Shown here piece by piece: positions 1 to 64,000 of a stretch of DNA of 64,000 nucleotides. How positions within the stretch are numbered: the stretch's first letter is position 1; the number at the start of each line of letters is the position of its first letter. Below the pieces are notes generated by a model. It was given only the letters and a program-made list of their open reading frames with translations. It was not told the origin of the DNA and searched no databases. This DNA comes from Herpetosiphon geysericola. Its GTDB lineage: Bacteria; Chloroflexota; Chloroflexia; Chloroflexales; Herpetosiphonaceae. The stretch is from NCBI RefSeq assembly GCF_001306135.1, contig NZ_LGKP01000012.1, forward strand, positions 62,001 through 126,000, read 5' to 3'. The translations under genes and the position numbers were made by a program.

Positions 1-290
1 AAGGCAAAGAAGAAGAAACAGCTGGCAATCGTAAATAAGATCATGGCTGGAATGAATGCGTCGGTATCGATCCCAAAGTCGGCACCGCCCATTAAACGAG
101 CTAAAAACCATAACACCCCAAACACAATCAAGCCAATTGCGGCTATCCCGCGTGAATCGCGCTGCGTAGTCAGTTGATCTAAAAGTTTGTTGCTTGGTGC
201 TGGTTGATTGGTTTGATAGATTGGATATTGAGCTTGAGCAGCCTCGATTTGGCGTGCGCGTTCGGTATCGTGATCGGTGTATGGTTGCAT
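1..290 (-). CDS. Small membrane protein, partial (3' end outside window)
   Basis: This gene starts at an ATG at 290 on the minus strand, preceded by a strong ribosome binding site (GGAGGAAGTT, 291-300), and stays open to the left edge of the window. The first 50 or so residues are hydrophilic and Gln/Asp-rich (start MQPYTDHDTERARQ). Two hydrophobic stretches follow, one around residues 52-66 (IAAIGLIVFGVLWFLARL) and one beginning about residue 79 (AFIPAMILFTIASCFFFF). I do not recognise the family; the layout is a cytoplasmic head followed by membrane helices. The coding assignment rests on the RBS, the open frame and the sensible hydropathy. Confidence 0.7.
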   Translation of the reverse strand, partial: MQPYTDHDTERARQIEAAQAQYPIYQTNQPAPSNKLLDQLTTQRDSRGIAAIGLIVFGVLWFLARLMGGADFGIDTDAFIPAMILFTIASCFFFFA

Positions 291-483
291 AACTTCCTCC
301 TATGGTTTTGGCCTCGATTGGACGCCAACAAGTTCATAGTTGTTGCAGCACTATGAATGATTATGAAATTAAGGAGTTTTTGGCTTGACCTGCTTTGTAT
401 AATAGCTTGCACCAGACGTTTTGGCTATATCCAGTTTGCCGATTAACAGCATTGTGCTTAATTGGCGCTGCTTTAGGGATGTT

Positions 484-2850
484 ATGCGCTTGATCTCGGT
501 TCGTTGGTTGCTGCTATTCAGCATGCTGGGTTTGTTTGGGCTTAGCTCTTTAAAACCGATTCAAGCCCAAATTCCTGCGCATGTTTCGCACGCTCGGGTT
601 GCTGCCAGCACAAATATGTTTAATTGGGATACGTTTCAGCCGATTCCCTTGGCTCGTTTTGAGGCTGGCGGGGCAATTGTGGGCGATAGCTTGTATGTGA
701 TTGGCGGGTTTTATACCAACCAAGTGCAAGCAACAGATACGGTTTTTGCCTACAATATCAGCACCAATCAATGGCGCATCTGTGCCAATATTCCTGAAGC
801 GATCACCCATGCGCCTGTCGTTGCCGATGGGGATTTGATTTATGTGCTTGGTGGCTATATTGGCGATTCGCCAGGCGGCAGCACGCAGCATGTCTGGGTT
901 TACAACACCATTACCAATGCATGGAGCCGTGGCCCAGATTTGCCAGAAGATCGGGGCGCAGCTGGCGCAACCAAGTTGGGCCGCGAGATTCACTTTTTTG
1001 GTGGTGCACATCGCCGCGATCGCCAGCTCGAAGAATGGGATAGCGACCAGCATTTTGTGCTTAATTTGGATAGCCAAGTTTGGCGCACAGCAGCACCCAT
1101 GCCCAACGCTCGCAATCACCTTGGCGCGGCGACGCTGAATGGCTCTGTATATGCGATTGGCGGCCAATATTTAGCCGCTGAATCGACGAGTAGCCAAGTT
1201 GAAGTTGATCGCTATGATCCCGTTAGCGATAGCTGGACGCGGGTGGCCGATTTGCCCAAAGGCCGTGGCCATATCACCTCATCGGTGTTTGAAGTTGATG
1301 GCCGAATTATGGTCGTTGGCGGCTCAGTCAATGGCGGCGATTACGGCTTAGCTTCTGCCGATGTGATGCTCTATGATCCCAATGACAATGTTTGGATGAA
1401 ATTAACCTCGATTCCCGGGGTGCGCAAAACTCCGGTTGGCGCAGCCTATGGCAATAAAATTTTGGTCACAACAGGCGGCTACGTACCCAACCCAGAAATG
1501 TGGATTGGCCAGCTTGAAGATCATTGGGAATTAGCTCGAACCTTGCCAATCTCGCTGGGCGAGGCTTCTGGCGGGATTATTGGCAATAAAATGTATTTGG
1601 TTGGCGAGAGCAACGGGGCCACGGCGGCCTTCGATCTTGGGGCAAACTCGTGGAACGCTGGTTTGGCCCAGCGCCCGTATAAAAGCCATAGCCACAGCGC
1701 CCAAGTTTGGAATCAACGGCTCTATTTGTTTGGCGGCGCAGGCACAAGCGCTGGCAAAGTCCAAATCTATCAACCTGCGAGCAATACTTGGTCGCAAGGC
1801 GCGGCCATCCCATTTGCCACAATGGCTGCTAGTTCTGCATTAATTGATGAAAAAATTTATGTTGCTGGTGGGATCGTGAGTGGCAATACCTCAAATTATC
1901 ATGCAGTGTACGATCCAGCAACCAATACCTGGACTTCGTTGCCAACCATGCCCTTGGCCCGCAATGGCGCTGCTGGCGGCACTGATGGACGCTATTTCTA
2001 TTTGTTTGGTGGGCGCGCCAGTGGCACAACTGGGGCGGCCAGCGCCGATGTGCAAATCTATGATCCACTTAGCCAAACCTGGACGAGCAGCGCCAGCGAC
2101 CAGACAATTCCGCCGTTGCCGCAAGCGCGAGCTGATTTGGGCCAAGCAATTTGGTACAAAGGCGAATTTTATCTGCTGGGCGGCGCCGATCAAGCAAGCG
2201 TCAGCGATAGAGTTGATGTGTATAATCCTGTAACCAAAACCTGGCGCAGCGTGGCCGCCATGCCTACAGCGCGCCAAGGTCATGCCCCAATGTTGGTTGG
2301 CGGACGGATCTATGTGCCTGCTGGTGGAACCCAAGCTACGAGCAGTCAATCGCGTATTTTTGAGGTCTATAATCCTGGAGCTGCTACCCAAGCGCCTGCA
2401 ACAGCCACCCCAACCGAAATACCGACGAATACGCCAACCAATACTGCGACCAATACGCCAACTAATACGGCAACCGCAACTAACACGCCGACGAGTACGG
2501 CTACGCCAACCGCGCTACCGACGAATACTGCGACGGCTACGCCAAGCGAAATACCGACAAATACGCCAACCAATACTGCGACGGCGATGCCAACTGTGCT
2601 ACCGACCAACACGCCAACCGCCACGTCAAGCGAAATACCGACGAATACGCCAACCAATACTGCGACGGCGATGCCAACTGAATTGCCAACGGCGACAGAC
2701 GTGCCAACTGCAATCATAACGAATCCAGCAACGGCAACGATTACTACCATTCCAACACATACGCCGACCGAGCTGCCAACTGCAACCTTTGAGCCGACCC
2801 AGCCAATTAACCATCGAACCCAGATCTATTTGCCGTGGGCAAGCAAGTAG
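484..2850 (+). CDS. Secreted Kelch-repeat beta-propeller protein with Thr/Pro-rich stalk
   Basis: About 788 residues. The chosen ATG at 484 is followed by a signal peptide ([21 protein letters not shown], then QAQ). The frame is open upstream to a TTG at 421, but that site has no RBS. Residues about 45-640 carry Kelch repeats, recognisable by recurring GG-box and Y/W spacing ([30 protein letters not shown]), enough for two propellers. Residues about 655-775 are a degenerate TNTPTNTAT-type linker, typical of an extended stalk. The last residues (QIYLPWASK) resemble the end of the large protein at 49.7-54.1 kb (VWLPFVARQ). Kelch propellers usually bind proteins or glycans; the ligand is unknown. 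It is convergent with the acyltransferase gene at 2882. Confidence 0.85.
2395..2790 (+). repeat. Degenerate tandem repeat encoding TNTPTNTAT-type linker
   Basis: DNA built from short units such as ACGAATACGCCAACCAATAC, with longer internal duplications (the phrase for [16 protein letters not shown] occurs twice). It encodes the stalk of the Kelch protein. Repeats of this kind can expand or contract by slippage in frame, because the units are multiples of three. Confidence 0.85.
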
Positions 2851-2881
2851 CCGAGGGACGTTGCCGCACCCGCATTCTGGA

Positions 2882-4258
2882 TTAGCCTAATACATGCCAA
2901 GCAATTACCGCCCAATCGACGATCACGATTGCCAGAAAGGTGCTGCTAAGGCAACAATGACCGATGATAAACAGCAAGCCTGCTGGCCAATCGCTATGTT
3001 TGAAATAGCTAAAATCGACCACAATTCTTGCTGTCCAAAAAAGCCCGTTGAATGCGACCAGGCCTAAGGCCGCTGCTTGGCCTTGTAAAATATCGGTTTT
3101 GAGCCAGGCCAATAAGCAGCCAAACATCACGATGCAAAGCACAATAAAGCCACCATACGTCCACATAATTTTGCGATTGAATGGGGTTAATTGCGCAAGA
3201 TCGCTGTGCCAATTGAGCCGTTTGGGCACTTGAAAACTCGCGATCAAAATTACGCCATGGGCTACTGCTGCCAAACTAAGGCCCCAGCCCAAATACCAAT
3301 CAAGCGTTTGGCTATGCAAAAGTTGCTGGCCCCAATTCAGCGCTGGAACAATCAGCGCTTGGCGAAATTGGTTATGAAACAGCCATGGCAACGGCCCAAG
3401 AATCGCCAGCCATGTCCAAATGCGTAAGCACCATGCTGGCCAGCGTTGGGCCAAATTAAACCTACGTTCAAGCAACATTAGCCCAGCGTGCAGGCCAAAA
3501 TAAGCTAGCGGTTGGCCCCAACCAGCTTGGGCCGGATAGCTCAAACCAAATTCGTGGAAAATCCCCGAGAGCAGAAACATGCTAAGCAACATACTTGTTG
3601 CGCCAAAGCGCGCGAGCGGGCGCAAAAAAAGGTGTTTGTTCATTTCTACAAAGGCCGTATTCCAGCGCACGCTCCAGAAATCGCGCAACGAGCGGCTGCG
3701 CAATGGCTGACGAAATAATGCGGCAACTGACCAGCCCCAATACCATAAGCTGGCATTTAACCAATGGGCAAGGCCAAAATGCCCAAGCCCCAAAATACTG
3801 AGGATGAACACCCAACTTGCTAATTCTTGGCCAAGCCATGGCGAAAGATAGGCGCTGAGCACCAAGCCGCAACTCCCAGCCATCACCCCAACCCAACCTT
3901 GAATAATCGTTGGCCCAAGCTCGCGCTGAAGCTGGCGGCGTTGGCGAAATGGCGCTGGATTCATGCCCGGCCAGATCGTCATAAACAAGCCCAAACCCAA
4001 GCGCGAATAGCGCCGCAATTCTTGGCGGGGGAGCTGTAAAAGCACCGTCGCTTTGAGCAATAAAATTAATCCAACAGTGCTGGTTATTAGCCGTTGCCAT
4101 GCGGCCAAATCTGCTGCCAAGCATAAACTGAACGCTGCGCCAGCCCCCAAGATGCTCCAACTTGCGCCGTAGCGCCAGCGATTGGGTAGATACCAAGCAC
4201 TCGCGATAATGCCAACCCAACAGCTTGGCCAATACATCCACCAGATTAATGTTTGCAT
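2882..4258 (-). CDS. MBOAT-family membrane O-acyltransferase (wax synthase-like)
   Basis: 458 residues with about ten hydrophobic helices throughout. The central segment, about residues 190-260 (SLRDFWSVRWNTAF, then LLSMFLLSGIFHEFG), has the pattern of the MBOAT_2/wax-synthase-like family, including the conserved FWS..WN motif and the membrane-embedded histidine in SGIFHE that is thought to be catalytic. Such enzymes move an acyl group from acyl-CoA to an alcohol or polysaccharide hydroxyl at the membrane; the substrate cannot be told from sequence. The start at 4258 has GAGG five bases upstream. The gene stands alone between a convergent Kelch gene and the hydrolase gene upstream of it. Confidence 0.75.
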   Translation of the reverse strand: MQTLIWWMYWPSCWVGIIASAWYLPNRWRYGASWSILGAGAAFSLCLAADLAAWQRLITSTVGLILLLKATVLLQLPRQELRRYSRLGLGLFMTIWPGMNPAPFRQRRQLQRELGPTIIQGWVGVMAGSCGLVLSAYLSPWLGQELASWVFILSILGLGHFGLAHWLNASLWYWGWSVAALFRQPLRSRSLRDFWSVRWNTAFVEMNKHLFLRPLARFGATSMLLSMFLLSGIFHEFGLSYPAQAGWGQPLAYFGLHAGLMLLERRFNLAQRWPAWCLRIWTWLAILGPLPWLFHNQFRQALIVPALNWGQQLLHSQTLDWYLGWGLSLAAVAHGVILIASFQVPKRLNWHSDLAQLTPFNRKIMWTYGGFIVLCIVMFGCLLAWLKTDILQGQAAALGLVAFNGLFWTARIVVDFSYFKHSDWPAGLLFIIGHCCLSSTFLAIVIVDWAVIAWHVLG

Positions 4259-4332
4259 CGTAGCCTCATTTGCTTCAAGCTTATTAACCTAAGCTGAGCA
4301 TAAGGCCACGTTGTTACGTAGCTGTTACAAGC

Positions 4333-5136
4333 TTATTGGGCTTGGTGCAGAAAATCGAGCACCAGTTGATTGAATAATTCTGGATTATCCATGTTGGCGC
4401 AATGGCCAGCATTTGGCAACAACTGGTGCGCTGCGCTTGGCTGACGCTGCTGCCATTCGCGACCTGCTTGCACAATAACCGCCTGATCATGCTCGCCAAC
4501 CAGAATCAATAATGGGTGCTTGGGTGCTGTTTGGTTTGGGTGCATCAGTTGATTAAGTTTGCTCATTAATCGAAACGATGAGCGTGAAAAATGCTGCATG
4601 CGTTGATAAAATAAGCTTTGGCCTGCTGGATACAACACGCTGGTTCGGGCAACATAGCGCCGAAAACGCTCCATCGAGAATATCACTAAGAAAATCCATT
4701 TCAGCATTTCTTTGCGTTGCGCCCGCATAATCGCTCGTTGATCGCCAAAAATGCTATAGCCACCAACCACAATTAGGCTTTTGACCAAAGCAGGGTAGCG
4801 ATAGCCAAATTCTTGCGCGATGAGGGAGCCAAGCGAAACTCCCAACACATGCGCTTGTGGCTGGTTTTCTGCTTGCAAAATTGCCGCCACATATTCTGGG
4901 GTACGCTCGATCCCAATCAAGCTTTGGCTTGGTTGCGAACGGCCATGGCCAGGTAGATCGAGTAAGATAACATAATAATATTTGGCAAACATTTCAATCT
5001 GCTGAACAAAACATTGATGATCACCAAACGCTGGATGAATCAACACCAAACTTGGGTTGCTGGGATTGCCCAAGGTGTAGTAATGCAGCTTGAAGTTGTG
5101 CAATGGCATTATTTTGGCGTTTAGCGCATCATTCAT
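4333..5136 (-). CDS. Alpha/beta hydrolase
   Basis: 267 residues. The nucleophile elbow is GVSLGS (about residue 95), the acid lies in LVGEHDQAV (about 220) and the histidine in NAGHCANMD (about 248), so a complete Ser-Asp-His triad is visible. The oxyanion segment HPAFGDHQCF precedes LLDLPGHGRS. The ATG at 5136 is preferred over a TTG at 5151 because GAGG lies nine bases upstream and the start then overlaps the stop of the PadR gene by eight bases, which implies translational coupling. The substrate is unknown. As the partner of a PadR repressor it may detoxify or turn over a small ligand. Confidence 0.85.
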   Translation of the reverse strand: MNDALNAKIMPLHNFKLHYYTLGNPSNPSLVLIHPAFGDHQCFVQQIEMFAKYYYVILLDLPGHGRSQPSQSLIGIERTPEYVAAILQAENQPQAHVLGVSLGSLIAQEFGYRYPALVKSLIVVGGYSIFGDQRAIMRAQRKEMLKWIFLVIFSMERFRRYVARTSVLYPAGQSLFYQRMQHFSRSSFRLMSKLNQLMHPNQTAPKHPLLILVGEHDQAVIVQAGREWQQRQPSAAHQLLPNAGHCANMDNPELFNQLVLDFLHQAQ

Positions 5137-5671
5137 GGCTCGTTTCCTCAAGCTTGGTTAATAATTGTTGATACCAGTTGATGCTGAAATTGTAGTAGGC
5201 TACGCCATATTCCAAGGTAAGCCATTGAAAATCGGCGATTGCTTGTTGGTGTGGGTCAACATTGGTTTGTTCGCGCTCGCGTAGCAAGCTATTGAGCTGG
5301 GCATGCACTATTTGTAGACTCGTGAGATGCTCGCGCACCAGCCTAAGCCGCTCATTTGGCGTGAGAAAGCCCATAAAAAACAAGCGGGTTAAGGCTGGTT
5401 CTTTGACCTTCTCTTGAGGAATAGTACTTGCCAGCCATTGCTCGAAGGCAATTTTTCCTACAGGTGTGAGGCTGTAGATTTTTTTAAATCGACCAGCCTC
5501 AATCTGTTCTTCCACCGTAATTGCTTGCTTAGCGATGAGTTTTTCAAGCGCACTGTTGATGCTGCCAAAACTAGCGCTATAAAACAGCGAGATCGTTTCC
5601 TCCAGAATTTTCTTAATGTCGTAGCTGCTGCGCGGCTTGAGCAGTAATAAGCCGAGAATTACATATTCCAT
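5129..5671 (-). CDS. PadR-family transcriptional regulator
   Basis: 180 residues. The N-terminal winged helix (MEYVILGLLLLKPRSSYDIKKILE, then SFGSINSALEKL) is the PadR signature. The C-terminal half is the helical Vir-type dimerisation domain, with a cluster of acidic and aromatic residues. PadR proteins repress small operons and usually their own gene until a phenolic or other hydrophobic ligand binds. The start at 5671 has AAGGA at good spacing. It is translationally coupled to the downstream hydrolase, and palindromic AT-rich sites lie directly upstream of it. Confidence 0.9.
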   Translation of the reverse strand: MEYVILGLLLLKPRSSYDIKKILEETISLFYSASFGSINSALEKLIAKQAITVEEQIEAGRFKKIYSLTPVGKIAFEQWLASTIPQEKVKEPALTRLFFMGFLTPNERLRLVREHLTSLQIVHAQLNSLLREREQTNVDPHQQAIADFQWLTLEYGVAYYNFSINWYQQLLTKLEETSHE

Positions 5672-5686
5672 AATATATCCTTCCGT

Positions 5687-5710
5687 GATATATCTAATAG
5701 TAATATAGAT
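5687..5710. promoter_or_regulatory. Candidate PadR operator
   Basis: Directly upstream of padR lie a perfect 8-bp palindrome, GATATATC (5687-5694), and an overlapping inverted repeat, ATCTA (5692-5696) with TAGAT (5706-5710). AT-rich inverted repeats beside the gene are what PadR autoregulators usually bind. The assignment is inferred from position and symmetry. Confidence 0.5.
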
Positions 5711-5744
5711 TTTATGCTTGTCAACTGATTAGGCGAGCAGTATT

Positions 5745-5773
5745 TTGAATCGCCAGCCATAATTTGCTATGAT
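5745..5773 (+). promoter_or_regulatory. Sigma-70-type promoter for the trans-sulfuration gene
   Basis: TTGAAT (5745-5750), a 17-bp spacer and TATGAT (5768-5773), 47 bases before the ATG at 5820. An in-frame ATG at 5769 lies inside the -10 box, so it cannot be the translation start of this transcript. Confidence 0.6.
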
Positions 5774-5819
5774 CAACCACGAGCTTCGGAGCGAATTGCT
5801 TGTTATTTGGGAGATCGCT

Positions 5820-6944
5820 ATGACCCATTCATCAGACATCAAACCGGAATCGTGGTTAGTTTCAGCGGGTCGTGGTTCGCAGCCAGGTGATCCACTGAAT
5901 GTGCCGCTGGTGCCGGCCTCGAACTTTCTGATTGGCAGTGGCCGTGAATATTCGCGCGATGATGGCACGCCAACGTGGGAGGCACTTGAAGCGCTGGTTG
6001 GTGGCTTAGAAGGCGGTAAAGCGCTGGCGTTTGCCTCAGGCATGGCGGCGATTGCGGCAGTGTTTGATCAGCTGGCGGTTGGCGCGCTGGTGGTGCTGCC
6101 CGATGATTGTTATCAAGGAGTTGCAGGGTTGGCCATAGCTGGAGCTGAGCGCGGACGTTGGACGTTGCAGCGTATTGGAGTTGATGATACTGCTGCATGG
6201 GTTGCTGCTTGTGCTACTGCCGATTTGATTTGGCTAGAATCGCCATCAAATCCATTGCTGACAGTTGCCGATTTAGCGGTTATTTGTGCAGCGCCGCGCA
6301 AAGCAAGCGCGATTGTTGCGGTCGACAATACTTTTGCGACTCCGCTCAACCAACAGCCGCTCAAATTTGGGGCAACTGTGGCCTTGCAATCAGCAACCAA
6401 ATTTATTGGCGGGCACTCAGATTTGTTGGCGGGCGTTGCGACAACCAACGATCTTGGCTTCTGGCATGCGATTAAGAAATCGCGTGAACTAACTGGAGCC
6501 ACACCCGGGACGCTTGAGGCTTATCTCGCGGTGCGTGGTGCGCGGACATTGGCAGTGCGGCTTCAGCGGGCGCAACAAAGTGCAATGCTACTAGCCGAGC
6601 GGCTTGAAGCGCATCCACATGTGATGCGCGTGCGCTATCCTGGCTTGGCCTCGCATCCAACTCATGCGACGGCGCAACGGGTGCTTAAAGGCTTTGGCAC
6701 GATTATTTCATTTGATCTCGTGGGCGGAGCTGAGGTTGCTGATGCGGTTTGTCAGCATGTGCAATTAATTCAGCATGCAACTAGCCTTGGGGCGGTTGAA
6801 TCGACGATGGAACGGCGCGCGGCAATTCCTGGGCAGGAGCATCTGCCGCCATCGTTATTGCGTTTGAGTGTTGGGATTGAGGATGGAGAAGATCTGTGGA
6901 CTGATCTTGCAGCAGCGATCGAGGTTGCAACCAGCAAAATTTAA
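5820..6944 (+). CDS. Cys/Met metabolism PLP enzyme (cystathionine gamma-synthase/lyase family)
   Basis: 374 residues, the normal length for this fold-type I family. The PLP lysine is in SATKFIGGHSD (about residue 195), preceded by the conserved VDNTFATP. The N-terminal SGMAAI and the C-terminal RLSVGIED motif are also typical. These enzymes build cystathionine from an activated homoserine and cysteine, or cleave it; the exact reaction cannot be decided without alignment. The start at 5820 has GGGAG upstream and follows the promoter at 5745. A PatB-type C-S lyase lies 5 kb away, so sulfur amino acid genes are loosely grouped here. Confidence 0.85.
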   Translation: MTHSSDIKPESWLVSAGRGSQPGDPLNVPLVPASNFLIGSGREYSRDDGTPTWEALEALVGGLEGGKALAFASGMAAIAAVFDQLAVGALVVLPDDCYQGVAGLAIAGAERGRWTLQRIGVDDTAAWVAACATADLIWLESPSNPLLTVADLAVICAAPRKASAIVAVDNTFATPLNQQPLKFGATVALQSATKFIGGHSDLLAGVATTNDLGFWHAIKKSRELTGATPGTLEAYLAVRGARTLAVRLQRAQQSAMLLAERLEAHPHVMRVRYPGLASHPTHATAQRVLKGFGTIISFDLVGGAEVADAVCQHVQLIQHATSLGAVESTMERRAAIPGQEHLPPSLLRLSVGIEDGEDLWTDLAAAIEVATSKI

Positions 6945-7077
6945 GCCTAGTGCGTGGCTTAATCTGTAATCGATGGCAGCTGAGAATTTGGTCGAATCGA
7001 GATTCACCAACTTTTCAGCGCTCCGTTGGTGGGAAATGTCTGGGGCTTTAATCTGTGCTTTAACAGGCATTGATCAT

Positions 7078-7142
7078 CACCACCCTTCCGTCCCGCCTCA
7101 AGGCGGGAAACGCAGAGCGATCAAACTCTTGCGTTTCCCTTG
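7078..7142. repeat. Dispersed CCCTTCCGTCCCGCC repeat, copy 1
   Basis: Starts with CACCCTTCCGTCCCGCC, followed by a CCCGCC/GGCGGG hairpin and then an AAACGCA/TGCGTTT hairpin. The same leading phrase occurs near 19034 and 56079, each time between genes and each time followed by a different stem-loop. The stretch 6945-7199 holds no gene that I can support. Confidence 0.7.
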
Positions 7143-7199
7143 ATACCAATTGATGAATAGTTCTCTCAACCCTGACCCCTGAAAGCTGCCTCGTCGATT

Positions 7200-9830
7200 C
7201 TAGGCAGCTGGGCCAGCTACGCCAATCACATAGCGATCGGCGGAAAGCAAGCGTTTGGCAGCGGCGTGGATTTGCTCAAGCGTGACTGAGCCGATGATCT
7301 CGGGATAGCGTTGAACATAATCCAGCCCAAGCTTGAAGCGCTCAATATTCAAGAGCATGTTGGCGATACCGCTATTGGCTTCGAGGCTAATGCCCAACAT
7401 CCCTGTGAGATAGGCAACCGAATCGCTGCGTTCGAGTTCGCTAATGCCTTCAGCCAGCAAACGATCGACTTCCTCTTGAATGGCGTTGAGGGCGCGATCA
7501 ACGTTTTTGGCGTTGATGCCTGCATAAACAACCCATGCGCCAGCCCCAACATCTGCATCGATCCGACTAGTGGCGTAATAAGCCAAGCCTTGTTTGTCGC
7601 GCACATTCTCACCCAAACGGCCCATCAAGCCTAATTGGCCAAGCACCAAATTGGCCATCATGGCGGCGTAAAAATCGGGGTCGGTGCGAGCTAAACCAGG
7701 CACTGCCCAAACTAAATCGGATTGGGTTTTGCCTTCGACCACAATCTCGCGGCGCAAGACCTTCGGCGGTTGGGCTACTTCGGGCACATTGGTGGTTGGC
7801 GGCTCGCCGTGGCCTTGCCAATCGCCAAACCAGCGCTCGACTTCGGCCAAAATCGCCGTTTCATCAATATCGCCGACAATTGCAATTGTGGTTGCTGCTG
7901 GGTGATAGCGCTTGGCAAAGGCTGCCAAATCGGCGGTTGTAATCGCTGGCACCGTTTCGAGCGAGCCATTGGGCGACAAATAATACGGATGATCGTTTGG
8001 ATACAGTTGTTCGCGGGCGGCTTTGGCTGCTTGCGACCGTGTATCTTGCTCGCTTTGGCGCAGCATGGTTGTAAATTGGGTGCGCAAGCGCTCAATTTCG
8101 CGTTCGGGGAAGGTTGGGTTGCGCAGCACATCAGCCAATAATTCCAAAATTAATGGTGCATCATCGCTCAAGGCTTTGCCACCAAACGAGGTGGTATGGC
8201 GGCCCGCGCTGGCGGCAATTGAGCAGCCGCGATCTTCAGTGATGTTGGTAATATCGTGGAAGCTGCGGGTGGTTGTGCCGCGATTGAGCGCCGAGGCGGT
8301 GAACACGGCCACGCCATTTAATGCTGCTGGCTCGTGCACTTGCCCAAGCGCAATTTCGCCTTGAATGCTCACGGTTGGACTATTGGGATTGCGCTGCAAT
8401 AACACAACAATGCCATTGCTCAGCACATGGCGGGTTGCTTGCGAGCCATTATTGGTTGCGGCAGTTGCTTCGGCTTCAGCGGCTTTGGCATTATAAAAGC
8501 TCAGCGCTGGGTGAAATGTGCGGGCGGTCGGGGTAATTTGGCCACCGCCGCTGCTATTACTTGGGGTGAAAATCCCGACATTGCGCTTTTGCGGTGCAAG
8601 ATATTTTTGGGCAACCCGTTGTACATCGGCAGCAGTAACTGCGGCAATTTCTTCCAACGAACTATCGGCGCGTTCGTAGCTATCGAGGGTTTGCCACATA
8701 CCCAAAACCATCGCCTGATTGCTAATGCGTTCGAGGCTATAGGCTTGTTGGGCACGTACTTGGCGTTGGATTTTGTGCAATTCTTCAGTGCTAATTGGCG
8801 TTTGTTGCAGCTTTTCAATTTCGCTGTAGAGCGCTTGCTCAACTTGTTCGACTGTGCGATCTGGACGCACGGTTGCGCCAACTTCGAATAAAAAGGGATC
8901 GAGCGTGGCCATAAACGACGAATAGGCTCCGGTCGCCAATTCGCCCTCGACCAAGGCTCGATACAAGCGGGCTGAACGATTGGTTTGGGCGCCGCCACCA
9001 GTGAACGACGGCGATTTGCCGCCAGTCAACACTGCATCAAGCACGGTTAATGCGGCCCAATCGGGCGAGGTGGCTGCTGGTGCATGGAAAGCGACTTGAA
9101 TCATTGAGTTGGGGCCGGGCCGTGAAACATGGACCCGCCGTTCGCCTTGTTGCTCTGGCTCTTCGCCGCGCACTTCGGGTAATGGCAAGCCTTGAGGAAT
9201 CGGCCCATATAATTCTTCGATTTGCTTGAGCACTTCGTCGGTTTTGAAAGCACCGACAACGACCAGCACCGCATTATTGGGGGCATAAAAGGTCTTGTAG
9301 TGGGTGTAGAGATCTTCGCGGGTCATGGCCCGTAGGTCGCTCTTCCAGCCGATTACGCCATTGCGATAGGGGTGAACCTTGAAGGCGGTGGAGCGTAATT
9401 CTTCGTCGAGCCAAAAACTAGGGCTATTTTCGTTGCCCTCACGTTCGGAGATAATCACTGTGCGTTCAGAAGCGACCTCATCAGGATCAAACGATGAATT
9501 GACCATGCGATCAGCTTCGATTTGCAAGCCCAATTTTAGGCGATCGGCTGGCAGCGTTTCATAGTAGGCGGTGTAGTCGATCCAAGTAAAGCCGTTAAAG
9601 GTACCGCCATTACGGGCAATTGTCGCATCGAAGGCGCCTTTGGGCATTGAGGGCGTGCCTTTGAACAACATATGCTCGCACCAGTGCGAAATGCCCGAAA
9701 TCCCCACCCGCTCGTTGCGCCCGCCAACTTTATACCAAATCCAGTTGGTGGCGATTGGCGCAGTATGCACCTCACGGGTAATTACGGTCAAGCCATTGGG
9801 CAGCCGATGAACATTGGTTGCAAGTGTCAT
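7200..9830 (-). CDS. M16-family zinc metallopeptidase, two fused M16 units
   Basis: About 876 residues. The first half has the inverted zinc motif HWCEH (about residue 37), with the downstream acidic residues of the active M16 unit (SERTVIISEREGNE). The second half, from about residue 440 (TRHVLSNGIVVLLQRN), repeats the fold but has ASALNRGTT where HxxEH should be, so it is a catalytically silent partner. A single chain carrying both halves matches the pitrilysin-like clam-shell arrangement, but no signal peptide is seen. Two adjacent ATGs (9833, 9830) follow AGGAG; the second has better spacing. M16 enzymes degrade peptides or process precursors; the substrate is unknown. Confidence 0.9.
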   Translation of the reverse strand: MTLATNVHRLPNGLTVITREVHTAPIATNWIWYKVGGRNERVGISGISHWCEHMLFKGTPSMPKGAFDATIARNGGTFNGFTWIDYTAYYETLPADRLKLGLQIEADRMVNSSFDPDEVASERTVIISEREGNENSPSFWLDEELRSTAFKVHPYRNGVIGWKSDLRAMTREDLYTHYKTFYAPNNAVLVVVGAFKTDEVLKQIEELYGPIPQGLPLPEVRGEEPEQQGERRVHVSRPGPNSMIQVAFHAPAATSPDWAALTVLDAVLTGGKSPSFTGGGAQTNRSARLYRALVEGELATGAYSSFMATLDPFLFEVGATVRPDRTVEQVEQALYSEIEKLQQTPISTEELHKIQRQVRAQQAYSLERISNQAMVLGMWQTLDSYERADSSLEEIAAVTAADVQRVAQKYLAPQKRNVGIFTPSNSSGGGQITPTARTFHPALSFYNAKAAEAEATAATNNGSQATRHVLSNGIVVLLQRNPNSPTVSIQGEIALGQVHEPAALNGVAVFTASALNRGTTTRSFHDITNITEDRGCSIAASAGRHTTSFGGKALSDDAPLILELLADVLRNPTFPEREIERLRTQFTTMLRQSEQDTRSQAAKAAREQLYPNDHPYYLSPNGSLETVPAITTADLAAFAKRYHPAATTIAIVGDIDETAILAEVERWFGDWQGHGEPPTTNVPEVAQPPKVLRREIVVEGKTQSDLVWAVPGLARTDPDFYAAMMANLVLGQLGLMGRLGENVRDKQGLAYYATSRIDADVGAGAWVVYAGINAKNVDRALNAIQEEVDRLLAEGISELERSDSVAYLTGMLGISLEANSGIANMLLNIERFKLGLDYVQRYPEIIGSVTLEQIHAAAKRLLSADRYVIGVAGPAA

Positions 9831-10084
9831 CATCTGTCTCCTGCAAAAGAAACCTGTGAGTATTATAGAACCGAAAAGCTGGCGGCGCTGCTTACAAGCT
9901 ATTAACATTCGCAGCGCCAAAATCCCACTTACAGGGGACAAAGTACGGGCGAATAAACAGGATTGCGAGGGCGATTATTCTAGGCTATGATGGATTTAGC
10001 CCTTATTGATCAACAAAATCATTCAGCGCCAATCTGATCAATGTCCCACGTGCGATCACTGGTGCGCCAGCAATGGAGCCTCCC

Positions 10085-10918
10085 ATGCAAATCATCCTTG
10101 ACCATGTGCAAGCGCACCTTGACCACTATATTAAAACCGCGACTGATCGCGTGTTCAATGCCAAAATTACGCTTTATCGTAGTTTTAGCTATGAGCAACT
10201 AGAAACCTCAATTCGCTATGCCTATATGGCGTTTGTGACTGATCTGAACAATGGCACGGTTGAAGCGATGCCCAATTTTCTGCTGCGCATTGGGCCACAG
10301 CGTGCCGAACAAGGCGCATCGGTCGAAGATATTTTGTTTGGCATCAATATGGGCGTCGAGGTGATTAGCAATGATTTGAACCAAACTTTTGAATCGAATC
10401 CCGTTGCCCTCTTGTGGTGGATGCAGCGGATGCATGCAATTATTTATACTGGCGCGATGAAACTTTCGGATACGATTCTCAAGACGCGCGAACAGCATAT
10501 TCGTGATCAGGCCAGCCAAATTGCCGAAATCTCCACACCGATTATTCCGCTTTCGCAAGGGGTATTGGTGGTGCCCTTGATTGGTACGCTGGGTGAACAA
10601 CGCGCCAGCCGCATTACCGAAGCGCTTTTAAATCGCATTAGCGAGGAGCAAGCCTCAACCGTGTTAATTGATGTAACTGGGGTTCCGGTGGTTGATACCC
10701 AAGTTGCCCATCATTTAATCCAATCGGCCCAAGCTGCCAAATTGGTTGGCGCCGAAGTATTGTTGGTAGGCATTCGGCCTGAGATGGCGCAAACGCTGGT
10801 GCAACTTGGGGTGAATTTGCAGGGTGTGCGCACCCAAGGCACGTTGCAAGCAGGCGTTGAATATGCCTTTGAGCGCCAGAAACAGCAAGCAGCCAAAGCC
10901 TATCGCCGCAATTTTTAA
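10085..10918 (+). CDS. RsbR-like STAS-domain protein
   Basis: 277 residues. Residues about 1-145 are an all-helical sensor-like domain. Residues about 150-265 are a STAS domain with the RsbR-type core (VLVVPLIGTLGEQRA, then VLIDVTGVPVVDT). The Thr residues in DVTGVPVVDT sit where RsbR/RsbS proteins are phosphorylated by an RsbT-type kinase in stressosomes. No kinase partner gene is adjacent. The ATG at 10085 has GGAG seven bases upstream; an in-frame ATG at 10073 is worse placed. Confidence 0.85.
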   Translation: MQIILDHVQAHLDHYIKTATDRVFNAKITLYRSFSYEQLETSIRYAYMAFVTDLNNGTVEAMPNFLLRIGPQRAEQGASVEDILFGINMGVEVISNDLNQTFESNPVALLWWMQRMHAIIYTGAMKLSDTILKTREQHIRDQASQIAEISTPIIPLSQGVLVVPLIGTLGEQRASRITEALLNRISEEQASTVLIDVTGVPVVDTQVAHHLIQSAQAAKLVGAEVLLVGIRPEMAQTLVQLGVNLQGVRTQGTLQAGVEYAFERQKQQAAKAYRRNF

Positions 10919-10970
10919 TTGCTTTCTCGCCTGAAAGCGGCTGCAAATTGGTAGTACAATGACTGCCAAC

Positions 10971-11012
10971 AGAACCGTTGGGCGGCTCAGCGCCGCATTG
11001 CTAAATGGTTCT
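10971..11012 (+). promoter_or_regulatory. Structured leader upstream of patB-like gene
   Basis: Nested inverted repeats: an outer stem AGAACC (10971-10976) with GGTTCT (11007-11012), and an inner stem GCGGC (10982-10986) with GCCGC (10992-10996). It ends 40 bases before the start codon. It could be an RNA regulatory element or an operator; it matches no riboswitch class I can recall. Confidence 0.35.
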
Positions 11013-11052
11013 CTTGCTGAAGAAGCTTGTTTGTGGCTGTGAGGAAGCATAC

Positions 11053-12228
11053 ATGATCAGTGCGGATTTTTTTGATCAGGTGATTGATCGAGTTAACACC
11101 AATTCAGTCAAGTGGGATATGCGCGAGGAATACCTTGGTGGCGCTGATGTGTTGCCATTGTGGGTTGCTGATATGGATTTTCGCTCGCCGCCAGCGGTTA
11201 CAGCCGCCTTGATTGAGCGTGCTCAACATCCAATTTATGGCTATGCTGCTCGTCCTGAGCGCATGTTCAAGGCGATTCAACATTGGAATCAGACCCGCCA
11301 TAACTGGGAAATTCCCCAAGAACAGATCGTCATTAATCCTGGAGTTGTGTTTGCGCTGAACGTGGCAGTGCGTGCTTTTACCCAAGCAGGCGATGGAATT
11401 GTAGTTCAGCCGCCAGTTTATGCCCCGTTTTATGGCGCGATTACTGATAATGGCCGGACGATTATTGAAAATCGGTTGCTTGAAGTTGATGGTCGCTACC
11501 AAATCGATTTTGCTGATCTCGATGCAAAACTAGCCCAAGCCAAAATGTTGGTCTTGTGCAGCCCGCACAATCCCGTTGGTCGGGTTTGGAACGCCGATGA
11601 ACTGAATCGAATTGCTGATTTATGTTTGCAGCACAACGTTATGATTGTGAGCGATGACATTCACTGCGACCTAACGTTATTTGCCGAATTTACTCCGCTT
11701 GGCCGTTTGCGCCCCGATTTGGCTGACCTGCTGATTACCTTGGCTGCGCCCAGCAAAACCTTCAATTTGCCTGGCTTGACCACCTCGTATGGCGTGATTG
11801 CCAACGAAGAATTGCGTAAGCGCTATGAGGAAGAAAAAGGTCGTAGCGGCTATCACATTGGCACCGTCTTTGGCGATATTGGCCTGACCGTGGCCTACGA
11901 ATCGGGCGCTGAATGGCTCGATGGGTTGCGTGAGTATCTACGCGAAAACTACCGCCTAATTGAACAAACCTTTGCTGATAATCCGTTGGTTCGGCTAACC
12001 CCGCTCGAAGGCACCTACTTGGCATGGCTCGATGTTCGGGCAACTGGCTGGAGCGAAGACGAGTTGACCGAGCGTTTTCGTACTCAGGCCAAAGTTGGGC
12101 CAGAAAAAGGTGGCTTGTATGGCGAGGCTGGCCTTGGCTTCTGGCGAGTCAATTTTGCCACGCCGCGTTCAGTGCTCGCCGAAGGCTTGCGGCGCATGCA
12201 ATTGGCATTAGCAGAACAAAGAGCATAG
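11053..12228 (+). CDS. patB: MalY/PatB-type PLP aminotransferase (C-S lyase)
   Basis: 391 residues. The family signature PLWVADMDFRSPPAV is at about residues 32-46, the Schiff-base lysine in APSKTFNLPGL at about 235, and CSPHNPVGRVW at about 170. PatB/MalY proteins are cystathionine beta-lyase-like enzymes that release thiols from cysteine conjugates. The ATG at 11053 is supported by GAGGAA seven bases upstream; the frame is open upstream to 11005 without an RBS. The gene ends before a perfect stem-loop shared with the convergent M23 gene. Confidence 0.88.
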   Translation: MISADFFDQVIDRVNTNSVKWDMREEYLGGADVLPLWVADMDFRSPPAVTAALIERAQHPIYGYAARPERMFKAIQHWNQTRHNWEIPQEQIVINPGVVFALNVAVRAFTQAGDGIVVQPPVYAPFYGAITDNGRTIIENRLLEVDGRYQIDFADLDAKLAQAKMLVLCSPHNPVGRVWNADELNRIADLCLQHNVMIVSDDIHCDLTLFAEFTPLGRLRPDLADLLITLAAPSKTFNLPGLTTSYGVIANEELRKRYEEEKGRSGYHIGTVFGDIGLTVAYESGAEWLDGLREYLRENYRLIEQTFADNPLVRLTPLEGTYLAWLDVRATGWSEDELTERFRTQAKVGPEKGGLYGEAGLGFWRVNFATPRSVLAEGLRRMQLALAEQRA

Positions 12229-12269
12229 AACAGAGAACAGAGAGGCTGAGGATGTGAAGAAATTTGAAA

Positions 12270-12300
12270 GCAGCACGCGATTTGAGTGATCGCGTGCTGC
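12270..12300. terminator. Bidirectional stem-loop terminator
   Basis: A perfect 12-bp stem, GCAGCACGCGAT (12270-12281) with ATCGCGTGCTGC (12289-12300), and a 7-base loop, between the convergent patB and M23 genes. Confidence 0.75.
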
Positions 12301-12317
12301 TTCGATAGATTGATGTT

Positions 12318-13898
12318 CTAAGGAATTACGCCAATTTCGCTTTGAGGATCGGTATCCCAATTACCTACAATTGGATAATTCCCTGGATCGCCATACATAA
12401 ACGAGAGATCGGCCCAACCACCGTTGAACTTGTTGGAGAGATGCCACTTATTGCCGCGCACAACGCCAGGCGTGTCATCGCCATCGCCATCCCAATCGCC
12501 AACGATGAATGTATCCCCAAGCTCACCAAACCCAAGGGAAATATCGGCCCAACCACCATTCAGATTGTTGGAAAGATACCAAGTTATACCACGCACAACA
12601 CCAGGGGTATCATCGCCATCGCCATCCCAATCGCCAACAACCGGAATATCGCCAGGCTCGCCAAAACCGAGGGAGAGATCGGCCCAGCCGCCATTGAGGC
12701 TATTTGAGAGATACCATGTTGTGCCTCGGAAAAGGCCAGGGGTATCTTTGCCATCGCCGTTCCAATCGCCAACGACCGGAATATCGCCCAGCGAGCCGTA
12801 CTCAAAGCTGATTGTAGAGGGTTCGCCATAGCTATTTGAGAGATACCACATTGTGCCGCGCACAACGCCAGGGGTGTCATCGCCATCACCATCCCAATCG
12901 CCAACGATTGGAATATCATTGGGCTGGCCATAATGGAAAGAAAAGTCAGCATTACCACTTGATAAGCTATTGCGTAGATGCCATTTGGTTTGATGTTGCG
13001 GCCCACTAGTATTAACCCACACCGAGCCTGATTCATAGCCTTCTAAGACCGTAGTTCCACCAGTCGTAGAAACAGCACGAGCCTGAATTTGATAGCGGCT
13101 AGCAGTAATCCGTGATGTATCCCATGCAAAGCTCCAACCAAAGTTGCCACCTTGATCACTACGATATTCACCATAGTTGGCATTGCCAAGTTTGATGTAA
13201 TTTTGATAACTTGGGATATACATCCAAATTTCAACCCGATCGATTGCGCCACCAGGCGTAGGCTGATAGCCATTCGATTGAAATGATCGGGTAACTTTTG
13301 CCCAACCACGAATTGTTGTAACGCCCGTTACCATACTATTAGAGGCTGGACTTTCGATTCTGCCCATGTCAGGATAGGTTGGCATCCACAGATTTGTTGT
13401 ATCAGGATTGATGCCAGTATTGCCTTGATAGACCCAAAAATGCAGATGATTGCCTGTTGCACAACCACTATTGCCACTATTGCCAATGACTTCACCTGCA
13501 AAAATTTGATCGCCTGCTTTCCATTGTTGACCTGTACGCGGATTTGTGCCGAATGAGCCAAGATGCAGATAGCCTGTAGCATAACTATTTTGGTGATCAA
13601 TTCGAAATTCGCGCTCAAAACTACCGTTAAACGAAACCCCGCTCCCGCAATTTCGTGGTGGATTTGTGCCTACTCGATTAACCACTCCATCACCAGCGGC
13701 TACAATTGGACTTGTTCCAGTTGGGAAATCTACCGCATAGCCATTGTGATAGCCCTGACTGCGATTATAAACCGTCCATGAAGGGTTGCGCAGAAACTTT
13801 TGATTTGGGGCGGCTTGACTGACGCTTGGTTGCCCAATGATGATTAAACTCAAGCCTAACCAAAGAACTAGCAATGAAGCTACTCGTTTGTAGTGCAT
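12318..13898 (-). CDS. Secreted M23 peptidase with five FG-GAP-like repeats
   Basis: 526 residues. A signal peptide (residues 1-29) is followed by an M23/LytM domain (about 30-165) with zinc residues in YHNGYAVDF and GNHLHFWVY. A beta-sandwich spacer comes next (about 180-295). From about residue 300 to the end are five units built around GDWDGDGDDTPGVVRG, the Asp-rich FG-GAP/VCBS calcium-binding pattern; the final unit is divergent (GNWDTDPQSEIG). M23 domains cut peptidoglycan cross-bridges or glycine-rich peptides outside the cell. The propeller-like repeats may bind the wall or a prey surface. The start has AAGGAG upstream. Confidence 0.88.
   Translation of the reverse strand: MHYKRVASLLVLWLGLSLIIIGQPSVSQAAPNQKFLRNPSWTVYNRSQGYHNGYAVDFPTGTSPIVAAGDGVVNRVGTNPPRNCGSGVSFNGSFEREFRIDHQNSYATGYLHLGSFGTNPRTGQQWKAGDQIFAGEVIGNSGNSGCATGNHLHFWVYQGNTGINPDTTNLWMPTYPDMGRIESPASNSMVTGVTTIRGWAKVTRSFQSNGYQPTPGGAIDRVEIWMYIPSYQNYIKLGNANYGEYRSDQGGNFGWSFAWDTSRITASRYQIQARAVSTTGGTTVLEGYESGSVWVNTSGPQHQTKWHLRNSLSSGNADFSFHYGQPNDIPIVGDWDGDGDDTPGVVRGTMWYLSNSYGEPSTISFEYGSLGDIPVVGDWNGDGKDTPGLFRGTTWYLSNSLNGGWADLSLGFGEPGDIPVVGDWDGDGDDTPGVVRGITWYLSNNLNGGWADISLGFGELGDTFIVGDWDGDGDDTPGVVRGNKWHLSNKFNGGWADLSFMYGDPGNYPIVGNWDTDPQSEIGVIP
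12340..12960 (-). repeat. About 132-bp tandem repeats inside the M23 gene
   Basis: The phrase encoding GDWDGDGDDTPG recurs at regular spacing (near 12490, 12625, 12760 and 12895 on the plus strand), with near-identical DNA between copies. This is the DNA counterpart of the FG-GAP modules and suggests recent internal duplication. Confidence 0.75.
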
Positions 13899-14007
13899 AA
13901 TCCCACTCCTTCACTAATTGAATGCAGTAATTTTTGATGAACCTTGAATTTCAACCACACTCCTTTTACAAAATTTAAACATTTGAGTTGAGCAGAGTAT
14001 AACGATC

Positions 14008-14038
14008 GCGGTATAATTGCGCTGCTAGGATCTCCTAG
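14008..14038 (+). repeat. 31-bp duplicated element with TATAAT and CTAGGA hairpin, copy A
   Basis: Identical to 16123-16153 except for one base. It contains TATAAT (14012-14017), with a TTGAGC hexamer 18 bp upstream (13988-13993), followed by the small inverted repeat CTAGGA/TCCTAG. It sits just 3' of a LuxR-type HTH gene in both places. It could be a promoter firing antisense into the HTH gene, or a remnant of the segment that duplicated. Confidence 0.6.
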
Positions 14039-14053
14039 TAATTAAGGGTTATG

Positions 14054-14278
14054 CTAGGCATCCCTAGCATGCTGCGTGGGTTCAAGCGCAAGATAGGCTA
14101 ACGTGGCACTGACCCGATTATCAACATTGAGTTTGGTGTAGATGCGGTGGAGGCTGGTTTCAATCGTGCCTTCGGTGGTGTGCAACAGGTGGGCAATCGC
14201 TTTGTTGGTTTTGCCTTGAATCAGAATTTGCATAATCCGCTGCTCGTTAACCGTAAGTTGAACTGTTTGCTTGCTCAT
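14054..14278 (-). CDS. Stand-alone LuxR-type HTH protein
   Basis: 74 residues, essentially one GerE/LuxR DNA-binding domain (LTVNEQRIMQILIQGKTNKA, then TTEGTIETSLHRIYTKLNVD). It has no receiver or sensor domain. The start has AAGGAG five bases upstream. A close paralogue lies at 16167-16382, and the pair share their 3' flank. Small single-domain HTH proteins of this kind bind DNA directly and may compete with or pair with larger LuxR-family proteins. Target and signal are unknown. Confidence 0.85.
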   Translation of the reverse strand: MSKQTVQLTVNEQRIMQILIQGKTNKAIAHLLHTTEGTIETSLHRIYTKLNVDNRVSATLAYLALEPTQHARDA

Positions 14279-14534
14279 CGATGCTCCTTTGGCGTAATGA
14301 TGCCTAACTCAAGCTTGAATCGATGCTCATGGATGCAGGCATGGCTATGCTGGCTGCAAACCGCCTGCCATCCATGAACAATGGTTTACCCAATCTAGCT
14401 GGATAGTTTGAGCGTTCTGCAAGCGGCAAAAACGCATGAGGAACCTGTTGCAAGCATTGCTCTCTCGTTGTGAAACATTGAATTATGGGTTAGCACGATA
14501 ATACCCAATCGTCTAGGAAAACACATCGCTATAT

Positions 14535-14756
14535 TTAGCGATTTTTGCCCTGCGCCGCCGGTTTGAGCGCTTGCAGATTGCGGGCGGCATAGACTGCTTG
14601 TTGGCGCGATTTAACCCCAAGTTTGCTCGCGCTATTGCGCAGATGGGTGCGCACAGTCCAAATCGAAATATCCAAACGTTGGGCAATTTCTGCATCACTA
14701 CAGCCTTGGTCAACCAATTCCAACACATCACATTCACGCGCACTCAGGCTATTCAT
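14535..14756 (-). CDS. Second stand-alone LuxR-type HTH protein
   Basis: 73 residues, a GerE-type HTH domain (LSARECDVLELVDQGCSDAE, then DISIWTVRTHLRNSASKLGV) with a short basic tail. It is clearly different in sequence from the duplicated pair at 14054 and 16167. AAGGAG lies ten bases before the ATG at 14756. It is transcribed divergently from the XRE-sensor gene at 14958, so it may regulate that gene; this is inferred from position. Confidence 0.8.
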   Translation of the reverse strand: MNSLSARECDVLELVDQGCSDAEIAQRLDISIWTVRTHLRNSASKLGVKSRQQAVYAARNLQALKPAAQGKNR

Positions 14757-14957
14757 ACGGCACAGGCTCCTTGCTTCAATTAAGCATGAATTTGCGATTC
14801 ACGCTGTTTAGTTGGTCTGAATTCCGTATGCTGCGCAGCACAAGAACTTGATGCAGCTACTCTACCAAGCTGCTGCACGTTGCAGTTATGTTTTTTTAGC
14901 ACTCGCAAACCAATTGCAGCTTTGAACAGCCAATCGGGTGGATTTTCAGGGGGAATA

Positions 14958-15944
14958 ATGGATTATCGCTATCAAGCCTATACTTTTGCCGAATTGTTAC
15001 GCATCTTTTTTGAACGCAGCCGTAGCGAGATACTCAATCAAAATAGTTTGGCCCAAACAGTTGGCGTGTCGGTGCCAACCCTCAGTAATTGGTTCACTGG
15101 CAAACATACGCCGCGCTTCAAAGATCAGGTCTTGCGTTTAGCCACTGCCTTGGGCTTGACGGCACTAGAGGCCGATTTGCTGCTGTGTTCGGTCAAAGAA
15201 GCATGGAACACCTATAACACGCCGCATGATGTTTTGCAGAAATATGCGATTGTGCGCTATCGCGAGGAGTTGGTTTCGCGGGTCGATGGAGTTGCGGAGC
15301 TGGATGTTTCGCTGGCGACGGTGCAATCAACATGGCAACTTATGATTCACGATACGTTTGTTTCAAATAGCCAGCATTGGGGCTTGGGCTATAAAGATGA
15401 TGGGGTTTGTCGCGTTGAACGAACGATGATCAACGGTAATTATCAACTAACCTTACATAATCGTTTTCATAATGATGTTTTTATTGGTGGCGATTCTCAC
15501 TGTTTTGCGCCACCAAGCTATTACCTGAGCGTCTATGCTCAACGAGTCGCAGGCGGCAGCGAAAACGATGGTTTTGCGCTTATTTTTGAAGAAATTAGCG
15601 ATGCCAGCCACGCAATTTTTCGCATTCGCGACCAACTGCAAATTGCGTCGGTGATTAGCACGCGCAACGGTGGCGACTATTTTCAGATTCACCTTGATCG
15701 CACGAATGCCCCAATGATCCGTCCAGCTGAGTTTAATCAATTGGGCTTGTTGGTTGTTGGGCGCAAACATCGGTTTTTTATCAATAATGTTTGGGTTGGT
15801 TCGGCAGAAATTGAGCGTTTGCCGCAGGCGCGGCTTGATCTTGGAATTATTAGCCAATCGCCAACTCCGGTTATTTGCCGTTTCCAAGATTTTCGGCTCT
15901 ATACGCCCCCAAATAGCTTCGCAGCCGACGAACATTCCGATTAG
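14958..15944 (+). CDS. XRE-type HTH protein with C-terminal lectin-like sensor domain
   Basis: 328 residues. Residues about 8-75 form an XRE helix-turn-helix (NSLAQTVGVSVPTLSNWFTG). From about residue 130 (WQLMIHDTFVSNSQHWGLG) to the end is a beta-rich region resembling the extracytoplasmic part of the Ser/Thr kinase at 17155: both begin DTF..N..W, have RHRFFINN or MAVFINDRY near the end, and close with a F.DF.LY.PP or FDNLYLAVPP phrase. Such domains look like concanavalin/LamG sandwiches that bind sugars. The ATG at 14958 has AGGGGG upstream. The protein is cytoplasmic (no signal peptide). Confidence 0.75.
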   Translation: MDYRYQAYTFAELLRIFFERSRSEILNQNSLAQTVGVSVPTLSNWFTGKHTPRFKDQVLRLATALGLTALEADLLLCSVKEAWNTYNTPHDVLQKYAIVRYREELVSRVDGVAELDVSLATVQSTWQLMIHDTFVSNSQHWGLGYKDDGVCRVERTMINGNYQLTLHNRFHNDVFIGGDSHCFAPPSYYLSVYAQRVAGGSENDGFALIFEEISDASHAIFRIRDQLQIASVISTRNGGDYFQIHLDRTNAPMIRPAEFNQLGLLVVGRKHRFFINNVWVGSAEIERLPQARLDLGIISQSPTPVICRFQDFRLYTPPNSFAADEHSD

Positions 15945-15989
15945 TCAGCAACAAATGTCGCTTTAAATTGCGCCAACAAGTTATTAAAC

Positions 15990-16043
15990 AAGCTCAGGGT
16001 ATCGGCCCAAATCGATGCTGCTTCAGGCCGATACCCTGAGCTT
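15990..16043 (+). terminator. Stem-loop terminator after the XRE-sensor gene
   Basis: A perfect 18-bp stem, AAGCTCAGGGTATCGGCC (15990-16007) with its complement at 16026-16043, and an 18-base loop, starting 46 bases after the stop codon. It has no long T run, so termination may be partly intrinsic. Confidence 0.7.
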
Positions 16044-16122
16044 TGATCACAATCTGCGAGTTGCTGAAGCCTGAACATGGCTGCTTGCTAGCGTAGTTGG
16101 CAGTGAGCAACATGTATGGATT

Positions 16123-16153
16123 GCGGTATAATTGCGCTGCTAGGATTTCCTAG
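16123..16153 (+). repeat. 31-bp duplicated element, copy B
   Basis: One mismatch to 14008-14038. TATAAT at 16127-16132 has GTGAGC 18 bp upstream (16103-16108). GCTAGGA-TT-TCCTAGC follows as a perfect 7-bp hairpin. It lies 3' of the second copy of the LuxR-type HTH gene. Confidence 0.6.
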
Positions 16154-16166
16154 CATGTTGGTAGTC

Positions 16167-16382
16167 CTAGCGTTGATGAGTAGGTTCAAGCGCAAGATAG
16201 GCCAGCGTCGCACTGACGCGATTATCAACGTTGAGTTTGGCATAAATCCGATGCAGGCTACTTTCAATCGTGCCTTCAGTCGTTTGCAACAGGTGCGCGA
16301 TTGCTTTGTTGGTTTTGCCTTGAATTAGAATCTGCATAATGCGCTGTTCGCTGGCGGTCAGTTGGGTTGCTGGCTTGGGCAT
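16167..16382 (-). CDS. Stand-alone LuxR-type HTH protein, paralogue
   Basis: 71 residues from the ATG at 16382, which has GGAG six bases upstream; the frame is open to 16430 but without an RBS. The sequence is almost the same as the protein at 14054 from SEQRIMQILIQGKTNKA to LAYLALEPT, differing mainly at the ends. It is a single GerE-type domain. Together with copy B of the 31-bp element it marks a local duplication surrounding the XRE-sensor gene. Confidence 0.85.
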   Translation of the reverse strand: MPKPATQLTASEQRIMQILIQGKTNKAIAHLLQTTEGTIESSLHRIYAKLNVDNRVSATLAYLALEPTHQR

Positions 16383-16507
16383 AGATACTCCGTTTGGCTT
16401 GATTGCTTTGATGCTGCTCATCCTACCCAACAGGCGCGCAAAGATCTATTTAGATCGCCTTTAATCAAGCTAAAACTTTTTTGACTATCTGCCGAGGTAT
16501 CTCGTCG

Positions 16508-17158
16508 ATGACAATCACTAGATTGGCCTTGGCCAAACTCCTTGCAACTGATAGTGCGATTACTCCGCAAAGTTGTTTTCTTTTTGATCAACCGTGCACA
16601 ATTGGCCGTATGGTTGATAATACGGTGCATATTGATAAACGCAACGTTTCGCGCTATCATGCCGAAATTTATTTTGCTGCTGAGCACTTTTGGTTGCTTG
16701 ATCGGGCAAGTCGCAATGGAACCTTTGTTAATGATTATAAGATTGAGCCAAATCAGCCCTATCGATTAAATAATAACGATAGCATTGGCTTTGGTACTAA
16801 TCGGCGCTTATTAGTATTTATGTGTGATAATGCAACCACTGAGATAGAAGCCCAAACTGAATATACATTATTATTCGAAGAGCAACAGTTGCAGTTTTAC
16901 CTTAATCAAACGCCTGTGCCAATTCGGGCTGGAACAATGAAATTTAAATTACTCAAACATCTCTATGATCAACGGGGTCGAATTTGTTCACTTGAAGCAT
17001 GTGTCCGCGCCTACCAAGCCCCAGATTATCGCTACCAACCAAGCTTGGATCACCCCAATTTGCATACCCATATGAGCCAATTACGCATGCTGTTGGCTGA
17101 TATTTATCCAGGCGAAATAATTGTGACCTATCCCAACCTTGGCTATAAGTTACTGTGA
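16508..17158 (+). CDS. FHA domain-winged helix regulator
   Basis: 216 residues. Residues about 20-95 are an FHA domain with its conserved residues (CTIGRMVDNTVHI, VSRYHAEI, SRNGTFVND), which bind phosphothreonine. Residues about 115-216 look like an OmpR-type winged helix (SQLRMLLADI, then IIVTYPNLGYKLL). The protein therefore probably reads a phosphorylated partner and binds DNA. Its stop overlaps the start of the Ser/Thr kinase gene by four bases (GTGA), so the two are coupled and the kinase is the likely source of the phosphate. The ATG at 16508 has GAGG ten bases upstream. Confidence 0.85.
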   Translation: MTITRLALAKLLATDSAITPQSCFLFDQPCTIGRMVDNTVHIDKRNVSRYHAEIYFAAEHFWLLDRASRNGTFVNDYKIEPNQPYRLNNNDSIGFGTNRRLLVFMCDNATTEIEAQTEYTLLFEEQQLQFYLNQTPVPIRAGTMKFKLLKHLYDQRGRICSLEACVRAYQAPDYRYQPSLDHPNLHTHMSQLRMLLADIYPGEIIVTYPNLGYKLL

Positions 17159-18906
17159 GTGGTGATCTGATGCATGAATTCAAGATCTTTGCCCAAGGCA
17201 GTTTGATTCAGCAGCGCTATGAGGTGCACGAAATTATCGGGCGCGGCGGCTCAGGAATCGTCTATAAAGCGCTTGATACAACTATTCGGCGCTGGGTGGC
17301 GATTAAGCAAATTGTGCATGAGGAAGCAAATTATGCGCGCTTTATTCCTGAAGCTCGGATTTTAGGCGGGCTTAATCATGCTGGTTTGCCGCAAGTCTTT
17401 GATTGTTTCGTTGAACAAGCAATGTTCTTTGTGGTGATGGAATTAATCGCAGGCGATACCCTCGCAGACCTTGTTACCCGTCAAGCTGCGCCGCTCAGCC
17501 TAGAGCAGGCCTTGGAATGGATCAACGCTTTGGGTGGGGTTATCGAATATTTACATCAGCAAACGCCGCCGATTATCCATCGCGATATCAAACCGCAAAA
17601 TATTAAAATTACCGCTCGCGGCAATTTGGTGCTGTTGGATTTTGGGTTGGCCCAAGGTTCATCCCAAGTTACGGCCAATTCGACAATTGATGAGGGTATC
17701 AACGGATTTAGCCCCAATTATGCGGCCTTGGAGCAGCGCAATGGCAACCCAGTCGATCAGCGCAGTGATTTGTATGCTTTGGCGGCAACCTTCTATTATG
17801 GCTTGACTGGGGTTGCGCCAGCCGATTCATTGGAGCGGGCGGTTGCAGTTGCGGCGGGCATGGCTGATCCCTTGATTCCATTAGCAACCCATCAGCCGAC
17901 GATTCCTAGCCACATTGACCATGCCTTTGCCCAAGCCTTGGCCTTAAATCCAGCGCTCCGCCCAGCCTCGATTGGCGATTTTAAACGCCAATTAGTGGCT
18001 TCGCCACTGGTTGTGCCACGGCAACGGCGCTGGCCTGTTCGGCTGGGATTGAGTTTTATGCTGCTGATTGGCTTGCTGATTATTGCCTATACAATCATTG
18101 ATCTGAATCGGATTGCTTCAGATCAATCAACTGAGTTGGCTCAAGCACTCCCATCGACTCCAAGACCTGCGGCTGCGCTTGATCAGGATGCGCCAACGCC
18201 AACCATCCCAAAGCCAACAATTTTGCCAGCGAGCCAATTGGTTGATCCTACGATTTTGCAAACCCAAGCTGCCCAATTACGGGCTGAAGCTGCCCAGTGG
18301 ACGCAGATTTTTTCTGATACGTTTGAGCTGAATCGCAATAACTGGTCCTTGACACCCACAATTGACGATTATGCCAATAGCACCCTCTCATTGCAAGCTG
18401 GCAAGCTTATTTTTGATGTAACCTCAAATACGCCAAGCGGCGCAATTGCTTGGAATTTGCAGCCAACGATGCCGTATGTTGAAGATTTTGCGCTGTCGGT
18501 TGATATTACCTGTGTTGTTTGCGAGCCTTCAACCGAGCCAGGCTTGGTTTTTCGCAAAAGTGGCTTGCTCAACGCTGAAACCTATTATTTTCTTTTGTAT
18601 GGTTTTGATCAACGGGTACGAATTATTAAGCAAGTGCCCTACGCTGCCTTGCGGGTTGGTTGGGATATGGCTCCAAGCATCGATCAGCGCAAGAATATGA
18701 CCCATCATGTAGAGTTGATTGTCAAAGGCGATCAGATGGCGGTCTTTATCAACGATCGCTATGCGCTCAAGGTCGAAGATAGCACCTACGCATCGGGCTA
18801 TCCGCATCTTGCGGTGTATGTTGAGGGCGCAACGACCGAGCAAGTAAGCTTCGATAACCTCTATTTAGCTGTGCCGCCGGATCACGTTAATCGTACCAAA
18901 CGCTAA
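17155..18906 (+). CDS. Membrane Ser/Thr protein kinase with extracytoplasmic lectin-like domain
   Basis: 583 residues. The Hanks-type kinase domain covers about residues 15-275: glycine loop IGRGGSGIVYK, VAIKQ lysine, HRDIKPQN catalytic loop, DFGLAQ magnesium loop. One transmembrane helix follows (about 296-316), then a Pro-rich stalk. An outer beta-sandwich domain runs from about 385 to 578 (DTFELNRNNWSLT to FDNLYLAVPP). The layout is a transmembrane receptor kinase; the outer domain resembles that of the XRE protein at 14958. Start codon GTG at 17155 overlaps the FHA gene; an ATG at 17170 is possible. Confidence 0.92.
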   Translation: MSGDLMHEFKIFAQGSLIQQRYEVHEIIGRGGSGIVYKALDTTIRRWVAIKQIVHEEANYARFIPEARILGGLNHAGLPQVFDCFVEQAMFFVVMELIAGDTLADLVTRQAAPLSLEQALEWINALGGVIEYLHQQTPPIIHRDIKPQNIKITARGNLVLLDFGLAQGSSQVTANSTIDEGINGFSPNYAALEQRNGNPVDQRSDLYALAATFYYGLTGVAPADSLERAVAVAAGMADPLIPLATHQPTIPSHIDHAFAQALALNPALRPASIGDFKRQLVASPLVVPRQRRWPVRLGLSFMLLIGLLIIAYTIIDLNRIASDQSTELAQALPSTPRPAAALDQDAPTPTIPKPTILPASQLVDPTILQTQAAQLRAEAAQWTQIFSDTFELNRNNWSLTPTIDDYANSTLSLQAGKLIFDVTSNTPSGAIAWNLQPTMPYVEDFALSVDITCVVCEPSTEPGLVFRKSGLLNAETYYFLLYGFDQRVRIIKQVPYAALRVGWDMAPSIDQRKNMTHHVELIVKGDQMAVFINDRYALKVEDSTYASGYPHLAVYVEGATTEQVSFDNLYLAVPPDHVNRTKR

Positions 18907-18921
18907 AGCGCAAAAAAAGCT

Positions 18922-18953
18922 GCTTGGCACAGATTTGGGTTGCTGTGCCAAGC
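18922..18953 (+). terminator. Stem-loop terminator after the kinase gene
   Basis: A perfect 11-bp stem, GCTTGGCACAG (18922-18932) with CTGTGCCAAGC (18943-18953), followed by GCTTTGTATT. It starts 16 bases after the kinase stop codon. Confidence 0.75.
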
Positions 18954-19033
18954 GCTTTGTATTCTTCGTATAAGTTCTATGTTCTTTGTTTTATCTGTAA
19001 TGGTTCATCACATTAACCACCATCGTTCTTTTC

Positions 19034-19095
19034 CACCCTTCCGTCCCGCCAGCGGGAGACGCAGGGGGCTTTAATCCCCCTGCACCCCCGCAAGG
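19034..19095. repeat. Dispersed CCCTTCCGTCCCGCC repeat, copy 2
   Basis: The CACCCTTCCGTCCCGCC phrase, then a hairpin GCAGGGGG-CTTTAAT-CCCCCTGC. The loop CTTTAAT is the exact reverse complement of the loop in copy 3 (ATTAAAG), so the stem-loop is in opposite orientation relative to the leading phrase. The 18907-19228 interval otherwise holds only the kinase terminator. Confidence 0.7.
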
Positions 19096-19228
19096 ACCAT
19101 TCGTGACCGAACCGCATCTGTTGATGACCCTGCGGATGGCTGGTGTTCCGTCGCAACCAACCCTTGGGATAGGGTTGCGATGCGGAAATGCTGCGGTTGC
19201 TACCTCAATGAACCAGTACATTTATCGT

Positions 19229-20239
19229 CTAGATTAACGGCTTACGATAGGTGGTTGAGGTATATTCAACCTCAAAACCACATTGCTGATAGACGCGCAG
19301 TGCCCCAGTTGGGTTCTCGCTATCAACGCCTAAGGCCGCCTCGGTCATACCCATCTCGCGGAAGATCGCTAAACTACGGTTGATCAAGCCTGAAGCAACC
19401 CCTTGTTTGCGCCATGGTCGACGCACGCTGATGCCTTCGGTATAGCCACGCTTGAGGTTATACTCGCTATTTTCGTTATGATCAATATAGTTGAGCACCA
19501 TGCCCACCACTTCAGCGCCTTGCCATGCCACTTGCCAAAGCTCTGGCTGGAAGAATGGCGATTGAACCCAGCGTTGAAAATCGGCTTCGGTTGGCTCAGA
19601 ATAGCCCCAGTGGTCGCGGAAGGCTTCGGCATCTGCTGCCCAAATTTGACGATAAACTTCAGGCGGGCTTGGGCGAGTTTCGATCCCTGCTGGTAGCTCT
19701 TGGCTGCCAATTGGCTGGCTCAAATCGCGTTTCATGCTAAAACCTTGTCGAGCTGGCTCATAGCCAAATTCTTGATAAAGCTTGGCACTATAGGGGTTGC
19801 GATCAAAGCCATAGGTTTGGAAAAAGGGCGTGTTGCTGGTGGGGTTCTCTGCATGAATTTCGCGTAAACGCTGCTCTTGATACGGCAAAATTGCGTGACC
19901 AATCCCGCGATTGAGCCATTCTGGTCGAATATGCGCGATTGCGCGTAAAATCCGATTGCCAGCAGTTTCATCGTACCAACGACTAAATGCATAGCCAATT
20001 GGTTGCTGATCAACTTCGATAATCACCAGATCTTTATACAAATCGGTGTTGGGGGTGTTGCGATATTGGCGTTGAATATCTTTAGTCGTTGTAATATTGC
20101 GTTCGGCTAGGGCTTTTGAGGCGGCAGTGAAAATCTCAGCCATCGCGACAAAGTCTGTGTCATCGCGAAAGAAACGTACTTGAAAGCCATCGATTTGGGG
20201 TGGATTACTCAGTTGAATTGCTGCTTGTTGCTCAGGCAT
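19229..20239 (-). CDS. Tandem GNAT-domain acetyltransferase
   Basis: 336 residues with two GNAT folds. The first covers about residues 18-165, with acetyl-CoA loop IRPEWLNRGIGHAIL. The second covers about 175-335, with VRRPWRKQGVASGLI and the closing GALRVYQQCGFEVEY. The fused arrangement recalls mycothiol synthase-like proteins, but the substrate is not evident. AGGAG lies about 12 bases before the ATG, which is rather far. It is divergent from the RamB-like gene. Confidence 0.85.
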   Translation of the reverse strand: MPEQQAAIQLSNPPQIDGFQVRFFRDDTDFVAMAEIFTAASKALAERNITTTKDIQRQYRNTPNTDLYKDLVIIEVDQQPIGYAFSRWYDETAGNRILRAIAHIRPEWLNRGIGHAILPYQEQRLREIHAENPTSNTPFFQTYGFDRNPYSAKLYQEFGYEPARQGFSMKRDLSQPIGSQELPAGIETRPSPPEVYRQIWAADAEAFRDHWGYSEPTEADFQRWVQSPFFQPELWQVAWQGAEVVGMVLNYIDHNENSEYNLKRGYTEGISVRRPWRKQGVASGLINRSLAIFREMGMTEAALGVDSENPTGALRVYQQCGFEVEYTSTTYRKPLI

Positions 20240-20441
20240 AATTCTAAGGTTGCTCCTGCTTAAGTTGGTATTGCTGCTGCAAGTATCGTTTGCTGGTCAT
20301 GCTTTGCCATCAGCCTTAGGCCGATTCAGGCTCTCCGCCTTGCGACTGAGAATAATTAAGCCAGTCGATTCTGATGGTATAGTTAAGCGAGAGTGTTTGC
20401 CTCACGCTATGTTCAGAGACTTTGCAGCATGAAGGAATCGA

Positions 20442-21920
20442 ATGAGTACTGATGTTATTAATTTAATTTTTGGCATGAAACTGCGTCAAGCCCGCCTCGA
20501 AGCCAATTTAAGTCTGACCGAATTTGCTGCACGAGCCGAGTTATCGCCATCGTATGTGACCGAGATGGAGAAGGGACGCAAATATCCCAAGCCCGATAAA
20601 ATTGTTAAAATGGCCCATGTGTTGGGCAAAGCCTACGATGAATTAGTCTCGATCAAGCTGAATCCTGCGTTGGCCTACCTCGAAAATATGCTTTCATCGC
20701 CGTTGTTGCGCCATTTTCCCTTCGAGGAATTTGAGCTAGATCCCAATGAATTGGTCGGCTTATTTACCAAAGCGCCTGATAAAGCGAGTGCCTTGTTGCA
20801 CGCAATTTGGGAGATTGCGCGCCAATACGATATGAAGGATGAGCATTTCTTTCGGGCAGCGCTACGCTCGTATCAAGAAATTCATGACAATTATTTTCCC
20901 GAAATCGAAGAAGAGGCCGAAGCGTTTGCTGCCAAATATCAACTTAATCTGTTTCCGGTGCGCATTGAGCAGCTTAAGCAGATTTTGCAACAGCAATTTG
21001 GCTATCGGGTTGATGAAACCAGCTTGGCTGATCACGAGCTACTTTCGCATTATCGTGCTGTCTATATCGACACGCCGCGCAAAACCTTGCTGATCAACCC
21101 AAATCTCTATGAGTTGCAGCGCAAATTTATTTTGGCGCGCGAGCTTGGCTATGCTGCCTTGGGCTTGAACGAGCGCTCAGTAACCTCAACGCCTGATCAA
21201 GTCTTGTCGTTTCGCCAAGTTTCTAACGATTTTAAAGCCTCATATTTTGGCGGAGCCTTATTGATGCCCCGTCAGCCGATGATCGCCGATATTTCGACCT
21301 TGTTCAATCAAACCACATGGAGCGCTGAGCCGCTGCTGGCGATGCTCAATCACTATGATGTAACGCCAGAAATGTTGCTCTATCGGTTTAGCGAAGTGAT
21401 TCCAGCGGCCTTTGGCATTTCGCTGCACTTTTTGCGCTTTCACAACGTTGATGGCTCATACAAACTGATCAAGCGGATCAACATGAATCGTTTGTTGTTG
21501 CCAAGTGGAATCGGTTTACATGAACACTATTGTCGACGCTGGCTGGCCTCGCGCCTGCTGATTAACTTAGCTGAGCAGAGTGGGCCACAGCATCAGCCGT
21601 TGGTCGATGTGCAAATTTCGCAGTTTTTAGAAAGCCAAGATCGCTTTTTGGATATTGGGTTTGCGCGGCCATTGGTGCTTACGCCAACCGTCGGCAGCAG
21701 CGTGGTAGTTGGTTTTCGCTTCACGCCTGAGTTATCGAAGGTGATTAAATTTGGCGATGATCCAGCAATTCATCGTACAGTAATTCATGAAACCTGTCAG
21801 CGCTGCCCAATTGACGATTGTGCGGTGCGGAAATCGGTTCCAACTGTGCTGTGGGGCGAGCAACTGCGCGATCGGCGCAACGCCGCGATTGCTGAGATTC
21901 GGCGGACTTTATTGCCATAA
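20442..21920 (+). CDS. RamB/ScfR-like XRE regulator
   Basis: 492 residues. An N-terminal XRE helix-turn-helix (MKLRQARLEANLSLTEFAAR, about residues 12-67) is followed by an IrrE/DUF955-like region (about 195-330) and a C-terminal segment with a cysteine cluster, CQRCPIDDCAVR (about 455). This order is that of the short-chain fatty acyl regulators such as RamB. The IrrE-like segment has ARELGYAAL where HExxH would be, so it is not a peptidase. Known RamB proteins control the glyoxylate cycle genes; here malate synthase and isocitrate lyase lie 3-8 kb downstream, so they are the natural target. That link is inferred. Confidence 0.8.
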   Translation: MSTDVINLIFGMKLRQARLEANLSLTEFAARAELSPSYVTEMEKGRKYPKPDKIVKMAHVLGKAYDELVSIKLNPALAYLENMLSSPLLRHFPFEEFELDPNELVGLFTKAPDKASALLHAIWEIARQYDMKDEHFFRAALRSYQEIHDNYFPEIEEEAEAFAAKYQLNLFPVRIEQLKQILQQQFGYRVDETSLADHELLSHYRAVYIDTPRKTLLINPNLYELQRKFILARELGYAALGLNERSVTSTPDQVLSFRQVSNDFKASYFGGALLMPRQPMIADISTLFNQTTWSAEPLLAMLNHYDVTPEMLLYRFSEVIPAAFGISLHFLRFHNVDGSYKLIKRINMNRLLLPSGIGLHEHYCRRWLASRLLINLAEQSGPQHQPLVDVQISQFLESQDRFLDIGFARPLVLTPTVGSSVVVGFRFTPELSKVIKFGDDPAIHRTVIHETCQRCPIDDCAVRKSVPTVLWGEQLRDRRNAAIAEIRRTLLP

Positions 21921-21982
21921 TGGCATTAATCCTCAAGCAATCGCCGACAGCGCCAGCCCTTGGCGCTGTTCGTATTTAACCC

Positions 21983-21998
21983 TAAGTCCTAGGACTTA
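21983..21998. promoter_or_regulatory. 16-bp perfect palindrome upstream of tetR
   Basis: TAAGTCCTAGGACTTA, fully symmetric, eight bases before the -35 box of the tetR promoter. Its position and symmetry fit a protein binding site; which regulator uses it is unknown. Confidence 0.45.
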
Positions 21999-22006
21999 TG
22001 ACCGAG

Positions 22007-22073
22007 TTGACATCGAATAGTGCTAGGGTTATTATTTGACTTGTCAGTCATAATTTATTTGATGGTCAAATAA
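22007..22073 (+). promoter_or_regulatory. tetR-MFS promoter with overlapping operator
   Basis: TTGACA (22007-22012), a 17-bp spacer and TATTAT (22030-22035) form a near-consensus promoter. A perfect 9-bp inverted repeat, TTATTTGAC (22032-22040) with GTCAAATAA (22065-22073), overlaps the -10 box, and a second smaller symmetry (TGAC-TTGTCA-GTCA) lies inside. This is the expected layout for a TetR repressor that shuts off its own operon. Confidence 0.75.
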
Positions 22074-22096
22074 TGGCTGAGCGTAAGGAATTGAGC

Positions 22097-22741
22097 ATGC
22101 CAAGCCTTGAGAAACCAACTAAGCCTGCCGTGTCGTTGAAAGAGCGCCAACGCGAGGAACGGGCGCGCCTGATTTTAGAGGCAGCCCAAACGATTTTGTT
22201 GGAGCGTGGCTATCACGAAACCTCGATTGACGATATTGCGAGCCAAGTTGGCATTGCCAAAGGCACGGTCTATTTACACTTTCCCAGCAAAGAAGATTTG
22301 ATGATTGCCTTGGTGGAAGGGCAATTACAAAACTTTGTGCAGGTGATCGAAGAAGTGGCTGCGAGCACCTGCAGCGCTCGCGAACGCTTGGAAGCGATTT
22401 TGCGTCGTACCTACGATCCAAGCGAAGCGCGGCGCATGCAGATTTTTCTCGAAGTGTTTGGTAGTGCTGATATGCGTTCGCGCTTTGCTGAAAAACACGA
22501 ACGTACCCAGCCAATTATCGATCACGCCCGCACGTTGCTACGGGCAATTATCGAACAAGGCAAAGCTCAGGGGGAATTTGATCAGCACATCTCAACCAAA
22601 GTGATGATTGTGATGTATCTCAATTTGCTTTCACCTCGCAACTATCATCATCTGACAACTGATCAAACAGTGGCGTTTGAAGAGTTGCTGCCTCAAATAA
22701 TTCAAATTTTCTTCCATGGGATTTCACGGAAGCAAGCTTAA
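22097..22741 (+). CDS. TetR-family repressor
   Basis: 214 residues. The N-terminal HTH (ILEAAQTILLERGYHETSID, then GIAKGTVYLHFPSKEDL) is a textbook TetR domain; the rest is a helical ligand-binding region. The ATG at 22097 has AAGGA eight bases upstream. An in-frame ATG at 22073 would fall on the operator edge and has no RBS. The gene ends 12 bases before the MFS transporter, so the two form an operon in which the repressor probably senses the exported drug. Confidence 0.92.
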   Translation: MPSLEKPTKPAVSLKERQREERARLILEAAQTILLERGYHETSIDDIASQVGIAKGTVYLHFPSKEDLMIALVEGQLQNFVQVIEEVAASTCSARERLEAILRRTYDPSEARRMQIFLEVFGSADMRSRFAEKHERTQPIIDHARTLLRAIIEQGKAQGEFDQHISTKVMIVMYLNLLSPRNYHHLTTDQTVAFEELLPQIIQIFFHGISRKQA

Positions 22742-22753
22742 GAAAGGCGCGGA

Positions 22754-24436
22754 ATGGAAACGGCAATTAAGCAAACGGCTTCAGCTGCCGAATTTGAACA
22801 GCCACGCTATACCAAGCGCGAAACCTTGCTCACAATGTTGAGCGTGCTCTTGGTGATGCTGTTGGCCTCACTTGATCAAACAATTGTTGGTACGGCGATG
22901 CCCAAAGTCATCACCGAATTGCACGGCTTTGATCGCTATACCTGGGTTACGACGGCCTATCTGTTGGCTTCGACGGTAATGGTGCCAATTTATGGCAAGC
23001 TTTCGGATATGTTTGGACGTAAGCCGCTCTTTATCTTTGGCTTAATTGTCTTCTTAATTGGCTCTGGCTTGTGTGGCGCTGCCCAAAGCATGAACCAATT
23101 GATTATTTTTCGTGGCTTGCAAGGCTTAGGCGCAGCCGCCTTGATGCCGATTGCCTTGGCGATTGTGGGCGATTTGTTCACGCCGCGCGAACGCGCTCGC
23201 TGGCAAGGCATCACTGGTGGGGTTTTTGGGATTTCGGCCATCCTTGGGCCAACCGCTGGCGGCTGGTTGACCGAACACGTCTCATGGCGCTGGATTTTCT
23301 ACGTCAACTTGCCATTGGGGATTATCGCGCTCTTGACCTTGATTTTCTTGATGCCAACCCTTGGCCGTAAAGCCCAACGGGTTAAAATCGACTATATCGG
23401 CTCGATTTTGCTGGTTGTTGGGACGGTTCCGCTGTTACTGGGCTTCACTTGGGCTGGCTCGAAATATGCTTGGCTTTCGGCTCAAGTCTTGGGGATGTTT
23501 GGCTTATCGATTGTGTTTTTGGGAGCATTTATTGCCTATGAAGCATGGCTCGAACGCAATAATGGTCAGCCAATTATCGAGCCAAGTTTGTTCAAAAACA
23601 GCATTTTCCGTATTTCGGTGCTGATTACGATCATCTCGAATATGGCCCTGTTTGGTAATATTTTCTTCTTGCCCTTGTTTGTTCAAGGGGTTATTGGCAC
23701 CTCGATTACCAATAGTGGCTTGATTATGACCCCATTGATGCTGACCGCGATTATTTGTAGCGTGGTGGCGGGCCAAATCGTGGCCGCAACTGGCAAATAC
23801 AAAATTATTGCAATCGTTGGCATGGCGATTAGCGTGTTGGGTGGTTTCTTGCTGCTCCAACTCGATTTGAATTCGACCAATACTAACGTGGCGATTGATA
23901 TGGTTGTGTTGGGCTTGGGTATGGGCGCTGGGATGTCACTATATACCTTGATTACCCAAAATGCCTTGCCAAACAAGATTGGCCAAGCAACTTCAGCCTT
24001 GACCTTCTTCCGCTCGATTGGCAGCACAATTGCCTTGGCAGCAATGGGTTCGGTGATGAACTCGGCCTATTTGCCAGCCTTCAAGGCCGCGATTCCCGCC
24101 GAAGTTGCCCAAAATGTGCCAGCCGAAAGCTTGGCAGCCTTCAACAACCCACAAATTTTGCTTTCGCCCGAAACCCAATCGCTGATTCAGGCTCAGTTTG
24201 CTCAAGGCGGCGAGCAAGGCCAAGCGCTCTACAACACCTTGTTGGGCGCGGTCAAATATGGCTTGGTTGATGGCATTCACCATGTGTTTATTTTCAGCTT
24301 TGGGATCACGGTTTTGGGCTTTGTAGTCGTCTTCTTCCTCAAAGAAATCGAGTTGCGCGGCGGACGCAAAAAAGCTGGCGCGCAAGTCGAGCAAGATGGC
24401 GAAGCCGGCGCTGCTGGCATGGCGGCGTTTCACTAG
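22754..24436 (+). CDS. MFS multidrug efflux transporter, DHA2 (EmrB/QacA) family
   Basis: 560 residues with about 14 membrane helices. Family motifs are present: LDQTIVGTAMPKV in helix 1, GKLSDMFGRKPLF (motif A) after helix 2, and GISAILGPTAGGWL (motif C) in helix 5. A long extracytoplasmic loop lies near residues 435-495. The C-terminal tail is charged and cytoplasmic. It exports hydrophobic drugs by proton antiport. It is co-transcribed with the TetR gene, and a terminator follows at 24482. Confidence 0.92.
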   Translation: METAIKQTASAAEFEQPRYTKRETLLTMLSVLLVMLLASLDQTIVGTAMPKVITELHGFDRYTWVTTAYLLASTVMVPIYGKLSDMFGRKPLFIFGLIVFLIGSGLCGAAQSMNQLIIFRGLQGLGAAALMPIALAIVGDLFTPRERARWQGITGGVFGISAILGPTAGGWLTEHVSWRWIFYVNLPLGIIALLTLIFLMPTLGRKAQRVKIDYIGSILLVVGTVPLLLGFTWAGSKYAWLSAQVLGMFGLSIVFLGAFIAYEAWLERNNGQPIIEPSLFKNSIFRISVLITIISNMALFGNIFFLPLFVQGVIGTSITNSGLIMTPLMLTAIICSVVAGQIVAATGKYKIIAIVGMAISVLGGFLLLQLDLNSTNTNVAIDMVVLGLGMGAGMSLYTLITQNALPNKIGQATSALTFFRSIGSTIALAAMGSVMNSAYLPAFKAAIPAEVAQNVPAESLAAFNNPQILLSPETQSLIQAQFAQGGEQGQALYNTLLGAVKYGLVDGIHHVFIFSFGITVLGFVVVFFLKEIELRGGRKKAGAQVEQDGEAGAAGMAAFH

Positions 24437-24481
24437 AAGAACAAAGAACATAGAGCATAGGGATCGGGGATCGGTTATTGG

Positions 24482-24514
24482 GGATCGGGCTAGTTGTAGC
24501 TCGATCCTCTTTTT
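24482..24514 (+). terminator. Rho-independent terminator of the tetR-MFS operon
   Basis: Stem GGATCGGGCTA (24482-24492) with TAGCTCGATCC (24497-24507), one mismatch, a GTTG loop, and then TCTTTTTTT. Confidence 0.85.
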
Positions 24515-24519
24515 TTAAG

Positions 24520-24960
24520 GATGAATGATGAATTATGAGGGATGAAAATTAGAAGGCAAAAATCAGAAGTCAGAAAGCAAAAGCCCATAGCCACCTCACC
24601 TTAGTACTCTTCCTGTCCTTCATAGATCACATTTTTAACGCAGAGGCGCAGAGATTTAAGAAGGATGAATTATGAGGGATGAAGGGCAGAAAGCAAAAGT
24701 CAAAAGTCAAAAGCCTAATCCTACTGATCAAATCAATCATGTGGTAAAACAGTCTTCGCGCTCTTCGCGTGCTTCGCGGTTTTAACTGCGTGTCCTTCGT
24801 GGATCACATTTTTAACGCAGAGGCGCAGAGAAAAGAAGGATGCGGGATGAGGCATACGCTATTCGTGTAATTCGTGTAATTCGTGGCTAAAAATAATCTG
24901 TGGCAATCTGTGGCTAAAACAGCCTTCGTGTTCCTTCGTGTACTTCGTGGATTAAAAATA
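24520..24960. repeat. Word-repeat intergenic region 1
   Basis: A non-coding stretch made of recurring phrases: GGATGAATGATGAATTATGA, AGAAGTCAGAAAGCAAAAG, CGCAGAGGCGCAGAG (twice), CTTCGCGCTCTTCGCGTGC, and AATTCGTGTAATTCGTG. The same phrases occur in the other intergenic word-repeat regions of this window. No ORF with an RBS was seen. Confidence 0.75.
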
Positions 24961-24976
24961 TACAAAATTATCTGCT

Positions 24977-25058
24977 AGCGAATATTCGCTTGACACGATA
25001 GCGACATTGTGATATTCTTCATTCAGTGAATATTCGCTAGATAGTAATAATTATCTAG
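24977..25058 (+). promoter_or_regulatory. aceB promoter flanked by twin palindromic operators
   Basis: Promoter TTGACA (24990-24995), 17-bp spacer, TATTCT (25013-25018). A perfect 14-bp palindrome, AGCGAATATTCGCT (24977-24990), touches the -35 box. A one-mismatch copy, AGTGAATATTCGCT (25025-25038), lies just after the -10 box, 48 bp centre to centre. A third inverted repeat, CTAGATA (25037-25043) with TATCTAG (25052-25058), follows in the leader. This is a strongly regulated promoter; the binding protein is not proven. Confidence 0.75.
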
Positions 25059-25129
25059 TAAGCATATTTTTACCAAAATCCATGCACCAATCCAACGTCG
25101 ATGGTGACGCACCGGAAAGGAACGACCGC

Positions 25130-26722
25130 ATGACTGATCGGCAACATGGCGTGAAAATCAACGCCCCCATCACCCCCGCTGCGGCGGAATTGTTGACGGA
25201 ACCAGCTCTCCACTTTTTAGCTGCTTTGCATCGCACTTTTGACCAAACTCGCCGCGACTTATTGCACGGACGAGTGGAACGTCAAAGTCGGCTTGATGCA
25301 GGCGAACGCCCTGATTTTCTCGCTGAAACTGCCAATATTCGTGCTAGCGACTGGCAAATTGCCCCAATTCCTGATGAAATTCGCAATCGGCGGGTTGAAA
25401 TCACTGGGCCAATCGATCGCAAAATGATCATCAATGCGCTCAACTCTGGAGCCAACGTCTTCATGGCCGACTGTGAAGATGCCACCACTCCAAGCTGGGA
25501 TAACTTGGTCAGCGGTCAATTAAATTTGCGCGATGCAGTCAACCGCACGATTAGCTTCACCAACGAAGCTGGCAAAGCCTATCGCTTAAACGACCATGTT
25601 GCGGTGTTGTTTGTGCGGCCTCGCGGCTGGCACTTGCTCGAAAAGCATGTCACCGTTGATGGCGAACCAATCGCTGGCGGTTTGTTCGATTTTGGCTTGT
25701 ATTTATTCCACAACGCCAAAACCTTGCTTGCGCGCGGTTCTGCTCCCTACTTCTATCTGCCAAAACTCGAAAGCCATCGCGAAGCTCGTTTGTGGAATGA
25801 TGTTTTCGTCTTTGCCCAAAAGCAACTTGGCCTGCCCCATGGCTCGATCAAAGCAACTGTCTTGATTGAAACAATTTTGGCGGCTTTCGAGATGGACGAA
25901 ATTCTCTACGAATTGCGTGACCACTCGGCTGGCCTCAACTGTGGTCGCTGGGATTATATCTTCAGTTGCATCAAAAAATTTGCCAAACTTGAGCATTTTG
26001 TGCTGGCTGATCGGGCTTTCGTAACCATGACCTCGCGCTTTATGCGCTCATACTCGTTGCTGGCGATCAAAACCTGCCATCGGCGTGGTGCGCATGCGAT
26101 GGGCGGTATGGCAGCCCAGATTCCGATTAAGCACGATGCCCAAGCCAATGCCGAAGCGCTCGCCAAAGTCCAAGCAGATAAAGAGCGCGAAGCCCGCGAT
26201 GGCCACGACGGTACATGGGTCGCCCACCCAGGCTTAGTTCCCTTGGCCAAGGCCGCCTTTGATGCCTTGATGCCTGAAGCTAACCAAATTGGCAAGCAAC
26301 TCGATGTCGAAATTACCGCCGATGATCTGTTGCGTTTCGAGCCATCAGCGCCAATTACCGAGCAAGGCTTGCGCAAAAATATCAGCGTTGGCATCCAATA
26401 TATCGAGGCTTGGCTTGGTGGCTTAGGCTGCGTGCCGCTCTACAACTTGATGGAAGATGCAGCAACCGCCGAAATCTCGCGGGCGCAAGTTTGGCAATGG
26501 GTGCATCAGCCGAATGGCATCACCGAAGATTTTCGCAAAATCACCCTCGATTGGGTGCGCGAGTTGGTTGTGGAAGAATTAGCCACAATTGAACAAGAAG
26601 TTGGTGCAGAACGCTATCACAATGGTCATTATGTCCGCGCTAGCCAATTGTTTGATCAACTGGTTGCCAACCCAACCTTTACCGAATTTCTCACCCTTCC
26701 CGCTTACGAACAAATCGATTAA
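25130..26722 (+). CDS. aceB: Malate synthase A
   Basis: 530 residues, the usual length of the A isoform. It condenses glyoxylate with acetyl-CoA to make malate. Visible family signatures are FMADCEDATTPSWDN (about residue 117), LFVRPRGWHLLEKH (about 160), KATVLIETILAAFEMDEIL (about 245) and GMAAQIPIKHD (about 325). The ATG at 25130 has AAGGA eight bases upstream; the frame is open to an ATG at 25082 that lacks an RBS. It is followed after 173 bases by isocitrate lyase, giving the complete glyoxylate bypass for growth on acetate or fatty acids. Confidence 0.95.
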   Translation: MTDRQHGVKINAPITPAAAELLTEPALHFLAALHRTFDQTRRDLLHGRVERQSRLDAGERPDFLAETANIRASDWQIAPIPDEIRNRRVEITGPIDRKMIINALNSGANVFMADCEDATTPSWDNLVSGQLNLRDAVNRTISFTNEAGKAYRLNDHVAVLFVRPRGWHLLEKHVTVDGEPIAGGLFDFGLYLFHNAKTLLARGSAPYFYLPKLESHREARLWNDVFVFAQKQLGLPHGSIKATVLIETILAAFEMDEILYELRDHSAGLNCGRWDYIFSCIKKFAKLEHFVLADRAFVTMTSRFMRSYSLLAIKTCHRRGAHAMGGMAAQIPIKHDAQANAEALAKVQADKEREARDGHDGTWVAHPGLVPLAKAAFDALMPEANQIGKQLDVEITADDLLRFEPSAPITEQGLRKNISVGIQYIEAWLGGLGCVPLYNLMEDAATAEISRAQVWQWVHQPNGITEDFRKITLDWVRELVVEELATIEQEVGAERYHNGHYVRASQLFDQLVANPTFTEFLTLPAYEQID

Positions 26723-26809
26723 GTGCATTCATTGGCAGCGTGCAGGCGCTAGCATCAAACAATAATGACTAAAACCTGCAATGCTGTGTCGGGATAGATT
26801 TGATTTTCA

Positions 26810-26857
26810 CTCGTTACCTTGGCGACGTTGCCCTAGCGCTTTGGCGATTGTAACGAG
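26810..26857 (+). promoter_or_regulatory. Inverted repeat in the leader of aceA
   Basis: CTCGTTAC (26810-26817) with GTAACGAG (26850-26857), a perfect 8-bp inverted repeat enclosing a smaller GGCGAC/GTTGCC symmetry, 38 bases before the aceA start. It may be an RNA stem between the two genes or an operator. Confidence 0.4.
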
Positions 26858-26895
26858 CTACATGCCACCATTTTACTTTGACAAAGGAGTCAGCC

Positions 26896-28188
26896 ATGAA
26901 CACCACGAACGGTATCTCAACAACAGAACTGGAACGGGGTTGGGCAACGGACGCACGTTGGCAGGGGATTCAGCGCGATTACACAGCAGAAGATGTTGTG
27001 CGTTTGCGCGGTTCAGTCATTATTGAGCAAACCTTGGCTCGCATGGGTGCTGAACGCTTGTGGGATCTATTACACAGCGAAGATTACGTGCATGCGTTGG
27101 GTGCGCTGACTGGCAATCAAGCAATGCAAATGGTTAAAGCAGGCTTGAAAGCAATTTACTTGAGTGGCTGGCAGGTTGCCGCCGATGCCAATATGGCAGG
27201 CCAAATGTATCCCGATCAAAGCTTGTATCCCGCCAACAGCGTGCCCCAAGTGGTCAAACGGATCAACCAAACATTGCAACGCTGCGACCAAATTTATCAT
27301 TCGGAAGCAAAAGATGGCACCTACTGGTTTGCGCCAATCGTTGCCGATGCCGAAGCTGGTTTTGGTGGCCCATTGAATGCCTTCGAAATGATGAAAGCCA
27401 TGATCGAAGCAGGCGCAGCAGGCGTGCACTTCGAAGATCAATTGTCATCGGAAAAGAAATGTGGTCACTTGGGCGGCAAAGTACTTATCCCAACCAGCCA
27501 CTTTATTCGCACGCTGCAAGCTGCTCGTTTGGCTGCCGACGTGATGGACGTACCAACCTTGGTCGTCGCCCGTACCGATGCCAATGGTGCATATCTTTTG
27601 ACCAGCGACGTTGATCCTCGTGACCGCGAGTTTTGTACCGGCGAACGTACCTCAGAAGGCTTCTTCTGTATTCGCGGTGGGATCGATTCAGCAATTGCCC
27701 GTGGCTTGGCCTATGCGCCATATGCCGACCTGATCTGGTGTGAAACCTCAACCCCAGATTTGGAAGAAGCACGGAAATTTGCTGAAGCGATCCATGCTCA
27801 ATATCCAGGCAAATTGTTGGCCTACAACTGCTCGCCATCGTTCAACTGGAAGCGCAACTTGGATGATGCCACGATTGCTAAATTCCAAAGCGAACTTGGC
27901 GCGATGGGCTACAAATTTCAATTCATCACCTTGGCTGGCTTCCACGCTTTGAATTACAGCATGTTCGATTTGGCATCTGGCTATCGCGACCAAGGCATGA
28001 GCGCCTATGTTCAATTGCAAGAAGCTGAGTTCAACCGCGAAAGCGAAGGCTACACCGCCGTCAAGCATCAACGCGAAGTTGGCACTGGCTACTTCGATTT
28101 GGTTGCCCAAGCAGTTTCAGGTGGCATGTCGTCGACCACCGCTTTGAGCGGCTCGACCGAGCACGAGCAATTTGTTGGAGCCCATTAG
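26896..28188 (+). CDS. aceA: Isocitrate lyase
   Basis: 430 residues. It cleaves isocitrate to succinate and glyoxylate, the first step of the glyoxylate bypass. The catalytic loop is [14 protein letters not shown], with the active cysteine, at about residue 185. [20 protein letters not shown] binds the metal-substrate complex, and [10 protein letters not shown] is the conserved C-terminal substrate segment. The ATG at 26896 has AAGGAG seven bases upstream. It lies in the same direction as malate synthase and is probably co-transcribed. Confidence 0.96.
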
Positions 28189-28194
28189 AAAGGA

Positions 28195-28450
28195 TGAAGG
28201 ATGAAGAGTAGGATTAAGGGGTAGAAACAGAACATAGAACATAGAGCATAGAACATAAGGAACGGCAGAAGTCAGAAATCAAAAGGCAAAAGTAGGCTTT
28301 AGAGGTCAGTTTGGCTATTGGCTGAGGGCTATTGGCTATCGTAATATTGGATGGTATCTCAATAATTTGCTTGCCTATAGCCAAAAGCCTATAGCCCATA
28401 GCCAATTTCCCTTCGTGCTCTTCGTGTTCTTCGTGGTTTCAACATCCTAA
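28195..28450. repeat. Word-repeat intergenic region 2
   Basis: Contains AACATAGAACATAGAGCATAG, AGAAGTCAGAAATCAAAAGG, and two arrays of GGCTAT words in opposite orientation (28313-28340 and 28375-28402) able to form an imperfect hairpin, then CTTCGTGCTCTTCGTG. No gene was seen. Confidence 0.75.
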
Positions 28451-28471
28451 ATCCTACTTGATCTGCGACTA

Positions 28472-28568
28472 TTGCAAAGCCAGTGAGCCGGTTTTGCGAT
28501 GGTAAAAAATACCCTGCATTGCTCGCACCGCGCTGATCCCTCCATGAGATCGCGGTGCGAGTTTTTTT
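28472..28568 (+). ncRNA. Candidate structured RNA ending in a strong terminator
   Basis: Three consecutive stems on the plus strand. The first is GCAAAGCC pairing with GGTTTTGC (one G-U), about 28474-28498. The second is GGTA-AAAAA-TACC (28501-28513). The third is a perfect 11-bp stem, CTCGCACCGCG (28522-28532) with CGCGGTGCGAG (28551-28561), followed by seven T (28562-28568). It ends 60 bases before the kinase-like gene at 28629, which has its own TATAAT at 28592. It may be a small RNA or a terminated leader. Confidence 0.45.
28522..28568 (+). terminator. Strong Rho-independent terminator
   Basis: A perfect 11-bp GC-rich stem with an 18-base loop and a seven-T tail. No gene ends just before it (aceA stops at 28188), which suggests that a short RNA or a long aceA 3' UTR is the transcript it ends. 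Confidence 0.85.
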
Positions 28569-28628
28569 GGTTTAAAACCCCTTGCTTGGCGTATAATACA
28601 GCCTCGCTTGTGTTTTGGAGATTTGGCA

Positions 28629-29141
28629 ATGGCGCAGCATCGCAATGTGATTTTAATTGGTATGCCTGGATCGGGCAAAAGTACGCTCGGTATTTTATTG
28701 GCCAAAGCCTTGGTCTTTGATTTTATCGATACCGATGTGGTGATTCAAACCCGTCAGCATGGTCGCTTGATTGACATTCTCGAACGGCTGGGCGCTGAGC
28801 AATTTTGTGCCGTCGAAAACCAATATTGCGCCGAGCTAGAGCTTGATAGCTATGTCGTTGCCACTGGCGGCAGTGTGATTTATAGCCCCGATGCAATGGC
28901 CAATTTCCAGCGGCTTGGCACAATTGTCTATCTTGCGATTGAATTTGCTGAACTGTTGCCGCGGATCAGCGATATGGATTCGCGGGGAATTGTGATGCAG
29001 CCAGGCCAAACATTTGCCGATTTATATGCCGAGCGCGTGCCGCTGTACCAACAATTTGCCGATATTACGGTGCAGTGCACTGGCGACGATCACGAGCATA
29101 CGGTCAACCAAATTATGGCGGCGTTAGCTGCACATACTTAA
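28629..29141 (+). CDS. Shikimate kinase-like small kinase
   Basis: 170 residues of the shikimate/gluconate kinase fold. The P-loop is GMPGSGKST (about residues 12-20), IDTDVVIQ carries the substrate/metal aspartates, VVATGGSVI is the GG segment, and ERVPLYQQFADI has the C-terminal arginine. The usual FRxxE motif in the substrate domain is replaced by FCAVEN, removing the arginine that grips the shikimate carboxylate. The substrate may therefore differ. GGAG lies eight bases before the ATG. It overlaps the 3' end of the convergent gene at 29113 by 29 bases. Confidence 0.8.
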   Translation: MAQHRNVILIGMPGSGKSTLGILLAKALVFDFIDTDVVIQTRQHGRLIDILERLGAEQFCAVENQYCAELELDSYVVATGGSVIYSPDAMANFQRLGTIVYLAIEFAELLPRISDMDSRGIVMQPGQTFADLYAERVPLYQQFADITVQCTGDDHEHTVNQIMAALAAHT

Positions 29142-29604
29142 TTTGGCTATGATCAACCATGAGCGTGCCATCAGCGGCGAAAAAACGCTCGCCACTGTCA
29201 GCCGGGATCGACAGCAAATCAATTGGCGCTGAGCGTTTAATCGTGCTGGTTAATTCGGCAATTACTTGGGTTAATGGTTCTAGGTTGCTGGCCCATTTGG
29301 CAAATACAAAATGGGTTTGGCGATAGCGTTTGAGCAACGTTTCCAATTTATCCATGCCCACGTGGCCAGCCTCGCCCCAAAACAGCGGCGATCCTTGGCT
29401 ATCGAGGGCAATTACATCGGGCTTATAGCGCAGGCCAATCGGGGTTTCAACCCGGGCCTCTGGATAAGTGGGCAAATATAACGCCCAAATTAATGCCTTC
29501 ATCATCACATGTTCGCTCGATTCAACTGGGCGTTTAATCATCACCACCTGCGAACCATGGGCCTTGAATGTCCATTTACGGCGCAAAAATAGCTCATTGC
29601 TCAT
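29113..29604 (-). CDS. YaeQ-like PD-(D/E)XK-fold protein
   Basis: 163 residues. The pattern RPVESSEHVMMKALIWALY, then RYKPDVIALDSQGSPLFWGEAG, then HFVFAKW resembles the YaeQ family, whose members have a restriction-enzyme-like fold with a PD...E core. No biochemical role is established for the group as far as I know. The ATG at 29604 has GGGGAG seven bases upstream; the frame extends to 29619 without support. This is a resemblance judged by eye. Confidence 0.6.
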   Translation of the reverse strand: MSNELFLRRKWTFKAHGSQVVMIKRPVESSEHVMMKALIWALYLPTYPEARVETPIGLRYKPDVIALDSQGSPLFWGEAGHVGMDKLETLLKRYRQTHFVFAKWASNLEPLTQVIAELTSTIKRSAPIDLLSIPADSGERFFAADGTLMVDHSQIKYVQLTPP

Positions 29605-29683
29605 GCTGAAACTCCCCATGCATCCTAGCGTATAGCTTTAGGATATGTATTCTACGGATTGAGAGTTTGAAAGGATTGTTGTT

Positions 29684-29995
29684 ATGGATTCGATGTTGCC
29701 GTTTTTAGTATTTGTCGGTTTGGTTGGGCTGATTATCGCTTGGCACGTCTTTGAACATAAACGCTCTGTTCAGTTGATTCAGCAATGGGCTGCTAGCAAT
29801 GGCTATCAGATTCTCGAGCTTGAACAACGCTGGTTGCGGCGCGGCCCTTTCTTTTGGCGCTCTAGTAAATATCATACCGTGTTCTATGTTGATGTGATTG
29901 ATGCTCAAGGCGCGACGCAAGCGGTATGGATTCGCTGTGGTGGCTGGTTTAGCGGGCTTTTCTCCGATCAGCTGACAGTCCGATTTGATTCATAA
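29684..29995 (+). CDS. Small single-pass membrane protein, paralogue 1
   Basis: 103 residues. One N-terminal helix (LPFLVFVGLVGLIIAWHVF) precedes a compact soluble part with the phrase ILELEQRWLRRGPFFWRSS. It is clearly related to the protein at 30407 (ILEIKRPWLSLGPFLWRTA). The function is unknown. Its end overlaps the convergent gene at 29968 by 28 bases. Confidence 0.75.
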   Translation: MDSMLPFLVFVGLVGLIIAWHVFEHKRSVQLIQQWAASNGYQILELEQRWLRRGPFFWRSSKYHTVFYVDVIDAQGATQAVWIRCGGWFSGLFSDQLTVRFDS

Positions 29996-30306
29996 GCTTG
30001 AAACCAATCCCAATAAGGTGTGTTTTTGATCAAGCGCCGATTATAATCAGGTGCTTGGTCGTTCCACCAAACTGGGCCGCGTTCGCCAAGCGCCACTTTA
30101 CAGCGCTGAACCTCGGCGCGAGCAGCGCGTTCGGCCTCTTGGTTTTGTTGGCGCTTGGCTTGGCCAACGGCGCGGCGAGCGTTCATTAATTGATTAACCA
30201 AACGTTGGCGTTCTGCGGGATCTAAGTTTGGGTTGCTACAACGCCATAAACGTTGCTTGACCACAAAATAGCGTCCATCGGGAGTTGTTGGATAGTGTTT
30301 TGACAT
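29968..30306 (-). CDS. Conserved small basic protein of unknown function
   Basis: 112 residues from the ATG at 30306, which has AAGGAG upstream. It begins MSKHYPTTPDGRYFVVKQRL and continues WRCSNPNLDPAERQRLVNQL, a pattern I have seen in hypothetical proteins of many bacteria. The middle is a charged, coiled-coil-like helix rich in Ala, Arg and Gln, and the end is YNRRLIKNTPYWDWF. No catalytic motif is evident. It sits between two paralogous membrane-protein genes on the other strand. Confidence 0.75.
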   Translation of the reverse strand: MSKHYPTTPDGRYFVVKQRLWRCSNPNLDPAERQRLVNQLMNARRAVGQAKRQQNQEAERAARAEVQRCKVALGERGPVWWNDQAPDYNRRLIKNTPYWDWFQAYESNRTVS

Positions 30307-30406
30307 AGCTGCTCCTTGCAGTTGTATACCAAAAATGATGCCAGCGCAACGTTTATCCCGCTCAATGCGTAGCATATGCAGGGTTGTTTTGAAAGAAGGG
30401 ATTTGT

Positions 30407-30703
30407 ATGATTGGGTATGTATTGGTTACTTTAGCAGTTGTGAGTGGCGCATTTTTGCTTGGACGCTATCAAATTCTCAAGCGCAACGAACATATTGAAG
30501 CTTGGGCTTTGCAGCAACGCTATAATATTCTCGAAATCAAACGCCCATGGCTGAGTCTTGGGCCATTTCTCTGGCGCACCGCCGAAAATGATCAGGTTTA
30601 TAAAGTTGAATTACGTGATCAAGCTGGCGAAAATATCAGTGGCTGGTTGCGCTATCGCGGTTTTTTATTTGGCAATTATGAAATTGATTTGGAATTTGAG
30701 TAG
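30407..30703 (+). CDS. Small single-pass membrane protein, paralogue 2
   Basis: 98 residues from the ATG at 30407, preceded by AAGGG. An N-terminal helix (IGYVLVTLAVVSGAFLLGRY) is followed by a soluble part with ILEIKRPWLSLGPFLWRTA and a second conserved end, GWLRYRGFLFGNYEIDLEF. It is a duplicate of the gene at 29684; the pair bracket the convergent gene at 29968. The function is unknown. Confidence 0.75.
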   Translation: MIGYVLVTLAVVSGAFLLGRYQILKRNEHIEAWALQQRYNILEIKRPWLSLGPFLWRTAENDQVYKVELRDQAGENISGWLRYRGFLFGNYEIDLEFE

Positions 30704-30784
30704 TTTTCTAAAATACAAAATTGAGAATCGTAAGCGGCATGGCGAAAATAGGCAGCTATACCGCTTACTTTTTAGGCAAATTAA

Positions 30785-31732
30785 TTAGGTAGCAGTTGGC
30801 AGATGTTTACCAATATAGCCAATAATAATTTTATGCCGTGCTCCATCAGGAAAAAAATGAATTCTAATAGCATCATAGAGCTTGCTATGCCATGTAAATA
30901 AGCGATATTCATCATCCGCACACTTATAGGTTCGCTCTTTGGCATATAGATTAATAGTTGCTTCGCTCTCAGGGCTACAAACTAAATTTAATGCATTTTT
31001 ATTAAATGCCCCTGTTTGCCAGCTTGCGGCATAGGCTTGAAATTGGAATAAATGACGTTTAATATGTGTCCAATGTTGGTCATTTGCTTCCAATTGTTTT
31101 AGCGCATCTAGTGCTGTTTCTGTCCACTCTAAATCAGGGAATAACTCACTACGCCGTTCATACGCATCACGCCCATCACGAACTGAACGTTTATTAATTT
31201 CCTCGATTAGCGGTTTATTTTGTTGGATATGCTTGGGATTGCTATGATGAAGCACATCATGGTGCTTTTCAGATAATTCACCAGAATCATCGAGAAAAAA
31301 TTCTTCAATTGTTAATTGATTGTTATCCCAATCAGAATGGCTTGCTAAACTTATCGCAATACCATCAAGTATGACAGCCATACCTAAACCAAGGGCAGTT
31401 TGCTGCTTAAACATAAATTCAGAAGTATGTTGTTTATGAGTCAGGCTAGCTTCTTGAGGATGATCTTGTAGGTACGGTATTTTTGTGTTCATTCTTCTAA
31501 GATAATCACTATAGTTTTTATAACGACCTTTCATCTCAGGATCTTTGAGTAGATCAATAAGATAATAATTTGGAGCAAATTCTATTTCATAAAGCGGTCT
31601 GTGTTGACGAACTGTATTACCTATGCCAGCTGCTCTAATTGTATCAATAAGTTGGATTAGTAATTGTTTAACTTGATATTGATCCGCAGCGATGGTGATT
31701 GAACGATCATTTAATACGATATCAATTCCCAT
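30785..31732 (-). CDS. Third gene of the ATPase/DUF262 cluster, unknown function
   Basis: 315 residues with no family I recognise. The middle is rich in charged residues and histidines (EKHHDVLHHSNPKH). The C-terminus (FTWHSKLYDAIRIHFFPDGA, then IIIGYIGKHLPT) has a compact beta pattern that recalls small RNA-targeting toxins, but this is only an impression. The start lies three bases after the ATPase stop, with AAGGAG seven bases upstream, so it is part of the same operon. In a defence operon the unrecognised last gene is often the effector. Confidence 0.7.
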   Translation of the reverse strand: MGIDIVLNDRSITIAADQYQVKQLLIQLIDTIRAAGIGNTVRQHRPLYEIEFAPNYYLIDLLKDPEMKGRYKNYSDYLRRMNTKIPYLQDHPQEASLTHKQHTSEFMFKQQTALGLGMAVILDGIAISLASHSDWDNNQLTIEEFFLDDSGELSEKHHDVLHHSNPKHIQQNKPLIEEINKRSVRDGRDAYERRSELFPDLEWTETALDALKQLEANDQHWTHIKRHLFQFQAYAASWQTGAFNKNALNLVCSPESEATINLYAKERTYKCADDEYRLFTWHSKLYDAIRIHFFPDGARHKIIIGYIGKHLPTAT

Positions 31733-31735
31733 GGA

Positions 31736-32917
31736 TCAACTCCTTGGCGTCATTAATCGTTCTAAACTCTTATCAAATTCATCAAAAAATCCATCTGGCC
31801 ATTGATCAATCAATCCATCTTGATCAATCGTTGGAGTTGAAATTGTATGGCGGGTTTGGCCTTCGATCATGCGGCGCTCAAAGTAATTTAATTGCACATC
31901 GGCTGGATCAATTTTGCCATCGTGAACAGCTAAACGAATGCCATTTAATACATGATCACTATGGCTTTCAACCACAATTTGGACTCCAGCTGCTGCTGCG
32001 TAGGCCAAAAATTGACCCATGAGTGCTTGACCGCGTGGATGTAAATGAGCCTCGGGATTTTCGATTAATAATAATGAATTAGGCTTGGCTGATAAAACCG
32101 CTACTAAAATAGGTAAGGTATAGGTTAATCCAAAGCCAACATTGGTTGCCCGAAACGCATTCCCTACAACTCCATCATTAACGAATGAGAATCGTAAACT
32201 GACCAAATCAATATCAGGGTTTCCTGAAATGTTGATTCGTGTGCCTGGGGAAATTTCACTTAGCCACGCTTCAACTTCATTGCGTAAGGTTAACGTGCTT
32301 GATTGTTCATGATGTAATTTTTCGTTGGGAATTAATTCATTGCCAAATAATGATAAATAGTGAATCGCATATTCACCACTTGGACCAAGTTGGCGATGTT
32401 GGCGCACGAGATAATCCGATGTGCCAAATGATGTGCGAGGGCCAATTCGTTCAGCTTGCAAGTATTGAAATTCATCAGTAAATAGATTACTAAAAATAAT
32501 ATCGTTATTGAAGTAGGTATCCGATGCTCCAACCAGTATGCTATTTAATCCATCAGGCGCAGCTTCAATATCCAAGACATCAGTTGATGAATTATATTGA
32601 TAGCTCCATTCATCAACGCTATTTTTGCTATGTAGCTTCAACCCAATACTAATTGTGTCATCTTCGGCAGACTCAAAGAATACATCTTGTGCTGTACCGA
32701 GTCGAACTAAATCGCCATTAACTGCTAAGCCTTGGGTTATGAGGCCTTGTTGAAACGATTGACGTAATAAAAGCAATGATTGAATGACTGAGGATTTGCC
32801 CATCCCATTTAATCCCGACAGCAAGGTTAGTTTACCAAGATTAATTTTTTGGTGACCAAAGCACTTAAAGTTGTGTAGAACGATCGATTCAAGCGTTTGT
32901 AATGGTTGTTCACTCAT
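31736..32917 (-). CDS. OLD/DUF3696-type AAA ATPase
   Basis: 393 residues. The Walker A motif is LSGLNGMGKSSVIQSLLLL (about residues 33-51) in an SMC/RecF-like setting (VLHNFKCFGHQKINLG). Walker B is SLLLIENPEAHLHPRGQ (about 272), followed by VVESHSDHVLNGIR. The C-terminal IDQDGLIDQWPDGFFDEFD matches the DUF3696 ending. Such ATPases are common sensors or motors in phage defence operons. The start overlaps the DUF262 gene stop (ATGA). Confidence 0.88.
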   Translation of the reverse strand: MSEQPLQTLESIVLHNFKCFGHQKINLGKLTLLSGLNGMGKSSVIQSLLLLRQSFQQGLITQGLAVNGDLVRLGTAQDVFFESAEDDTISIGLKLHSKNSVDEWSYQYNSSTDVLDIEAAPDGLNSILVGASDTYFNNDIIFSNLFTDEFQYLQAERIGPRTSFGTSDYLVRQHRQLGPSGEYAIHYLSLFGNELIPNEKLHHEQSSTLTLRNEVEAWLSEISPGTRINISGNPDIDLVSLRFSFVNDGVVGNAFRATNVGFGLTYTLPILVAVLSAKPNSLLLIENPEAHLHPRGQALMGQFLAYAAAAGVQIVVESHSDHVLNGIRLAVHDGKIDPADVQLNYFERRMIEGQTRHTISTPTIDQDGLIDQWPDGFFDEFDKSLERLMTPRS

Positions 32918-34146
32918 TTTAATACCTCTTGAATAAGGTAAGCAATTCGGCGGAAACGAATATTAACCTTATTTGTATCACCAGTGCCTTGTGAGATTGC
33001 TTTATCGAATTCGCGGTCATTATTCAATAATGAAATAAATTTTTGCATTAATAGATTTTTTCTTCGGACAAGAACTTTGATTTGATCATCGCTACAATTG
33101 CTTAAGTTAACTGACCATGATTCAAACAGCGATTTATTGATCATTCCACGGGAAGCATTTGCTTTATAGCGTTTGCGAAAAGCATCTTTATCGAAAATGG
33201 CTTTCGCTGCTCGCATTGCCCGTCGGAACTGTAGTTCAAATGAATCGAGAGCAGTTTGATCAAGCTTATTAATCGTGGCCATTGCATTGCTTAAAAAGCT
33301 ATCAAAATCGGCAAATTCATTGCGATTATATTTTTCAGGCGGTACCAGATGAAAGGCAATGAAGCGTAAAACAAATTCACGGTCACTCATGCGCGATGTA
33401 GGTACAGAGTTGGTAGTAGCTTGCTTAAATTCAGGAAACTCAGCCATTCGTTTGAGCAATTCGGTTGCTCTCCCTTGATGTAACGCGTGGCGAATCTCTT
33501 GGGGCGAAAGTGGCAATCCACCAGTATTAATCCGTTTGAAGATATTGAATTTAACTTCTTCTGGTGTTCCTGGAGCAATTTGATAAATTAATACTTGAGT
33601 TTCCATAATCCGCCGTTGGAAATTTCTAGGCAGATCATCAAAGCCTTTATCCGTAATCGTATTGAGGAATTCCAAGCCTTTGAGTTTTAATTGATTTTCT
33701 GGATGATTTTTTTTTGCTAAAATAAAATTATAGAGAGTTGTTAATCGTTGGAGTCCATCAACAATAATCCAGCGGTCTTCGTTTGTTGCATCCATATAGA
33801 ATGCTGGCAGTGGAATACGAATTAGAATCGACTCGATTAAGCGACTTTGGGCTTCGCGTGTCCATAAACCTGCTTGACGTTGAAAAGCTGGCTGCATATC
33901 AATCTCATTATTTTCCATCCGTGAAATTAAGAGATCGACAGTCATTGGCTTAAAATCAATTCGGATCTGGCTAGGATTAAAGGGTGTAATAATTAATTCG
34001 TCATCATCCTCCTCTTCTTCTTCAATATCGTTGCTTAATCCATATAATGCTGCCTGTGATGATAGCTGGAAGCCTTGAAATCCACCTTGTGGTAACTCCT
34101 CTTCATCATCGTTATTCAGATCTAAATCTTCAGTATTATCAACCAT
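32914..34146 (-). CDS. DUF262 (ParB/GmrS-like) protein
   Basis: 410 residues. After an acidic N-terminus (DLNNDDEEELP) comes the DUF262 core: DLLISRMENNEIDMQPAFQR, then RLIESILIRIPLPAFYMD and WIIVDGLQRLTTLYNFI (about residues 75-150). The IVDGLQR motif corresponds to the nucleotide-binding DGQQR of this family, which includes GmrSD enzymes acting on modified phage DNA. The C-terminal part is helical and basic. First gene of the operon, with GAGGAAG before the start. Base composition of the three genes is visibly AT-richer than the surroundings. Confidence 0.88.
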   Translation of the reverse strand: MVDNTEDLDLNNDDEEELPQGGFQGFQLSSQAALYGLSNDIEEEEEDDDELIITPFNPSQIRIDFKPMTVDLLISRMENNEIDMQPAFQRQAGLWTREAQSRLIESILIRIPLPAFYMDATNEDRWIIVDGLQRLTTLYNFILAKKNHPENQLKLKGLEFLNTITDKGFDDLPRNFQRRIMETQVLIYQIAPGTPEEVKFNIFKRINTGGLPLSPQEIRHALHQGRATELLKRMAEFPEFKQATTNSVPTSRMSDREFVLRFIAFHLVPPEKYNRNEFADFDSFLSNAMATINKLDQTALDSFELQFRRAMRAAKAIFDKDAFRKRYKANASRGMINKSLFESWSVNLSNCSDDQIKVLVRRKNLLMQKFISLLNNDREFDKAISQGTGDTNKVNIRFRRIAYLIQEVLK

Positions 34147-34199
34147 TGGTTCTTCCTCATCGTAGAATGCTGTTGTATTGTACTATAGCTGATTGATTT

Positions 34200-35645
34200 T
34201 TAGTGACCCTGATTTGCGCCGACCATGCGGCGGAATAGGCTGCCAACGAGGCTAAATGGTTGCGGTTCGGCAATACCCAAGCGGCTAGCGCTTGTTTGAT
34301 CGATTAACCCAATCACGCGGGCGAAGGTTTCGATTTGTTGCTGCATCAAATCAAAATCAAGTTTATCGATGGCTGCATTGCTGGGCGTGGCGCATAAATA
34401 ATTGGGTGCAGGAATAAGTGAAATTGTGGGAATATTGGCTTTGTAGAATGGCTCGCCCTCGCCAAAATAAATATCGTTGATCGGCAGAATGGTGAGCACA
34501 CGCTGCTTGGTGCGCTGCAAAAGTGCGGTGTAATAGAGCTGCTCAAGCATTGGGCTGGTGGTATAGGTCAACTCAATTTCTGGTTGGGTCGTTGGTTGAT
34601 AGCTGGTGAAGGCTCGATTATCGTGCCACTCAGTACAGCCTAAATGTTCCAACGTAACGCCAGCGACTGCCCGAAACTGCTGGCCGTTCCATAATGCTGG
34701 GTGCTCGGCGAGCCATGTGCTGGTTGCTTGGCCGTGCTTGCCAAGTTGCGGCAGTTGAAAGTGGCCCGTGGCAAAAATAAAAATTAAATTGCGCTCAAGT
34801 GACTGTTGTTTAAACCAACGTACCAAGGCCAATAACCCCAACGCACCGTTTTCTTCAGGGGCGTTCGGCCCATCAGTGTGGGTGTTAATCAAAATACTTT
34901 CGTTTGATGCTTGGCTTGGCAAAACCACATACAAACTCTCAGTTGGGCATTGTTCGGTGAGTGTGGCTTGCAGCGTAAAGCGAATCTGTTGGCCTTGAGC
35001 AGCTGCTTGCTTGAGTTGCTGGCCTCCCACTGAATCGACCCATAGCGCCGGACAATCTTGATAGCTGCTGGTGAAGGGTAGATATTGGGCTGCTGCATTG
35101 GCTGGCGAGATGTTTGACCACATGCAAATTACGGCTTTGACCCCAGCTTTTTTGGCAGCTTGCAGGTCGGGGCCGCCGAGAAACGAGCCAAGGGTTGGGT
35201 TACGCAGCGTTTTTGGGAGTTGGGTTGCACTGGCTTGAGCCGCCTTGGTTGGGTGAATAAACAGCATGGTTGGTAAAGCTGGAACCGCAACTTCGACCAA
35301 AGCAATTTTGCCAGCTGCTTGTTGAAAATTGCCTGGGCTTTTGCCACAATCGACCAATTCGCCAACAATGCCTTCGGCGGGCGTGCAGCCGGAATAGGGG
35401 TAGTGAAAACTTGTAGCAATTGCGGTTTCGCTGCGATTGGCGTTTTGCAGCGCCAAGCCCCAGTTTTGAGCTTCCCAGCGCGTGAAATAATAGCGATCAC
35501 GTTGGACTTCGCAGCCGAGGGCAGTTAATTCGGCGGCCAGAAATTCGATGAAGCGCTGATGAGATTCGCTTCCGGTTAGGCGTGGCCCTAATGCTTCGAG
35601 ATAGCGATGCCAGCCAATTAATTCTTGATGCGTGGTAATGTTCAT
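34200..35645 (-). CDS. M28-family aminopeptidase-like protein
   Basis: 481 residues. The N-terminal part (LGPRLTGSESHQRFIEFLAA) and an inserted PA-like domain (about residues 90-225) precede the zinc-peptidase core. In the core, INTHTDGPNAPEENGALGLL carries the metal His and Asp and the Glu-Glu pair, and VTLEHLG a further ligand region. No signal peptide is seen, so it may act in the cytoplasm or leave by another route. The start overlaps the stop of the APH-like gene by four bases (ATGA), so they are coupled. Confidence 0.8.
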   Translation of the reverse strand: MNITTHQELIGWHRYLEALGPRLTGSESHQRFIEFLAAELTALGCEVQRDRYYFTRWEAQNWGLALQNANRSETAIATSFHYPYSGCTPAEGIVGELVDCGKSPGNFQQAAGKIALVEVAVPALPTMLFIHPTKAAQASATQLPKTLRNPTLGSFLGGPDLQAAKKAGVKAVICMWSNISPANAAAQYLPFTSSYQDCPALWVDSVGGQQLKQAAAQGQQIRFTLQATLTEQCPTESLYVVLPSQASNESILINTHTDGPNAPEENGALGLLALVRWFKQQSLERNLIFIFATGHFQLPQLGKHGQATSTWLAEHPALWNGQQFRAVAGVTLEHLGCTEWHDNRAFTSYQPTTQPEIELTYTTSPMLEQLYYTALLQRTKQRVLTILPINDIYFGEGEPFYKANIPTISLIPAPNYLCATPSNAAIDKLDFDLMQQQIETFARVIGLIDQTSASRLGIAEPQPFSLVGSLFRRMVGANQGH

Positions 35646-36565
35646 GAATTCAGCCTCACTCGCACAGGATTATCAATTAACTCGGTTAGCTCGAGCACAA
35701 TCTCGCGATGCCAAGCCCAATCGTTGCGTAGCTGCGCGACAATCAAATCAGTTAAGTTCATGTGCAGCCAATAGCAGCGTAAACGCTTTTCAACATTATC
35801 GGGAATGATATCGTGCTGTTGGGCAAATTTAAGCCATGGTTGTAAATAGATAGTGCTTGGCTCATAACAGCTTTGTTGAGCAAGATCATAGACCCAATCG
35901 CCGTAGCCAAATTCGGCCCAATCAAGCACGGCCACAATCGTTTGCTGCTGGCAAATCACATTATTAAAGCCAAAATCACGATGGATTAACGAGCGTTCGG
36001 TAGTGATGCTGCCGATTAATTGCTCCATGACCCGATAGCCTTGGCGCAACAAGCTGCCGGTTTGGTCTTGGCGCTCGTACCAGTCGCGCCAATTATAATC
36101 AAACTTATAATTGCCAAGATCTAAAACTTCTTCGGCCCAGCTTTGGTAACGGCCTTGGCCTTGGCTGTTGGCTAAACCCCAACCAGTGCTTGAACCGATG
36201 TCTTGTTGATGCAGTTGATGCAGTATTTGAAAAAGGCGCGGCTGAATTTGGCTGAGCTGCTGTAGCTCAAGTGCTGAGATGGTTTGGCCTGCGAGGTAGG
36301 GACTAATCGCGTAGACCCAGCCATCGGCAAATTGCTGATGGGCTAGGATTGGCGGAATTGGCAAATATTGGCCCCAGTGCTGGGCGGCGTAGGCATCTTT
36401 TAAAAAATCTTGGTAGTGCTTGCTAATGCGCACTACATAAGGTTGGGAATCGTGTTCAAATTGATAGGCTTGGGCAAACCAACCAGCGCCGATAAAGCTG
36501 ATGTTTTCAAGCTGAAAGCCCGAATCGGCTTCGATTGCTTGGTGTAAACCTGAATCGAGGTGCAT
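35642..36565 (-). CDS. Aminoglycoside phosphotransferase (APH)-fold kinase
   Basis: 307 residues. The catalytic loop LIHRDFGFNNVI (about residue 195) and metal motif VLDWAEFGYGDWVYDLA (about 215) define the APH/choline kinase fold. The N-lobe has FIGAGWFAQAYQF, VVRISK and a poorly defined nucleotide loop. It phosphorylates a small hydroxyl substrate; whether an antibiotic is not known. The ATG at 36565 has GAGG seven bases upstream. It is translationally coupled to the M28 gene. Confidence 0.82.
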   Translation of the reverse strand: MHLDSGLHQAIEADSGFQLENISFIGAGWFAQAYQFEHDSQPYVVRISKHYQDFLKDAYAAQHWGQYLPIPPILAHQQFADGWVYAISPYLAGQTISALELQQLSQIQPRLFQILHQLHQQDIGSSTGWGLANSQGQGRYQSWAEEVLDLGNYKFDYNWRDWYERQDQTGSLLRQGYRVMEQLIGSITTERSLIHRDFGFNNVICQQQTIVAVLDWAEFGYGDWVYDLAQQSCYEPSTIYLQPWLKFAQQHDIIPDNVEKRLRCYWLHMNLTDLIVAQLRNDWAWHREIVLELTELIDNPVRVRLNS

Positions 36566-36609
36566 CAAACATCCTCACACAGACAATATTCCATCAGCAT
36601 TGTACCGCG

Positions 36610-36955
36610 AAGTATTTGATCCACGAAGGACACGAAGGGCACGAAGGATGGAAACCGCGAAGAGCGCGAAGGACGCGAAGAACGTCAAGCTCCATGTGGA
36701 GAGCATATCCCTTCATCCTTCATCCCTCATCCTTGCTGTTGGCCACAGATTGGCACAGATTTATGTGATTATTCCGCAGTGCCACCAAGCTGATCTTTTT
36801 TAGCCATGAATTGCCTAAATTTCACCAATTGATGCCCGATAGCCAATAGCCTACAGCCAATGGCCATGCTTCCTCTGCGCCGCTGGGTTAAATGTTGACT
36901 TCTGACTTCTGATTTTTGCCTTCATCCCTCATCCTTCATCCTTCTATTTATCTCC
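36610..36955. repeat. Word-repeat intergenic region 3
   Basis: CACGAAGGACACGAAGGGCAC, then GCGAAGAGCGCGAAGGACGC, then TTCATCCTTCATCCCTCATC, GGCCACAGATTGGCACAGATT, GCCGATAGCC-type words, CTTCTGACTTCTGATTTTTG and again CCTTCATCCCTCATCC. The order of words resembles regions 1, 4 and 6. The whole 36566-37075 interval has no supported gene. Confidence 0.75.
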
Positions 36956-37075
36956 CCCATTGCGCTGAGTACTGGCTTGCGGAGGTGGACTAGCGATTGA
37001 TTGAATTGGGCAAGGCTTGCCAGCATACTTGAGTGCTAGAATGATCAATAATGCTGTAATAGTGGGGATCAAGCT

Positions 37076-38236
37076 GTGCAACGCAAGCTTGGGTTTGGGC
37101 TGTTGGGTCTGCTGCTTTGGCTGCTTGGGTTGGCAATCTGTGGCAGTCTTTTTGGCTGGAATTTGGCTTGGCTGAAGGATTGGCAATGGCTGGCTGAACA
37201 AACTGGCTGGCGCTTCTGGCTGGCTCAAACGATTTTTCGCATCGTGTTGTTGCTGCCTTTAATTCTTGGCCTGCTTTTGTTGCTCCATCCTATGTGGCTT
37301 GGTCGGCGCTTGTTACCATCACCCAAGCCTGATTCAAGCGTGAGTGCTGCTCCGTTGGCCCATGAAACGCTTAATCGGCGGCGTTTTGTAATCGAGGCTG
37401 GCCTGCTTGGTGGCTTGGTTGGTTATAGCAGCTTGATTGAGCCATTTAATCCTGAAGTTGTTGAGCTTGAGTTGCCAATTGCCAATTTGCCAAGCCGCTT
37501 TGAGGGCTTGAGGATTGTGCAATTGAGTGATTTGCATGTGTGTGCTTACACTCCCGCCGATGATGTGGCCCGCGCTGTGGCCTTGATTAATCAGCTTGAT
37601 GCAGATATTGTGACCATCACTGGTGATTTTGTTGATCGTCATGCGAAATTTGCTGATGATGCGACGATGCCCTTGCGTCAATTACAAGCCCGCGAAGGCA
37701 TTTTTTCGGTGCTTGGCAACCACGATTACTATACTGGCGATATTGAGCGCATGATTTGGGCGATTAAACGCGCTGATTTGGGTTTGTTGATCAATCAGCA
37801 AACCGTGATTCGACGTGGCGCTGAGCGCTTAAATCTGGTTGGCTTGGACGATCCCAAGCATAATGCTGGCAATGGCTGGAGCCATGGCAATATTGATTTG
37901 GCGCGAGCGTTTGGCAATCTGCGTGCTAGCGATCCATGCATCACCTTGTTGCATAACCCGATTTTTGCGCCAAGCGTAATTGGGGCTTATGCGCCGCAAC
38001 TTGTGCTTTCTGGCCACACCCATGGCGGCCAGATTTGGGTGCCGATCTTAACCGAACAAGCGGTGCGTTCGCGCGATCGCTTTGTGGAGGGCCGCTATCA
38101 ACTTGCCAACAGCCAAGTCTATGTTAATCGTGGTTGGGGTTTTACCGGCCCGCCGTTGCGCTTTGCCAAACGCCCAGAAATTAGCGTGATTCGGTTGACG
38201 AGGGATCAGGGGTCAGGGATTGGGGATAGTTTTTAG
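37076..38236 (+). CDS. Membrane-anchored calcineurin-like phosphoesterase (YkuE/YaeI type)
   Basis: 386 residues. Two N-terminal membrane helices (about 8-30 and 48-70) are followed by RRRFVIEAGLLGGL and the phosphoesterase domain (about 140-370). All metal motifs are present: QLSDLHVC, ITGDFVD, LGNHDYY, and LSGHTHGGQIW. The family hydrolyses phosphate esters or pyrophosphate linkages of lipids near the membrane; the substrate here is unknown. Start codon GTG with GGGG eight bases upstream. It lies 30 bases before the channel gene, so they may be one operon. Confidence 0.88.
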   Translation: MQRKLGFGLLGLLLWLLGLAICGSLFGWNLAWLKDWQWLAEQTGWRFWLAQTIFRIVLLLPLILGLLLLLHPMWLGRRLLPSPKPDSSVSAAPLAHETLNRRRFVIEAGLLGGLVGYSSLIEPFNPEVVELELPIANLPSRFEGLRIVQLSDLHVCAYTPADDVARAVALINQLDADIVTITGDFVDRHAKFADDATMPLRQLQAREGIFSVLGNHDYYTGDIERMIWAIKRADLGLLINQQTVIRRGAERLNLVGLDDPKHNAGNGWSHGNIDLARAFGNLRASDPCITLLHNPIFAPSVIGAYAPQLVLSGHTHGGQIWVPILTEQAVRSRDRFVEGRYQLANSQVYVNRGWGFTGPPLRFAKRPEISVIRLTRDQGSGIGDSF

Positions 38237-38266
38237 GATCAGATTGGATAGTTTAGGAAGCAGATA

Positions 38267-39529
38267 GTGGCAACAATTGTTCCTCTGATGCGCCAAATTG
38301 GGCGCTGGACGGGCTTGGCCTTGGCAATTGGGCTTGCTGCTGGCTTGGCAAGTGCGCTTTTTTTAGTTAGTTTGGCGTGGGTCACAACGCTGCAAACCAA
38401 CAATTGGTGGCTTTTGCTTTGTTTGCCGTTGTTTGGCGGCTTGGTGGCTTGGCTTTATCAACGTTTTGGCCAAAGTGTGGCGGCTGGCAATAATCTAATT
38501 ATTGAACAATTGCATAGCCCAGATTTGCTTGGCGTTCCCTTGCGCATGGCTCCTTTAGTATTGCTTGGAACCGTGCTGACCCATCTTGGCGGTGGCTCTG
38601 CTGGCCGAGAAGGCACGGCGGTGCAAATGGGCGCAAGTTTGGCGGCGCGAATTGGGCGTTGGTGGCGTTTGCCGCAGGCTGAAGTGCGTTTAGTGCTGAT
38701 GATGGGCATGAGTGCTGGCTTTGGGAGCGTGTTTGGCACCCCGATTGCAGGCACGATCTTCGCGCTGGAGGTGCTTGCATTTGGAGTTTTGCGCTATGAA
38801 GCATTATTGCCATGTTTGGCAGCGGCCTTGGTAGGCGATGGCGTGGTGCGTTGGCTGAATATTGCGCATAGCCATTATCAAGTTGCCAGTGTGCCCGAGC
38901 TTGGTTCGATTTGGGCTTGGTTGATTGGAGCTGGAATTTGCTTTGGGCTTGTTAGCAGAGCGTTTGTGAGCTGGATTGAACTGGTGCAGAGTAGGTCGCG
39001 GCGTTGGCTGCCCAACCCAATTCGGCGGGCAATGCTTGGCGGCTGCGTGATTGTGATTATAAGTTTGGTGTTGAATACTCGTGATTATAATGGGTTGAGT
39101 TTGCCGTTGCTCGCCCAAGCATTTGAGCCACAAGGCGTTGTGCCATGGGCTTTTGGGTTCAAGTTATTGTTAACTGGCTTGACCTTGGGCGTGGGCTTCA
39201 AGGGTGGTGAAGTAACCCCATTGTTTGTGATTGGCGCGACACTTGGCTCGGCCTTGGCCCAGCTTTTTGGCTTGCCAAGCGATTTGCTGGCAGCTTTGGG
39301 CTTGATTGCGGTCTTTGCCGGGGCTGCTAATACCCCGATTGCTTGTGTTTTGATGGGGATTGAATTGTTTGGCTCAAGCTTGCTTGTGCCATTGATGATT
39401 ACCACCTGCATTGCCTACACAGTTTCTGGCCATCGGGGAATTTATGCGGCGCAACGAGTTGGCTGGGCGAAACGTCAGCATTTGGCACATCAAACTGGCA
39501 AACGGCTTGATGAGTTGGAGGTTGATTAA
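38267..39529 (+). CDS. ClC-family chloride channel/transporter
   Basis: 420 residues, about 10-12 membrane helices. The ion-pore motifs are visible: LGGGSAGREGTAVQMGASLA (the GKEGP region; the gating glutamate is present) and GSVFGTPIAGTIFALEV (GxFxP). KGGEVTPLFVIGATLG and GAANTPIACVLMGIE are the second-half motifs. The gating glutamate suggests either a channel or a proton-coupled exchanger. GTG start with AGGAAG six bases upstream. Ends at a strong stem-loop. Confidence 0.9.
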   Translation: MATIVPLMRQIGRWTGLALAIGLAAGLASALFLVSLAWVTTLQTNNWWLLLCLPLFGGLVAWLYQRFGQSVAAGNNLIIEQLHSPDLLGVPLRMAPLVLLGTVLTHLGGGSAGREGTAVQMGASLAARIGRWWRLPQAEVRLVLMMGMSAGFGSVFGTPIAGTIFALEVLAFGVLRYEALLPCLAAALVGDGVVRWLNIAHSHYQVASVPELGSIWAWLIGAGICFGLVSRAFVSWIELVQSRSRRWLPNPIRRAMLGGCVIVIISLVLNTRDYNGLSLPLLAQAFEPQGVVPWAFGFKLLLTGLTLGVGFKGGEVTPLFVIGATLGSALAQLFGLPSDLLAALGLIAVFAGAANTPIACVLMGIELFGSSLLVPLMITTCIAYTVSGHRGIYAAQRVGWAKRQHLAHQTGKRLDELEVD

Positions 39530-39536
39530 CAAAAGT

Positions 39537-39568
39537 GAGGCCCGAACTCTAGCCTAGCTTCGGGCCTC
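39537..39568. terminator. Bidirectional stem-loop terminator
   Basis: A perfect 10-bp stem, GAGGCCCGAA (39537-39546) with TTCGGGCCTC (39559-39568), and a 12-base loop. It serves the ClC gene on the plus strand. On the minus strand ACTTTTGTT follows it, so it also terminates transcripts from the tRNA-like locus above it. Confidence 0.8.
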
Positions 39569-39627
39569 GTTGGTGCTATTGATTTGCACACATCAATACG
39601 TTTAAACTACCACGTCAGTCCTAAAAG

Positions 39628-39699
39628 CGCTGGGTTTTTCCATTAAACTACGGCCCCAAAGTTTGGCGGAGCTGGCTAGATTCGAACTAGCATCCAGCG
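39628..39699 (-). tRNA. Circularly permuted tRNA-like unit 2
   Basis: On the minus strand the 3' half comes first: CGCTG (39699-39695), GAT, T-arm GCTAG-TTCGAAT-CTAGC (39691-39675), acceptor CAGCTCC (39674-39668), G, CCA (39666-39664). After AACTTT comes the 5' half: acceptor GGGGCCG (39657-39651), TA, D-arm GTTTAATGGAAAAAC (39648-39634), C, CAGCG (39632-39628). Acceptor halves pair at six of seven positions (one G-U); anticodon stem CAGCG/CGCTG pairs perfectly. The D-arm closely resembles that of glycine tRNAs. The anticodon loop is split; joining at a shared TA would give CTTTTAC (anticodon UUU), which is speculative. Confidence 0.65.
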
Positions 39700-39779
39700 G
39701 TATATGCATGATAGTGCTTGACTTGATGTTCAACAGCGAATACTGAATCTAGAGCGATAATCTGAATTTGAGTGGCTGT

Positions 39780-39854
39780 GTCAGCGCCTCTGCCAATTGG
39801 GCTACCCAGCCAAATGTGGTGGCTGGGGGAGGATTCGAACCTCCACTTTCTAAC
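39780..39854 (-). tRNA. Circularly permuted tRNA-like unit 1
   Basis: On the minus strand: GTTAG (39854-39850), AAAGT, T-arm GGAGG-TTCGAAT-CCTCC (39844-39828), acceptor CCCAGCC (39827-39821), A, CCA (39819-39817). Then a five-base spacer (CATTT), then GGCTGGG (39811-39805), TA, a D-arm with the invariant GG (39802-39786), G, CTGAC (39784-39780). The acceptor pairs seven of seven and the anticodon stem five of five (one G-U), but only when the 3' half is joined behind the 5' half. Both broken ends lie in the anticodon loop and share a CACAG phrase. Flanks ATTCAG (39767-39762) and CTGAAT (39871-39866) can pair. Confidence 0.68.
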
Positions 39855-39861
39855 ACACTGT

Positions 39862-39960
39862 GCCGATTCAGCTTGAGCTTTAGTCTCAGCTTGCGCTCTT
39901 GCGCAACAGTATTGTAGGCCAGTTTGCCGCTTTGGGCAATCGTGCTTTAGGCTGATTCAC
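39862..39960 (-). other. Structured flank upstream of permuted tRNA-like unit 1
   Basis: On the minus strand there are consecutive short hairpins: TTGCC-CAAAGC-GGCAA, TTGCGC-AAGA-GCGCAA, and GCTGAG pairing with CTCAAGC with a bulge, then CTGAATCGGCACAG leading into the T-arm half. It is probably the transcribed leader or intervening RNA of the permuted locus. No ORF with an RBS is present. Confidence 0.4.
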
Positions 39961-39965
39961 GAAGC

Positions 39966-40200
39966 TCCCAAAGAGCACGCAGGGGCTGAAACCACGAAGA
40001 GCACGAAGAACGCGAAGATTAAGTTTTTTTCGCCACAGATTGGCACAGATTTTTATGATTTGGTTCCCAATAGCTTAGCGCCCATAGCCAAAAGCCATAC
40101 ATTCTCTGCGCCTCTGGGTTAATTGACCCACGAAGATATGGCAATAGGCTTTTGATTTTTGACTTCTGACTTTTTTTGGATATGCTCTATGCTCTATGTT
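39966..40200. repeat. Word-repeat intergenic region 4
   Basis: ACCACGAAGAGCACGAAGAAC, CGCCACAGATTGGCACAGATT, TAGCGCCCATAGCCAAAAGC, CTCTGCGCCTCTGGGTTAA, TTTTGACTTCTGACTTTTTT, and ATGCTCTATGCTCTATGTTC, which runs into the end of the glycosyltransferase gene. No gene seen. Confidence 0.75.
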
Positions 40201-41340
40201 CTATGTTCTATGTTCATACAGCTCAAACGTGCGTTGTAGCATCGTTTGCAATTCAAATTGCTGCTGAATGCGTTGACGAGCAGCTTGGCGACAGGCTTGG
40301 TTGAGTGCTTGATCGTTGAGCATGCGCCCAATGGCTTGGGCAAGTGCAGCACTGTGGCCTGGCTCAACCAATAAGCCTTGTTGACCATCGCTGATCGCTT
40401 CGCGCGTGCCGTCGGTACTGCTGGCCACAATTGCCTGCCCACTGGCCATGGCTTCGAGCAAGGCAAACGATAAGCCTTCGTACAGCGAAGGGAGTACAAA
40501 CACATCAAGGGCTGCGAGGGCTGCGGGCATATCACGTTGTTGGCCGACAAAATGAACCTGATTAGGCTTGGGCAAATGCTGGGCTGCTTGCCGTAATTCA
40601 CCCTCCAAATCGCCTTCGCCAATGAGTGTTACATGAACGTTTGGCTGCTGTTGCCAAATTGCTGGCAAGGCCTCGAACAATATTTGATGGCCTTTTTGAC
40701 GACTCAAGCGGCCAACCACGCCTAAAAGTGGCACATCGTGGGGAATTTGCCATGCCTTGCGAGTTGCAGGATCGCGCGGTTGTGGCTGCCAGTGCTGGCT
40801 ATCTACTGCATTATAAATGGTGTGCAAGCGCCGTTTGGGAAAGCCAAATTGCTCAAGTAACAATTGGGCGTTGCCTTCAGAAACCGCAACCCCAGCGTGC
40901 AAGGTGGCATATTGCCAGCGCCGATTGAGCAAGCGCAAATGGTGCGAAAGCCAATTGAAGCGCGGGATTGGCGTAACCAATTGGAAGGTGATAATGCGCC
41001 GTGGAACCCGCGCCAAGGCCGCACCCAGCACCAACTCGGCAGCGCGGCGTGGTGAGGGCACTACAAAATGCACAATATCAGGCCGTAATTGGCGAAATAG
41101 TTTGGCTGCTTGGTTAACTTCTTTAAACGCTAAACCATGCTCATGGACTGCATCTAGGGTGGCGATGCTGGCGCCATGAGCTTTGGCCCGATCGATCAAA
41201 GGTTGGGTGGCTGCCCGCGGCGGCATCAATAACCCAAGCTCAAAACGCTGTTGATCGGCATGCAGCAACAGCGTTTCTAAATAGCCTTCAGCACCGCCAA
41301 GGCCAGTGCTATCAGTAACAAACCACAGCCGTTGTTTCAC
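40201..41340 (-). CDS. GT4-family glycosyltransferase
   Basis: 379 residues, two Rossmann domains. N-terminal STGLGGAEGYLETLLL is the acceptor-side glycine loop. The donor side has VVGRLSRQKGHQIL, LIGEGDLEGEL and the EGLSFALLEAMASG signature (E-x7-E) at about residue 280. It transfers a sugar from a nucleotide donor with retention. Last gene of the glycan operon. The start GTG overlaps the methyltransferase stop by four bases. Its last codons run into the ATAGAACATAGAGCATAG word repeat, so the C-terminus may have been altered by that element. Confidence 0.88.
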   Translation of the reverse strand: MKQRLWFVTDSTGLGGAEGYLETLLLHADQQRFELGLLMPPRAATQPLIDRAKAHGASIATLDAVHEHGLAFKEVNQAAKLFRQLRPDIVHFVVPSPRRAAELVLGAALARVPRRIITFQLVTPIPRFNWLSHHLRLLNRRWQYATLHAGVAVSEGNAQLLLEQFGFPKRRLHTIYNAVDSQHWQPQPRDPATRKAWQIPHDVPLLGVVGRLSRQKGHQILFEALPAIWQQQPNVHVTLIGEGDLEGELRQAAQHLPKPNQVHFVGQQRDMPAALAALDVFVLPSLYEGLSFALLEAMASGQAIVASSTDGTREAISDGQQGLLVEPGHSAALAQAIGRMLNDQALNQACRQAARQRIQQQFELQTMLQRTFELYEHRT

Positions 41341-42113
41341 GCAGGCACTCGATAAATTGCTAAGCGGGTTTGCTGAATCCGATAAATTGGCAGCCGATCA
41401 GCTAATTCGTTGACACAGCGAGTTACGCCAACACACTCAGGGTGGGCATCGACCCAGGTATAATCATCCCAAACCACCACGCCACCAGGTCGTACCAATT
41501 TCAAGGCCACTTCAGTATCGGCCTTCACAAAGGGATACGAGTGATCAGCATCGACCAATACTAGATCCATTTGGCCATAATACGGGCTAAAATCGAATGG
41601 CTCTAAACCAAGCCAAAGTTGGCTGATTTTGCTGGCTTCAGGGGTGTTGTGAAAATGCTGGCCTGGCGTGAAGCTCAATTCAAACTGATAGCCGTTGCGG
41701 CGCAAATATTCGTTGCGTGTCTTAATATCAAGATCAAGGGTGTAGATTTTGGTTTCGGGGCTGCTATGTTGGGCCATCATGCGCGTGGTTGCGCCCATGT
41801 AGGTGCCAAATTCAAAAATTGTTTTTGGTTGGCTAATTTGGGTCACGCCTGCCAACGACAACAATTCGGCCAAGGGCATTTCCATGGTATCGTCGCGGAC
41901 AATCGAAGCGACTGGCACTTCGATGCTCGCTTGGCGGCCTTCGGGAAATAGCTCAGGCAACGAGCGTTGGGTCAGGGTATATTCGGCGTACCGCCCATAT
42001 TGATCGAATAGGCGTTGGCGCACGGTTTTTTGGTTGCTGGCGACGCGCCAAGCAATGTAGCGTTGCATAATGGGCTTGGGAATAAATGGCCGCACTCGGC
42101 TTTTCCACGACAT
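41337..42113 (-). CDS. Class I SAM-dependent methyltransferase (Methyltransf_24-like)
   Basis: 258 residues. The SAM loop is TIFEFGTYMGATTRMMAQ (about residue 90), KIYTLDLDIKTRN follows, then LVLVDADHSYPFVKAD and GGVVVWDDYTW. These are the motifs of methyltransferases often found in surface-glycan gene sets. The acceptor is probably a sugar hydroxyl in this operon, inferred from its neighbours. It lies 11 bases after the kinase gene and overlaps the next glycosyltransferase. Confidence 0.82.
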   Translation of the reverse strand: MSWKSRVRPFIPKPIMQRYIAWRVASNQKTVRQRLFDQYGRYAEYTLTQRSLPELFPEGRQASIEVPVASIVRDDTMEMPLAELLSLAGVTQISQPKTIFEFGTYMGATTRMMAQHSSPETKIYTLDLDIKTRNEYLRRNGYQFELSFTPGQHFHNTPEASKISQLWLGLEPFDFSPYYGQMDLVLVDADHSYPFVKADTEVALKLVRPGGVVVWDDYTWVDAHPECVGVTRCVNELADRLPIYRIQQTRLAIYRVPA

Positions 42114-42124
42114 AGCGATTCCTT

Positions 42125-43108
42125 TTAGACTGAATAAAGGCTGGTAATTGCTTGCGATAATTCGGCCAGATCGACGGTGGCCGTGCCAACTTTGCCCACC
42201 ACAATGCCCGCCGCAATATTGGCCAATTGCATGGCCTGCTCCAAACTGCTGCCGCTGGCCAACGCTAAGGCCAAAATAGCCACGACCGTATCGCCCGCTC
42301 CGGTCACATCGTAGACGTTGCGGGCATGCGTTGGCAAAAAGACTGGCGCATGCTGGTTGCGATAGAGCGCCATGCCATCAGCGCTGCGGGTGATAATCAC
42401 TGCTGTGCCTTGCAGCAACTCCAATAAGTGATCGGCGGCAAGTTGCAGTTGTTCAAGGCTGTGTAAGCTGAGGCCAGTGACGACTTGGGTTTCTTGCAGG
42501 TTGGGCGTAATCACGCTGGCTTGGGCATAGCGTTGATAATTAATGCCCTTGGGATCAACGACCACCGGAATGTTGTAACGTCGTGCTTGTTGAATCACAT
42601 GTTGGCAAACCCGCTCTGTGAGCACGCCCTTGGCATAATCGGAAAGAATGCAGACCTGACAATTTGCGATCTGTTGATCAACCCACGTACATAGCGCAGT
42701 TTCGCTGACTGAATCAAGTGCGGTGTTGACCTCGCTATCATAGCGCAACATCTGTTGGTTATGGGCGATGATCCGTGTTTTGAGCGTGGTTGGACGTTGG
42801 GCCTTGATCAAGCCATTGCTTTCGCCAACGCCCGCTTGTTCGAGCACCAGTTTGAGCTGTTGGGCTGCAAGGTCATCGCCAATTACACCGCCTAATAGAA
42901 CTTCTGCGTTGAGCGCCGCAATGCTAGCGGCCACGTTGCTGGCTCCGCCAGGCCGATAGCTGCGCGAACGCACATTGACAATTGGCACTGGCGCTTCTGG
43001 CGAAATGCGGGTGACATCGCCCCAAATATATTCATCGAGCATCACATCGCCAACAATTAAGACCCGTTGTTTGCTTAATTTGGCCAGCGTTGCGGTTAAT
43101 TCATGCAC
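42125..43108 (-). CDS. hldA: D-glycero-beta-D-manno-heptose 7-phosphate kinase
   Basis: 327 residues, a PfkB-type kinase. VLIVGDVMLDEYIWGDVTRISPEAP and PGGASNVAASIAAL are typical of the kinase half of HldE/RfaE, and NVYDVTGAGDTVVAI holds the catalytic aspartate. There is no C-terminal adenylyltransferase domain, so it is a stand-alone HldA-type enzyme. It phosphorylates heptose 7-phosphate to make activated heptose for glycans. The GTG start overlaps the GT9 gene by eight bases. Confidence 0.82.
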   Translation of the reverse strand: MHELTATLAKLSKQRVLIVGDVMLDEYIWGDVTRISPEAPVPIVNVRSRSYRPGGASNVAASIAALNAEVLLGGVIGDDLAAQQLKLVLEQAGVGESNGLIKAQRPTTLKTRIIAHNQQMLRYDSEVNTALDSVSETALCTWVDQQIANCQVCILSDYAKGVLTERVCQHVIQQARRYNIPVVVDPKGINYQRYAQASVITPNLQETQVVTGLSLHSLEQLQLAADHLLELLQGTAVIITRSADGMALYRNQHAPVFLPTHARNVYDVTGAGDTVVAILALALASGSSLEQAMQLANIAAGIVVGKVGTATVDLAELSQAITSLYSV

Positions 43109-44138
43109 GATGAATCTCCAATTCGATCAACTCATGGGCAGGGCGCGGCTTGATATAATCGACGTTTAAGGGCTGATCAACCAAGGCCAATTGTGCTTCG
43201 ACCGCCGCCAGCACTTGCTCAGGCGTAATTTCCTGCATACATTGACGCTCGATTGGGCAATTCTCCCACAGCCAACATGGCGCACAATTTAATGGTGTAT
43301 ACAAATTGCTGTTGCAACTATAGCCCGATTGAAATGGCGCTTCACGGCCACCAAAAATAATCACCGAACGGCAATCGACTGCCCGTGCCAAGTGCATTTG
43401 AAAGCCAACAAAGCCAATAAATAATTGCGCCGCCTGCAAAATTGCTGCCGATTCACGGATGCTGGCTTTACCTCGTAGATCAAGCACATGCTCAAGTTTG
43501 GGATCGCTGGGCATACCAAGTTGTACCACGGTAAAGCGTTTGGCTAATTCGTTGACTACAATTTGCATCCGTTCTGGATACCATTCTTTGGTTGCGATTG
43601 GGTAACGCGCAGCTAAAATTGAGCTTTGCACCACAATATAAGGCTTAGAAATGATGTGTTGTGAACGTTCAGCCGCAGTTAAATGCAAATAAGGCCGCAC
43701 ACCAACTGGATAATCAATGCCTAGTACTGAAGCCATATTAGTAATTAGATGTTGCTGAGGTGGTAAATCACGGCCTTGCTCTTTAATATGAGTCGTATAA
43801 TTCAGCCGTTTAAAGGCCATATTATGCTGTTCGATAATTTTAAAATAGTATGGCATAACCGGAATAATCCCAGCAACATCGGGATTATGGGCGAATAATT
43901 CGGGATTATTGGTTTGCATCCACAGATTAGCTTCGCCATGTTCGCGTAACGCGCGAAAAATCGCTGTACACAATAATTGGTCGCCGAGGCCACCACCAAA
44001 GCCTAATACTCGCTTGATTGTAGGCTTGCGCAGGTGCAAATTTAAATGCCACCAGCGTGGCGCGAATTTACTTTGCCAATCGTAGCGCAAGCGGCGCTGA
44101 ACCCGCGCTAAAAATGAAATTTGGTTTGGATCTGCCAC
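43101..44138 (-). CDS. GT9-family (heptosyltransferase-like) glycosyltransferase
   Basis: 345 residues. VLGFGGGLGDQLLCTAIFRA near the start is the acceptor-side loop of ADP-heptose:LPS heptosyltransferases. FIGFVGFQMHLARAVDCRSVIIFGG matches their donor-side segment. A Cys-rich stretch near the end (CAPCWLWENCPIERQC) may bind metal. In an operon with a heptose kinase, a heptose donor is plausible. It lies two bases from the methyltransferase gene. Confidence 0.85.
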   Translation of the reverse strand: MADPNQISFLARVQRRLRYDWQSKFAPRWWHLNLHLRKPTIKRVLGFGGGLGDQLLCTAIFRALREHGEANLWMQTNNPELFAHNPDVAGIIPVMPYYFKIIEQHNMAFKRLNYTTHIKEQGRDLPPQQHLITNMASVLGIDYPVGVRPYLHLTAAERSQHIISKPYIVVQSSILAARYPIATKEWYPERMQIVVNELAKRFTVVQLGMPSDPKLEHVLDLRGKASIRESAAILQAAQLFIGFVGFQMHLARAVDCRSVIIFGGREAPFQSGYSCNSNLYTPLNCAPCWLWENCPIERQCMQEITPEQVLAAVEAQLALVDQPLNVDYIKPRPAHELIELEIHRA

Positions 44139-44140
44139 AA

Positions 44141-44815
44141 CTAGGCCTCAATTTTCTCGCACACCAATTCCCACGAATAAATATCGACATCGGGATTTTC
44201 ATGGATAAACTTGGTTTGGCCGAGTTCGCGCAGCAAGCCTTTGACAAACTCCAGCGAAAAATGGGCATGCTTGTGATGCGGATTGTAGGGCTGGCCAGTT
44301 TTTTGGCAGTGTACGCGAAAACGTTGCTCATCGGGGCAGAAAATAACCAAACGTCCGCCAACTTTCAATACCCGCAACCATTCTTTTAATGCCGCCTTGG
44401 TATCATCAAAATCTTCGAGCAAGTGCGACGAATAAATATAATCGATCACATTATCCGCAAACCAATATAAATTATCTGCATCGCCGCCCAATTGGACGGG
44501 ATATTGGCCAACTGCGGTATACGGTTGCGGCAAATCGACCCGCACAGCGCGAGGGTTAATTGGATCGCCACCAAAACCTAAATCTAAGCCATAACCAACG
44601 CAATATGGGTCGAGCCGTGCGCGACATTTGGAGGTTTCGCTGGCCCAAGCCCATTTGGTGGTGCGTTTGGCCTGAATTTTTGGCAAAATTGTGCGCATCG
44701 CCGAACGGGCAACCTTTTCGACCCCCAAGGCGCGGCTGACCGTTTTGAGTGCTGGCAAAGCCCGCAGATAATTTTTCCAAACAATTTGGCGTGTGCGAGC
44801 AATATATTTAGTCAT
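44141..44815 (-). CDS. SAM-dependent methyltransferase
   Basis: 224 residues. The GYGLDLGFGGDPINPRAVRVD segment corresponds to the SAM glycine loop, though GxGxG is loose. VIDYIYSSHLLEDFDDTKAA and LKVGGRLVIFCPDE are motifs of the Methyltransf_11 type. The ATG at 44815 has AAGGA eight bases upstream and overlaps the preceding stop by eight bases; the longer frame to 44857 lies inside the previous gene. Confidence 0.78.
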   Translation of the reverse strand: MTKYIARTRQIVWKNYLRALPALKTVSRALGVEKVARSAMRTILPKIQAKRTTKWAWASETSKCRARLDPYCVGYGLDLGFGGDPINPRAVRVDLPQPYTAVGQYPVQLGGDADNLYWFADNVIDYIYSSHLLEDFDDTKAALKEWLRVLKVGGRLVIFCPDEQRFRVHCQKTGQPYNPHHKHAHFSLEFVKGLLRELGQTKFIHENPDVDIYSWELVCEKIEA

Positions 44816-46049
44816 GGCGCGAATCCTTGTTACAGGCAGCGTACAGCGCTGCTTCAACCCGATCGATCATCGTGGTCATGCGAAACTCGCGATCAACAAT
44901 CGCAGTCGCTTGCTGGCGTAGTTTTTCAGCCAAAGCTGGTTGATTGAATAATCTGGCAATGTGGGCGGCGCAGCCAGCAGCATCGTCGCGAGCAAAGACC
45001 ATGCCAGTTTCTTCGTGCTTGATAATTTCGGTCGTGCCGCCAGTATCTGAGCCAACTACCACCAAGCCCATGGCCAAGGCCTCAACGACGGTGATGCTAA
45101 ATGGCTCGTCCCAGCGTGATGGAAAAATCAGAATATCGTGGCTGGCGTAAATGTCGGGTAGTTCTTGGCGTGGTAATTTGCCGCGCCAATCGACGCTTTG
45201 GCTGATGCCCAATTTTTCGGCGTAGCGCTGCATGTCGCTGGTGTATTCGGCGGAAAGCCCAGCGCCCACAATCGAGAGTGTTGCTTGTGCGAAGCCATGT
45301 TTTTGTTGCACCAAGGCAAAGGCTTCGAGCAAGGTTTCCATGCCTTTGTGGCCAGAAATTTGGCCAACGAATAACAGACGCTGGCCCATCGAGGCTGAGC
45401 GTTCGCGGCGCACAAACAAATCGTAATCAACGCCCCAACGAATAACATTGGTGTTGGGCATGGGGCCAATTGGCTGGGTTTGCTTGAGCAAAAAGTCGCT
45501 AGCAAAAATTGCATTGGCATAGCTAATTGGCAAATTATTGCGAAAGCCAGTCTTGCGCCCAAGCTTCCAGCCCAACAGTTTGCGCCCAATCCAACGCAAC
45601 GGGTGGCGCGGCATATAGTGCCATGGATCGAAAATGCCAATCCGAATTGGCCAGTGATCGGAGATGAAAAAGACGGTGCGATAGCCCTGATCTTGTAGCA
45701 TGCGCACTGCCGACATCGATGCTTGGTAAAAGCTCCACACAAACACAATATCGGGTTTTAGTGCTTTGGCAAGCTCTAAAATGTGTGGCTGATTGTGCAT
45801 TTCGCGTTCGTACAAACGCCGTTGATGGGCTAATGTGGTTTGGGCTACTGGGTGAATATCGATCGTCAATGAGCGCTCGATAAAGCCTTCGCGCACTTCG
45901 CGATCGACGCCGTAGGTGCTGGTGAGCACGGTTACATCGTGGCCTTTGGCGCGCAATCCTGCAACCACATCGCCACAACCAACCTCATAGCCGCCGATAT
46001 AGTGTGGCGGAAACAAGCTGGTCAATACCAGAATCTTTAATGGTTGCAT
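44808..46049 (-). CDS. GT4-family glycosyltransferase
   Basis: 413 residues. N-terminal LFPPHYIGGYEVGCGDVVAG is the acceptor loop. The donor domain has LLFVGQISGHKGMETLLEAF and EPFSITVVEALAMGLVVVGSDTGG, the E-x7-E motif of GT4 retaining enzymes. Its ATG shares one base with the stop of the ABC ATPase gene (TAATG), implying coupled translation. Confidence 0.9.
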   Translation of the reverse strand: MQPLKILVLTSLFPPHYIGGYEVGCGDVVAGLRAKGHDVTVLTSTYGVDREVREGFIERSLTIDIHPVAQTTLAHQRRLYEREMHNQPHILELAKALKPDIVFVWSFYQASMSAVRMLQDQGYRTVFFISDHWPIRIGIFDPWHYMPRHPLRWIGRKLLGWKLGRKTGFRNNLPISYANAIFASDFLLKQTQPIGPMPNTNVIRWGVDYDLFVRRERSASMGQRLLFVGQISGHKGMETLLEAFALVQQKHGFAQATLSIVGAGLSAEYTSDMQRYAEKLGISQSVDWRGKLPRQELPDIYASHDILIFPSRWDEPFSITVVEALAMGLVVVGSDTGGTTEIIKHEETGMVFARDDAAGCAAHIARLFNQPALAEKLRQQATAIVDREFRMTTMIDRVEAALYAACNKDSRHD

Positions 46050-47332
46050 TAATCGCGATCCTCTTGCGCCGTTTCAGGCCACTGCCATTGCCCGCTCAGC
46101 CGTACATTGCCTGCATAATCGAGCCGACTCATTGATGGCGGGGTTCTGGGACCGGGCAAAATCTCAACTTGCGCGCAACCAGGCAGATAATCCAGCGCGC
46201 TGCCATCACCAGAACGCACGCCAACATCAAGCAAATAGATCCCAGGCTGAAGATTGAGCGTGTCGATGGTGCTGGTGAGTTGGCCATGCTGGCCGCGTTT
46301 GATTTGGTATCGTGGAGCGTTCAAATCGCTATCAACCGTCATCAGGCGTGTGCCTTCAAGCGACGAAAAGCCATAGCCAAACGACACGCCATAAACATCG
46401 GCATAGGCTTCGTAGTTAAAACTGACGTTGAGCATTTCGCCATGCAAAATTGGCTCGCCATGATTGAAGGTCAAATCGTTAATTTTGAAGCGTTTGCCAT
46501 AATCGTAATGGCGCACGGCCTCGCGCAAATCGACTCGTGAGCTGCTTGAGGTCACAGTTTCCATCAAATATTCGTTGACGATCGAGGCCGAAGGCCCATC
46601 TTTGAGCACTGAGCCTTTGCTAAGCCAAATAACGCGTTGACATAAACTGCGAATTGCTGCCATGTTGTGGCTAACAAACAGCACCGTGCGGCCATTTTGA
46701 GCAACTTCGCCCATTTTGCCCAAACATTTCTTTTGAAACTGCGCATCGCCAACCGCCAACACCTCATCGACGATCAGAATTTCTGGCTCAAGGTGGGCGG
46801 CAACCGCAAAGGCCAAGCGCAAATACATGCCGCTGGAATAATGCTTAACCATCGTGTCGATAAATTGTTCAACTTCAGCAAAAGCCACAATTTCATCGAA
46901 TTTGCGGTTAATTTCGGCACGGCTCATGCCGAGGATCGCGCCGTTGAGGTACATATTTTCGCGGCCTGTGAGGTCGGGATGAAAGCCGGTGCCAACTTCG
47001 AGCAAGGTGCCAACCCGCCCACGAATCATGGCCGAGCCAGCGGTTGGCTCGGTGATGCGTGAAAGCACTTTTAACAAGGTGCTTTTGCCAGCACCGTTGT
47101 GGCCAATAATCCCCACTACCTCGCCTTGATTGACATCAAACGAGACATCGCGCAACGCCCAAAACTCTTTGGTTGCGGCTTGAGTGCCTTGGCCACGCAG
47201 CGCCGAACGCAAACGCCTGGCTGGCGCAAGCATGGCATCTGAAACAGTTTCGCGAAAGGTTTTCTGAAACGAATTCGCCCCAATGCGAAATTGCTTACTT
47301 AAATGCTCGACCTGAATCGCAATCTCGCTCAT
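46049..47332 (-). CDS. wzt: Polysaccharide ABC exporter ATPase, Wzt type
   Basis: 427 residues. The ATPase domain has Walker A GIIGHNGAGKSTLLKVL (about residue 75), signature YSSGMYLRLAFAVA, and Walker B ILIVDEVLAVGD. From about residue 255 a beta-sandwich extension resembles the carbohydrate-binding Wzt C-domain that recognises the finished, chemically capped glycan chain. It powers export of an O-antigen-like or S-layer-linked polysaccharide with the permease upstream. Methyltransferases in the operon could supply the cap. Confidence 0.9.
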   Translation of the reverse strand: MSEIAIQVEHLSKQFRIGANSFQKTFRETVSDAMLAPARRLRSALRGQGTQAATKEFWALRDVSFDVNQGEVVGIIGHNGAGKSTLLKVLSRITEPTAGSAMIRGRVGTLLEVGTGFHPDLTGRENMYLNGAILGMSRAEINRKFDEIVAFAEVEQFIDTMVKHYSSGMYLRLAFAVAAHLEPEILIVDEVLAVGDAQFQKKCLGKMGEVAQNGRTVLFVSHNMAAIRSLCQRVIWLSKGSVLKDGPSASIVNEYLMETVTSSSSRVDLREAVRHYDYGKRFKINDLTFNHGEPILHGEMLNVSFNYEAYADVYGVSFGYGFSSLEGTRLMTVDSDLNAPRYQIKRGQHGQLTSTIDTLNLQPGIYLLDVGVRSGDGSALDYLPGCAQVEILPGPRTPPSMSRLDYAGNVRLSGQWQWPETAQEDRD

Positions 47333-47334
47333 TA

Positions 47335-48183
47335 TTACACCATATCTGCAAATTGTTTTTCAACGCGGCGGAAATATAAGGCTCCGGTGATCAGCAGGAA
47401 GAGGGCAATGCCAACCGATGGCAACATCGCTGACCACGTAATTTGACCAGTGCCAAGCAGCGACCAACGAAAACCATCGATCACCCCAGCCATTGGATTG
47501 AGGCCATATAACCAGCGCCATTGGTTGGGAATTAAGCTGCTGGAGTAGGCAACTGGGCTGCCATATTGCCAAAGCTGCGCCATAAACGGAATCACATAAC
47601 GAATATCACGAAACTGCACATTTAATGCAGATAACCATAAACTGACACCCAAGCCCGTGATGATCACCAAAAGAATGAAGAGTGGCAGTGCCAGCATCCG
47701 CATGGTTGGCGTAATATCAAACCACAGCAGCATGCCAAACATCACCACAAAGGCAATCGCAAAATCAACCAAGCCACCTAATACGGTCGAAATTGGCACA
47801 GTTAAGCGCGGAAAATAGACTTTTTTGATCAGATTGGCGTTGCCGACTAAGCTATTTGAGCCTTGGCTGAGGGCGTTGGCAAATAGCGCCCACGGCACCA
47901 GCGCCGTGATCGAAAAGGCTTCGTAGGCAATGCCATCGGAAGGTAACTTGGCCAATCTGCCAAAAATCAGGGTAAAGACGATCATCGAAAACACTGGTTG
48001 AATGATGGCCCAAGCTGCGCCAAGCACTGTCTGTTTGTAACGGACTTTGACATCGCGCCAAATCAGAAAAAACAGTAATTCACGGTAGGCCCAAAGCTCG
48101 CGTAATTGCAGCGAAACCCAGCCATTCGATGCTTCTATCCGCGTGATGGGGGTTGTTTGTAACGTCGTGGAGGCTCTTTGCAC
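47335..48183 (-). CDS. wzm: Polysaccharide ABC exporter permease, Wzm type
   Basis: 282 residues, six membrane helices, ABC-2 family. LLFFLIWRDVKVRYKQTVLGAAWAI and LNVQFRDIRYVIPFMAQLW are typical family motifs. GTG at 48183 has GGTGAG six bases upstream; a TTG at 48201 is possible. It is the first gene of an eight-gene minus-strand operon (wzm, wzt, GT4, methyltransferase, GT9, hldA, methyltransferase, GT4) ending at 40201, with overlaps or gaps under 12 bases. Confidence 0.9.
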   Translation of the reverse strand: MQRASTTLQTTPITRIEASNGWVSLQLRELWAYRELLFFLIWRDVKVRYKQTVLGAAWAIIQPVFSMIVFTLIFGRLAKLPSDGIAYEAFSITALVPWALFANALSQGSNSLVGNANLIKKVYFPRLTVPISTVLGGLVDFAIAFVVMFGMLLWFDITPTMRMLALPLFILLVIITGLGVSLWLSALNVQFRDIRYVIPFMAQLWQYGSPVAYSSSLIPNQWRWLYGLNPMAGVIDGFRWSLLGTGQITWSAMLPSVGIALFLLITGALYFRRVEKQFADMV

Positions 48184-48338
48184 TGTTTTCTCACCACACA
48201 ATGTTTGTTAACAGACGAAGCCATTATAGCATATCACGCTTGGCTTGGCAGTTTGTTAAGAGTGGGGAGCGGTCGTTGGGGGTCGGGGGTAGTTTTGATC
48301 GCTGAAGGACACGAAGCGCCCGAAGGTTTATGGCTCTA

Positions 48339-48400
48339 GGCTATGGGCTGTTGGCTCTTAATGGTACCAACATATGTCCGATAGCCAACAGCCCATAGCC
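48339..48400. repeat. Perfect 18-bp hairpin made of GGCTAT words
   Basis: GGCTATGGGCTGTTGGCT (48339-48356) pairs perfectly with 48383-48400. It sits in word-repeat region 5 (about 48280-48460), upstream of wzm, which also holds GAAGGACACGAAGCGCCCGA and further GATAGCCAAGAGCC words. Confidence 0.8.
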
Positions 48401-48475
48401 ATCCTTCCTCTGCGCTAAAACGTTGCTCCTTTTTTGCCTTTGCCCGATAGCCAAGAGCCTTCTGCGCCAATTCGG

Positions 48476-49333
48476 CTAACCATGCTCAGGTTTCGTTCCA
48501 GTTGCATCGACGTAGGCATGGATGCGGGGGTAGGTATAGCTATCGGATTCGCTGATGTAAATGGTGCGCAACCCATAGACTAAATTATCGGTTTGAATTT
48601 GGCTCAACATATCGTGGGCTTTGATTGTTGGGTCGATGCTCTGCCAAATGCGCTCAAAATCGGGAAGTTGCATCAAACTGGTAATTTTCTCTTGATACCA
48701 CGATTCAAATTGGCAGGTGCGATTGGCCTGTTGAAAACTATAGACATAGCTGCGGGCGACCCGATCCCATTGCAAACCACCTTTATTCAAAAGCTTGCGG
48801 GCTGAATAATTCACCGGATCAAACATGAAGTGCAAGATATTGCGATGTTGTTCGGGAATGTTCTCAAAGCGTAGCCCCAAAAATTGCTGAAAAACATGCA
48901 CCATCGGTTGATTGATCGCTAAAAGATCCCAAACCTGATTAACCAAAAATGCCGGATACACCAAAATATCGAGTAAATTTTGATATTGGGCAATTTGGGC
49001 ATCGAGGGCAGCACCGCTGAGAATATCAGGATCTTCGGCGTAGCCCGCGCTCCTCAACAGATGGTTGCGCTCATGAGTTGGGCACTCCAACAAACTGGCA
49101 ATCCCTCGCACAACATGCTCGGCTACCTGATTTTTGGCCCGTTGCTCCAAAAGCCGTTTATAGGTTGGATACTCGGCCCAAATTGCTTGTTGACTAAAAG
49201 GATTGGGCTGCTTTTTTTGTTTACTATGCCAAAGCTGATCTTCAAAGGCGCGCTTGCGTTGAATCCGAATCGTTTCAGCGGCAGCAATAAAGCTGGCGTT
49301 GATTTGCCCAGCTCGATCATTAATTTTTGTCAT
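48476..49333 (-). CDS. MmyB-like HTH regulator
   Basis: 285 residues. The N-terminal part is a divergent helix-turn-helix (VVRGIASLLECPTHERNHLL). RSAGYAEDPDI marks the junction, and the rest is the MmyB-type ligand domain: LLDILVYPAFLVNQVWDLLAI, then HFMFDP and FEHG-like ends. Such regulators bind fatty-acid-like ligands and usually control an adjacent oxidoreductase; here the neighbours are a glycan operon and a giant secreted protein, so the target is unclear. Confidence 0.75.
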   Translation of the reverse strand: MTKINDRAGQINASFIAAAETIRIQRKRAFEDQLWHSKQKKQPNPFSQQAIWAEYPTYKRLLEQRAKNQVAEHVVRGIASLLECPTHERNHLLRSAGYAEDPDILSGAALDAQIAQYQNLLDILVYPAFLVNQVWDLLAINQPMVHVFQQFLGLRFENIPEQHRNILHFMFDPVNYSARKLLNKGGLQWDRVARSYVYSFQQANRTCQFESWYQEKITSLMQLPDFERIWQSIDPTIKAHDMLSQIQTDNLVYGLRTIYISESDSYTYPRIHAYVDATGTKPEHG

Positions 49334-49524
49334 ATTTCTTGGCCTTTTTCAAGGATAAAACCCCTTTTTTGATGCTAACAAGCCTTTGAAACAATGTCAA
49401 GTTAGCTTGATTTAGCGTAACATAACCCTAGACAAACCTCTAGCCAAATAGGTGCTAAGCAGCTATGCTTGGTCGTAGAAGGTCGCCATATGCATCAGTT
49501 TGTGGGAGAGTTGGGCAAATACGG

Positions 49525-49556
49525 CAGGATTGACATATTGGGGTATGTCAATCCTG
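49525..49556. promoter_or_regulatory. Perfect 13-bp hairpin between divergent genes
   Basis: CAGGATTGACATA (49525-49537), loop TTGGGG, TATGTCAATCCTG (49544-49556). Both flanking genes point away from it, so it is not their terminator. It may be an operator or the end of a small unseen transcript. The rest of 49334-49701 shows nothing further. Confidence 0.6.
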
Positions 49557-49701
49557 TTGGTATTTAAGCTCGCTTAATTGCGCCAAGCGGCGTAAGATTA
49601 TTCCTACCCGCTGCTCATTTGATATAACTCCTCTTTCACTTTAAACCTGAATTTCAGCCCTTGAATGCTTAGGTGCTAGGCAGGGGATGCATGAGGTGGC
49701 T

Positions 49702-52700
49702 ATGAACTCCTATTTTCCGAGTCAGTTGGTTGGCTTTCGGCGGATGCTCAGTGCATGCTCATTGATGCTACTTATGGGTTTGCTTTGGCTTAATCCACGT
49801 GACAGTGGCTTGGTGAGAATTGGCTTTGCCCAAAACAACCCTAACTCACCGCTATGTAGCAATTCGGCGATCGTTAGTAATGCCAATGATGCTGGAGTTG
49901 GCTCGTTACGTCAGGCAATTGCTGATGTTTGTGTTCATGGCACGATTAGCTTTGCCAATAATTATCAGATTTATCTGAATACGGCGTTACAACTTGGCAA
50001 ATCTATGACCATCGATGCTAGCGGGCGCTCGATTATTTTAAGTGGCGATAGTAATAACGATGGCTCAGCCAATGTGCGAATTTTTGATATTACTTTAACG
50101 ACCAGCATCACGCTCACCCACCTGCGGCTTGAAAATGCTATCGGAAGCAACGGCGGCGCTATTCGCAGTCGCGGTAATTTGACGATTCGCGATAGCATAT
50201 TTACCAACAATAGGGCTAGTAATTCTGGTGGGGCAGTCTATGCAGATACAGGCATCCTCACAATTTATCAATCCTTTTTTGATTCGAATAGTGCTGGTGT
50301 TAATGGTGGTGCAATTTGGAGCGAATCTAATACGACAAGCTTGATTAATAACACGCTTGTGGGCAATACTGCACCGAATGGCGGCGGATTTGCCGTGTTT
50401 AATGTTACAGCAAATCTCGTACATACCACCTTTTCAGCCAATAGCGGCACCAATGCAGCCGATTTGCGAATCACAAGTAGCAGCGTGAATAGTTTCAATA
50501 CTATTTTGGCCAATAGTCGTAGCGGGCCGAATTGTGCAGGTAGCTTAGTACTTATCAATACCTTGATTGAAGATGGTTCATGTGCTGCTACACTGATTGG
50601 CGATCCACTCTTGGCACCTATAGCAGAGTATGCTGGCTCAACCCCAACCATGGCCCTGTTGCCTGGTAGCCCAGCGATTGATGCAGGCGATAGCGCTGTT
50701 TGTGCGCTAAGCGATCAACGCGGAATTGCCCGACCACAAGGGGCGGGCTGTGATCTTGGCGCATTTGAATCACATGGTTTTCAGCTAAATATCTTGGCTG
50801 GTAATCAGCAAGTGGCCGATTTAGCGAGCACTTTCCCCTCGGCCTTGCGCATTCAAGCAGTTGCCAATGCTGCCAACGAGCCAGTTGGCGGCGGTGGAGT
50901 GCTGACTTTGAGCGCGCCAGCCAGCGGTGCCAGCCTGAACACGTCGAGCCTCACGACAACCTTAGCCAGCAACGCTCAAGCGAGTATTTTGCCAATTGCC
51001 AACACAATGAGCGGCAGTTATAGCGTTACAGCCAGCCTGCAAGGTGTGGCAAATCCAATTGCCTTTAGCTTAAGCAATTGTTTTCCCAATCGTGTGGTAA
51101 GCAGCAATCACGATAGCGGCGTTGGCTCATTGCGTGAAGCAGTGGCCCAAACCTGCACTGCGGGAACGGTTAGCTTTGCGGAAAGCATGGTCATTACGCC
51201 AACTAGTCGGCTAGAACTATTAAAAGGTGTGACGCTTGATGCTGAGGATAAGGCGATTACGTTTGATGGCGCACTGCATAGCAATGGCATTCTCTATGTC
51301 AACGCTACCAAACCTGTCATGCTCAAAGGCTTGAGGCTGATCAATGGCTCAGCCTTGCGCGGCGCAGGCATCTATAACGAAACTGATTTGTTGCTTGATA
51401 CGAGCGTAATTCAGGCCAATCTTGGGGTTGGCGAAAATTCAAGCGGAGCTGGGATTTATAATAATGGCGTTTTAACTGTTACAAACAGTTTATTGGCTAG
51501 CAATCGAGCCTCGATGGGAGCGGCAATTTTTACTACTGGCAGTGGCAATCGTACCAGCGTCACTAATAGCACAATTATCAGCAATACTGCTAGTTTTGGG
51601 GCTGGGTTTGAATTAAATAATAGTGTCCTGACCATTAACAATAGCAGCATTATTGCTAATCAAGCCCTAGAAGGTGGCGGGATTGATACGCTTGGTGGGA
51701 CGTTAGTGGTTGCAAATAGCACGATTGCCCATAACCATGCAAGCAATCGCGGCGGTGGCGTATATATTTTTGGTGGCTCAACCAACGCACGCCTAACCAA
51801 CACAACGATTGTTTCTAATAGCTCACCAAGCATTGGTGGGTTGCGCAGCCAAGGCCAATTGCATTTGGTCAATAATCTGATCAGTGCTAATGCTGGTGGC
51901 GATTGTTTGGCGACTACGCTTGCTACAAACACTAAAAACTTTATCGCCGATGCGAGTTGCGCTGCGCATTTGAGTGGCGAGGCGTATCTGAGCAGGCTTG
52001 GCAATTATGGTGGTGCAACTGCTACGATTGCACTGTTGCCTGGTAGCCCAGCGATTGATGCAGGCGACCTGAGTGCCTGTGCGAGCACGCCAGTTGCTGG
52101 CCATGATCAACGTGGGATCGAGCGCGAGGCTACTTGCGATCTTGGCGCATTCGAATCGCAAGGTTTTACGCTGGGGCTGGTTAGTGGCGATCAACAAACA
52201 GCGATTGTTAATCAGCCATTAGCTCAAGCCTTGACTGTGCACGTTCAGGCTAATAATCCCAATGAACCAATTTTAGCTGGTGCAATTAGCTTTGTTGCAC
52301 CATTGAGTGGCGCTAGCACGATTCCAACCCAAACAACCAGTTTAATTGATCAGACAGGCTTGGTTAGTGCTACGCTCAACGCGAATGCACTTATTGGCGA
52401 CTATCTGGTTGAGGCTTCGGCGCTAGGCGTAACCAACCAAATAAGCTTTCATTTAAGCAACTGTGCTGGCATGCACATGACTGTAACCAGCGCTGCGGAT
52501 GCTGGCCCAGGCTCGTTGCGCCAAGCGCTTGAGGATGTATGTGATGCTGGCTTGATTAACTTTGATAGCGCTAAAACCATTCATTTGGCAAGCCCGCTAA
52601 GTCTAAATCAACGGGTAACGATCGATGCTGCTGAACATAATGTTGTAATTAGCGGCGATAGCGACCAGAATGGAACTGCTGATGTGCAACCATTTTTCAT

Positions 52701-54129
52701 TGCCAGCACTGCCAGCGTAACCATGAGCAATTTGCTGATTGTTGATGGTACAGCAACCAGCGGTGGCGCGATTCAAAATCAAGGCCAGCTTTGGCTTGAA
52801 GCCGTTCGCTTGGTCGATAATCATTCAACGGCTACGGTTAATGGCCAAGGTGGTGGCGGCCTCTACAACACTGGTTGGGCCAGCTTACGCGATTGTGTTA
52901 TCGAGCAGAATACGGCGGCCCGTGGCGCGGGAATTATGGTTGCCAATGGTGGCAAGCTCCAAATCGACAATTGTATTATTCGCACCAACACTGCCTCAAC
53001 CGCTGGCGGTGGCTTGCTCAATGCCTTAGGTGGCACGATTGACATTGTTGATACCGCAATTCTGAGCAACACCGCCTCGATCGGTGGCGGCTTACGCAAC
53101 ACTGGCGCAACCACCACTATGCAGCGGGTGCTATTGCAAGCCAATCAGGCAACCAATGCTGGCGGCGCAATTCATAGTAATGGGGTCTTAACAATTACCC
53201 AAAGCCTGTTGTATGGCAATATTGTTGATGGGGTGCAAGGGCTTGGCGCTGGTGGCGCAATCCAGCTTGAGCTTGCGAGCAGCAGAACCACCTTGATCAA
53301 TGTGACGTTGAGCGCCAACCAAGCCAATGGTGGCAGCGATGCTGGCGGCGGCGCAATTATGCACTACGATGGCACACTCAACCTAATCAACAGCACCATT
53401 GCCGATAACCAAACAATTGGCTTGAATGGCGCAGGGATTCGTCAGGTTGAAGGGATTGTTACGCTGACAAATTCGTTGATCAGCAATAATCGTAAAAATG
53501 GCTTAGCCAACGATTTGGCGGGCAATTTCGTTTCTGGCGATTACAATTTGCTTGGCGATGTGAGCGCCGCGAGTTTAAGCGGCTCGACGACCAACACCCT
53601 GAGCAACACAGCGCCATTGCTCGCTCCATTGGCCAATTATGGCGGCTCGACTGCTAGCTACGCGTTATTGCCTGGGAGTCCTGCAATCGATGCAGCTGGC
53701 GCTGCACACTGCCCAACGAGCGATCAACGTGGGATTGCCCGCGCTGCAAGCTGCGATATTGGCGCGTTTGAATCACAGGGATTTCGCCTCAATCTGGTTA
53801 GTGGTGACCAACAAACGACTCTGACCAACACGCCATTTGCTGCGCCGCTGGTTTTTACAATAACCGCGAATGCTGCCGAAGAGCCAGTTGGGCCTGGTGG
53901 TCTGATTTCCTTGAGCGCGCCAACCACTGGGGCTAGCCTCAATCCCGCTATGTTCACCATTTCAACCACTAGCAATGGTCTGCATAGCGCTATGCTGACT
54001 GCCAACGCTGTGGCGGGAAGTTATCAAGTTCTGGTTCATGCGCGTGGTGTTATTAGCCCATTAATTGTTAATTTGAGCCAGCGCGATCAACGCTATGGTG
54101 TCTGGTTACCGTTTGTGGCGCGTCAGTAA
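49702..54129 (+). CDS. Giant secreted right-handed beta-helix protein, three repeat units
   Basis: About 1475 residues. A signal peptide (residues about 15-45, ends GFAQ) is followed by three homologous units of about 465 residues. Each begins with a phrase like NDAGVGSLRQAIADVC, continues through parallel beta-helix coils (GGAIRSRGNLTIRDS, GGGLRNTGATTTM), reaches a fixed LLPGSPAIDAGD..CA..DQRGI segment with C..GAFESQGF, and ends with a beta-sandwich (SGDQQTA). The last residues (YGVWLPFVARQ) resemble the tail of the Kelch protein at 484. Such proteins act as surface adhesins or shields. The ATG at 49702 has GAGG five bases upstream; an in-frame ATG at 49687 is possible. Confidence 0.9.
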   Translation: MNSYFPSQLVGFRRMLSACSLMLLMGLLWLNPRDSGLVRIGFAQNNPNSPLCSNSAIVSNANDAGVGSLRQAIADVCVHGTISFANNYQIYLNTALQLGKSMTIDASGRSIILSGDSNNDGSANVRIFDITLTTSITLTHLRLENAIGSNGGAIRSRGNLTIRDSIFTNNRASNSGGAVYADTGILTIYQSFFDSNSAGVNGGAIWSESNTTSLINNTLVGNTAPNGGGFAVFNVTANLVHTTFSANSGTNAADLRITSSSVNSFNTILANSRSGPNCAGSLVLINTLIEDGSCAATLIGDPLLAPIAEYAGSTPTMALLPGSPAIDAGDSAVCALSDQRGIARPQGAGCDLGAFESHGFQLNILAGNQQVADLASTFPSALRIQAVANAANEPVGGGGVLTLSAPASGASLNTSSLTTTLASNAQASILPIANTMSGSYSVTASLQGVANPIAFSLSNCFPNRVVSSNHDSGVGSLREAVAQTCTAGTVSFAESMVITPTSRLELLKGVTLDAEDKAITFDGALHSNGILYVNATKPVMLKGLRLINGSALRGAGIYNETDLLLDTSVIQANLGVGENSSGAGIYNNGVLTVTNSLLASNRASMGAAIFTTGSGNRTSVTNSTIISNTASFGAGFELNNSVLTINNSSIIANQALEGGGIDTLGGTLVVANSTIAHNHASNRGGGVYIFGGSTNARLTNTTIVSNSSPSIGGLRSQGQLHLVNNLISANAGGDCLATTLATNTKNFIADASCAAHLSGEAYLSRLGNYGGATATIALLPGSPAIDAGDLSACASTPVAGHDQRGIEREATCDLGAFESQGFTLGLVSGDQQTAIVNQPLAQALTVHVQANNPNEPILAGAISFVAPLSGASTIPTQTTSLIDQTGLVSATLNANALIGDYLVEASALGVTNQISFHLSNCAGMHMTVTSAADAGPGSLRQALEDVCDAGLINFDSAKTIHLASPLSLNQRVTIDAAEHNVVISGDSDQNGTADVQPFFIASTASVTMSNLLIVDGTATSGGAIQNQGQLWLEAVRLVDNHSTATVNGQGGGGLYNTGWASLRDCVIEQNTAARGAGIMVANGGKLQIDNCIIRTNTASTAGGGLLNALGGTIDIVDTAILSNTASIGGGLRNTGATTTMQRVLLQANQATNAGGAIHSNGVLTITQSLLYGNIVDGVQGLGAGGAIQLELASSRTTLINVTLSANQANGGSDAGGGAIMHYDGTLNLINSTIADNQTIGLNGAGIRQVEGIVTLTNSLISNNRKNGLANDLAGNFVSGDYNLLGDVSAASLSGSTTNTLSNTAPLLAPLANYGGSTASYALLPGSPAIDAAGAAHCPTSDQRGIARAASCDIGAFESQGFRLNLVSGDQQTTLTNTPFAAPLVFTITANAAEEPVGPGGLISLSAPTTGASLNPAMFTISTTSNGLHSAMLTANAVAGSYQVLVHARGVISPLIVNLSQRDQRYGVWLPFVARQ

Positions 54130-54155
54130 AAATCTGCTTGTTGGATAGTCCCAAC

Positions 54156-54186
54156 ACGCCTCGCCTGCACAACGTGGGTGAGGCGT
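54156..54186 (+). terminator. Stem-loop terminator of the beta-helix gene
   Basis: ACGCCTC (54156-54162) with GAGGCGT (54180-54186), extended by imperfect pairs inside, followed by TCTTG. It starts 27 bases after the stop. Confidence 0.6.
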
Positions 54187-54301
54187 TCTTGTATGCTGCG
54201 TGATCGACCGCTGCTGACATCAGTTAGTAATCTGTGGAGCTAGCATTTTGCTGCGCTGCGAGCTACGCTTGGAGCAGTTTTTGTATGCAGGAGTTTGGTT
54301 T

Positions 54302-56020
54302 ATGGCTCGCCGTTCGCTTCTTCCTCATCGCCGATTGCAGCGCGCATGGCGTTTTGATCGCGGCTTGCCCAAGCCGTTGATCGTACTGTTATTGCTCGAT
54401 TTATGTTTAGTGTTGCCAGTGCCATTTTTATTGCCAACGGTTTTTGGCGAGCGGCCTGTGGCTCAAACTGCGCCCCAAACCCACCCTGAAACGCCGCTTG
54501 CAACGCCGTTTGCTCATGGCGCTGGCATCGGTAGTGCTGGCGAGCAGCGTCAATTGCCGTTATTAATTGATGCGGTGCGTTTGCAAGATGCACGTTATGG
54601 CGATGCGCAAACGGTGGCCAGTCTTATCGCCAACTATCTGCCAGCCTTGGCCGACCAACGCTTTGCGATTGGCAATGGCATGGAGCAAGCTGCTGCCAAT
54701 ATCATCACTGGGCAAGCCCTGCGCTGGAATATCAATCCCTTGGTAGTGGTAAGTTTGTTGACAATCAATCACGCTTTAACCAACCCGTTAGCCTTTGATA
54801 CTGCTTTTGGCGGCCCTGAAGCTGGCTTTCCGCAACAAGTGCTGTGGGTCACGCTTAGTTTGCGCGAGGGCTTGAGCCAACCATTAACCAACAGCTTTCA
54901 ACTTAACGATGGAACGTGGTGGTCGACTGAGCAGCCCTTAGATTTGGCCAATGCCAGCTTGTTGCGGGTTTTGACGAAAATGCACAATCGAAAGCAACTT
55001 GAAGGCTTGCTTGGGAGTGGGAACGCAGCTTGGGTGGCCCAAGTCACGCCAATTATGGGCGATCCACGTCAGCCAATCTACAATCCGGTTGCTGATCAAC
55101 CATTTATGTTCACGCCGTTTAATGCTGCCAACCATCCAATTGCCCAATTCGACCATCAATATCCCTTGATCAAGGCCGATGGAACGATGCTGAGCAATGG
55201 ATTAAGCTTCGAATTGGGCTACGATGGGCATAATGGCTGGGATTATGATTTGCCTGCTGATAGCCCAATTTTGGCGGTGGCAGCGGGCACGGTGCTGTTT
55301 GCTGGCTGGGTTGATAGCGGTTGCGCCACGCCTGCAGGAGTGGTTGTAATTCAACATAGCAATGGCTATCGCAGTTCGTATTGGCATTTGGCGCGGGTCG
55401 ATGTCCAAGCTGGCAGCCAAATTGCCCAATCTGCTTTGATTGGGGTGGTTGGTCAAACTGGCTGTAGTGTTAATTACCATCTGCATTTGAGCATTCAGCG
55501 CTTGGGCCGCGATGTTGATCCTGCTGGTTGGTGCAGCAATCTGCCTGATCCATGGGCGGCGCATCCTGCTGGTGCAAGTAGCCGCTGGCTTTGGCTTGAT
55601 CAAGTTGATAGTTGTAATCAACCAGCGCTGAGCAGTTTGGCCGACGATAGCGATCCGGCCACGACGACCCGCTATGGTAGCCATTGGCAGGCCGATGCTG
55701 CTGGAAATTTCAATGGCTCGCATTGGACAAACAGTGGTGGTCAAAGTCTCTGGCGGCCATGGATCGCCCAAGCAGGCCGCTATCGTGTGCTTGTGTTTAT
55801 TCCAAATATGGCGACCAATGCAGGCACGGCGCATTATCGGGTGGCTCATAGCGATGGCATGAGCGAAATCGTGATTGATCAAGCAAAGCATGCTGGGAGT
55901 TGGCTGAGTTTGGGCGAATTTTGGTTTGAGCCTGGGCAAATTGGCCGCATTGGCCTGAGTGCGATTCCTGGCACAATCACCTGGGCTGATGCGGTGGCAA
56001 TTCAGCCGCTTCAGCCCTAG
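54302..56020 (+). CDS. Membrane-anchored M23 peptidase with golvesin-like C-terminal domain
   Basis: 572 residues. After an Arg-rich N-terminus comes one membrane helix (PLIVLLLLDLCLVLPVPFLL). A helical domain follows (about 85-250). The M23 domain (about 305-430) has zinc residues in GYDGHNGWDYDL and NYHLHLSIQRL. The last 120 residues (FNGSHWTNSGGQSLWRPWIA, then AGRYRVLVFIP) resemble the golvesin-like domain of extracellular proteins. It probably trims peptidoglycan at the outer face. The ATG at 54302 has AGGAG eight bases upstream; the frame is open to 54248 without support. Confidence 0.85.
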   Translation: MARRSLLPHRRLQRAWRFDRGLPKPLIVLLLLDLCLVLPVPFLLPTVFGERPVAQTAPQTHPETPLATPFAHGAGIGSAGEQRQLPLLIDAVRLQDARYGDAQTVASLIANYLPALADQRFAIGNGMEQAAANIITGQALRWNINPLVVVSLLTINHALTNPLAFDTAFGGPEAGFPQQVLWVTLSLREGLSQPLTNSFQLNDGTWWSTEQPLDLANASLLRVLTKMHNRKQLEGLLGSGNAAWVAQVTPIMGDPRQPIYNPVADQPFMFTPFNAANHPIAQFDHQYPLIKADGTMLSNGLSFELGYDGHNGWDYDLPADSPILAVAAGTVLFAGWVDSGCATPAGVVVIQHSNGYRSSYWHLARVDVQAGSQIAQSALIGVVGQTGCSVNYHLHLSIQRLGRDVDPAGWCSNLPDPWAAHPAGASSRWLWLDQVDSCNQPALSSLADDSDPATTTRYGSHWQADAAGNFNGSHWTNSGGQSLWRPWIAQAGRYRVLVFIPNMATNAGTAHYRVAHSDGMSEIVIDQAKHAGSWLSLGEFWFEPGQIGRIGLSAIPGTITWADAVAIQPLQP

Positions 56021-56078
56021 CTAGAGTGTTCTCTCACCCCCAGCCCCCTCCGGTTTTAACAAGCGATCGCGATCACCA

Positions 56079-56146
56079 CCCTTCCGTCCCGCCTCCAGGC
56101 GGGGGTGCAGGGGGATTAAAGCCCCCTGCACCCCCTCAAGGACATG
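56079..56146. repeat. Dispersed CCCTTCCGTCCCGCC repeat, copy 3
   Basis: CACCCTTCCGTCCCGCC, then CGCC/GGCG symmetry and a perfect 10-bp hairpin GTGCAGGGGG-ATTAAAG-CCCCCTGCAC. Bases after it (CCTCAAGGAC) match those after copy 2 (CCGCAAGGAC). The interval 56021-56265 holds no gene. Confidence 0.7.
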
Positions 56147-56265
56147 TTAAGGGTCGCAAGCATTCACCGATGAACCATGGGATTAATAGTTCGCTGCGTG
56201 CTGCAATTTAAAACCTACTCTTGTAAGCCAGCCCCCTCGCCCACTGGACGCGGGCGAAAGAATCA

Positions 56266-57351
56266 TTAAGCAACAGCCTTGGCTAAATCGGCTAAAAATG
56301 CTTCGGCATCAGAATCGCTGATCAAGCGGGTATCATAACTTAGGGTTGCAATTGCTTGTTGGCTGATTTGTAGTACCTCGCCAACTAAAACTTTGCGCAC
56401 ACCGCCGATGTGCAAGGTTGCCGATTGACCATAGCGAATCGGCGCTGCACTCCACAGATTTACATCACTTTGGATAACGCTAAACACGCAGGGCTGCTGA
56501 TTTGCGTTGGTGCTTAATGCTCGTTGCAAGCCGCGCAAATTGAGATCGGCTGCAAAGGGAATCCTGGCGCTGCCTGCTGGATGCTCGACATGAATATGCA
56601 AGCTTGCGCGTTCTAGCCGATCGCCATCGACCCAAAGGCTGCGCAACAATGGGTGGCGTTGTAACACCTGGATTGTTGCCAAGAGCAGTTGAGCGGTTAG
56701 CTCGCTCGGCGCAAAGCGATCGACGCTGACTGGGTGTGAGCAATAGGCTTGCGGAATGGTTGCGGCAGCGATTTGGCGCAATTCAATCTCTTGGTATTGC
56801 TCGTTGGTCCACGCTTGTATGCTGCTTGGCTGTTGGTTTGGATGCGGGGCTGGTTTGCTGGTTGGCGCAGGCACAATAATTACCTGCTCTGATTGGGCAA
56901 AAGCATTGCCCATTTGTTCGGCGACACAAAAACCATCTGCTGGGGCTGCTAGTTGTTCGGTAGGATTGGGCATGGTTGCGGCGTGATCAGGCAAGAGAGC
57001 TAAAATATCACGTTTGCCAACCCGCCCATCAGCCAATGTGCCGCTGATTGTGCTTAAATCGAGCTGATGCTGTTCAGCAATCTTGCGTGCCAAGGGGGTG
57101 ACAGCAAGTTGACGTTTTGACACCGTTTCAACAAATTGTAATAATGGAGTGGTTGCATCGAGGCTGGCTCCCTCATTTACCAATAATGCTGCAATCGTTC
57201 CAGCGTGGTTGGCTGGAATCGCCCATTCAGCGTGAGCATCAACAACCAAAGCCACAATCTGGCCTGCTGCAACCACAGCACCTGGTTGAATCAACCAACG
57301 AGCTAAGCGAGCACTTGATTGAAACGCTGGTAAGGCCACTGACGATGCCAT
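56266..57351 (-). CDS. E2 acyltransferase-like protein lacking catalytic residues
   Basis: 361 residues with the domain order of a 2-oxoacid dehydrogenase E2: a lipoyl-like domain (1-80), a peripheral subunit-binding domain (TPLARKIAEQHQLDLSTISG, about 98-132), a Pro-rich linker, and an acyltransferase domain (about 190-361). In the lipoyl domain the lysine of TDKA is replaced (VDAHAEW), and in the catalytic domain the family motif D-H-R-x-x-D-G reads DTRLISDSD, losing the histidine. It therefore probably cannot carry lipoate or transfer acyl groups, and may be structural or regulatory. AAGGAG lies five bases before the ATG at 57351. Confidence 0.8.
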   Translation of the reverse strand: MASSVALPAFQSSARLARWLIQPGAVVAAGQIVALVVDAHAEWAIPANHAGTIAALLVNEGASLDATTPLLQFVETVSKRQLAVTPLARKIAEQHQLDLSTISGTLADGRVGKRDILALLPDHAATMPNPTEQLAAPADGFCVAEQMGNAFAQSEQVIIVPAPTSKPAPHPNQQPSSIQAWTNEQYQEIELRQIAAATIPQAYCSHPVSVDRFAPSELTAQLLLATIQVLQRHPLLRSLWVDGDRLERASLHIHVEHPAGSARIPFAADLNLRGLQRALSTNANQQPCVFSVIQSDVNLWSAAPIRYGQSATLHIGGVRKVLVGEVLQISQQAIATLSYDTRLISDSDAEAFLADLAKAVA

Positions 57352-57534
57352 GAACACTCCTTTGTGATCTACATAATGACAGTTGAGGCAGCCCATTGAT
57401 AGGCGCAGTCAGGCTAAAACCCAATGACTGTGCGCTGAGACGCAAGCTATTGTACCATGGGGATGAATGCGCGAAAACGTTAACGATCTTAACCGTAACG
57501 AATTGAGCATTCAGACGGTATACATTGAAAGGGG

Positions 57535-58092
57535 ATGCTCGTTTTGATCGAGTCTCTCAGCGATCAAGAAATTATCGAACGCGCCAAAGCCTACGATCAT
57601 GCAGTGCTGCAACACCTTTACGAGGCCTACTCGCCAGCGTTGTTTCGTTATATTTATTATCGCATCGGCGACCGTGAAACTGCTGAAGATATCCGCGCCG
57701 ATGTATTTATCAAGATGCTTGAAGGTCTTGGTTCATTCAATTATCAAGGTTGGAGCATCGCCTCATGGTTATATCGCATTGCCCACGATCGGGTCGTTGA
57801 CCATTTACGCCGTCAAGGGCGACGCAAACAGGAAACCTTAGTTGATACGGTGGTTGATCCTGCAGACGGGCCTGATCAACAATCGTTAGCATCGTTGGAT
57901 CATGCTGAACTCTATGCGGCGTTACAGCAACTCACCGATGAGCAAGCTGAAGTGATCATACTGCGATTTTTGCAAGATCGGAGTATTCGTGATGTTGCGC
58001 AAATCACTGGTCGTAGCGAAGGTGCTATCAAAGCATTACAGCATCGGGCACTTAACGCGCTAGGTCGATTACTTCGACCAGTGGGGGACTAA
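57535..58092 (+). CDS. ECF-type sigma-70 factor
   Basis: 185 residues. Region 2 (YSPALFRYIYYRIGDRETAEDI, then SWLYRIAHDRVVDHLRR) and region 4 (LQQLTDEQAEVIILRFLQDR, then GRSEGAIKALQHRALNAL) are complete. There is no N-terminal region 1. The ATG at 57535 lies very close to AAAGGGG; a TTG at 57544 would be better spaced. Its stop shares one base with the next gene (TAATG), whose product is the likely membrane partner that controls it. Confidence 0.92.
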   Translation: MLVLIESLSDQEIIERAKAYDHAVLQHLYEAYSPALFRYIYYRIGDRETAEDIRADVFIKMLEGLGSFNYQGWSIASWLYRIAHDRVVDHLRRQGRRKQETLVDTVVDPADGPDQQSLASLDHAELYAALQQLTDEQAEVIILRFLQDRSIRDVAQITGRSEGAIKALQHRALNALGRLLRPVGD

Positions 58093-59393
58093 TGAATGAT
58101 AATTTGAGCGAGCTGGTGATTGATGCTTGGCAGAATGGGGTTAGCCTCGAAACGCTCTGCCAGCAGTATCCTCATCATGCAGACGCTATTCGCCAATTAA
58201 TTAATCCGTTGATCAAACTTCAACAGGTCAAAGCGCCAACTCTGCCACCACGGGCAAGTCAAGCGCAGGCCGATTTTCTGCGTTTAGCCCAACACTATCG
58301 GGCACAGGCCGGCGCAAAGCCGAAGCAACGCCGTTCGCTGCTAACCCAACGTTGGTTGTGGGCAACTGCCACGATTGTGTTCTTGCTTTGCTTGAGTGGC
58401 AATTTTGTTTTATCGGCCTCAGCAAGTGCGCTGCCCGGCGATAATCTATATGGGATTAAACGCTGGAGCGAATCGCTAAGCCTTGCTTTTACCCCAAGCG
58501 ATCAGCAGTTGGCTGTGCGCATTGAGTTGGTCAATGAACGCCAGCGCGAAATTGCTAGCTTGGTGGCGTTAAATAAACCGGTGCCCAATAGCTTGCTTGA
58601 TGAAGTGGTGAATGAAACCCAATCGATCGAGCTAGCGCTTGCGCCAACCCATACCAACGATCCGCGGCGCGATCAGTTGCGCCAGGTCAATCAACAACTG
58701 CAAACGACGATTGCGATTATTCCAACCGAAAATCTGAGCGATGACCTTAAGCACCATGATTTGATTGAGACGCTGGATCAAAGTAGTCAGCGGATCATTG
58801 CGAGTGCTTCGGCTACGCCAACCCAAATGGTCAAGCTTTTGCTTGAACCAACAATCGCCGATCAGCCAATTATCTTATCTGACCCAACAGTTGGGCCAAA
58901 TATTGCCAACCCACGCGTGCCTCCCAAGCCCCAAACCCCAACTCTTGAGCCAACCGAGGTCGTTTTGCCCACCTCGACGAGCACAGCCTTGCCAACCTTG
59001 AAGCCAACCAAGGTTCCAGCGCCAGTCGTCAAGCCGATTGCGACGGCTACCCTTGTGCCAACAATGTTACCAACCAGCACAGAGGTGCCAACCGAGGTGC
59101 CAACGGCAACCGAGGTGCCGACAGCAACGGCCTTGCCAACAGCTGCTCCAACCAATGTGCCGTTAGCAACCGAAATTCCAAGCATTGGGCTGCCTAGTGC
59201 AACAACAGTTGTTGTGCGTAACCCAACGGCGATACTTCCAACCAAAGTGCCTGAAGATATTAAACCAACCGAGGTTCCAACCCCACAACCAACTGTGGAA
59301 AGTCCAACCAAAGAGCCGCCAGCACCAGTGCCAGCGCCAACCAAAGTGCCTGAGGATAGCAAAGGCCAACCACAACCAGTTAGCCACAACTAA
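58092..59393 (+). CDS. DUF5667 membrane protein, probable anti-sigma-type partner
   Basis: 433 residues. A cytoplasmic head (1-85) is followed by one membrane helix (LWATATIVFLLCLSGNFVL, about 95-113). The outer DUF5667-like helical domain (ALPGDNLYGIKRWSESLSLAFTP, then IELVNERQREIASL) extends to about 240. A long Thr/Pro/Val-rich stalk follows (PTEVPTATEVPTATALPTAA) to the end. The layout and one-base overlap with the ECF sigma gene suggest a signalling partner that holds or releases the sigma factor; this is inferred. Confidence 0.8.
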   Translation: MNDNLSELVIDAWQNGVSLETLCQQYPHHADAIRQLINPLIKLQQVKAPTLPPRASQAQADFLRLAQHYRAQAGAKPKQRRSLLTQRWLWATATIVFLLCLSGNFVLSASASALPGDNLYGIKRWSESLSLAFTPSDQQLAVRIELVNERQREIASLVALNKPVPNSLLDEVVNETQSIELALAPTHTNDPRRDQLRQVNQQLQTTIAIIPTENLSDDLKHHDLIETLDQSSQRIIASASATPTQMVKLLLEPTIADQPIILSDPTVGPNIANPRVPPKPQTPTLEPTEVVLPTSTSTALPTLKPTKVPAPVVKPIATATLVPTMLPTSTEVPTEVPTATEVPTATALPTAAPTNVPLATEIPSIGLPSATTVVVRNPTAILPTKVPEDIKPTEVPTPQPTVESPTKEPPAPVPAPTKVPEDSKGQPQPVSHN

Positions 59394-59404
59394 GCTACCA
59401 GCGG

Positions 59405-59825
59405 CGAGCAGTGGTCAGTTATCAGCAATGAGGTCTTTTGCTAGCTGGCCACTGCTGCCACGAAGGAGAGCAAAGAGCAAAGAGCATAGAACATAGAGCA
59501 TAGAGCATAGAGCATAGAAACTGCGAAGAACACGAAGCTTTTAGCCACAGATTGATTTGATTAGTATTCCCCAAAGCCCAAAGCCTCATCCTTCATAAAT
59601 CTCTGCGCCGCTGCGCTAAACGCTGATTCGCGAAGGACACGAAGCACGGTTTTTAGCCACAGATTCCACAGATTTATTTGATTATTGTTCTTACTAGCCG
59701 ATAGCCATCAGCCAAAAGCCTATAGCCCTTAATTCTTTGCGGCTTTGCGTTAAACGCTGATTCTTCTCCCTCATACTTTATCTTTCATCCTTCATCCCTC
59801 ATACTTTATCTTTCATCCTTCCATG
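59405..59825. repeat. Word-repeat intergenic region 6
   Basis: Contains AGAGCAAAGAGCATAGAACATAGAGCATAG runs, CTGCGAAGAACACGAAGC, TAGCCACAGATT (twice), CTCTGCGCCGCTGCGC, GCCGATAGCCATCAGCC, and TTCATCCTTCATCCCTCATAC. All of the words recur in regions 1-5. The interval 59394-59896 has no supported gene apart from the hbd promoter region (TATAAT near 59849). Confidence 0.75.
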
Positions 59826-59896
59826 TGACGCAGTGCATTCTAAGTCGGCTATAATAGCGCCAATAGATTGCTTGTTGTAGCACAAGGAGATGATCG

Positions 59897-60751
59897 ATGG
59901 CGATCACAAAAGTCGGGGTACTTGGCTGTGGCTTGATGGGCGCGGGCATTGCCCAAGTTGCCGCCCAAGCAGGCTTCACGACGGTTGTGCGGGAAGTTAA
60001 TCAAGCTGTGTTGGATAAAGGCTTGGCTCGCATCAATGCTATTTTGGAAAAGGATGTGAGCAAAGGTAAGCTTAGTGCCGCCGACCGCGATGCAAGCGTG
60101 GCCCGTTTGCATGGCACCACCAGCTTCGACGATTTGGCTGATTGTGATTTGATTATTGAGGCGATTGTTGAGCAGTTGCCAGCCAAACGCGAAGTCTTTA
60201 CTGCGCTTGATGCATTGTGTCCCCCCAGCACGATTTTTGTTTCCAATACTTCATCACTAACAATTATGGAAATGGCAGCAGTCACCAAGCGCCCTGATCG
60301 CTTTGCTGGCTTGCACTTCTTCAATCCTGTGCCAGTTATGAAATTGGTCGAGATTGTGCGCGCGCTGACGACCTCCGATGAAACAATTGCCGCATTGCAC
60401 GAATTTACCCGCGCTTTGGGCAAAACTCCAATCGATACCAGTGACACCACCGGATTTATTGTTAATCGGTTGCTTGTGCCGTTTTTGCTCGATGCAGTGC
60501 GCCTGCTCGAAAGCGGCGTTGCTACGCGCGAAGATATTGACGAGGGCATGAAACTGGGCTGTGGGCATCCGATGGGGCCATTAACCTTGCTCGATTTTGT
60601 GGGCATTGATACGGTCTACTCGATTGCCAATATTATGTTTGATGAATTTCGCGAGCCACGCTTTGCCCCGCCACCATTGCTGCGGCGCATGATGCTAGCA
60701 GGCCACTTCGGGCGCAAATCGGGCCAAGGCTTTTATAAGTATGAAGGATAA
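59897..60751 (+). CDS. hbd: 3-hydroxybutyryl-CoA dehydrogenase
   Basis: 284 residues, the usual length. The NAD fold is KVGVLGCGLMGAGIAQVAA at the start. IFVSNTSSLTIMEMA, FAGLHFFNPVPVMKLVEIV (catalytic His) and TSDTTGFIVNRLLVPF define the family. It oxidises or reduces 3-hydroxyacyl-CoA in butyrate-type metabolism or PHB/fatty acid turnover. AAGGAG lies nine bases before the ATG. An enoyl-CoA hydratase gene follows in the same direction after 257 bases. Confidence 0.94.
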   Translation: MAITKVGVLGCGLMGAGIAQVAAQAGFTTVVREVNQAVLDKGLARINAILEKDVSKGKLSAADRDASVARLHGTTSFDDLADCDLIIEAIVEQLPAKREVFTALDALCPPSTIFVSNTSSLTIMEMAAVTKRPDRFAGLHFFNPVPVMKLVEIVRALTTSDETIAALHEFTRALGKTPIDTSDTTGFIVNRLLVPFLLDAVRLLESGVATREDIDEGMKLGCGHPMGPLTLLDFVGIDTVYSIANIMFDEFREPRFAPPPLLRRMMLAGHFGRKSGQGFYKYEG

Positions 60752-60990
60752 ATTATGAAGGATGAATCACTTTATCCTTCATTTCTATGAATTTGTTTGA
60801 TCTTTCACTAGATTCTGCGCATTTTCGACTCATAAATCGTGCGAGATGAGCAATATTCTATTAATGTTTGATCGAAACTTCATCCCTCATCCTTACATAT
60901 GTTCAGCGTTGATCAAATAAAATATGCTGATTGCATATACCTGTAGATGATGGTTGATTGAAACATCATCCCTCATCCTTCATAATTCAT
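60752..60990. repeat. Word-repeat intergenic region 7
   Basis: ATGAAGGAT words in both orientations form a 9-bp hairpin with ATCCTTCAT just after hbd (about 60755-60785). TCATCCCTCATCC occurs twice more (near 60882 and 60966). The hairpin may act as the hbd terminator. Confidence 0.65.
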
Positions 60991-61008
60991 ACTTACCTAG
61001 GGGTTTCT

Positions 61009-61794
61009 ATGGCATTTGAAAATATTGTATTTGAGATTAACGAGCACGTTGCGGTTATAACGGTCAATCGGCCTAAGGCCTTAAATGCCTTAAATAGCGC
61101 AACGATTCGCGAATTGGGCCAAGCGGTCGATCAATTAGCCCAAGATTCCAGCGTTCGCGCCTTGATTATTACTGGTGCTGGCGAAAAAGCCTTTGTTGCT
61201 GGCGCTGATATTAGCGAAGTCAACAGCATCGAAAGCTCATTGCAGGGCAGCCAAATGTCCGAGGCTTTGCATGCTGTCTTGTGGAAACTTGGCGAATTAC
61301 CCCAAGTCACAATCGCTGCGATCAACGGTTTTGCGCTTGGCGGCGGCTTTGAGCTAGCCTTGGGCTGCGATATTCGGCTTGCTAGCGAACAAGCCCAAGT
61401 TGGCTTGCCCGAAGTTGGTTTAGGTTTGGTGCCTGGCTGGGGTGGCGCCTTGCGCGTGCAACGCTTGGCTGGCACTGGCGTGGCCAAATATTTGGTGCTG
61501 ACAGGCGAGCGAATTTCGGCGAGCGAAGCCCAACGGCTTGGCTTGATTGAAAAAATCGTGCCAGCAGCAGAATTACTTGATGAAGCGCATAAACTGGCCG
61601 CCAAGGTTGCCAAAAATGCGCCATTGGCGACGGCTCTAGCCAAGCGTTTAATCAATCGTGGTGCTGAAATGAGCCTGCGCGATGCAATTGCCTACGAAAA
61701 TGGCATCTTTGGCCAGCTCTGCATGACCGAAGATGTTAAAGAAGGCACCAGCGCATTCTTGGAAAAACGGGCTGCGAAATGGCAAGGCAAGTAA
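61009..61794 (+). CDS. Enoyl-CoA hydratase/isomerase (crotonase family)
   Basis: 261 residues. Crotonase motifs: RPKALNALNSATI, AFVAGADISEVNS, and AAINGFALGGGFELALGCDIRLAS with one catalytic Glu; VGLPEVGLGLVPGWGG holds the second. It hydrates 2-enoyl-CoA to 3-hydroxyacyl-CoA, the step before the Hbd reaction. The ATG at 61009 follows AGGGG; the longer frame to 60958 runs into the repeat words and is not used. Confidence 0.93.
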   Translation: MAFENIVFEINEHVAVITVNRPKALNALNSATIRELGQAVDQLAQDSSVRALIITGAGEKAFVAGADISEVNSIESSLQGSQMSEALHAVLWKLGELPQVTIAAINGFALGGGFELALGCDIRLASEQAQVGLPEVGLGLVPGWGGALRVQRLAGTGVAKYLVLTGERISASEAQRLGLIEKIVPAAELLDEAHKLAAKVAKNAPLATALAKRLINRGAEMSLRDAIAYENGIFGQLCMTEDVKEGTSAFLEKRAAKWQGK

Positions 61795-61873
61795 CTCAAT
61801 CTTTAGACTGAGTTAATCTAGTTGCTATTTAGCTATAATCGTACATACGTTCTGTTATAGGAGTGTGTATCAG

Positions 61874-62383
61874 ATGCAAAACGCTACTGTTGCCAAGATG
61901 ATCGCCGCTTTAGATGCTGATCGGGCGGCGAATCAAGCCAAATTTGGCGCGCTTGACCCAAATGCCTTGGTTTATGCTGATGGCCCGTGGACGGTCACCA
62001 ATATTATTAGCCATCTGACGATTTGGGAAGAAGAGTTTTTGAAGGGTTTGCAGGCCCATCAAGCAGGCCAAAGCTACCTGACCGAAATGCCAGATTTGGA
62101 AGGCGACGATGCAGGGCTGAATGCTTTCAATGCGCGCACGGTTGGCGAACGCAAGCACCTGAGCTACGAACAAGCGCTCGATCAATGGACAACAGTGCGC
62201 CAGCAAATCAAGGATACATTGGCAAGCTTTACGCCTGAACAAATCGCAGCGCCAATGGTTGCGCCTTGGGGTGGCGAGGCAGCTTCGCCAGTTGCCCAAA
62301 CTGGTGGGTGTATCTGGCACGAAGGCCATCATTTAAAAGAAACTTTGGCTGCTGTTGGTAACGATAGCGCCCAAGTTGGCTAA
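61874..62383 (+). CDS. DinB-fold protein
   Basis: 169 residues, a four-helix bundle. The metal histidines appear in IISHLTIWEEEF (about residue 48) and WHEGHHLKETL (about 150). DinB-like proteins include thiol-dependent isomerases and transferases; no specific reaction can be named. The ATG at 61874 has AGGAG ten bases upstream. TATAAT lies near 61835. The gene ends at a strong stem-loop shared with guaB. Confidence 0.75.
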   Translation: MQNATVAKMIAALDADRAANQAKFGALDPNALVYADGPWTVTNIISHLTIWEEEFLKGLQAHQAGQSYLTEMPDLEGDDAGLNAFNARTVGERKHLSYEQALDQWTTVRQQIKDTLASFTPEQIAAPMVAPWGGEAASPVAQTGGCIWHEGHHLKETLAAVGNDSAQVG

Positions 62384-62389
62384 AAATTG

Positions 62390-62423
62390 CAGCCCTGCTT
62401 CCGATTGTACGGAAGCAGGGCTG
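62390..62423. terminator. Bidirectional terminator between the DinB-fold gene and guaB
   Basis: A perfect 14-bp stem, CAGCCCTGCTTCCG (62390-62403) with its complement at 62410-62423, loop ATTGTA. T-rich sequence follows in both directions (TTT on plus, TTTTTA on minus). Confidence 0.88.
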
Positions 62424-62433
62424 TTTGAGAATT

Positions 62434-64000
<1,567 letters not shown>

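What the first reader, a model, noticed from the sequence alone, without database searches (positions are those of the whole stretch)
14958..18906. Similar lectin-like sensor on a cytoplasmic XRE regulator and on a membrane receptor kinase
The C-terminal part of the XRE protein and the outer part of the kinase at 17155 share start (DTF..N..W), FIN(N/D) and closing F.(D/N)F.LY/LYLAVPP phrases. The same module inside and outside the cell may sense the same ligand, with the kinase passing the signal to the coupled FHA-winged-helix protein.
Basis: inference. Interest (0 to 1): 0.6.

Follow-up and report, generated by a model that had tools for sequence, protein, structure and literature searches.

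The report
Lectin-like sensors paired with secreted enzymes
A Herpetosiphon species carries the same sugar-binding-type protein module on a soluble gene regulator and on the outside of a membrane kinase; in this genus each such sensor sits beside a tiny LuxR-type regulator and, usually, a swappable gene for a secreted wall-degrading or sugar-binding protein, which looks like a modular scheme for controlling what these predatory bacteria secrete.

Summary
XRE residues ~123-321 and kinase residues ~379-578 are full-length homologues: profile-profile probability 97%, E 9e-11, score 72 against at most 21 in 200 shuffles. Direct BLASTP sees nothing. The module belongs to the concanavalin A-like / DUF1080 (PF06439) / CBM66 group, so 'lectin-like' holds at profile level; two AlphaFold attempts failed for lack of sequences. 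The XRE copy is soluble; the kinase copy is extracytoplasmic. 'Same ligand' is not supported: the domains are ~18% identical, lie in different parts of a tree, and the kinase lacks most polar residues invariant in XRE copies.

A larger pattern emerged. In Herpetosiphon each XRE or kinase sensor with this module is divergent from a GerE-only mini-LuxR gene. Behind it usually lies a secreted payload that changes between species at one site: M23, CHAP or C39 hydrolase, or ricin-B lectin. Payload promoters carry a 14-bp palindrome exactly 23 bp from a TATACT box; CTAGGANNTCCTAG occurs only twice in the 6.14-Mb genome, both at this locus. In the window the kinase cassette has lost its payload and that -10 box.

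Inferred model: glycan sensing sets mini-LuxR, which drives the secreted effector. Nothing was tested biochemically.

The parts
14958..15944 (+). XRE-lectin regulator, 328 aa: HTH about residues 20-74, linker, lectin-like module about 123-321; no TM or signal peptide
   Evidence: ORF; HTH_31 E 1.7e-5, HTH_3 E 9e-5, both just under the Pfam cut-offs; hydropathy; orthologues 77-97% identical over the module in 5 other Herpetosiphon genomes
15333..15911 (+). lectin-like (CBM66/DUF1080-type) module of the XRE protein, residues 126-318
   Evidence: hhalign, hmmsearch
16508..17158 (+). FHA + winged-helix protein (216 aa from ATG; longer ORF from 16481)
   Evidence: PF00498 E 5e-18; Trans_reg_C E 1e-5, just under cut-off; same ATG in H. 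llansteffanensis
17155..18906 (+). receptor Ser/Thr kinase, 583 aa; start overlaps FHA stop by 4 bp
   Evidence: PF00069 E 8e-33; HRDIKPQN and DFG present
18043..18099 (+). single transmembrane segment of the kinase (about residues 297-315)
   Evidence: Kyte-Doolittle 2.54
18292..18885 (+). extracytoplasmic lectin-like module of the kinase, residues 380-577
   Evidence: weak PF06439 match (E 0.026)
16167..16430 (-). mini-LuxR (GerE-only) gene of the kinase cassette, divergent from FHA-kinase
   Evidence: PF00196 E 8e-14; 79% DNA identity to the copy at 14004-14293
14054..14278 (-). mini-LuxR gene of the XRE cassette
   Evidence: PF00196 E 4e-14; orthologue in all six Herpetosiphon genomes
14535..14756 (-). 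second small LuxR-type HTH gene, between mini-LuxR and XRE
   Evidence: found by the mini-LuxR profile at E 3e-14 among six-frame ORFs; present in six species
12318..13898 (-). secreted payload of the XRE cassette: M23 peptidase with FG-GAP-like C-terminus
   Evidence: PF01551 E 3e-15; replaced by CHAP, C39 or ricin-B proteins at the same site in other species
14025..14038 (.). proximal palindrome CTAGGATCTCCTAG, 23 bp from the payload -10 box
   Evidence: genome-wide count
14054..14067 (.). distal palindrome CTAGGCATCCCTAG, 29 bp from the proximal one; overlaps the mini-LuxR stop codon
13996..14024 (-). candidate payload promoter CAGCGC-17-TATACT; an overlapping rightward TTGAGC-18-TATAAT lies at 13988-14017
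   Evidence: alignment A10, geometry, rightward match
16140..16153 (.). palindrome CTAGGATTTCCTAG of the kinase cassette; neighbouring leftward -10 and distal palindrome decayed, no payload gene
14828..14849 (+). 22-bp block ATGCTGCGCAGCACAAGAACTT with palindrome TGCTGCGCAGCA; candidate XRE operator
   Evidence: invariant and single-copy in six Herpetosiphon genomes

Best explanation
The shared module is a concanavalin A-like, CBM66/DUF1080-type carbohydrate-binding domain that has been attached to different outputs: a soluble XRE regulator, a membrane-anchored XRE, and a membrane Ser/Thr kinase paired with an FHA-winged-helix regulator. In Herpetosiphon these sensors head cassettes: sensor gene, divergent GerE-only mini-LuxR, then a secreted wall-lytic or glycan-binding payload whose promoter carries the palindrome CTAGGNNNNCCTAG. 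Most likely mechanism: sensing of a glycan (outside by the kinase, as an imported fragment inside by XRE) changes the activity of the sensor, which resets the divergent sensor/mini-LuxR promoter; mini-LuxR then binds the palindrome centred near -42.5 and activates the payload. Shown here: homology, topology, cassette organisation, promoter geometry, payload swapping. Inferred: ligand class, FHA phosphorylation, mini-LuxR as the palindrome binder, direction of regulation.
For: Homology. Fold group: a profile of 34 module sequences hits DUF1080-type 4jqt (E 5e-9) and the CBM66 structures of levanase (E 3e-8); XRE-TM, zinc-ribbon and other members pass or approach the PF06439 cut-off. Cassettes: mini-LuxR lies beside XRE loci A, B and C, the kinase locus, the membrane-XRE locus and G016:C24, although own-genome stand-alone copies are few (about 7 in 6.14 Mb). 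Payloads: M23, CHAP, C39, ricin-B, CBM4_9, GH62, trypsin; 17 of 18 neighbour genes look secreted against 12.6% of 183 background ORFs. The XRE-C39 pairing recurs in Oscillochloris, with payloads 42% identical over 554 aa. The palindrome-to-TATACT gap is exactly 23 bp in seven payload promoters with four payload types, 24 bp with a different palindrome in the membrane-XRE cassette; where the payload is gone the TATACT box is gone. Of 14 palindromes in six genomes 11 are in cassettes; reversed-pattern control 0.
Against: No structure model: both AlphaFold jobs had low confidence, and the XRE-only profile finds no solved structure by itself. Carbohydrate binding is by family analogy only. A stronger-looking promoter on the opposite strand (TTGAGC-18-TATAAT) overlaps the payload promoter, so the palindrome could instead control rightward transcription towards the sensor. 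Several sensors outside Herpetosiphon have no mini-LuxR (Oscillochloris, G016:C11, G024, G012), and one membrane XRE (G016:C30) has neither partner. Which gene counts as the neighbour allowed some choice (at G016:C11 the enzyme is the second gene).
Confidence: 0.55

Rival explanations
1. One reading: both modules recognise the same ligand inside and outside the cell, so XRE and kinase act as two arms of one response.
For: Homologous modules, genes about 1.2 kb apart in the window and H. llansteffanensis, parallel cassettes with the same palindrome.
Against: About 18% identity; XRE-specific polar residues absent in the kinase; separate clades; kinase absent from H. giganteus although its XRE module is 97% identical, and from H. 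aurantiacus and G004.
Confidence: 0.12
2. The module is a structural or dimerisation/anchoring domain, not a ligand sensor; regulation comes from the HTH, FHA or kinase parts alone.
For: The module also sits on zinc-ribbon-TM proteins with no obvious output; no ligand is known; kinase copies keep mainly scaffold residues.
Against: Invariant charged residues within the XRE clade suggest a conserved site; the related CBM66 domains bind sugars (PMC11002231).
Confidence: 0.25
3. The palindrome belongs to the rightward promoter TTGAGC-18-TATAAT and controls the sensor genes through transcription antisense across mini-LuxR; the payload association is incidental.
For: TATAAT and the palindrome stay intact in the two payload-less kinase cassettes while the leftward TATACT is lost; 10 of 12 consensus matches.
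Against: The rightward -35 is also altered in the payload-less cassettes (GTGAGC); constant 23-bp spacing to TATACT before four different payload types.
Confidence: 0.25
4. The cassettes are variable-payload systems of another kind (self/non-self, wall remodelling, or interbacterial antagonism) rather than food or prey sensing.
For: Payload catalytic domains swap at a fixed site while the C-terminus is kept (M23 to CHAP with 79-84% identical tails).
Against: No immunity gene recognised next to the payloads; GH62, ricin-B and CBM payloads suit glycan use as well as killing.
Confidence: 0.25

Closest known systems
CBM66 (C-terminal module of Bacillus subtilis levanase SacC; PDB 4azz, 4b1l, 4b1m)
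   Same: beta-sandwich carbohydrate-binding module; profile similarity over about 110 columns
   Different: known members sit on secreted enzymes and bind fructan ends or modified xanthan (PMC11002231); here on regulators, with very low identity and unknown ligand
PF06439 3keto-disac_hyd (DUF1080)
   Same: nearest Pfam family; several module relatives pass its cut-off. DUF1080 is a common periplasmic domain on Planctomycetota receptor kinases (PMC11032199)
   Different: the window's two copies do not pass the cut-off; soluble fusion to an XRE HTH was not found described in the held papers
RsgI/sigma-I polysaccharide sensors of Clostridium thermocellum (PMC4711584)
   Same: works like: outer carbohydrate-binding module, one TM, inner output, control of secreted glycan-active enzymes
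   Different: output is an anti-sigma factor; no kinase, XRE, mini-LuxR or adjacent swapped payload
PknH-EmbR of Mycobacterium tuberculosis (PMC9239209)
   Same: receptor kinase paired with an FHA and winged-helix transcription factor
   Different: EmbR is winged helix-BTAD-FHA; here FHA-winged helix without BTAD, genes overlapping by 4 bp, other sensor domain
XRE-cupin regulators (PMC7901475)
   Same: soluble XRE HTH plus beta-rich sensor, local control of neighbouring enzyme genes
   Different: sensor is concanavalin A-like, not cupin; neighbour is a mini-LuxR plus secreted payload
GerE-type stand-alone LuxR HTH proteins
   Same: 74-87 aa, HTH only, PF00196
   Different: tied to a lectin-type sensor and one local palindromic promoter

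Membership tests
Concanavalin A-like / PF06439 group | profile match above curated cut-off | tested here: inconclusive
   XRE module no hit, kinase module 15.0 bits against 26.8; relatives L030, L072 and L051 pass
Concanavalin A-like / PF06439 group | beta-sandwich fold | tested here: inconclusive
   mostly beta secondary structure but pLDDT mostly under 50
CBM66 | sequence relation to characterised CBM66 | tested here: inconclusive
   E 3e-8 for the 34-member profile, 0.033 for kinase-only, none for XRE-only
CBM66 | carbohydrate binding | not testable with these tools
   needs binding assays
XRE regulators | Cro/CI-type HTH | tested here: inconclusive
   HTH_31 25.5 against 27, HTH_3 22.8 against 23 bits; relatives L019 and L021 pass; HTH helices modelled with good confidence
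Receptor Ser/Thr kinase | kinase domain with catalytic motifs, one TM, outer domain | tested here: met
PknH-EmbR type pair | FHA and winged-helix regulator encoded with the kinase | tested here: met
   FHA E 5e-18, Trans_reg_C E 1e-5, 4-bp overlap
PknH-EmbR type pair | BTAD domain in the regulator | tested here: not met
   none found; hence analogous, not filed as EmbR
GerE-type LuxR | PF00196 HTH only, under 100 aa | tested here: met
RsgI/sigma-I | RsgI N-terminal domain and sigma-I partner | tested here: not met
   no such domains among Pfam hits; only works-like

The most novel reading that the evidence does not exclude
Herpetosiphon uses a plug-in regulatory cassette in which interchangeable lectin-type sensors (soluble XRE, membrane XRE, or receptor kinase + FHA factor) command the same kind of mini-LuxR/palindrome switch, while the secreted payload behind it is exchanged between species: a swap slot for predatory exo-enzymes and lectins under a conserved glycan sensor.
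Probability: 0.45. Interest if true: 0.75.

Novelty: new variant of a known kind. Interest (0 to 1): 0.6.

Why it matters
It joins one carbohydrate-binding-type module to three output types within one genus and ties each to a secreted effector, giving a concrete way to ask how wolf-pack predators choose what to secrete. H. llansteffanensis and H. aurantiacus are named isolates, so the palindrome, the mini-LuxR and the module's ligands can be tested directly. A soluble regulator with a domain normally found outside cells also raises the testable idea that it reads imported sugar fragments.

Tried and rejected
Direct BLASTP and single-sequence hhalign of the pair: no signal. AlphaFold for full XRE (5 sequences) and for the kinase module (7 sequences): too low in confidence for a fold search; the second alignment was also out of register by a few columns in places. 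Module relatives in viral contigs: none confirmed. First genome-contig query too diverse; the narrower one gave four named loci. Defence-system reading: PADLOC hits are generic kinase matches. Rfam: nothing. Kinase as the XRE gene's conserved partner: rejected, absent in three of six species. The idea that XRE and kinase modules are recent duplicates: rejected by identity and tree. An extra palindrome upstream of an 855-aa nucleotidyltransferase-like gene shows that the motif is not wholly confined to cassettes.
Full report
Setting. The window lies in a 6.14-Mb genome whose close relatives are Herpetosiphon species (named records), wolf-pack predators whose secreted hydrolase sets vary between species (PMC6210107).

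The observation. Their similarity is invisible to BLASTP (E 0.14) but clear with families. I aligned 17 XRE-type domains from 17 genes (A2) and 3 kinase orthologues (A1). Profile-profile comparison aligns 193 columns, XRE residues 123-321 with kinase residues 379-578, at probability 97% and E 9e-11. Two hundred column shuffles of the kinase alignment reach a score of 21.4 at most, against 72. An XRE-only HMM over all six-frame ORFs of the window and four relatives' loci finds only the XRE copies and the two kinase copies. Searching 60 genomes with each domain separately meets at the same third proteins.

What the module is. A 34-member profile matches the DUF1080-type protein 4jqt (E 5e-9) and the CBM66 domain of levanase (E 3e-8); a kinase-side profile matches CBM66 at E 9e-9. 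Some relatives pass the PF06439 cut-off. This places it in the concanavalin A-like group, where CBM66 members bind fructan ends or modified xanthan (PMC11002231). The window's own copies do not pass the cut-off and my two structure predictions were too poor to use, so the fold is inferred. In Chloroflexota the module occurs mostly outside the membrane, on kinases, zinc-ribbon proteins and others. The soluble XRE proteins have no TM or signal segment. With one TM-bearing relative (L030) they form a supported clade (100/97). A second XRE with a TM exists in this same genome (L010).

Same ligand? Of the positions nearly invariant in ten XRE modules, the three kinase orthologues keep mainly the scaffold (W126, F134, N137, W141, D148, F210, N276, P317). 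They lack R155, D179, S180, E211, R224, R248, R287, R292 and D294. Identity is about 18%. A shared origin is therefore supported; a shared ligand is not.

Kinase and FHA. The FHA-winged-helix gene overlaps the kinase by 4 bp, which suggests translational coupling. FHA-dependent phosphorylation of EmbR by PknH is the known parallel (PMC9239209), but EmbR has a BTAD and the reverse domain order, so this is analogy. DUF1080 on the periplasmic side of receptor kinases is already known in Planctomycetota (PMC11032199).

The cassettes. Comparing neighbourhoods changed the picture. The kinase is not a constant neighbour of XRE: it is missing in H. giganteus, H. aurantiacus and G004, and lies on the other side in G002. 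What is constant in Herpetosiphon is a divergent GerE-only mini-LuxR gene, found beside XRE loci A, B and C, the kinase locus and the membrane-XRE locus. Behind it lies a secreted payload. At locus A the payload is M23 in the window and G004, CHAP in H. llansteffanensis and H. aurantiacus, C39 in G002, ricin-B in H. giganteus. The M23 and CHAP versions share a C-terminus 79-84% identical behind different catalytic parts. In G002 the kinase cassette has its own ricin-B payload; in the window and H. llansteffanensis it has none. At locus B payloads are M23 with DUF5648, M23 with CBM4_9, or C39; at locus C CBM4_9. Outside the genus, XRE genes sit beside C39 (Oscillochloris; 42% identical to the Herpetosiphon C39 protein), GH62 and trypsin genes. 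Seventeen of 18 such neighbours look secreted by a crude rule, against 12.6% of 183 background ORFs. Neighbour choice had some freedom, and orthologous loci are not independent, so the binomial values printed there are only indicative.

The promoter. Upstream of the locus A and kinase-cassette payloads in all six species is a palindrome of the form CTAGGNNNNCCTAG, in most with a second copy 29-30 bp further away, then CAGCGC-17-TATACT. The gap from palindrome to TATACT is exactly 23 bp in seven promoters serving four payload types; the membrane-XRE cassette has a different palindrome (CAGGGTTATCCCTG) at 24 bp. With a start 7 nt downstream of the -10 box, the proximal palindrome centres near -42.5, the usual position for LuxR-type activation (general knowledge). 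CTAGGANNTCCTAG occurs twice in the genome, both at this locus; CTAGGRNNYCCTAG occurs 14 times in six genomes, 11 of them in cassettes, reversed control 0. In the two payload-less kinase cassettes the TATACT and the distal palindrome are gone. A caution: an overlapping rightward promoter (TTGAGC-18-TATAAT) is also conserved, and its TATAAT survives in those cassettes. A separate 22-bp block with TGCTGCGCAGCA upstream of XRE is invariant and single-copy in six genomes, a candidate XRE site.

Mechanism. I favour this chain: the sensor (XRE or kinase-FHA) reads a glycan, adjusts the divergent mini-LuxR promoter, and mini-LuxR drives the payload. In logic it resembles RsgI/sigma-I sensing (PMC4711584) and local XRE-cupin regulation (PMC7901475). 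Sequence shows the organisation; ligand, binding and direction are inferred.

Novelty. Each component is of a known kind. The soluble XRE fusion to this module, and the sensor/mini-LuxR/variable-payload cassette, did not appear in the papers searched, a limited library. I rate it a new variant of a known kind.

Noticed in passing
G000:C23:163422-163435 (L147:3423); L148:3354: One extra CTAGGAATCCCTAG palindrome lies about 165 bp upstream of an 855-aa nucleotidyltransferase-like gene (sequence resembles NDP-sugar pyrophosphorylases; not scanned); a same-sequence site exists in G003 too.
   Followed up: partly
window 14828-14849: 22-bp block ATGCTGCGCAGCACAAGAACTT, invariant and single-copy in six Herpetosiphon genomes, between the second LuxR-type gene and XRE.
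   Followed up: partly
L103:6185-7137 (G003:C5): The locus-C XRE-lectin gene of H. giganteus is split into two ORFs, apparently a pseudogene, with its mini-LuxR and CBM payload still present.
   Followed up: no
L051, L057, L093, L042, L059 and others: Zinc-ribbon + TM + the same lectin-type module is a common architecture in Chloroflexales, with no known role.
   Followed up: no
L137:7505-7750, L138 about 6900-7110: Other stand-alone mini-LuxR genes in this genome without a lectin-type sensor beside them; the L138 one adjoins a small secreted protein gene.
   Followed up: partly
window 13988-14017 +: Strong sigma-70-like promoter match overlapping the payload promoter on the opposite strand, pointing antisense into mini-LuxR and on towards XRE.
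   Followed up: partly

Follow-up and report, generated by a model that had tools for sequence, protein, structure and literature searches.

Mimicry of tRNA by bacterial non-coding RNA is known mainly from tmRNA and Y RNA. In the Y RNA YrlA, as described in PMC8394870, a stem binds Rsr, a relative of Ro60, and PNPase is bound by a tRNA-like domain similar to the D, T and acceptor arms. The mimicry is documented in that source by a crystal structure (6CU1) and by modification of the RNA by DusA and TruB. The genes of tRNAs themselves can also be permuted. In algae and one archaeon, such permuted genes rely on a bulge-helix-bulge motif (PMC3978253) and are processed into standard tRNAs (PMC3978253, PMC10085705).

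The DNA analysed here (the window; 64,000 nt, G000:C43:62001-126000) comes from a Herpetosiphon genome of 6.14 Mb. On its minus strand, a tandem pair of circularly permuted tRNA-like units was read from the sequence at 39857-39628, and this locus is single-copy in its own genome. An initial annotation had described tRNA 3' halves that each precede a 5' half, in tandem and on the minus strand, and had interpreted them as permuted tRNA genes. Direct reading of the sequence confirms the order, and its pairing counts for the acceptor and anticodon stems hold on re-reading. In both units a complete T-arm is followed by one acceptor strand, by ACCA (unit 1) or GCCA (unit 2), by the other acceptor strand and by a complete D-arm. 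Together with two conserved stems, P1 and P2, the units make up an RNA of ~370 nt with the following features, listed 5' to 3' with the helix numbers of the consensus structure:

39911-39939 (-): promoter-like signal TTGCCC, 17 nt, TACAAT, just 5' of the RNA (consensus scan, 9/12 matches)
39892-39905 (-): 5' hairpin TGCGC-AAGA-GCGCA, an alternative to the outer P1 pairs (MFE folds, four homologues)
39724-39901 (-): domain 1, positions 1-173 of covariance model R1, 147.1 bits (a training-sequence score, the window sequence being one of the 23 used to build R1)
39886-39899 (-): P1 5' strand AGAGCG..AGC.TGA, closing domain 1 (helix 1; double-sided changes in 8/12 pairs, 87.1% of cells paired)
39850-39857 (-): unit 1 'anticodon stem' 3' strand TGTGTTAG, 8 bp with 39784-39777 (anticodon-stem test)
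39828-39844 (-): unit 1 T-arm GGAGG-TTCGAAT-CCTCC (sequence and helix 2; 100% of cells paired, double-sided changes in 2/5 pairs)
39805-39827 (-): unit 1 acceptor, CCCAGCC (39827-39821) with GGCTGGG (39811-39805), 7/7 paired; 9-nt loop ACCACATTT containing ACCA (sequence and helix 3; double-sided changes in 6/7 pairs)
39786-39802 (-): unit 1 D-arm GCCCAATTGGCAGAGGC (sequence and helix 4; invariant, and so no source of covariation evidence)
39777-39784 (-): unit 1 'anticodon stem' 5' strand CTGACACA (anticodon-stem test)
39751-39765 (-): P1 3' strand TCAGATTATCGCTCT, sequence-conserved in alignment A7 (alignments and consensus)
39723-39729 (-): P2 outer 5' strand ACATCAA, pairing with 39596-39590 (helix 5; double-sided changes in 7/7 pairs, 97.7% of cells paired)
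39709-39715 (-): P2 inner 5' strand ACTATCA, pairing with 39612-39606 (helix 6; double-sided changes in 6/6 pairs, 86.7% of cells paired)
39694-39699 (-): unit 2 'anticodon stem' 3' strand CGCTGG, 6 bp with 39633-39628 (anticodon-stem test)
39675-39691 (-): unit 2 T-arm GCTAG-TTCGAAT-CTAGC (helix 7; double-sided changes in 4/5 pairs)
39651-39674 (-): unit 2 acceptor, CAGCTCC (39674-39668) with GGGGCCG (39657-39651), 6/7 paired; 10-nt loop GCCAAACTTT (helix 8; double-sided changes in 7/7 pairs, 99.3% of cells paired)
39634-39648 (-): unit 2 D-arm GTTTAATGGAAAAAC (helix 9; double-sided changes in 3/4 pairs)
39628-39633 (-): unit 2 'anticodon stem' 5' strand CCAGCG (anticodon-stem test)
39590-39612 (-): P2 3' strands, inner TGGTAGT and outer TTGATGT, with conserved TTAAACG between them (alignments and consensus)
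39531-39568 (-): terminator-like hairpin GAGGCCCGAA..TTCGGGCCTC followed by a T-run (sequence; kept in the genus rows)

Three promoter-like sites were found by consensus scan in the 701-base region, compared with a mean of 0.7 in shuffles, and a CTAYMAT element is aligned at the promoter-like signal in all 8 rows of alignment A1. Only a 5-pair part of the terminator-like hairpin was reported by the terminator scan, and one site is the level of the shuffles (mean 0.7).

The locus almost certainly represents a single family of structured non-coding RNA. The consensus structure of the full RNA from 20 homologues has 57 pairs, 43 of them with at least one double-sided compensatory change, and comprises P1, the T-arm, acceptor and D-arm of unit 1, the outer and inner parts of P2, and the T-arm, acceptor and D-arm of unit 2. 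In this consensus 94.8% of cells pair, compared with 75.4% in shuffles and 39.6-46.1% when the structure is slid by 1-3 columns, the comparison favouring the consensus to the extent that it was derived from the alignment on which it is scored. Covariation was 0.580, compared with 0.200 in shuffles and 0.104-0.140 in slid versions, and the observed pairing and covariation values were reached by 0 of 500 shuffles. The spacer and tail are also conserved between Chloroflexota, Streptomyces and phages.

The anticodon stems are missing from the 20-homologue consensus, which we think is due to misaligned columns. They were examined in 58 units from 39 loci, a set from which near-duplicate loci had been dropped and in whose selection the anticodon stem had played no part. 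A stem of at least 5 bp was present in 41 of the 58 units, compared with a mean of 6.7 (maximum 13) in 200 partner shuffles, and the remaining 17 had fewer than 5 bp. NCCA lies in the loop of only 34/58 units. The acceptor pairs 7/7 in 51/58, a figure whose shuffle comparison is biased by the selection of units on this stem; we therefore rely on the anticodon stem and on shuffles of the downstream regions described below. The alignment of homologues shows compensatory changes in the acceptors of both units and in the anticodon stem of unit 1; the latter is partly broken in L003, of the same genus. Thus the permuted order, tandem arrangement and stem pairing first noticed in the window are conserved in homologues and supported by covariation. 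A possible period-6 repeat on the P1 strand was found by a strict scan only in the window and one phage (2/39 sequences). In Candidatus Oscillochloris fontis (G011), unit 2 has ~160 nt inserted in its acceptor loop, with strong inverted repeats (L009, ~1505-1345, minus strand).

A DNA search of 41 genomes gave matches at E <= 0.001 in ten, of which eight are real loci: six in Herpetosiphon (the window's own and five at 94-99% identity), one in G016 (74%) and one in G011 (72%). The matches in G006 and G007 cover just 28-29 bases of T-arm and acceptor and were not counted as loci. Among named genomes, a pattern scan picked out Herpetosiphon giganteus, H. aurantiacus, H. llansteffanensis and Candidatus Oscillochloris fontis. 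The gene directly upstream of the RNA in G011 and G016, on the same strand, encodes DUF7873 (PF25283), and DUF7873 was found in exactly those eight of the 41 genomes that have the locus. In the window's own genome this gene lies on the same contig, ~123 kb from the RNA (G000:C43:225059-225784), and its protein matches positions 1-242 of the 244 of PF25283 with 395.8 bits.

The association was followed in 400 Chloroflexota genomes, apparently the same sample for both searches. PF25283 occurs in 23 of them, representing 14/224 genera, so that the co-occurrence counts are not phylogenetically independent. Covariance model R1, built from 23 domain 1 sequences, has a match at E <= 0.001 in 30 of the 400; a full-length match occurs in 23/23 genomes with DUF7873 (12 of which contributed sequence to the model) and in 0/377 others, under search filters that are stricter and lose weak matches. 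The weakest of the 23 is that of G240 (41.4 bits), and the window's own genome combines its full-length match, a training sequence, with a DUF7873 gene. The seven genomes without DUF7873 have partial R1 matches only, the best being that of G263 (60 bits); searched as a small cut locus, G348 gave a weak full-length match of 30.3 bits. The partial matches of six were rejected: in G051, G088, G294 and G374 they lie on or across tRNAs called by ARAGORN, and arrays of other tRNA-like RNAs are present in G263 and G348. G304 has a partial match and no DUF7873. The two arrays (L159, G263:C576; L160, G348:C35) consist of permuted tRNA-like RNAs with repeated GCTTACACAC and GCGC-rich closing stems, in genomes without DUF7873, and give sub-threshold YrlA matches of up to 42.9 bits; they are possibly Y RNA arrays. 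Within the window, R1 has a weak second match at 20097-20261 on the minus strand (20.0 bits, E 0.0068), which lacks the tRNA-like core and is probably due to chance.

The RNA starts no more than 565 nt from the DUF7873 gene in 14/23 of these genomes. In the other nine (six Herpetosiphon, G116, G130 and G219) the two are unlinked yet both are kept, which argues against mere hitch-hiking.

DUF7873 is also found in 73 of 50,697 phage records, from phages named after Vibrio, Gordonia, Rhizobium, Klebsiella, Serratia, Arthrobacter, Pseudanabaena, Rhodococcus and Microcoleus. Four of 72,556 plasmid records also have it, three of them from Streptomyces and one from Nonomuraea, as do 20 viral-contig loci. 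From 31 phage, plasmid or viral-contig records given for the R1 search, 30 were searched (L116 was left out), ten of which had sequence in the model; 25 have a match at E <= 0.01, 22 of these over the whole model, and the matches in G415 and G421 are confined to the tRNA-like part. RNA and protein are thus found together in Streptomyces, Nonomuraea and phages as well. R1 finds nothing in G425, W07, W11, W12 and W13. In the four W records a motif scan shows one or two units each, and their small loci give weak R1 matches of 15.8-34 bits, full-length only for L120. No RNA was found in G425, where the best DUF7873 segment covers residues 1-118 (L105). A control genome, Deinobacterium chartae, has both a DUF7873 match and a TROVE match, and the DUF7873 family therefore reaches Deinococcota.

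Adjacency was scored at 57 DUF7873 loci (18 viral, 16 phage or plasmid and 23 bacterial, six of the latter from Herpetosiphon), near-duplicates such as L087/L088, L093/L094, L095/L096 and L098/L099 being counted here and absent from the 58 units; the partial DUF7873 matches L105 and L106 are outside both sets. At 44/57 loci the start of a unit lies no more than ~620 nt downstream of the gene, on its strand, and the same motif scan finds two or more units in 21/57. Dinucleotide-shuffled regions gave any relaxed match in 25/1140 cases, and a T-stem of 5/5 together with an acceptor of 7/7 in 0/1140. The initial annotation had judged its stem matches very unlikely by chance, and this comparison bears it out. 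At the 13 loci without a nearby unit, the RNA is in every case further off or elsewhere in the genome: at the window locus in the six Herpetosiphon, on another contig in G219, G116 and G130, 565 nt past the last matched stretch of a split DUF7873 gene in G343 (R1 start), ~8.3 kb downstream in L090 and L091, and, as a partial R1 match, ~1.8 kb downstream in L112.

The phage loci frequently lie among tRNA genes. At least two tRNA genes lie within 2.5-3 kb of DUF7873 in 7 of the 12 annotated phage loci opened, and at least two were called near it by ARAGORN in 6 of the 18 viral loci (L087-L104). This frequent position suggests tRNA protection or quality control during infection. The next annotated feature begins 267-1162 nt after the DUF7873 gene in 9/12 phage loci; a short hypothetical CDS is annotated closer to the gene in L110, L118 and L122. 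In L108 a short hypothetical CDS overlaps unit 2 on the opposite strand. The same locus, from Gordonia phage GodonK, has a tmRNA match over threshold at 384-912 (90.3 bits), where the record annotates a tRNA-His at 463-524.

Pfam lists DUF7873 as a family of unknown function. Its AlphaFold model is confident (pLDDT 89.2, pTM 0.74) and shows long helices together with beta hairpins. Foldseek searches of the PDB and BFVD gave no match with E <= 0.001, and all VIA-align rows were below Z 8; TolC (Z 7.0, rmsd 12.2) and some weak Cascade rows were dismissed as not meaningful. With no confident structural relative, RNA binding is not supported by homology, and the absent match does not show that the fold is new. 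The literature collection searched contained no mention of DUF7873 and no record of an RNA partner, and that same collection gave no description of the twin tRNA-mimic RNA. At threshold, Rfam has 38 matches in 19 DUF7873 loci (37 tRNAs and the tmRNA of L108), none of which falls on this RNA.

We consider it likely that the locus encodes one ~370-nt RNA with two Y-RNA-like tRNA-mimic domains and that DUF7873 is its partner, a reading for which structure, covariation, conservation, co-occurrence and adjacency were established by computation. Two similar domains would lie in series. In each, a long stem (P1 or P2) would carry a permuted tRNA-like module that has the acceptor, T- and D-arms and lacks a closed anticodon loop, an architecture that would correspond to the effector end of YrlA. 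DUF7873 is most probably the partner of the RNA and may bind its sequence-conserved stems, and the two modules would then engage one or two tRNA-recognising proteins. The modules might recruit an enzyme, as happens with Y RNA in the Ro60-PNPase machine, or they might serve as a decoy resistant to cutting by an anticodon nuclease. We tentatively propose that the RNA helps to protect tRNA or to control its quality, a role favoured by the neighbouring phage tRNA genes, by the complete core without a cuttable anticodon loop and by the analogy to Y RNA. Taken as a whole, we lean towards a previously undescribed ribonucleoprotein of phages and at least two bacterial phyla, in which a two-module RNA and DUF7873 work together in trans, forming a counterpart of the Y RNA machine that is independent of Ro60 and acts on tRNA or on tRNA-cleaving defences. 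If this is true, a further tRNA-mimic family is added, one with two modules and an uncharacterised protein partner and frequent among phage tRNA genes. DUF7873 would gain a testable function, a recurrent unannotated stretch in phage genomes would be explained, and there would be a way into how phages manage tRNA during infection.

The alternative that survives best is that the units are two divergent YrlA-type Y RNAs in tandem that bind the Ro60 orthologue Rsr, which we consider unlikely. The window RNA has the YrlA order of T-arm, acceptor and D-arm on a stem. Although the window has no Rfam match at gathering threshold, a permissive Rfam scan of 801 bases aligned the YrlA model (RF02553) full-length to both units, with 24.0 and 21.5 bits. 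These scores are far under the gathering threshold of 69, which YrlA reached nowhere in the 19 loci holding a DUF7873 gene and the RNA. The model also has matches at E <= 1 in 11/14 control genomes, and a simple YrlA assignment was rejected because it matches ordinary tandem tRNAs as well (most of the best Chloroflexota matches, checked with ARAGORN).

Among the 23 bacterial genomes with DUF7873 and the RNA, a TROVE match is present in six, which are the six Herpetosiphon genomes, and Ro60 is ~4.5 kb from the RNA in two of these (G002, G004), but on a different contig from the RNA in the window's own genome. TROVE matches also occur in 5/22 phage, plasmid or viral records with DUF7873; TROVE/Ro60 is co-encoded with DUF7873 in G415, G416, G418, G421 and phage RHph_TM21B (W07). 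Against this, the other 17/23 bacterial genomes have no TROVE match. A Ro60 profile made for the clade and run on 15 genomes scored above 960 bits in the three that have Ro60. In two genomes with the RNA it gave no match at all (G011) or one at just E 0.91 (G016). Conversely, six genomes have Ro60 and neither the RNA locus nor DUF7873. From the TROVE counts and the clade profile, Ro60 was rejected as the general partner; it may cooperate with the RNA where present.

The Ro60 genes of G000 and G001 also have Y-like RNAs of their own upstream, of a different, unpermuted form (judged by eye), which further argues against the twin units being the Ro60-bound RNAs. Such tRNA-like RNAs upstream of Ro60 were seen at L002:2700-2575, L045 ~2710-2600 and L049 ~3120-2510, all on the minus strand. 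By eye they are linear in order in G000 and G001 (Herpetosiphon) and in G007 (same family). A long stem, CTTCCTC..GAGGTGATAGTAGG in the genus, replaces the anticodon arm, and they are not called by ARAGORN. They resemble Y RNAs in which the canonical YrlA order is circularly permuted.

It is very improbable that the units are what the initial annotation took them for, permuted tRNA genes that yield working tRNAs once their transcripts have been circularised and cut. Such genes exist in algae and one archaeon, according to PMC3978253, and the complete acceptor, T- and D-arms, together with NCCA in 34/58 loops, fit them. In the window the unit 2 anticodon stem is followed by a loop-like CTTTTAG; this becomes CTCTTAG in L005-L007 of the same genus and has nothing similar in L008, so the sequence is not kept. 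The halves do not rebuild a full tRNA with a 7-nt anticodon loop, the stems being 8 and 6 bp long in the window, and 6-9 bp in 24/58 units overall. An anticodon loop is not apparent; instead the anticodon stems continue into the P1/P2 helices, where the flanks of the would-be loop pair together. Conservation of the spacer and tail across Chloroflexota, Streptomyces and phages, and the pairing of the RNA with one protein family, DUF7873, also argue against working tRNA genes. Thus the permuted order, tandem arrangement and pairing of the earlier reading stand, and the identity as tRNA genes falls. With the units as domains of one RNA, the difficulty it raised of how the anticodon-loop ends would be joined need not arise. 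Evidently, a permuted tRNA-like domain can pass for a permuted tRNA gene.

A tmRNA relative of the permuted type, in two or three pieces, is more improbable still. The Rfam tmRNA_permuted model has a weak match on unit 2 (15.0 bits, E 1), and the unit 2 acceptor of Herpetosiphon has a G3-U70-like pair. However, no tmRNA match at gathering was found in the window, a standard tmRNA is over threshold in 12/12 genomes tested, the window's own included, the D-stems of both units are complete, and L008 and L009 lack the G-U pair. Decay or rearrangement of ordinary tRNA genes into fragments would account for tRNA-like sequence whose unit 2 acceptor has a mismatch, but this origin can practically be dismissed, since the covariation counts contradict it, the locus is 94-99% identical within the genus with compensatory change across homologues, and ARAGORN calls no linear tRNA in the window or at the homologous loci L003-L009, where the initial annotation had named intact linear tRNAs as the finding that would refute its own reading.

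Among known systems, permuted tRNA genes (Cyanidioschyzon merolae, other algae, Thermofilum pendens) share with this locus a 3' half placed before a 5' half. They have a bulge-helix-bulge and yield a standard tRNA, whereas here the flanks form long stems. tmRNA and permuted tmRNA (RF00023, RF04321) are also RNAs with a tRNA-like domain, but a normal tmRNA is separately present in the genome, the D-arms are complete in the RNA described here and the permuted model reaches only 15 bits. In YrlA a stem carries a permuted tRNA-like module whose T-arm comes first, followed by the acceptor hairpin and the D-arm, and both window units are built likewise; in contrast to YrlA, the present RNA has two modules, scores far below the threshold of the YrlA model and tracks DUF7873 rather than Ro60. 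Of these systems it is bacterial Y RNA, with its tRNA-like module, that comes closest, rather than permuted tRNA genes.
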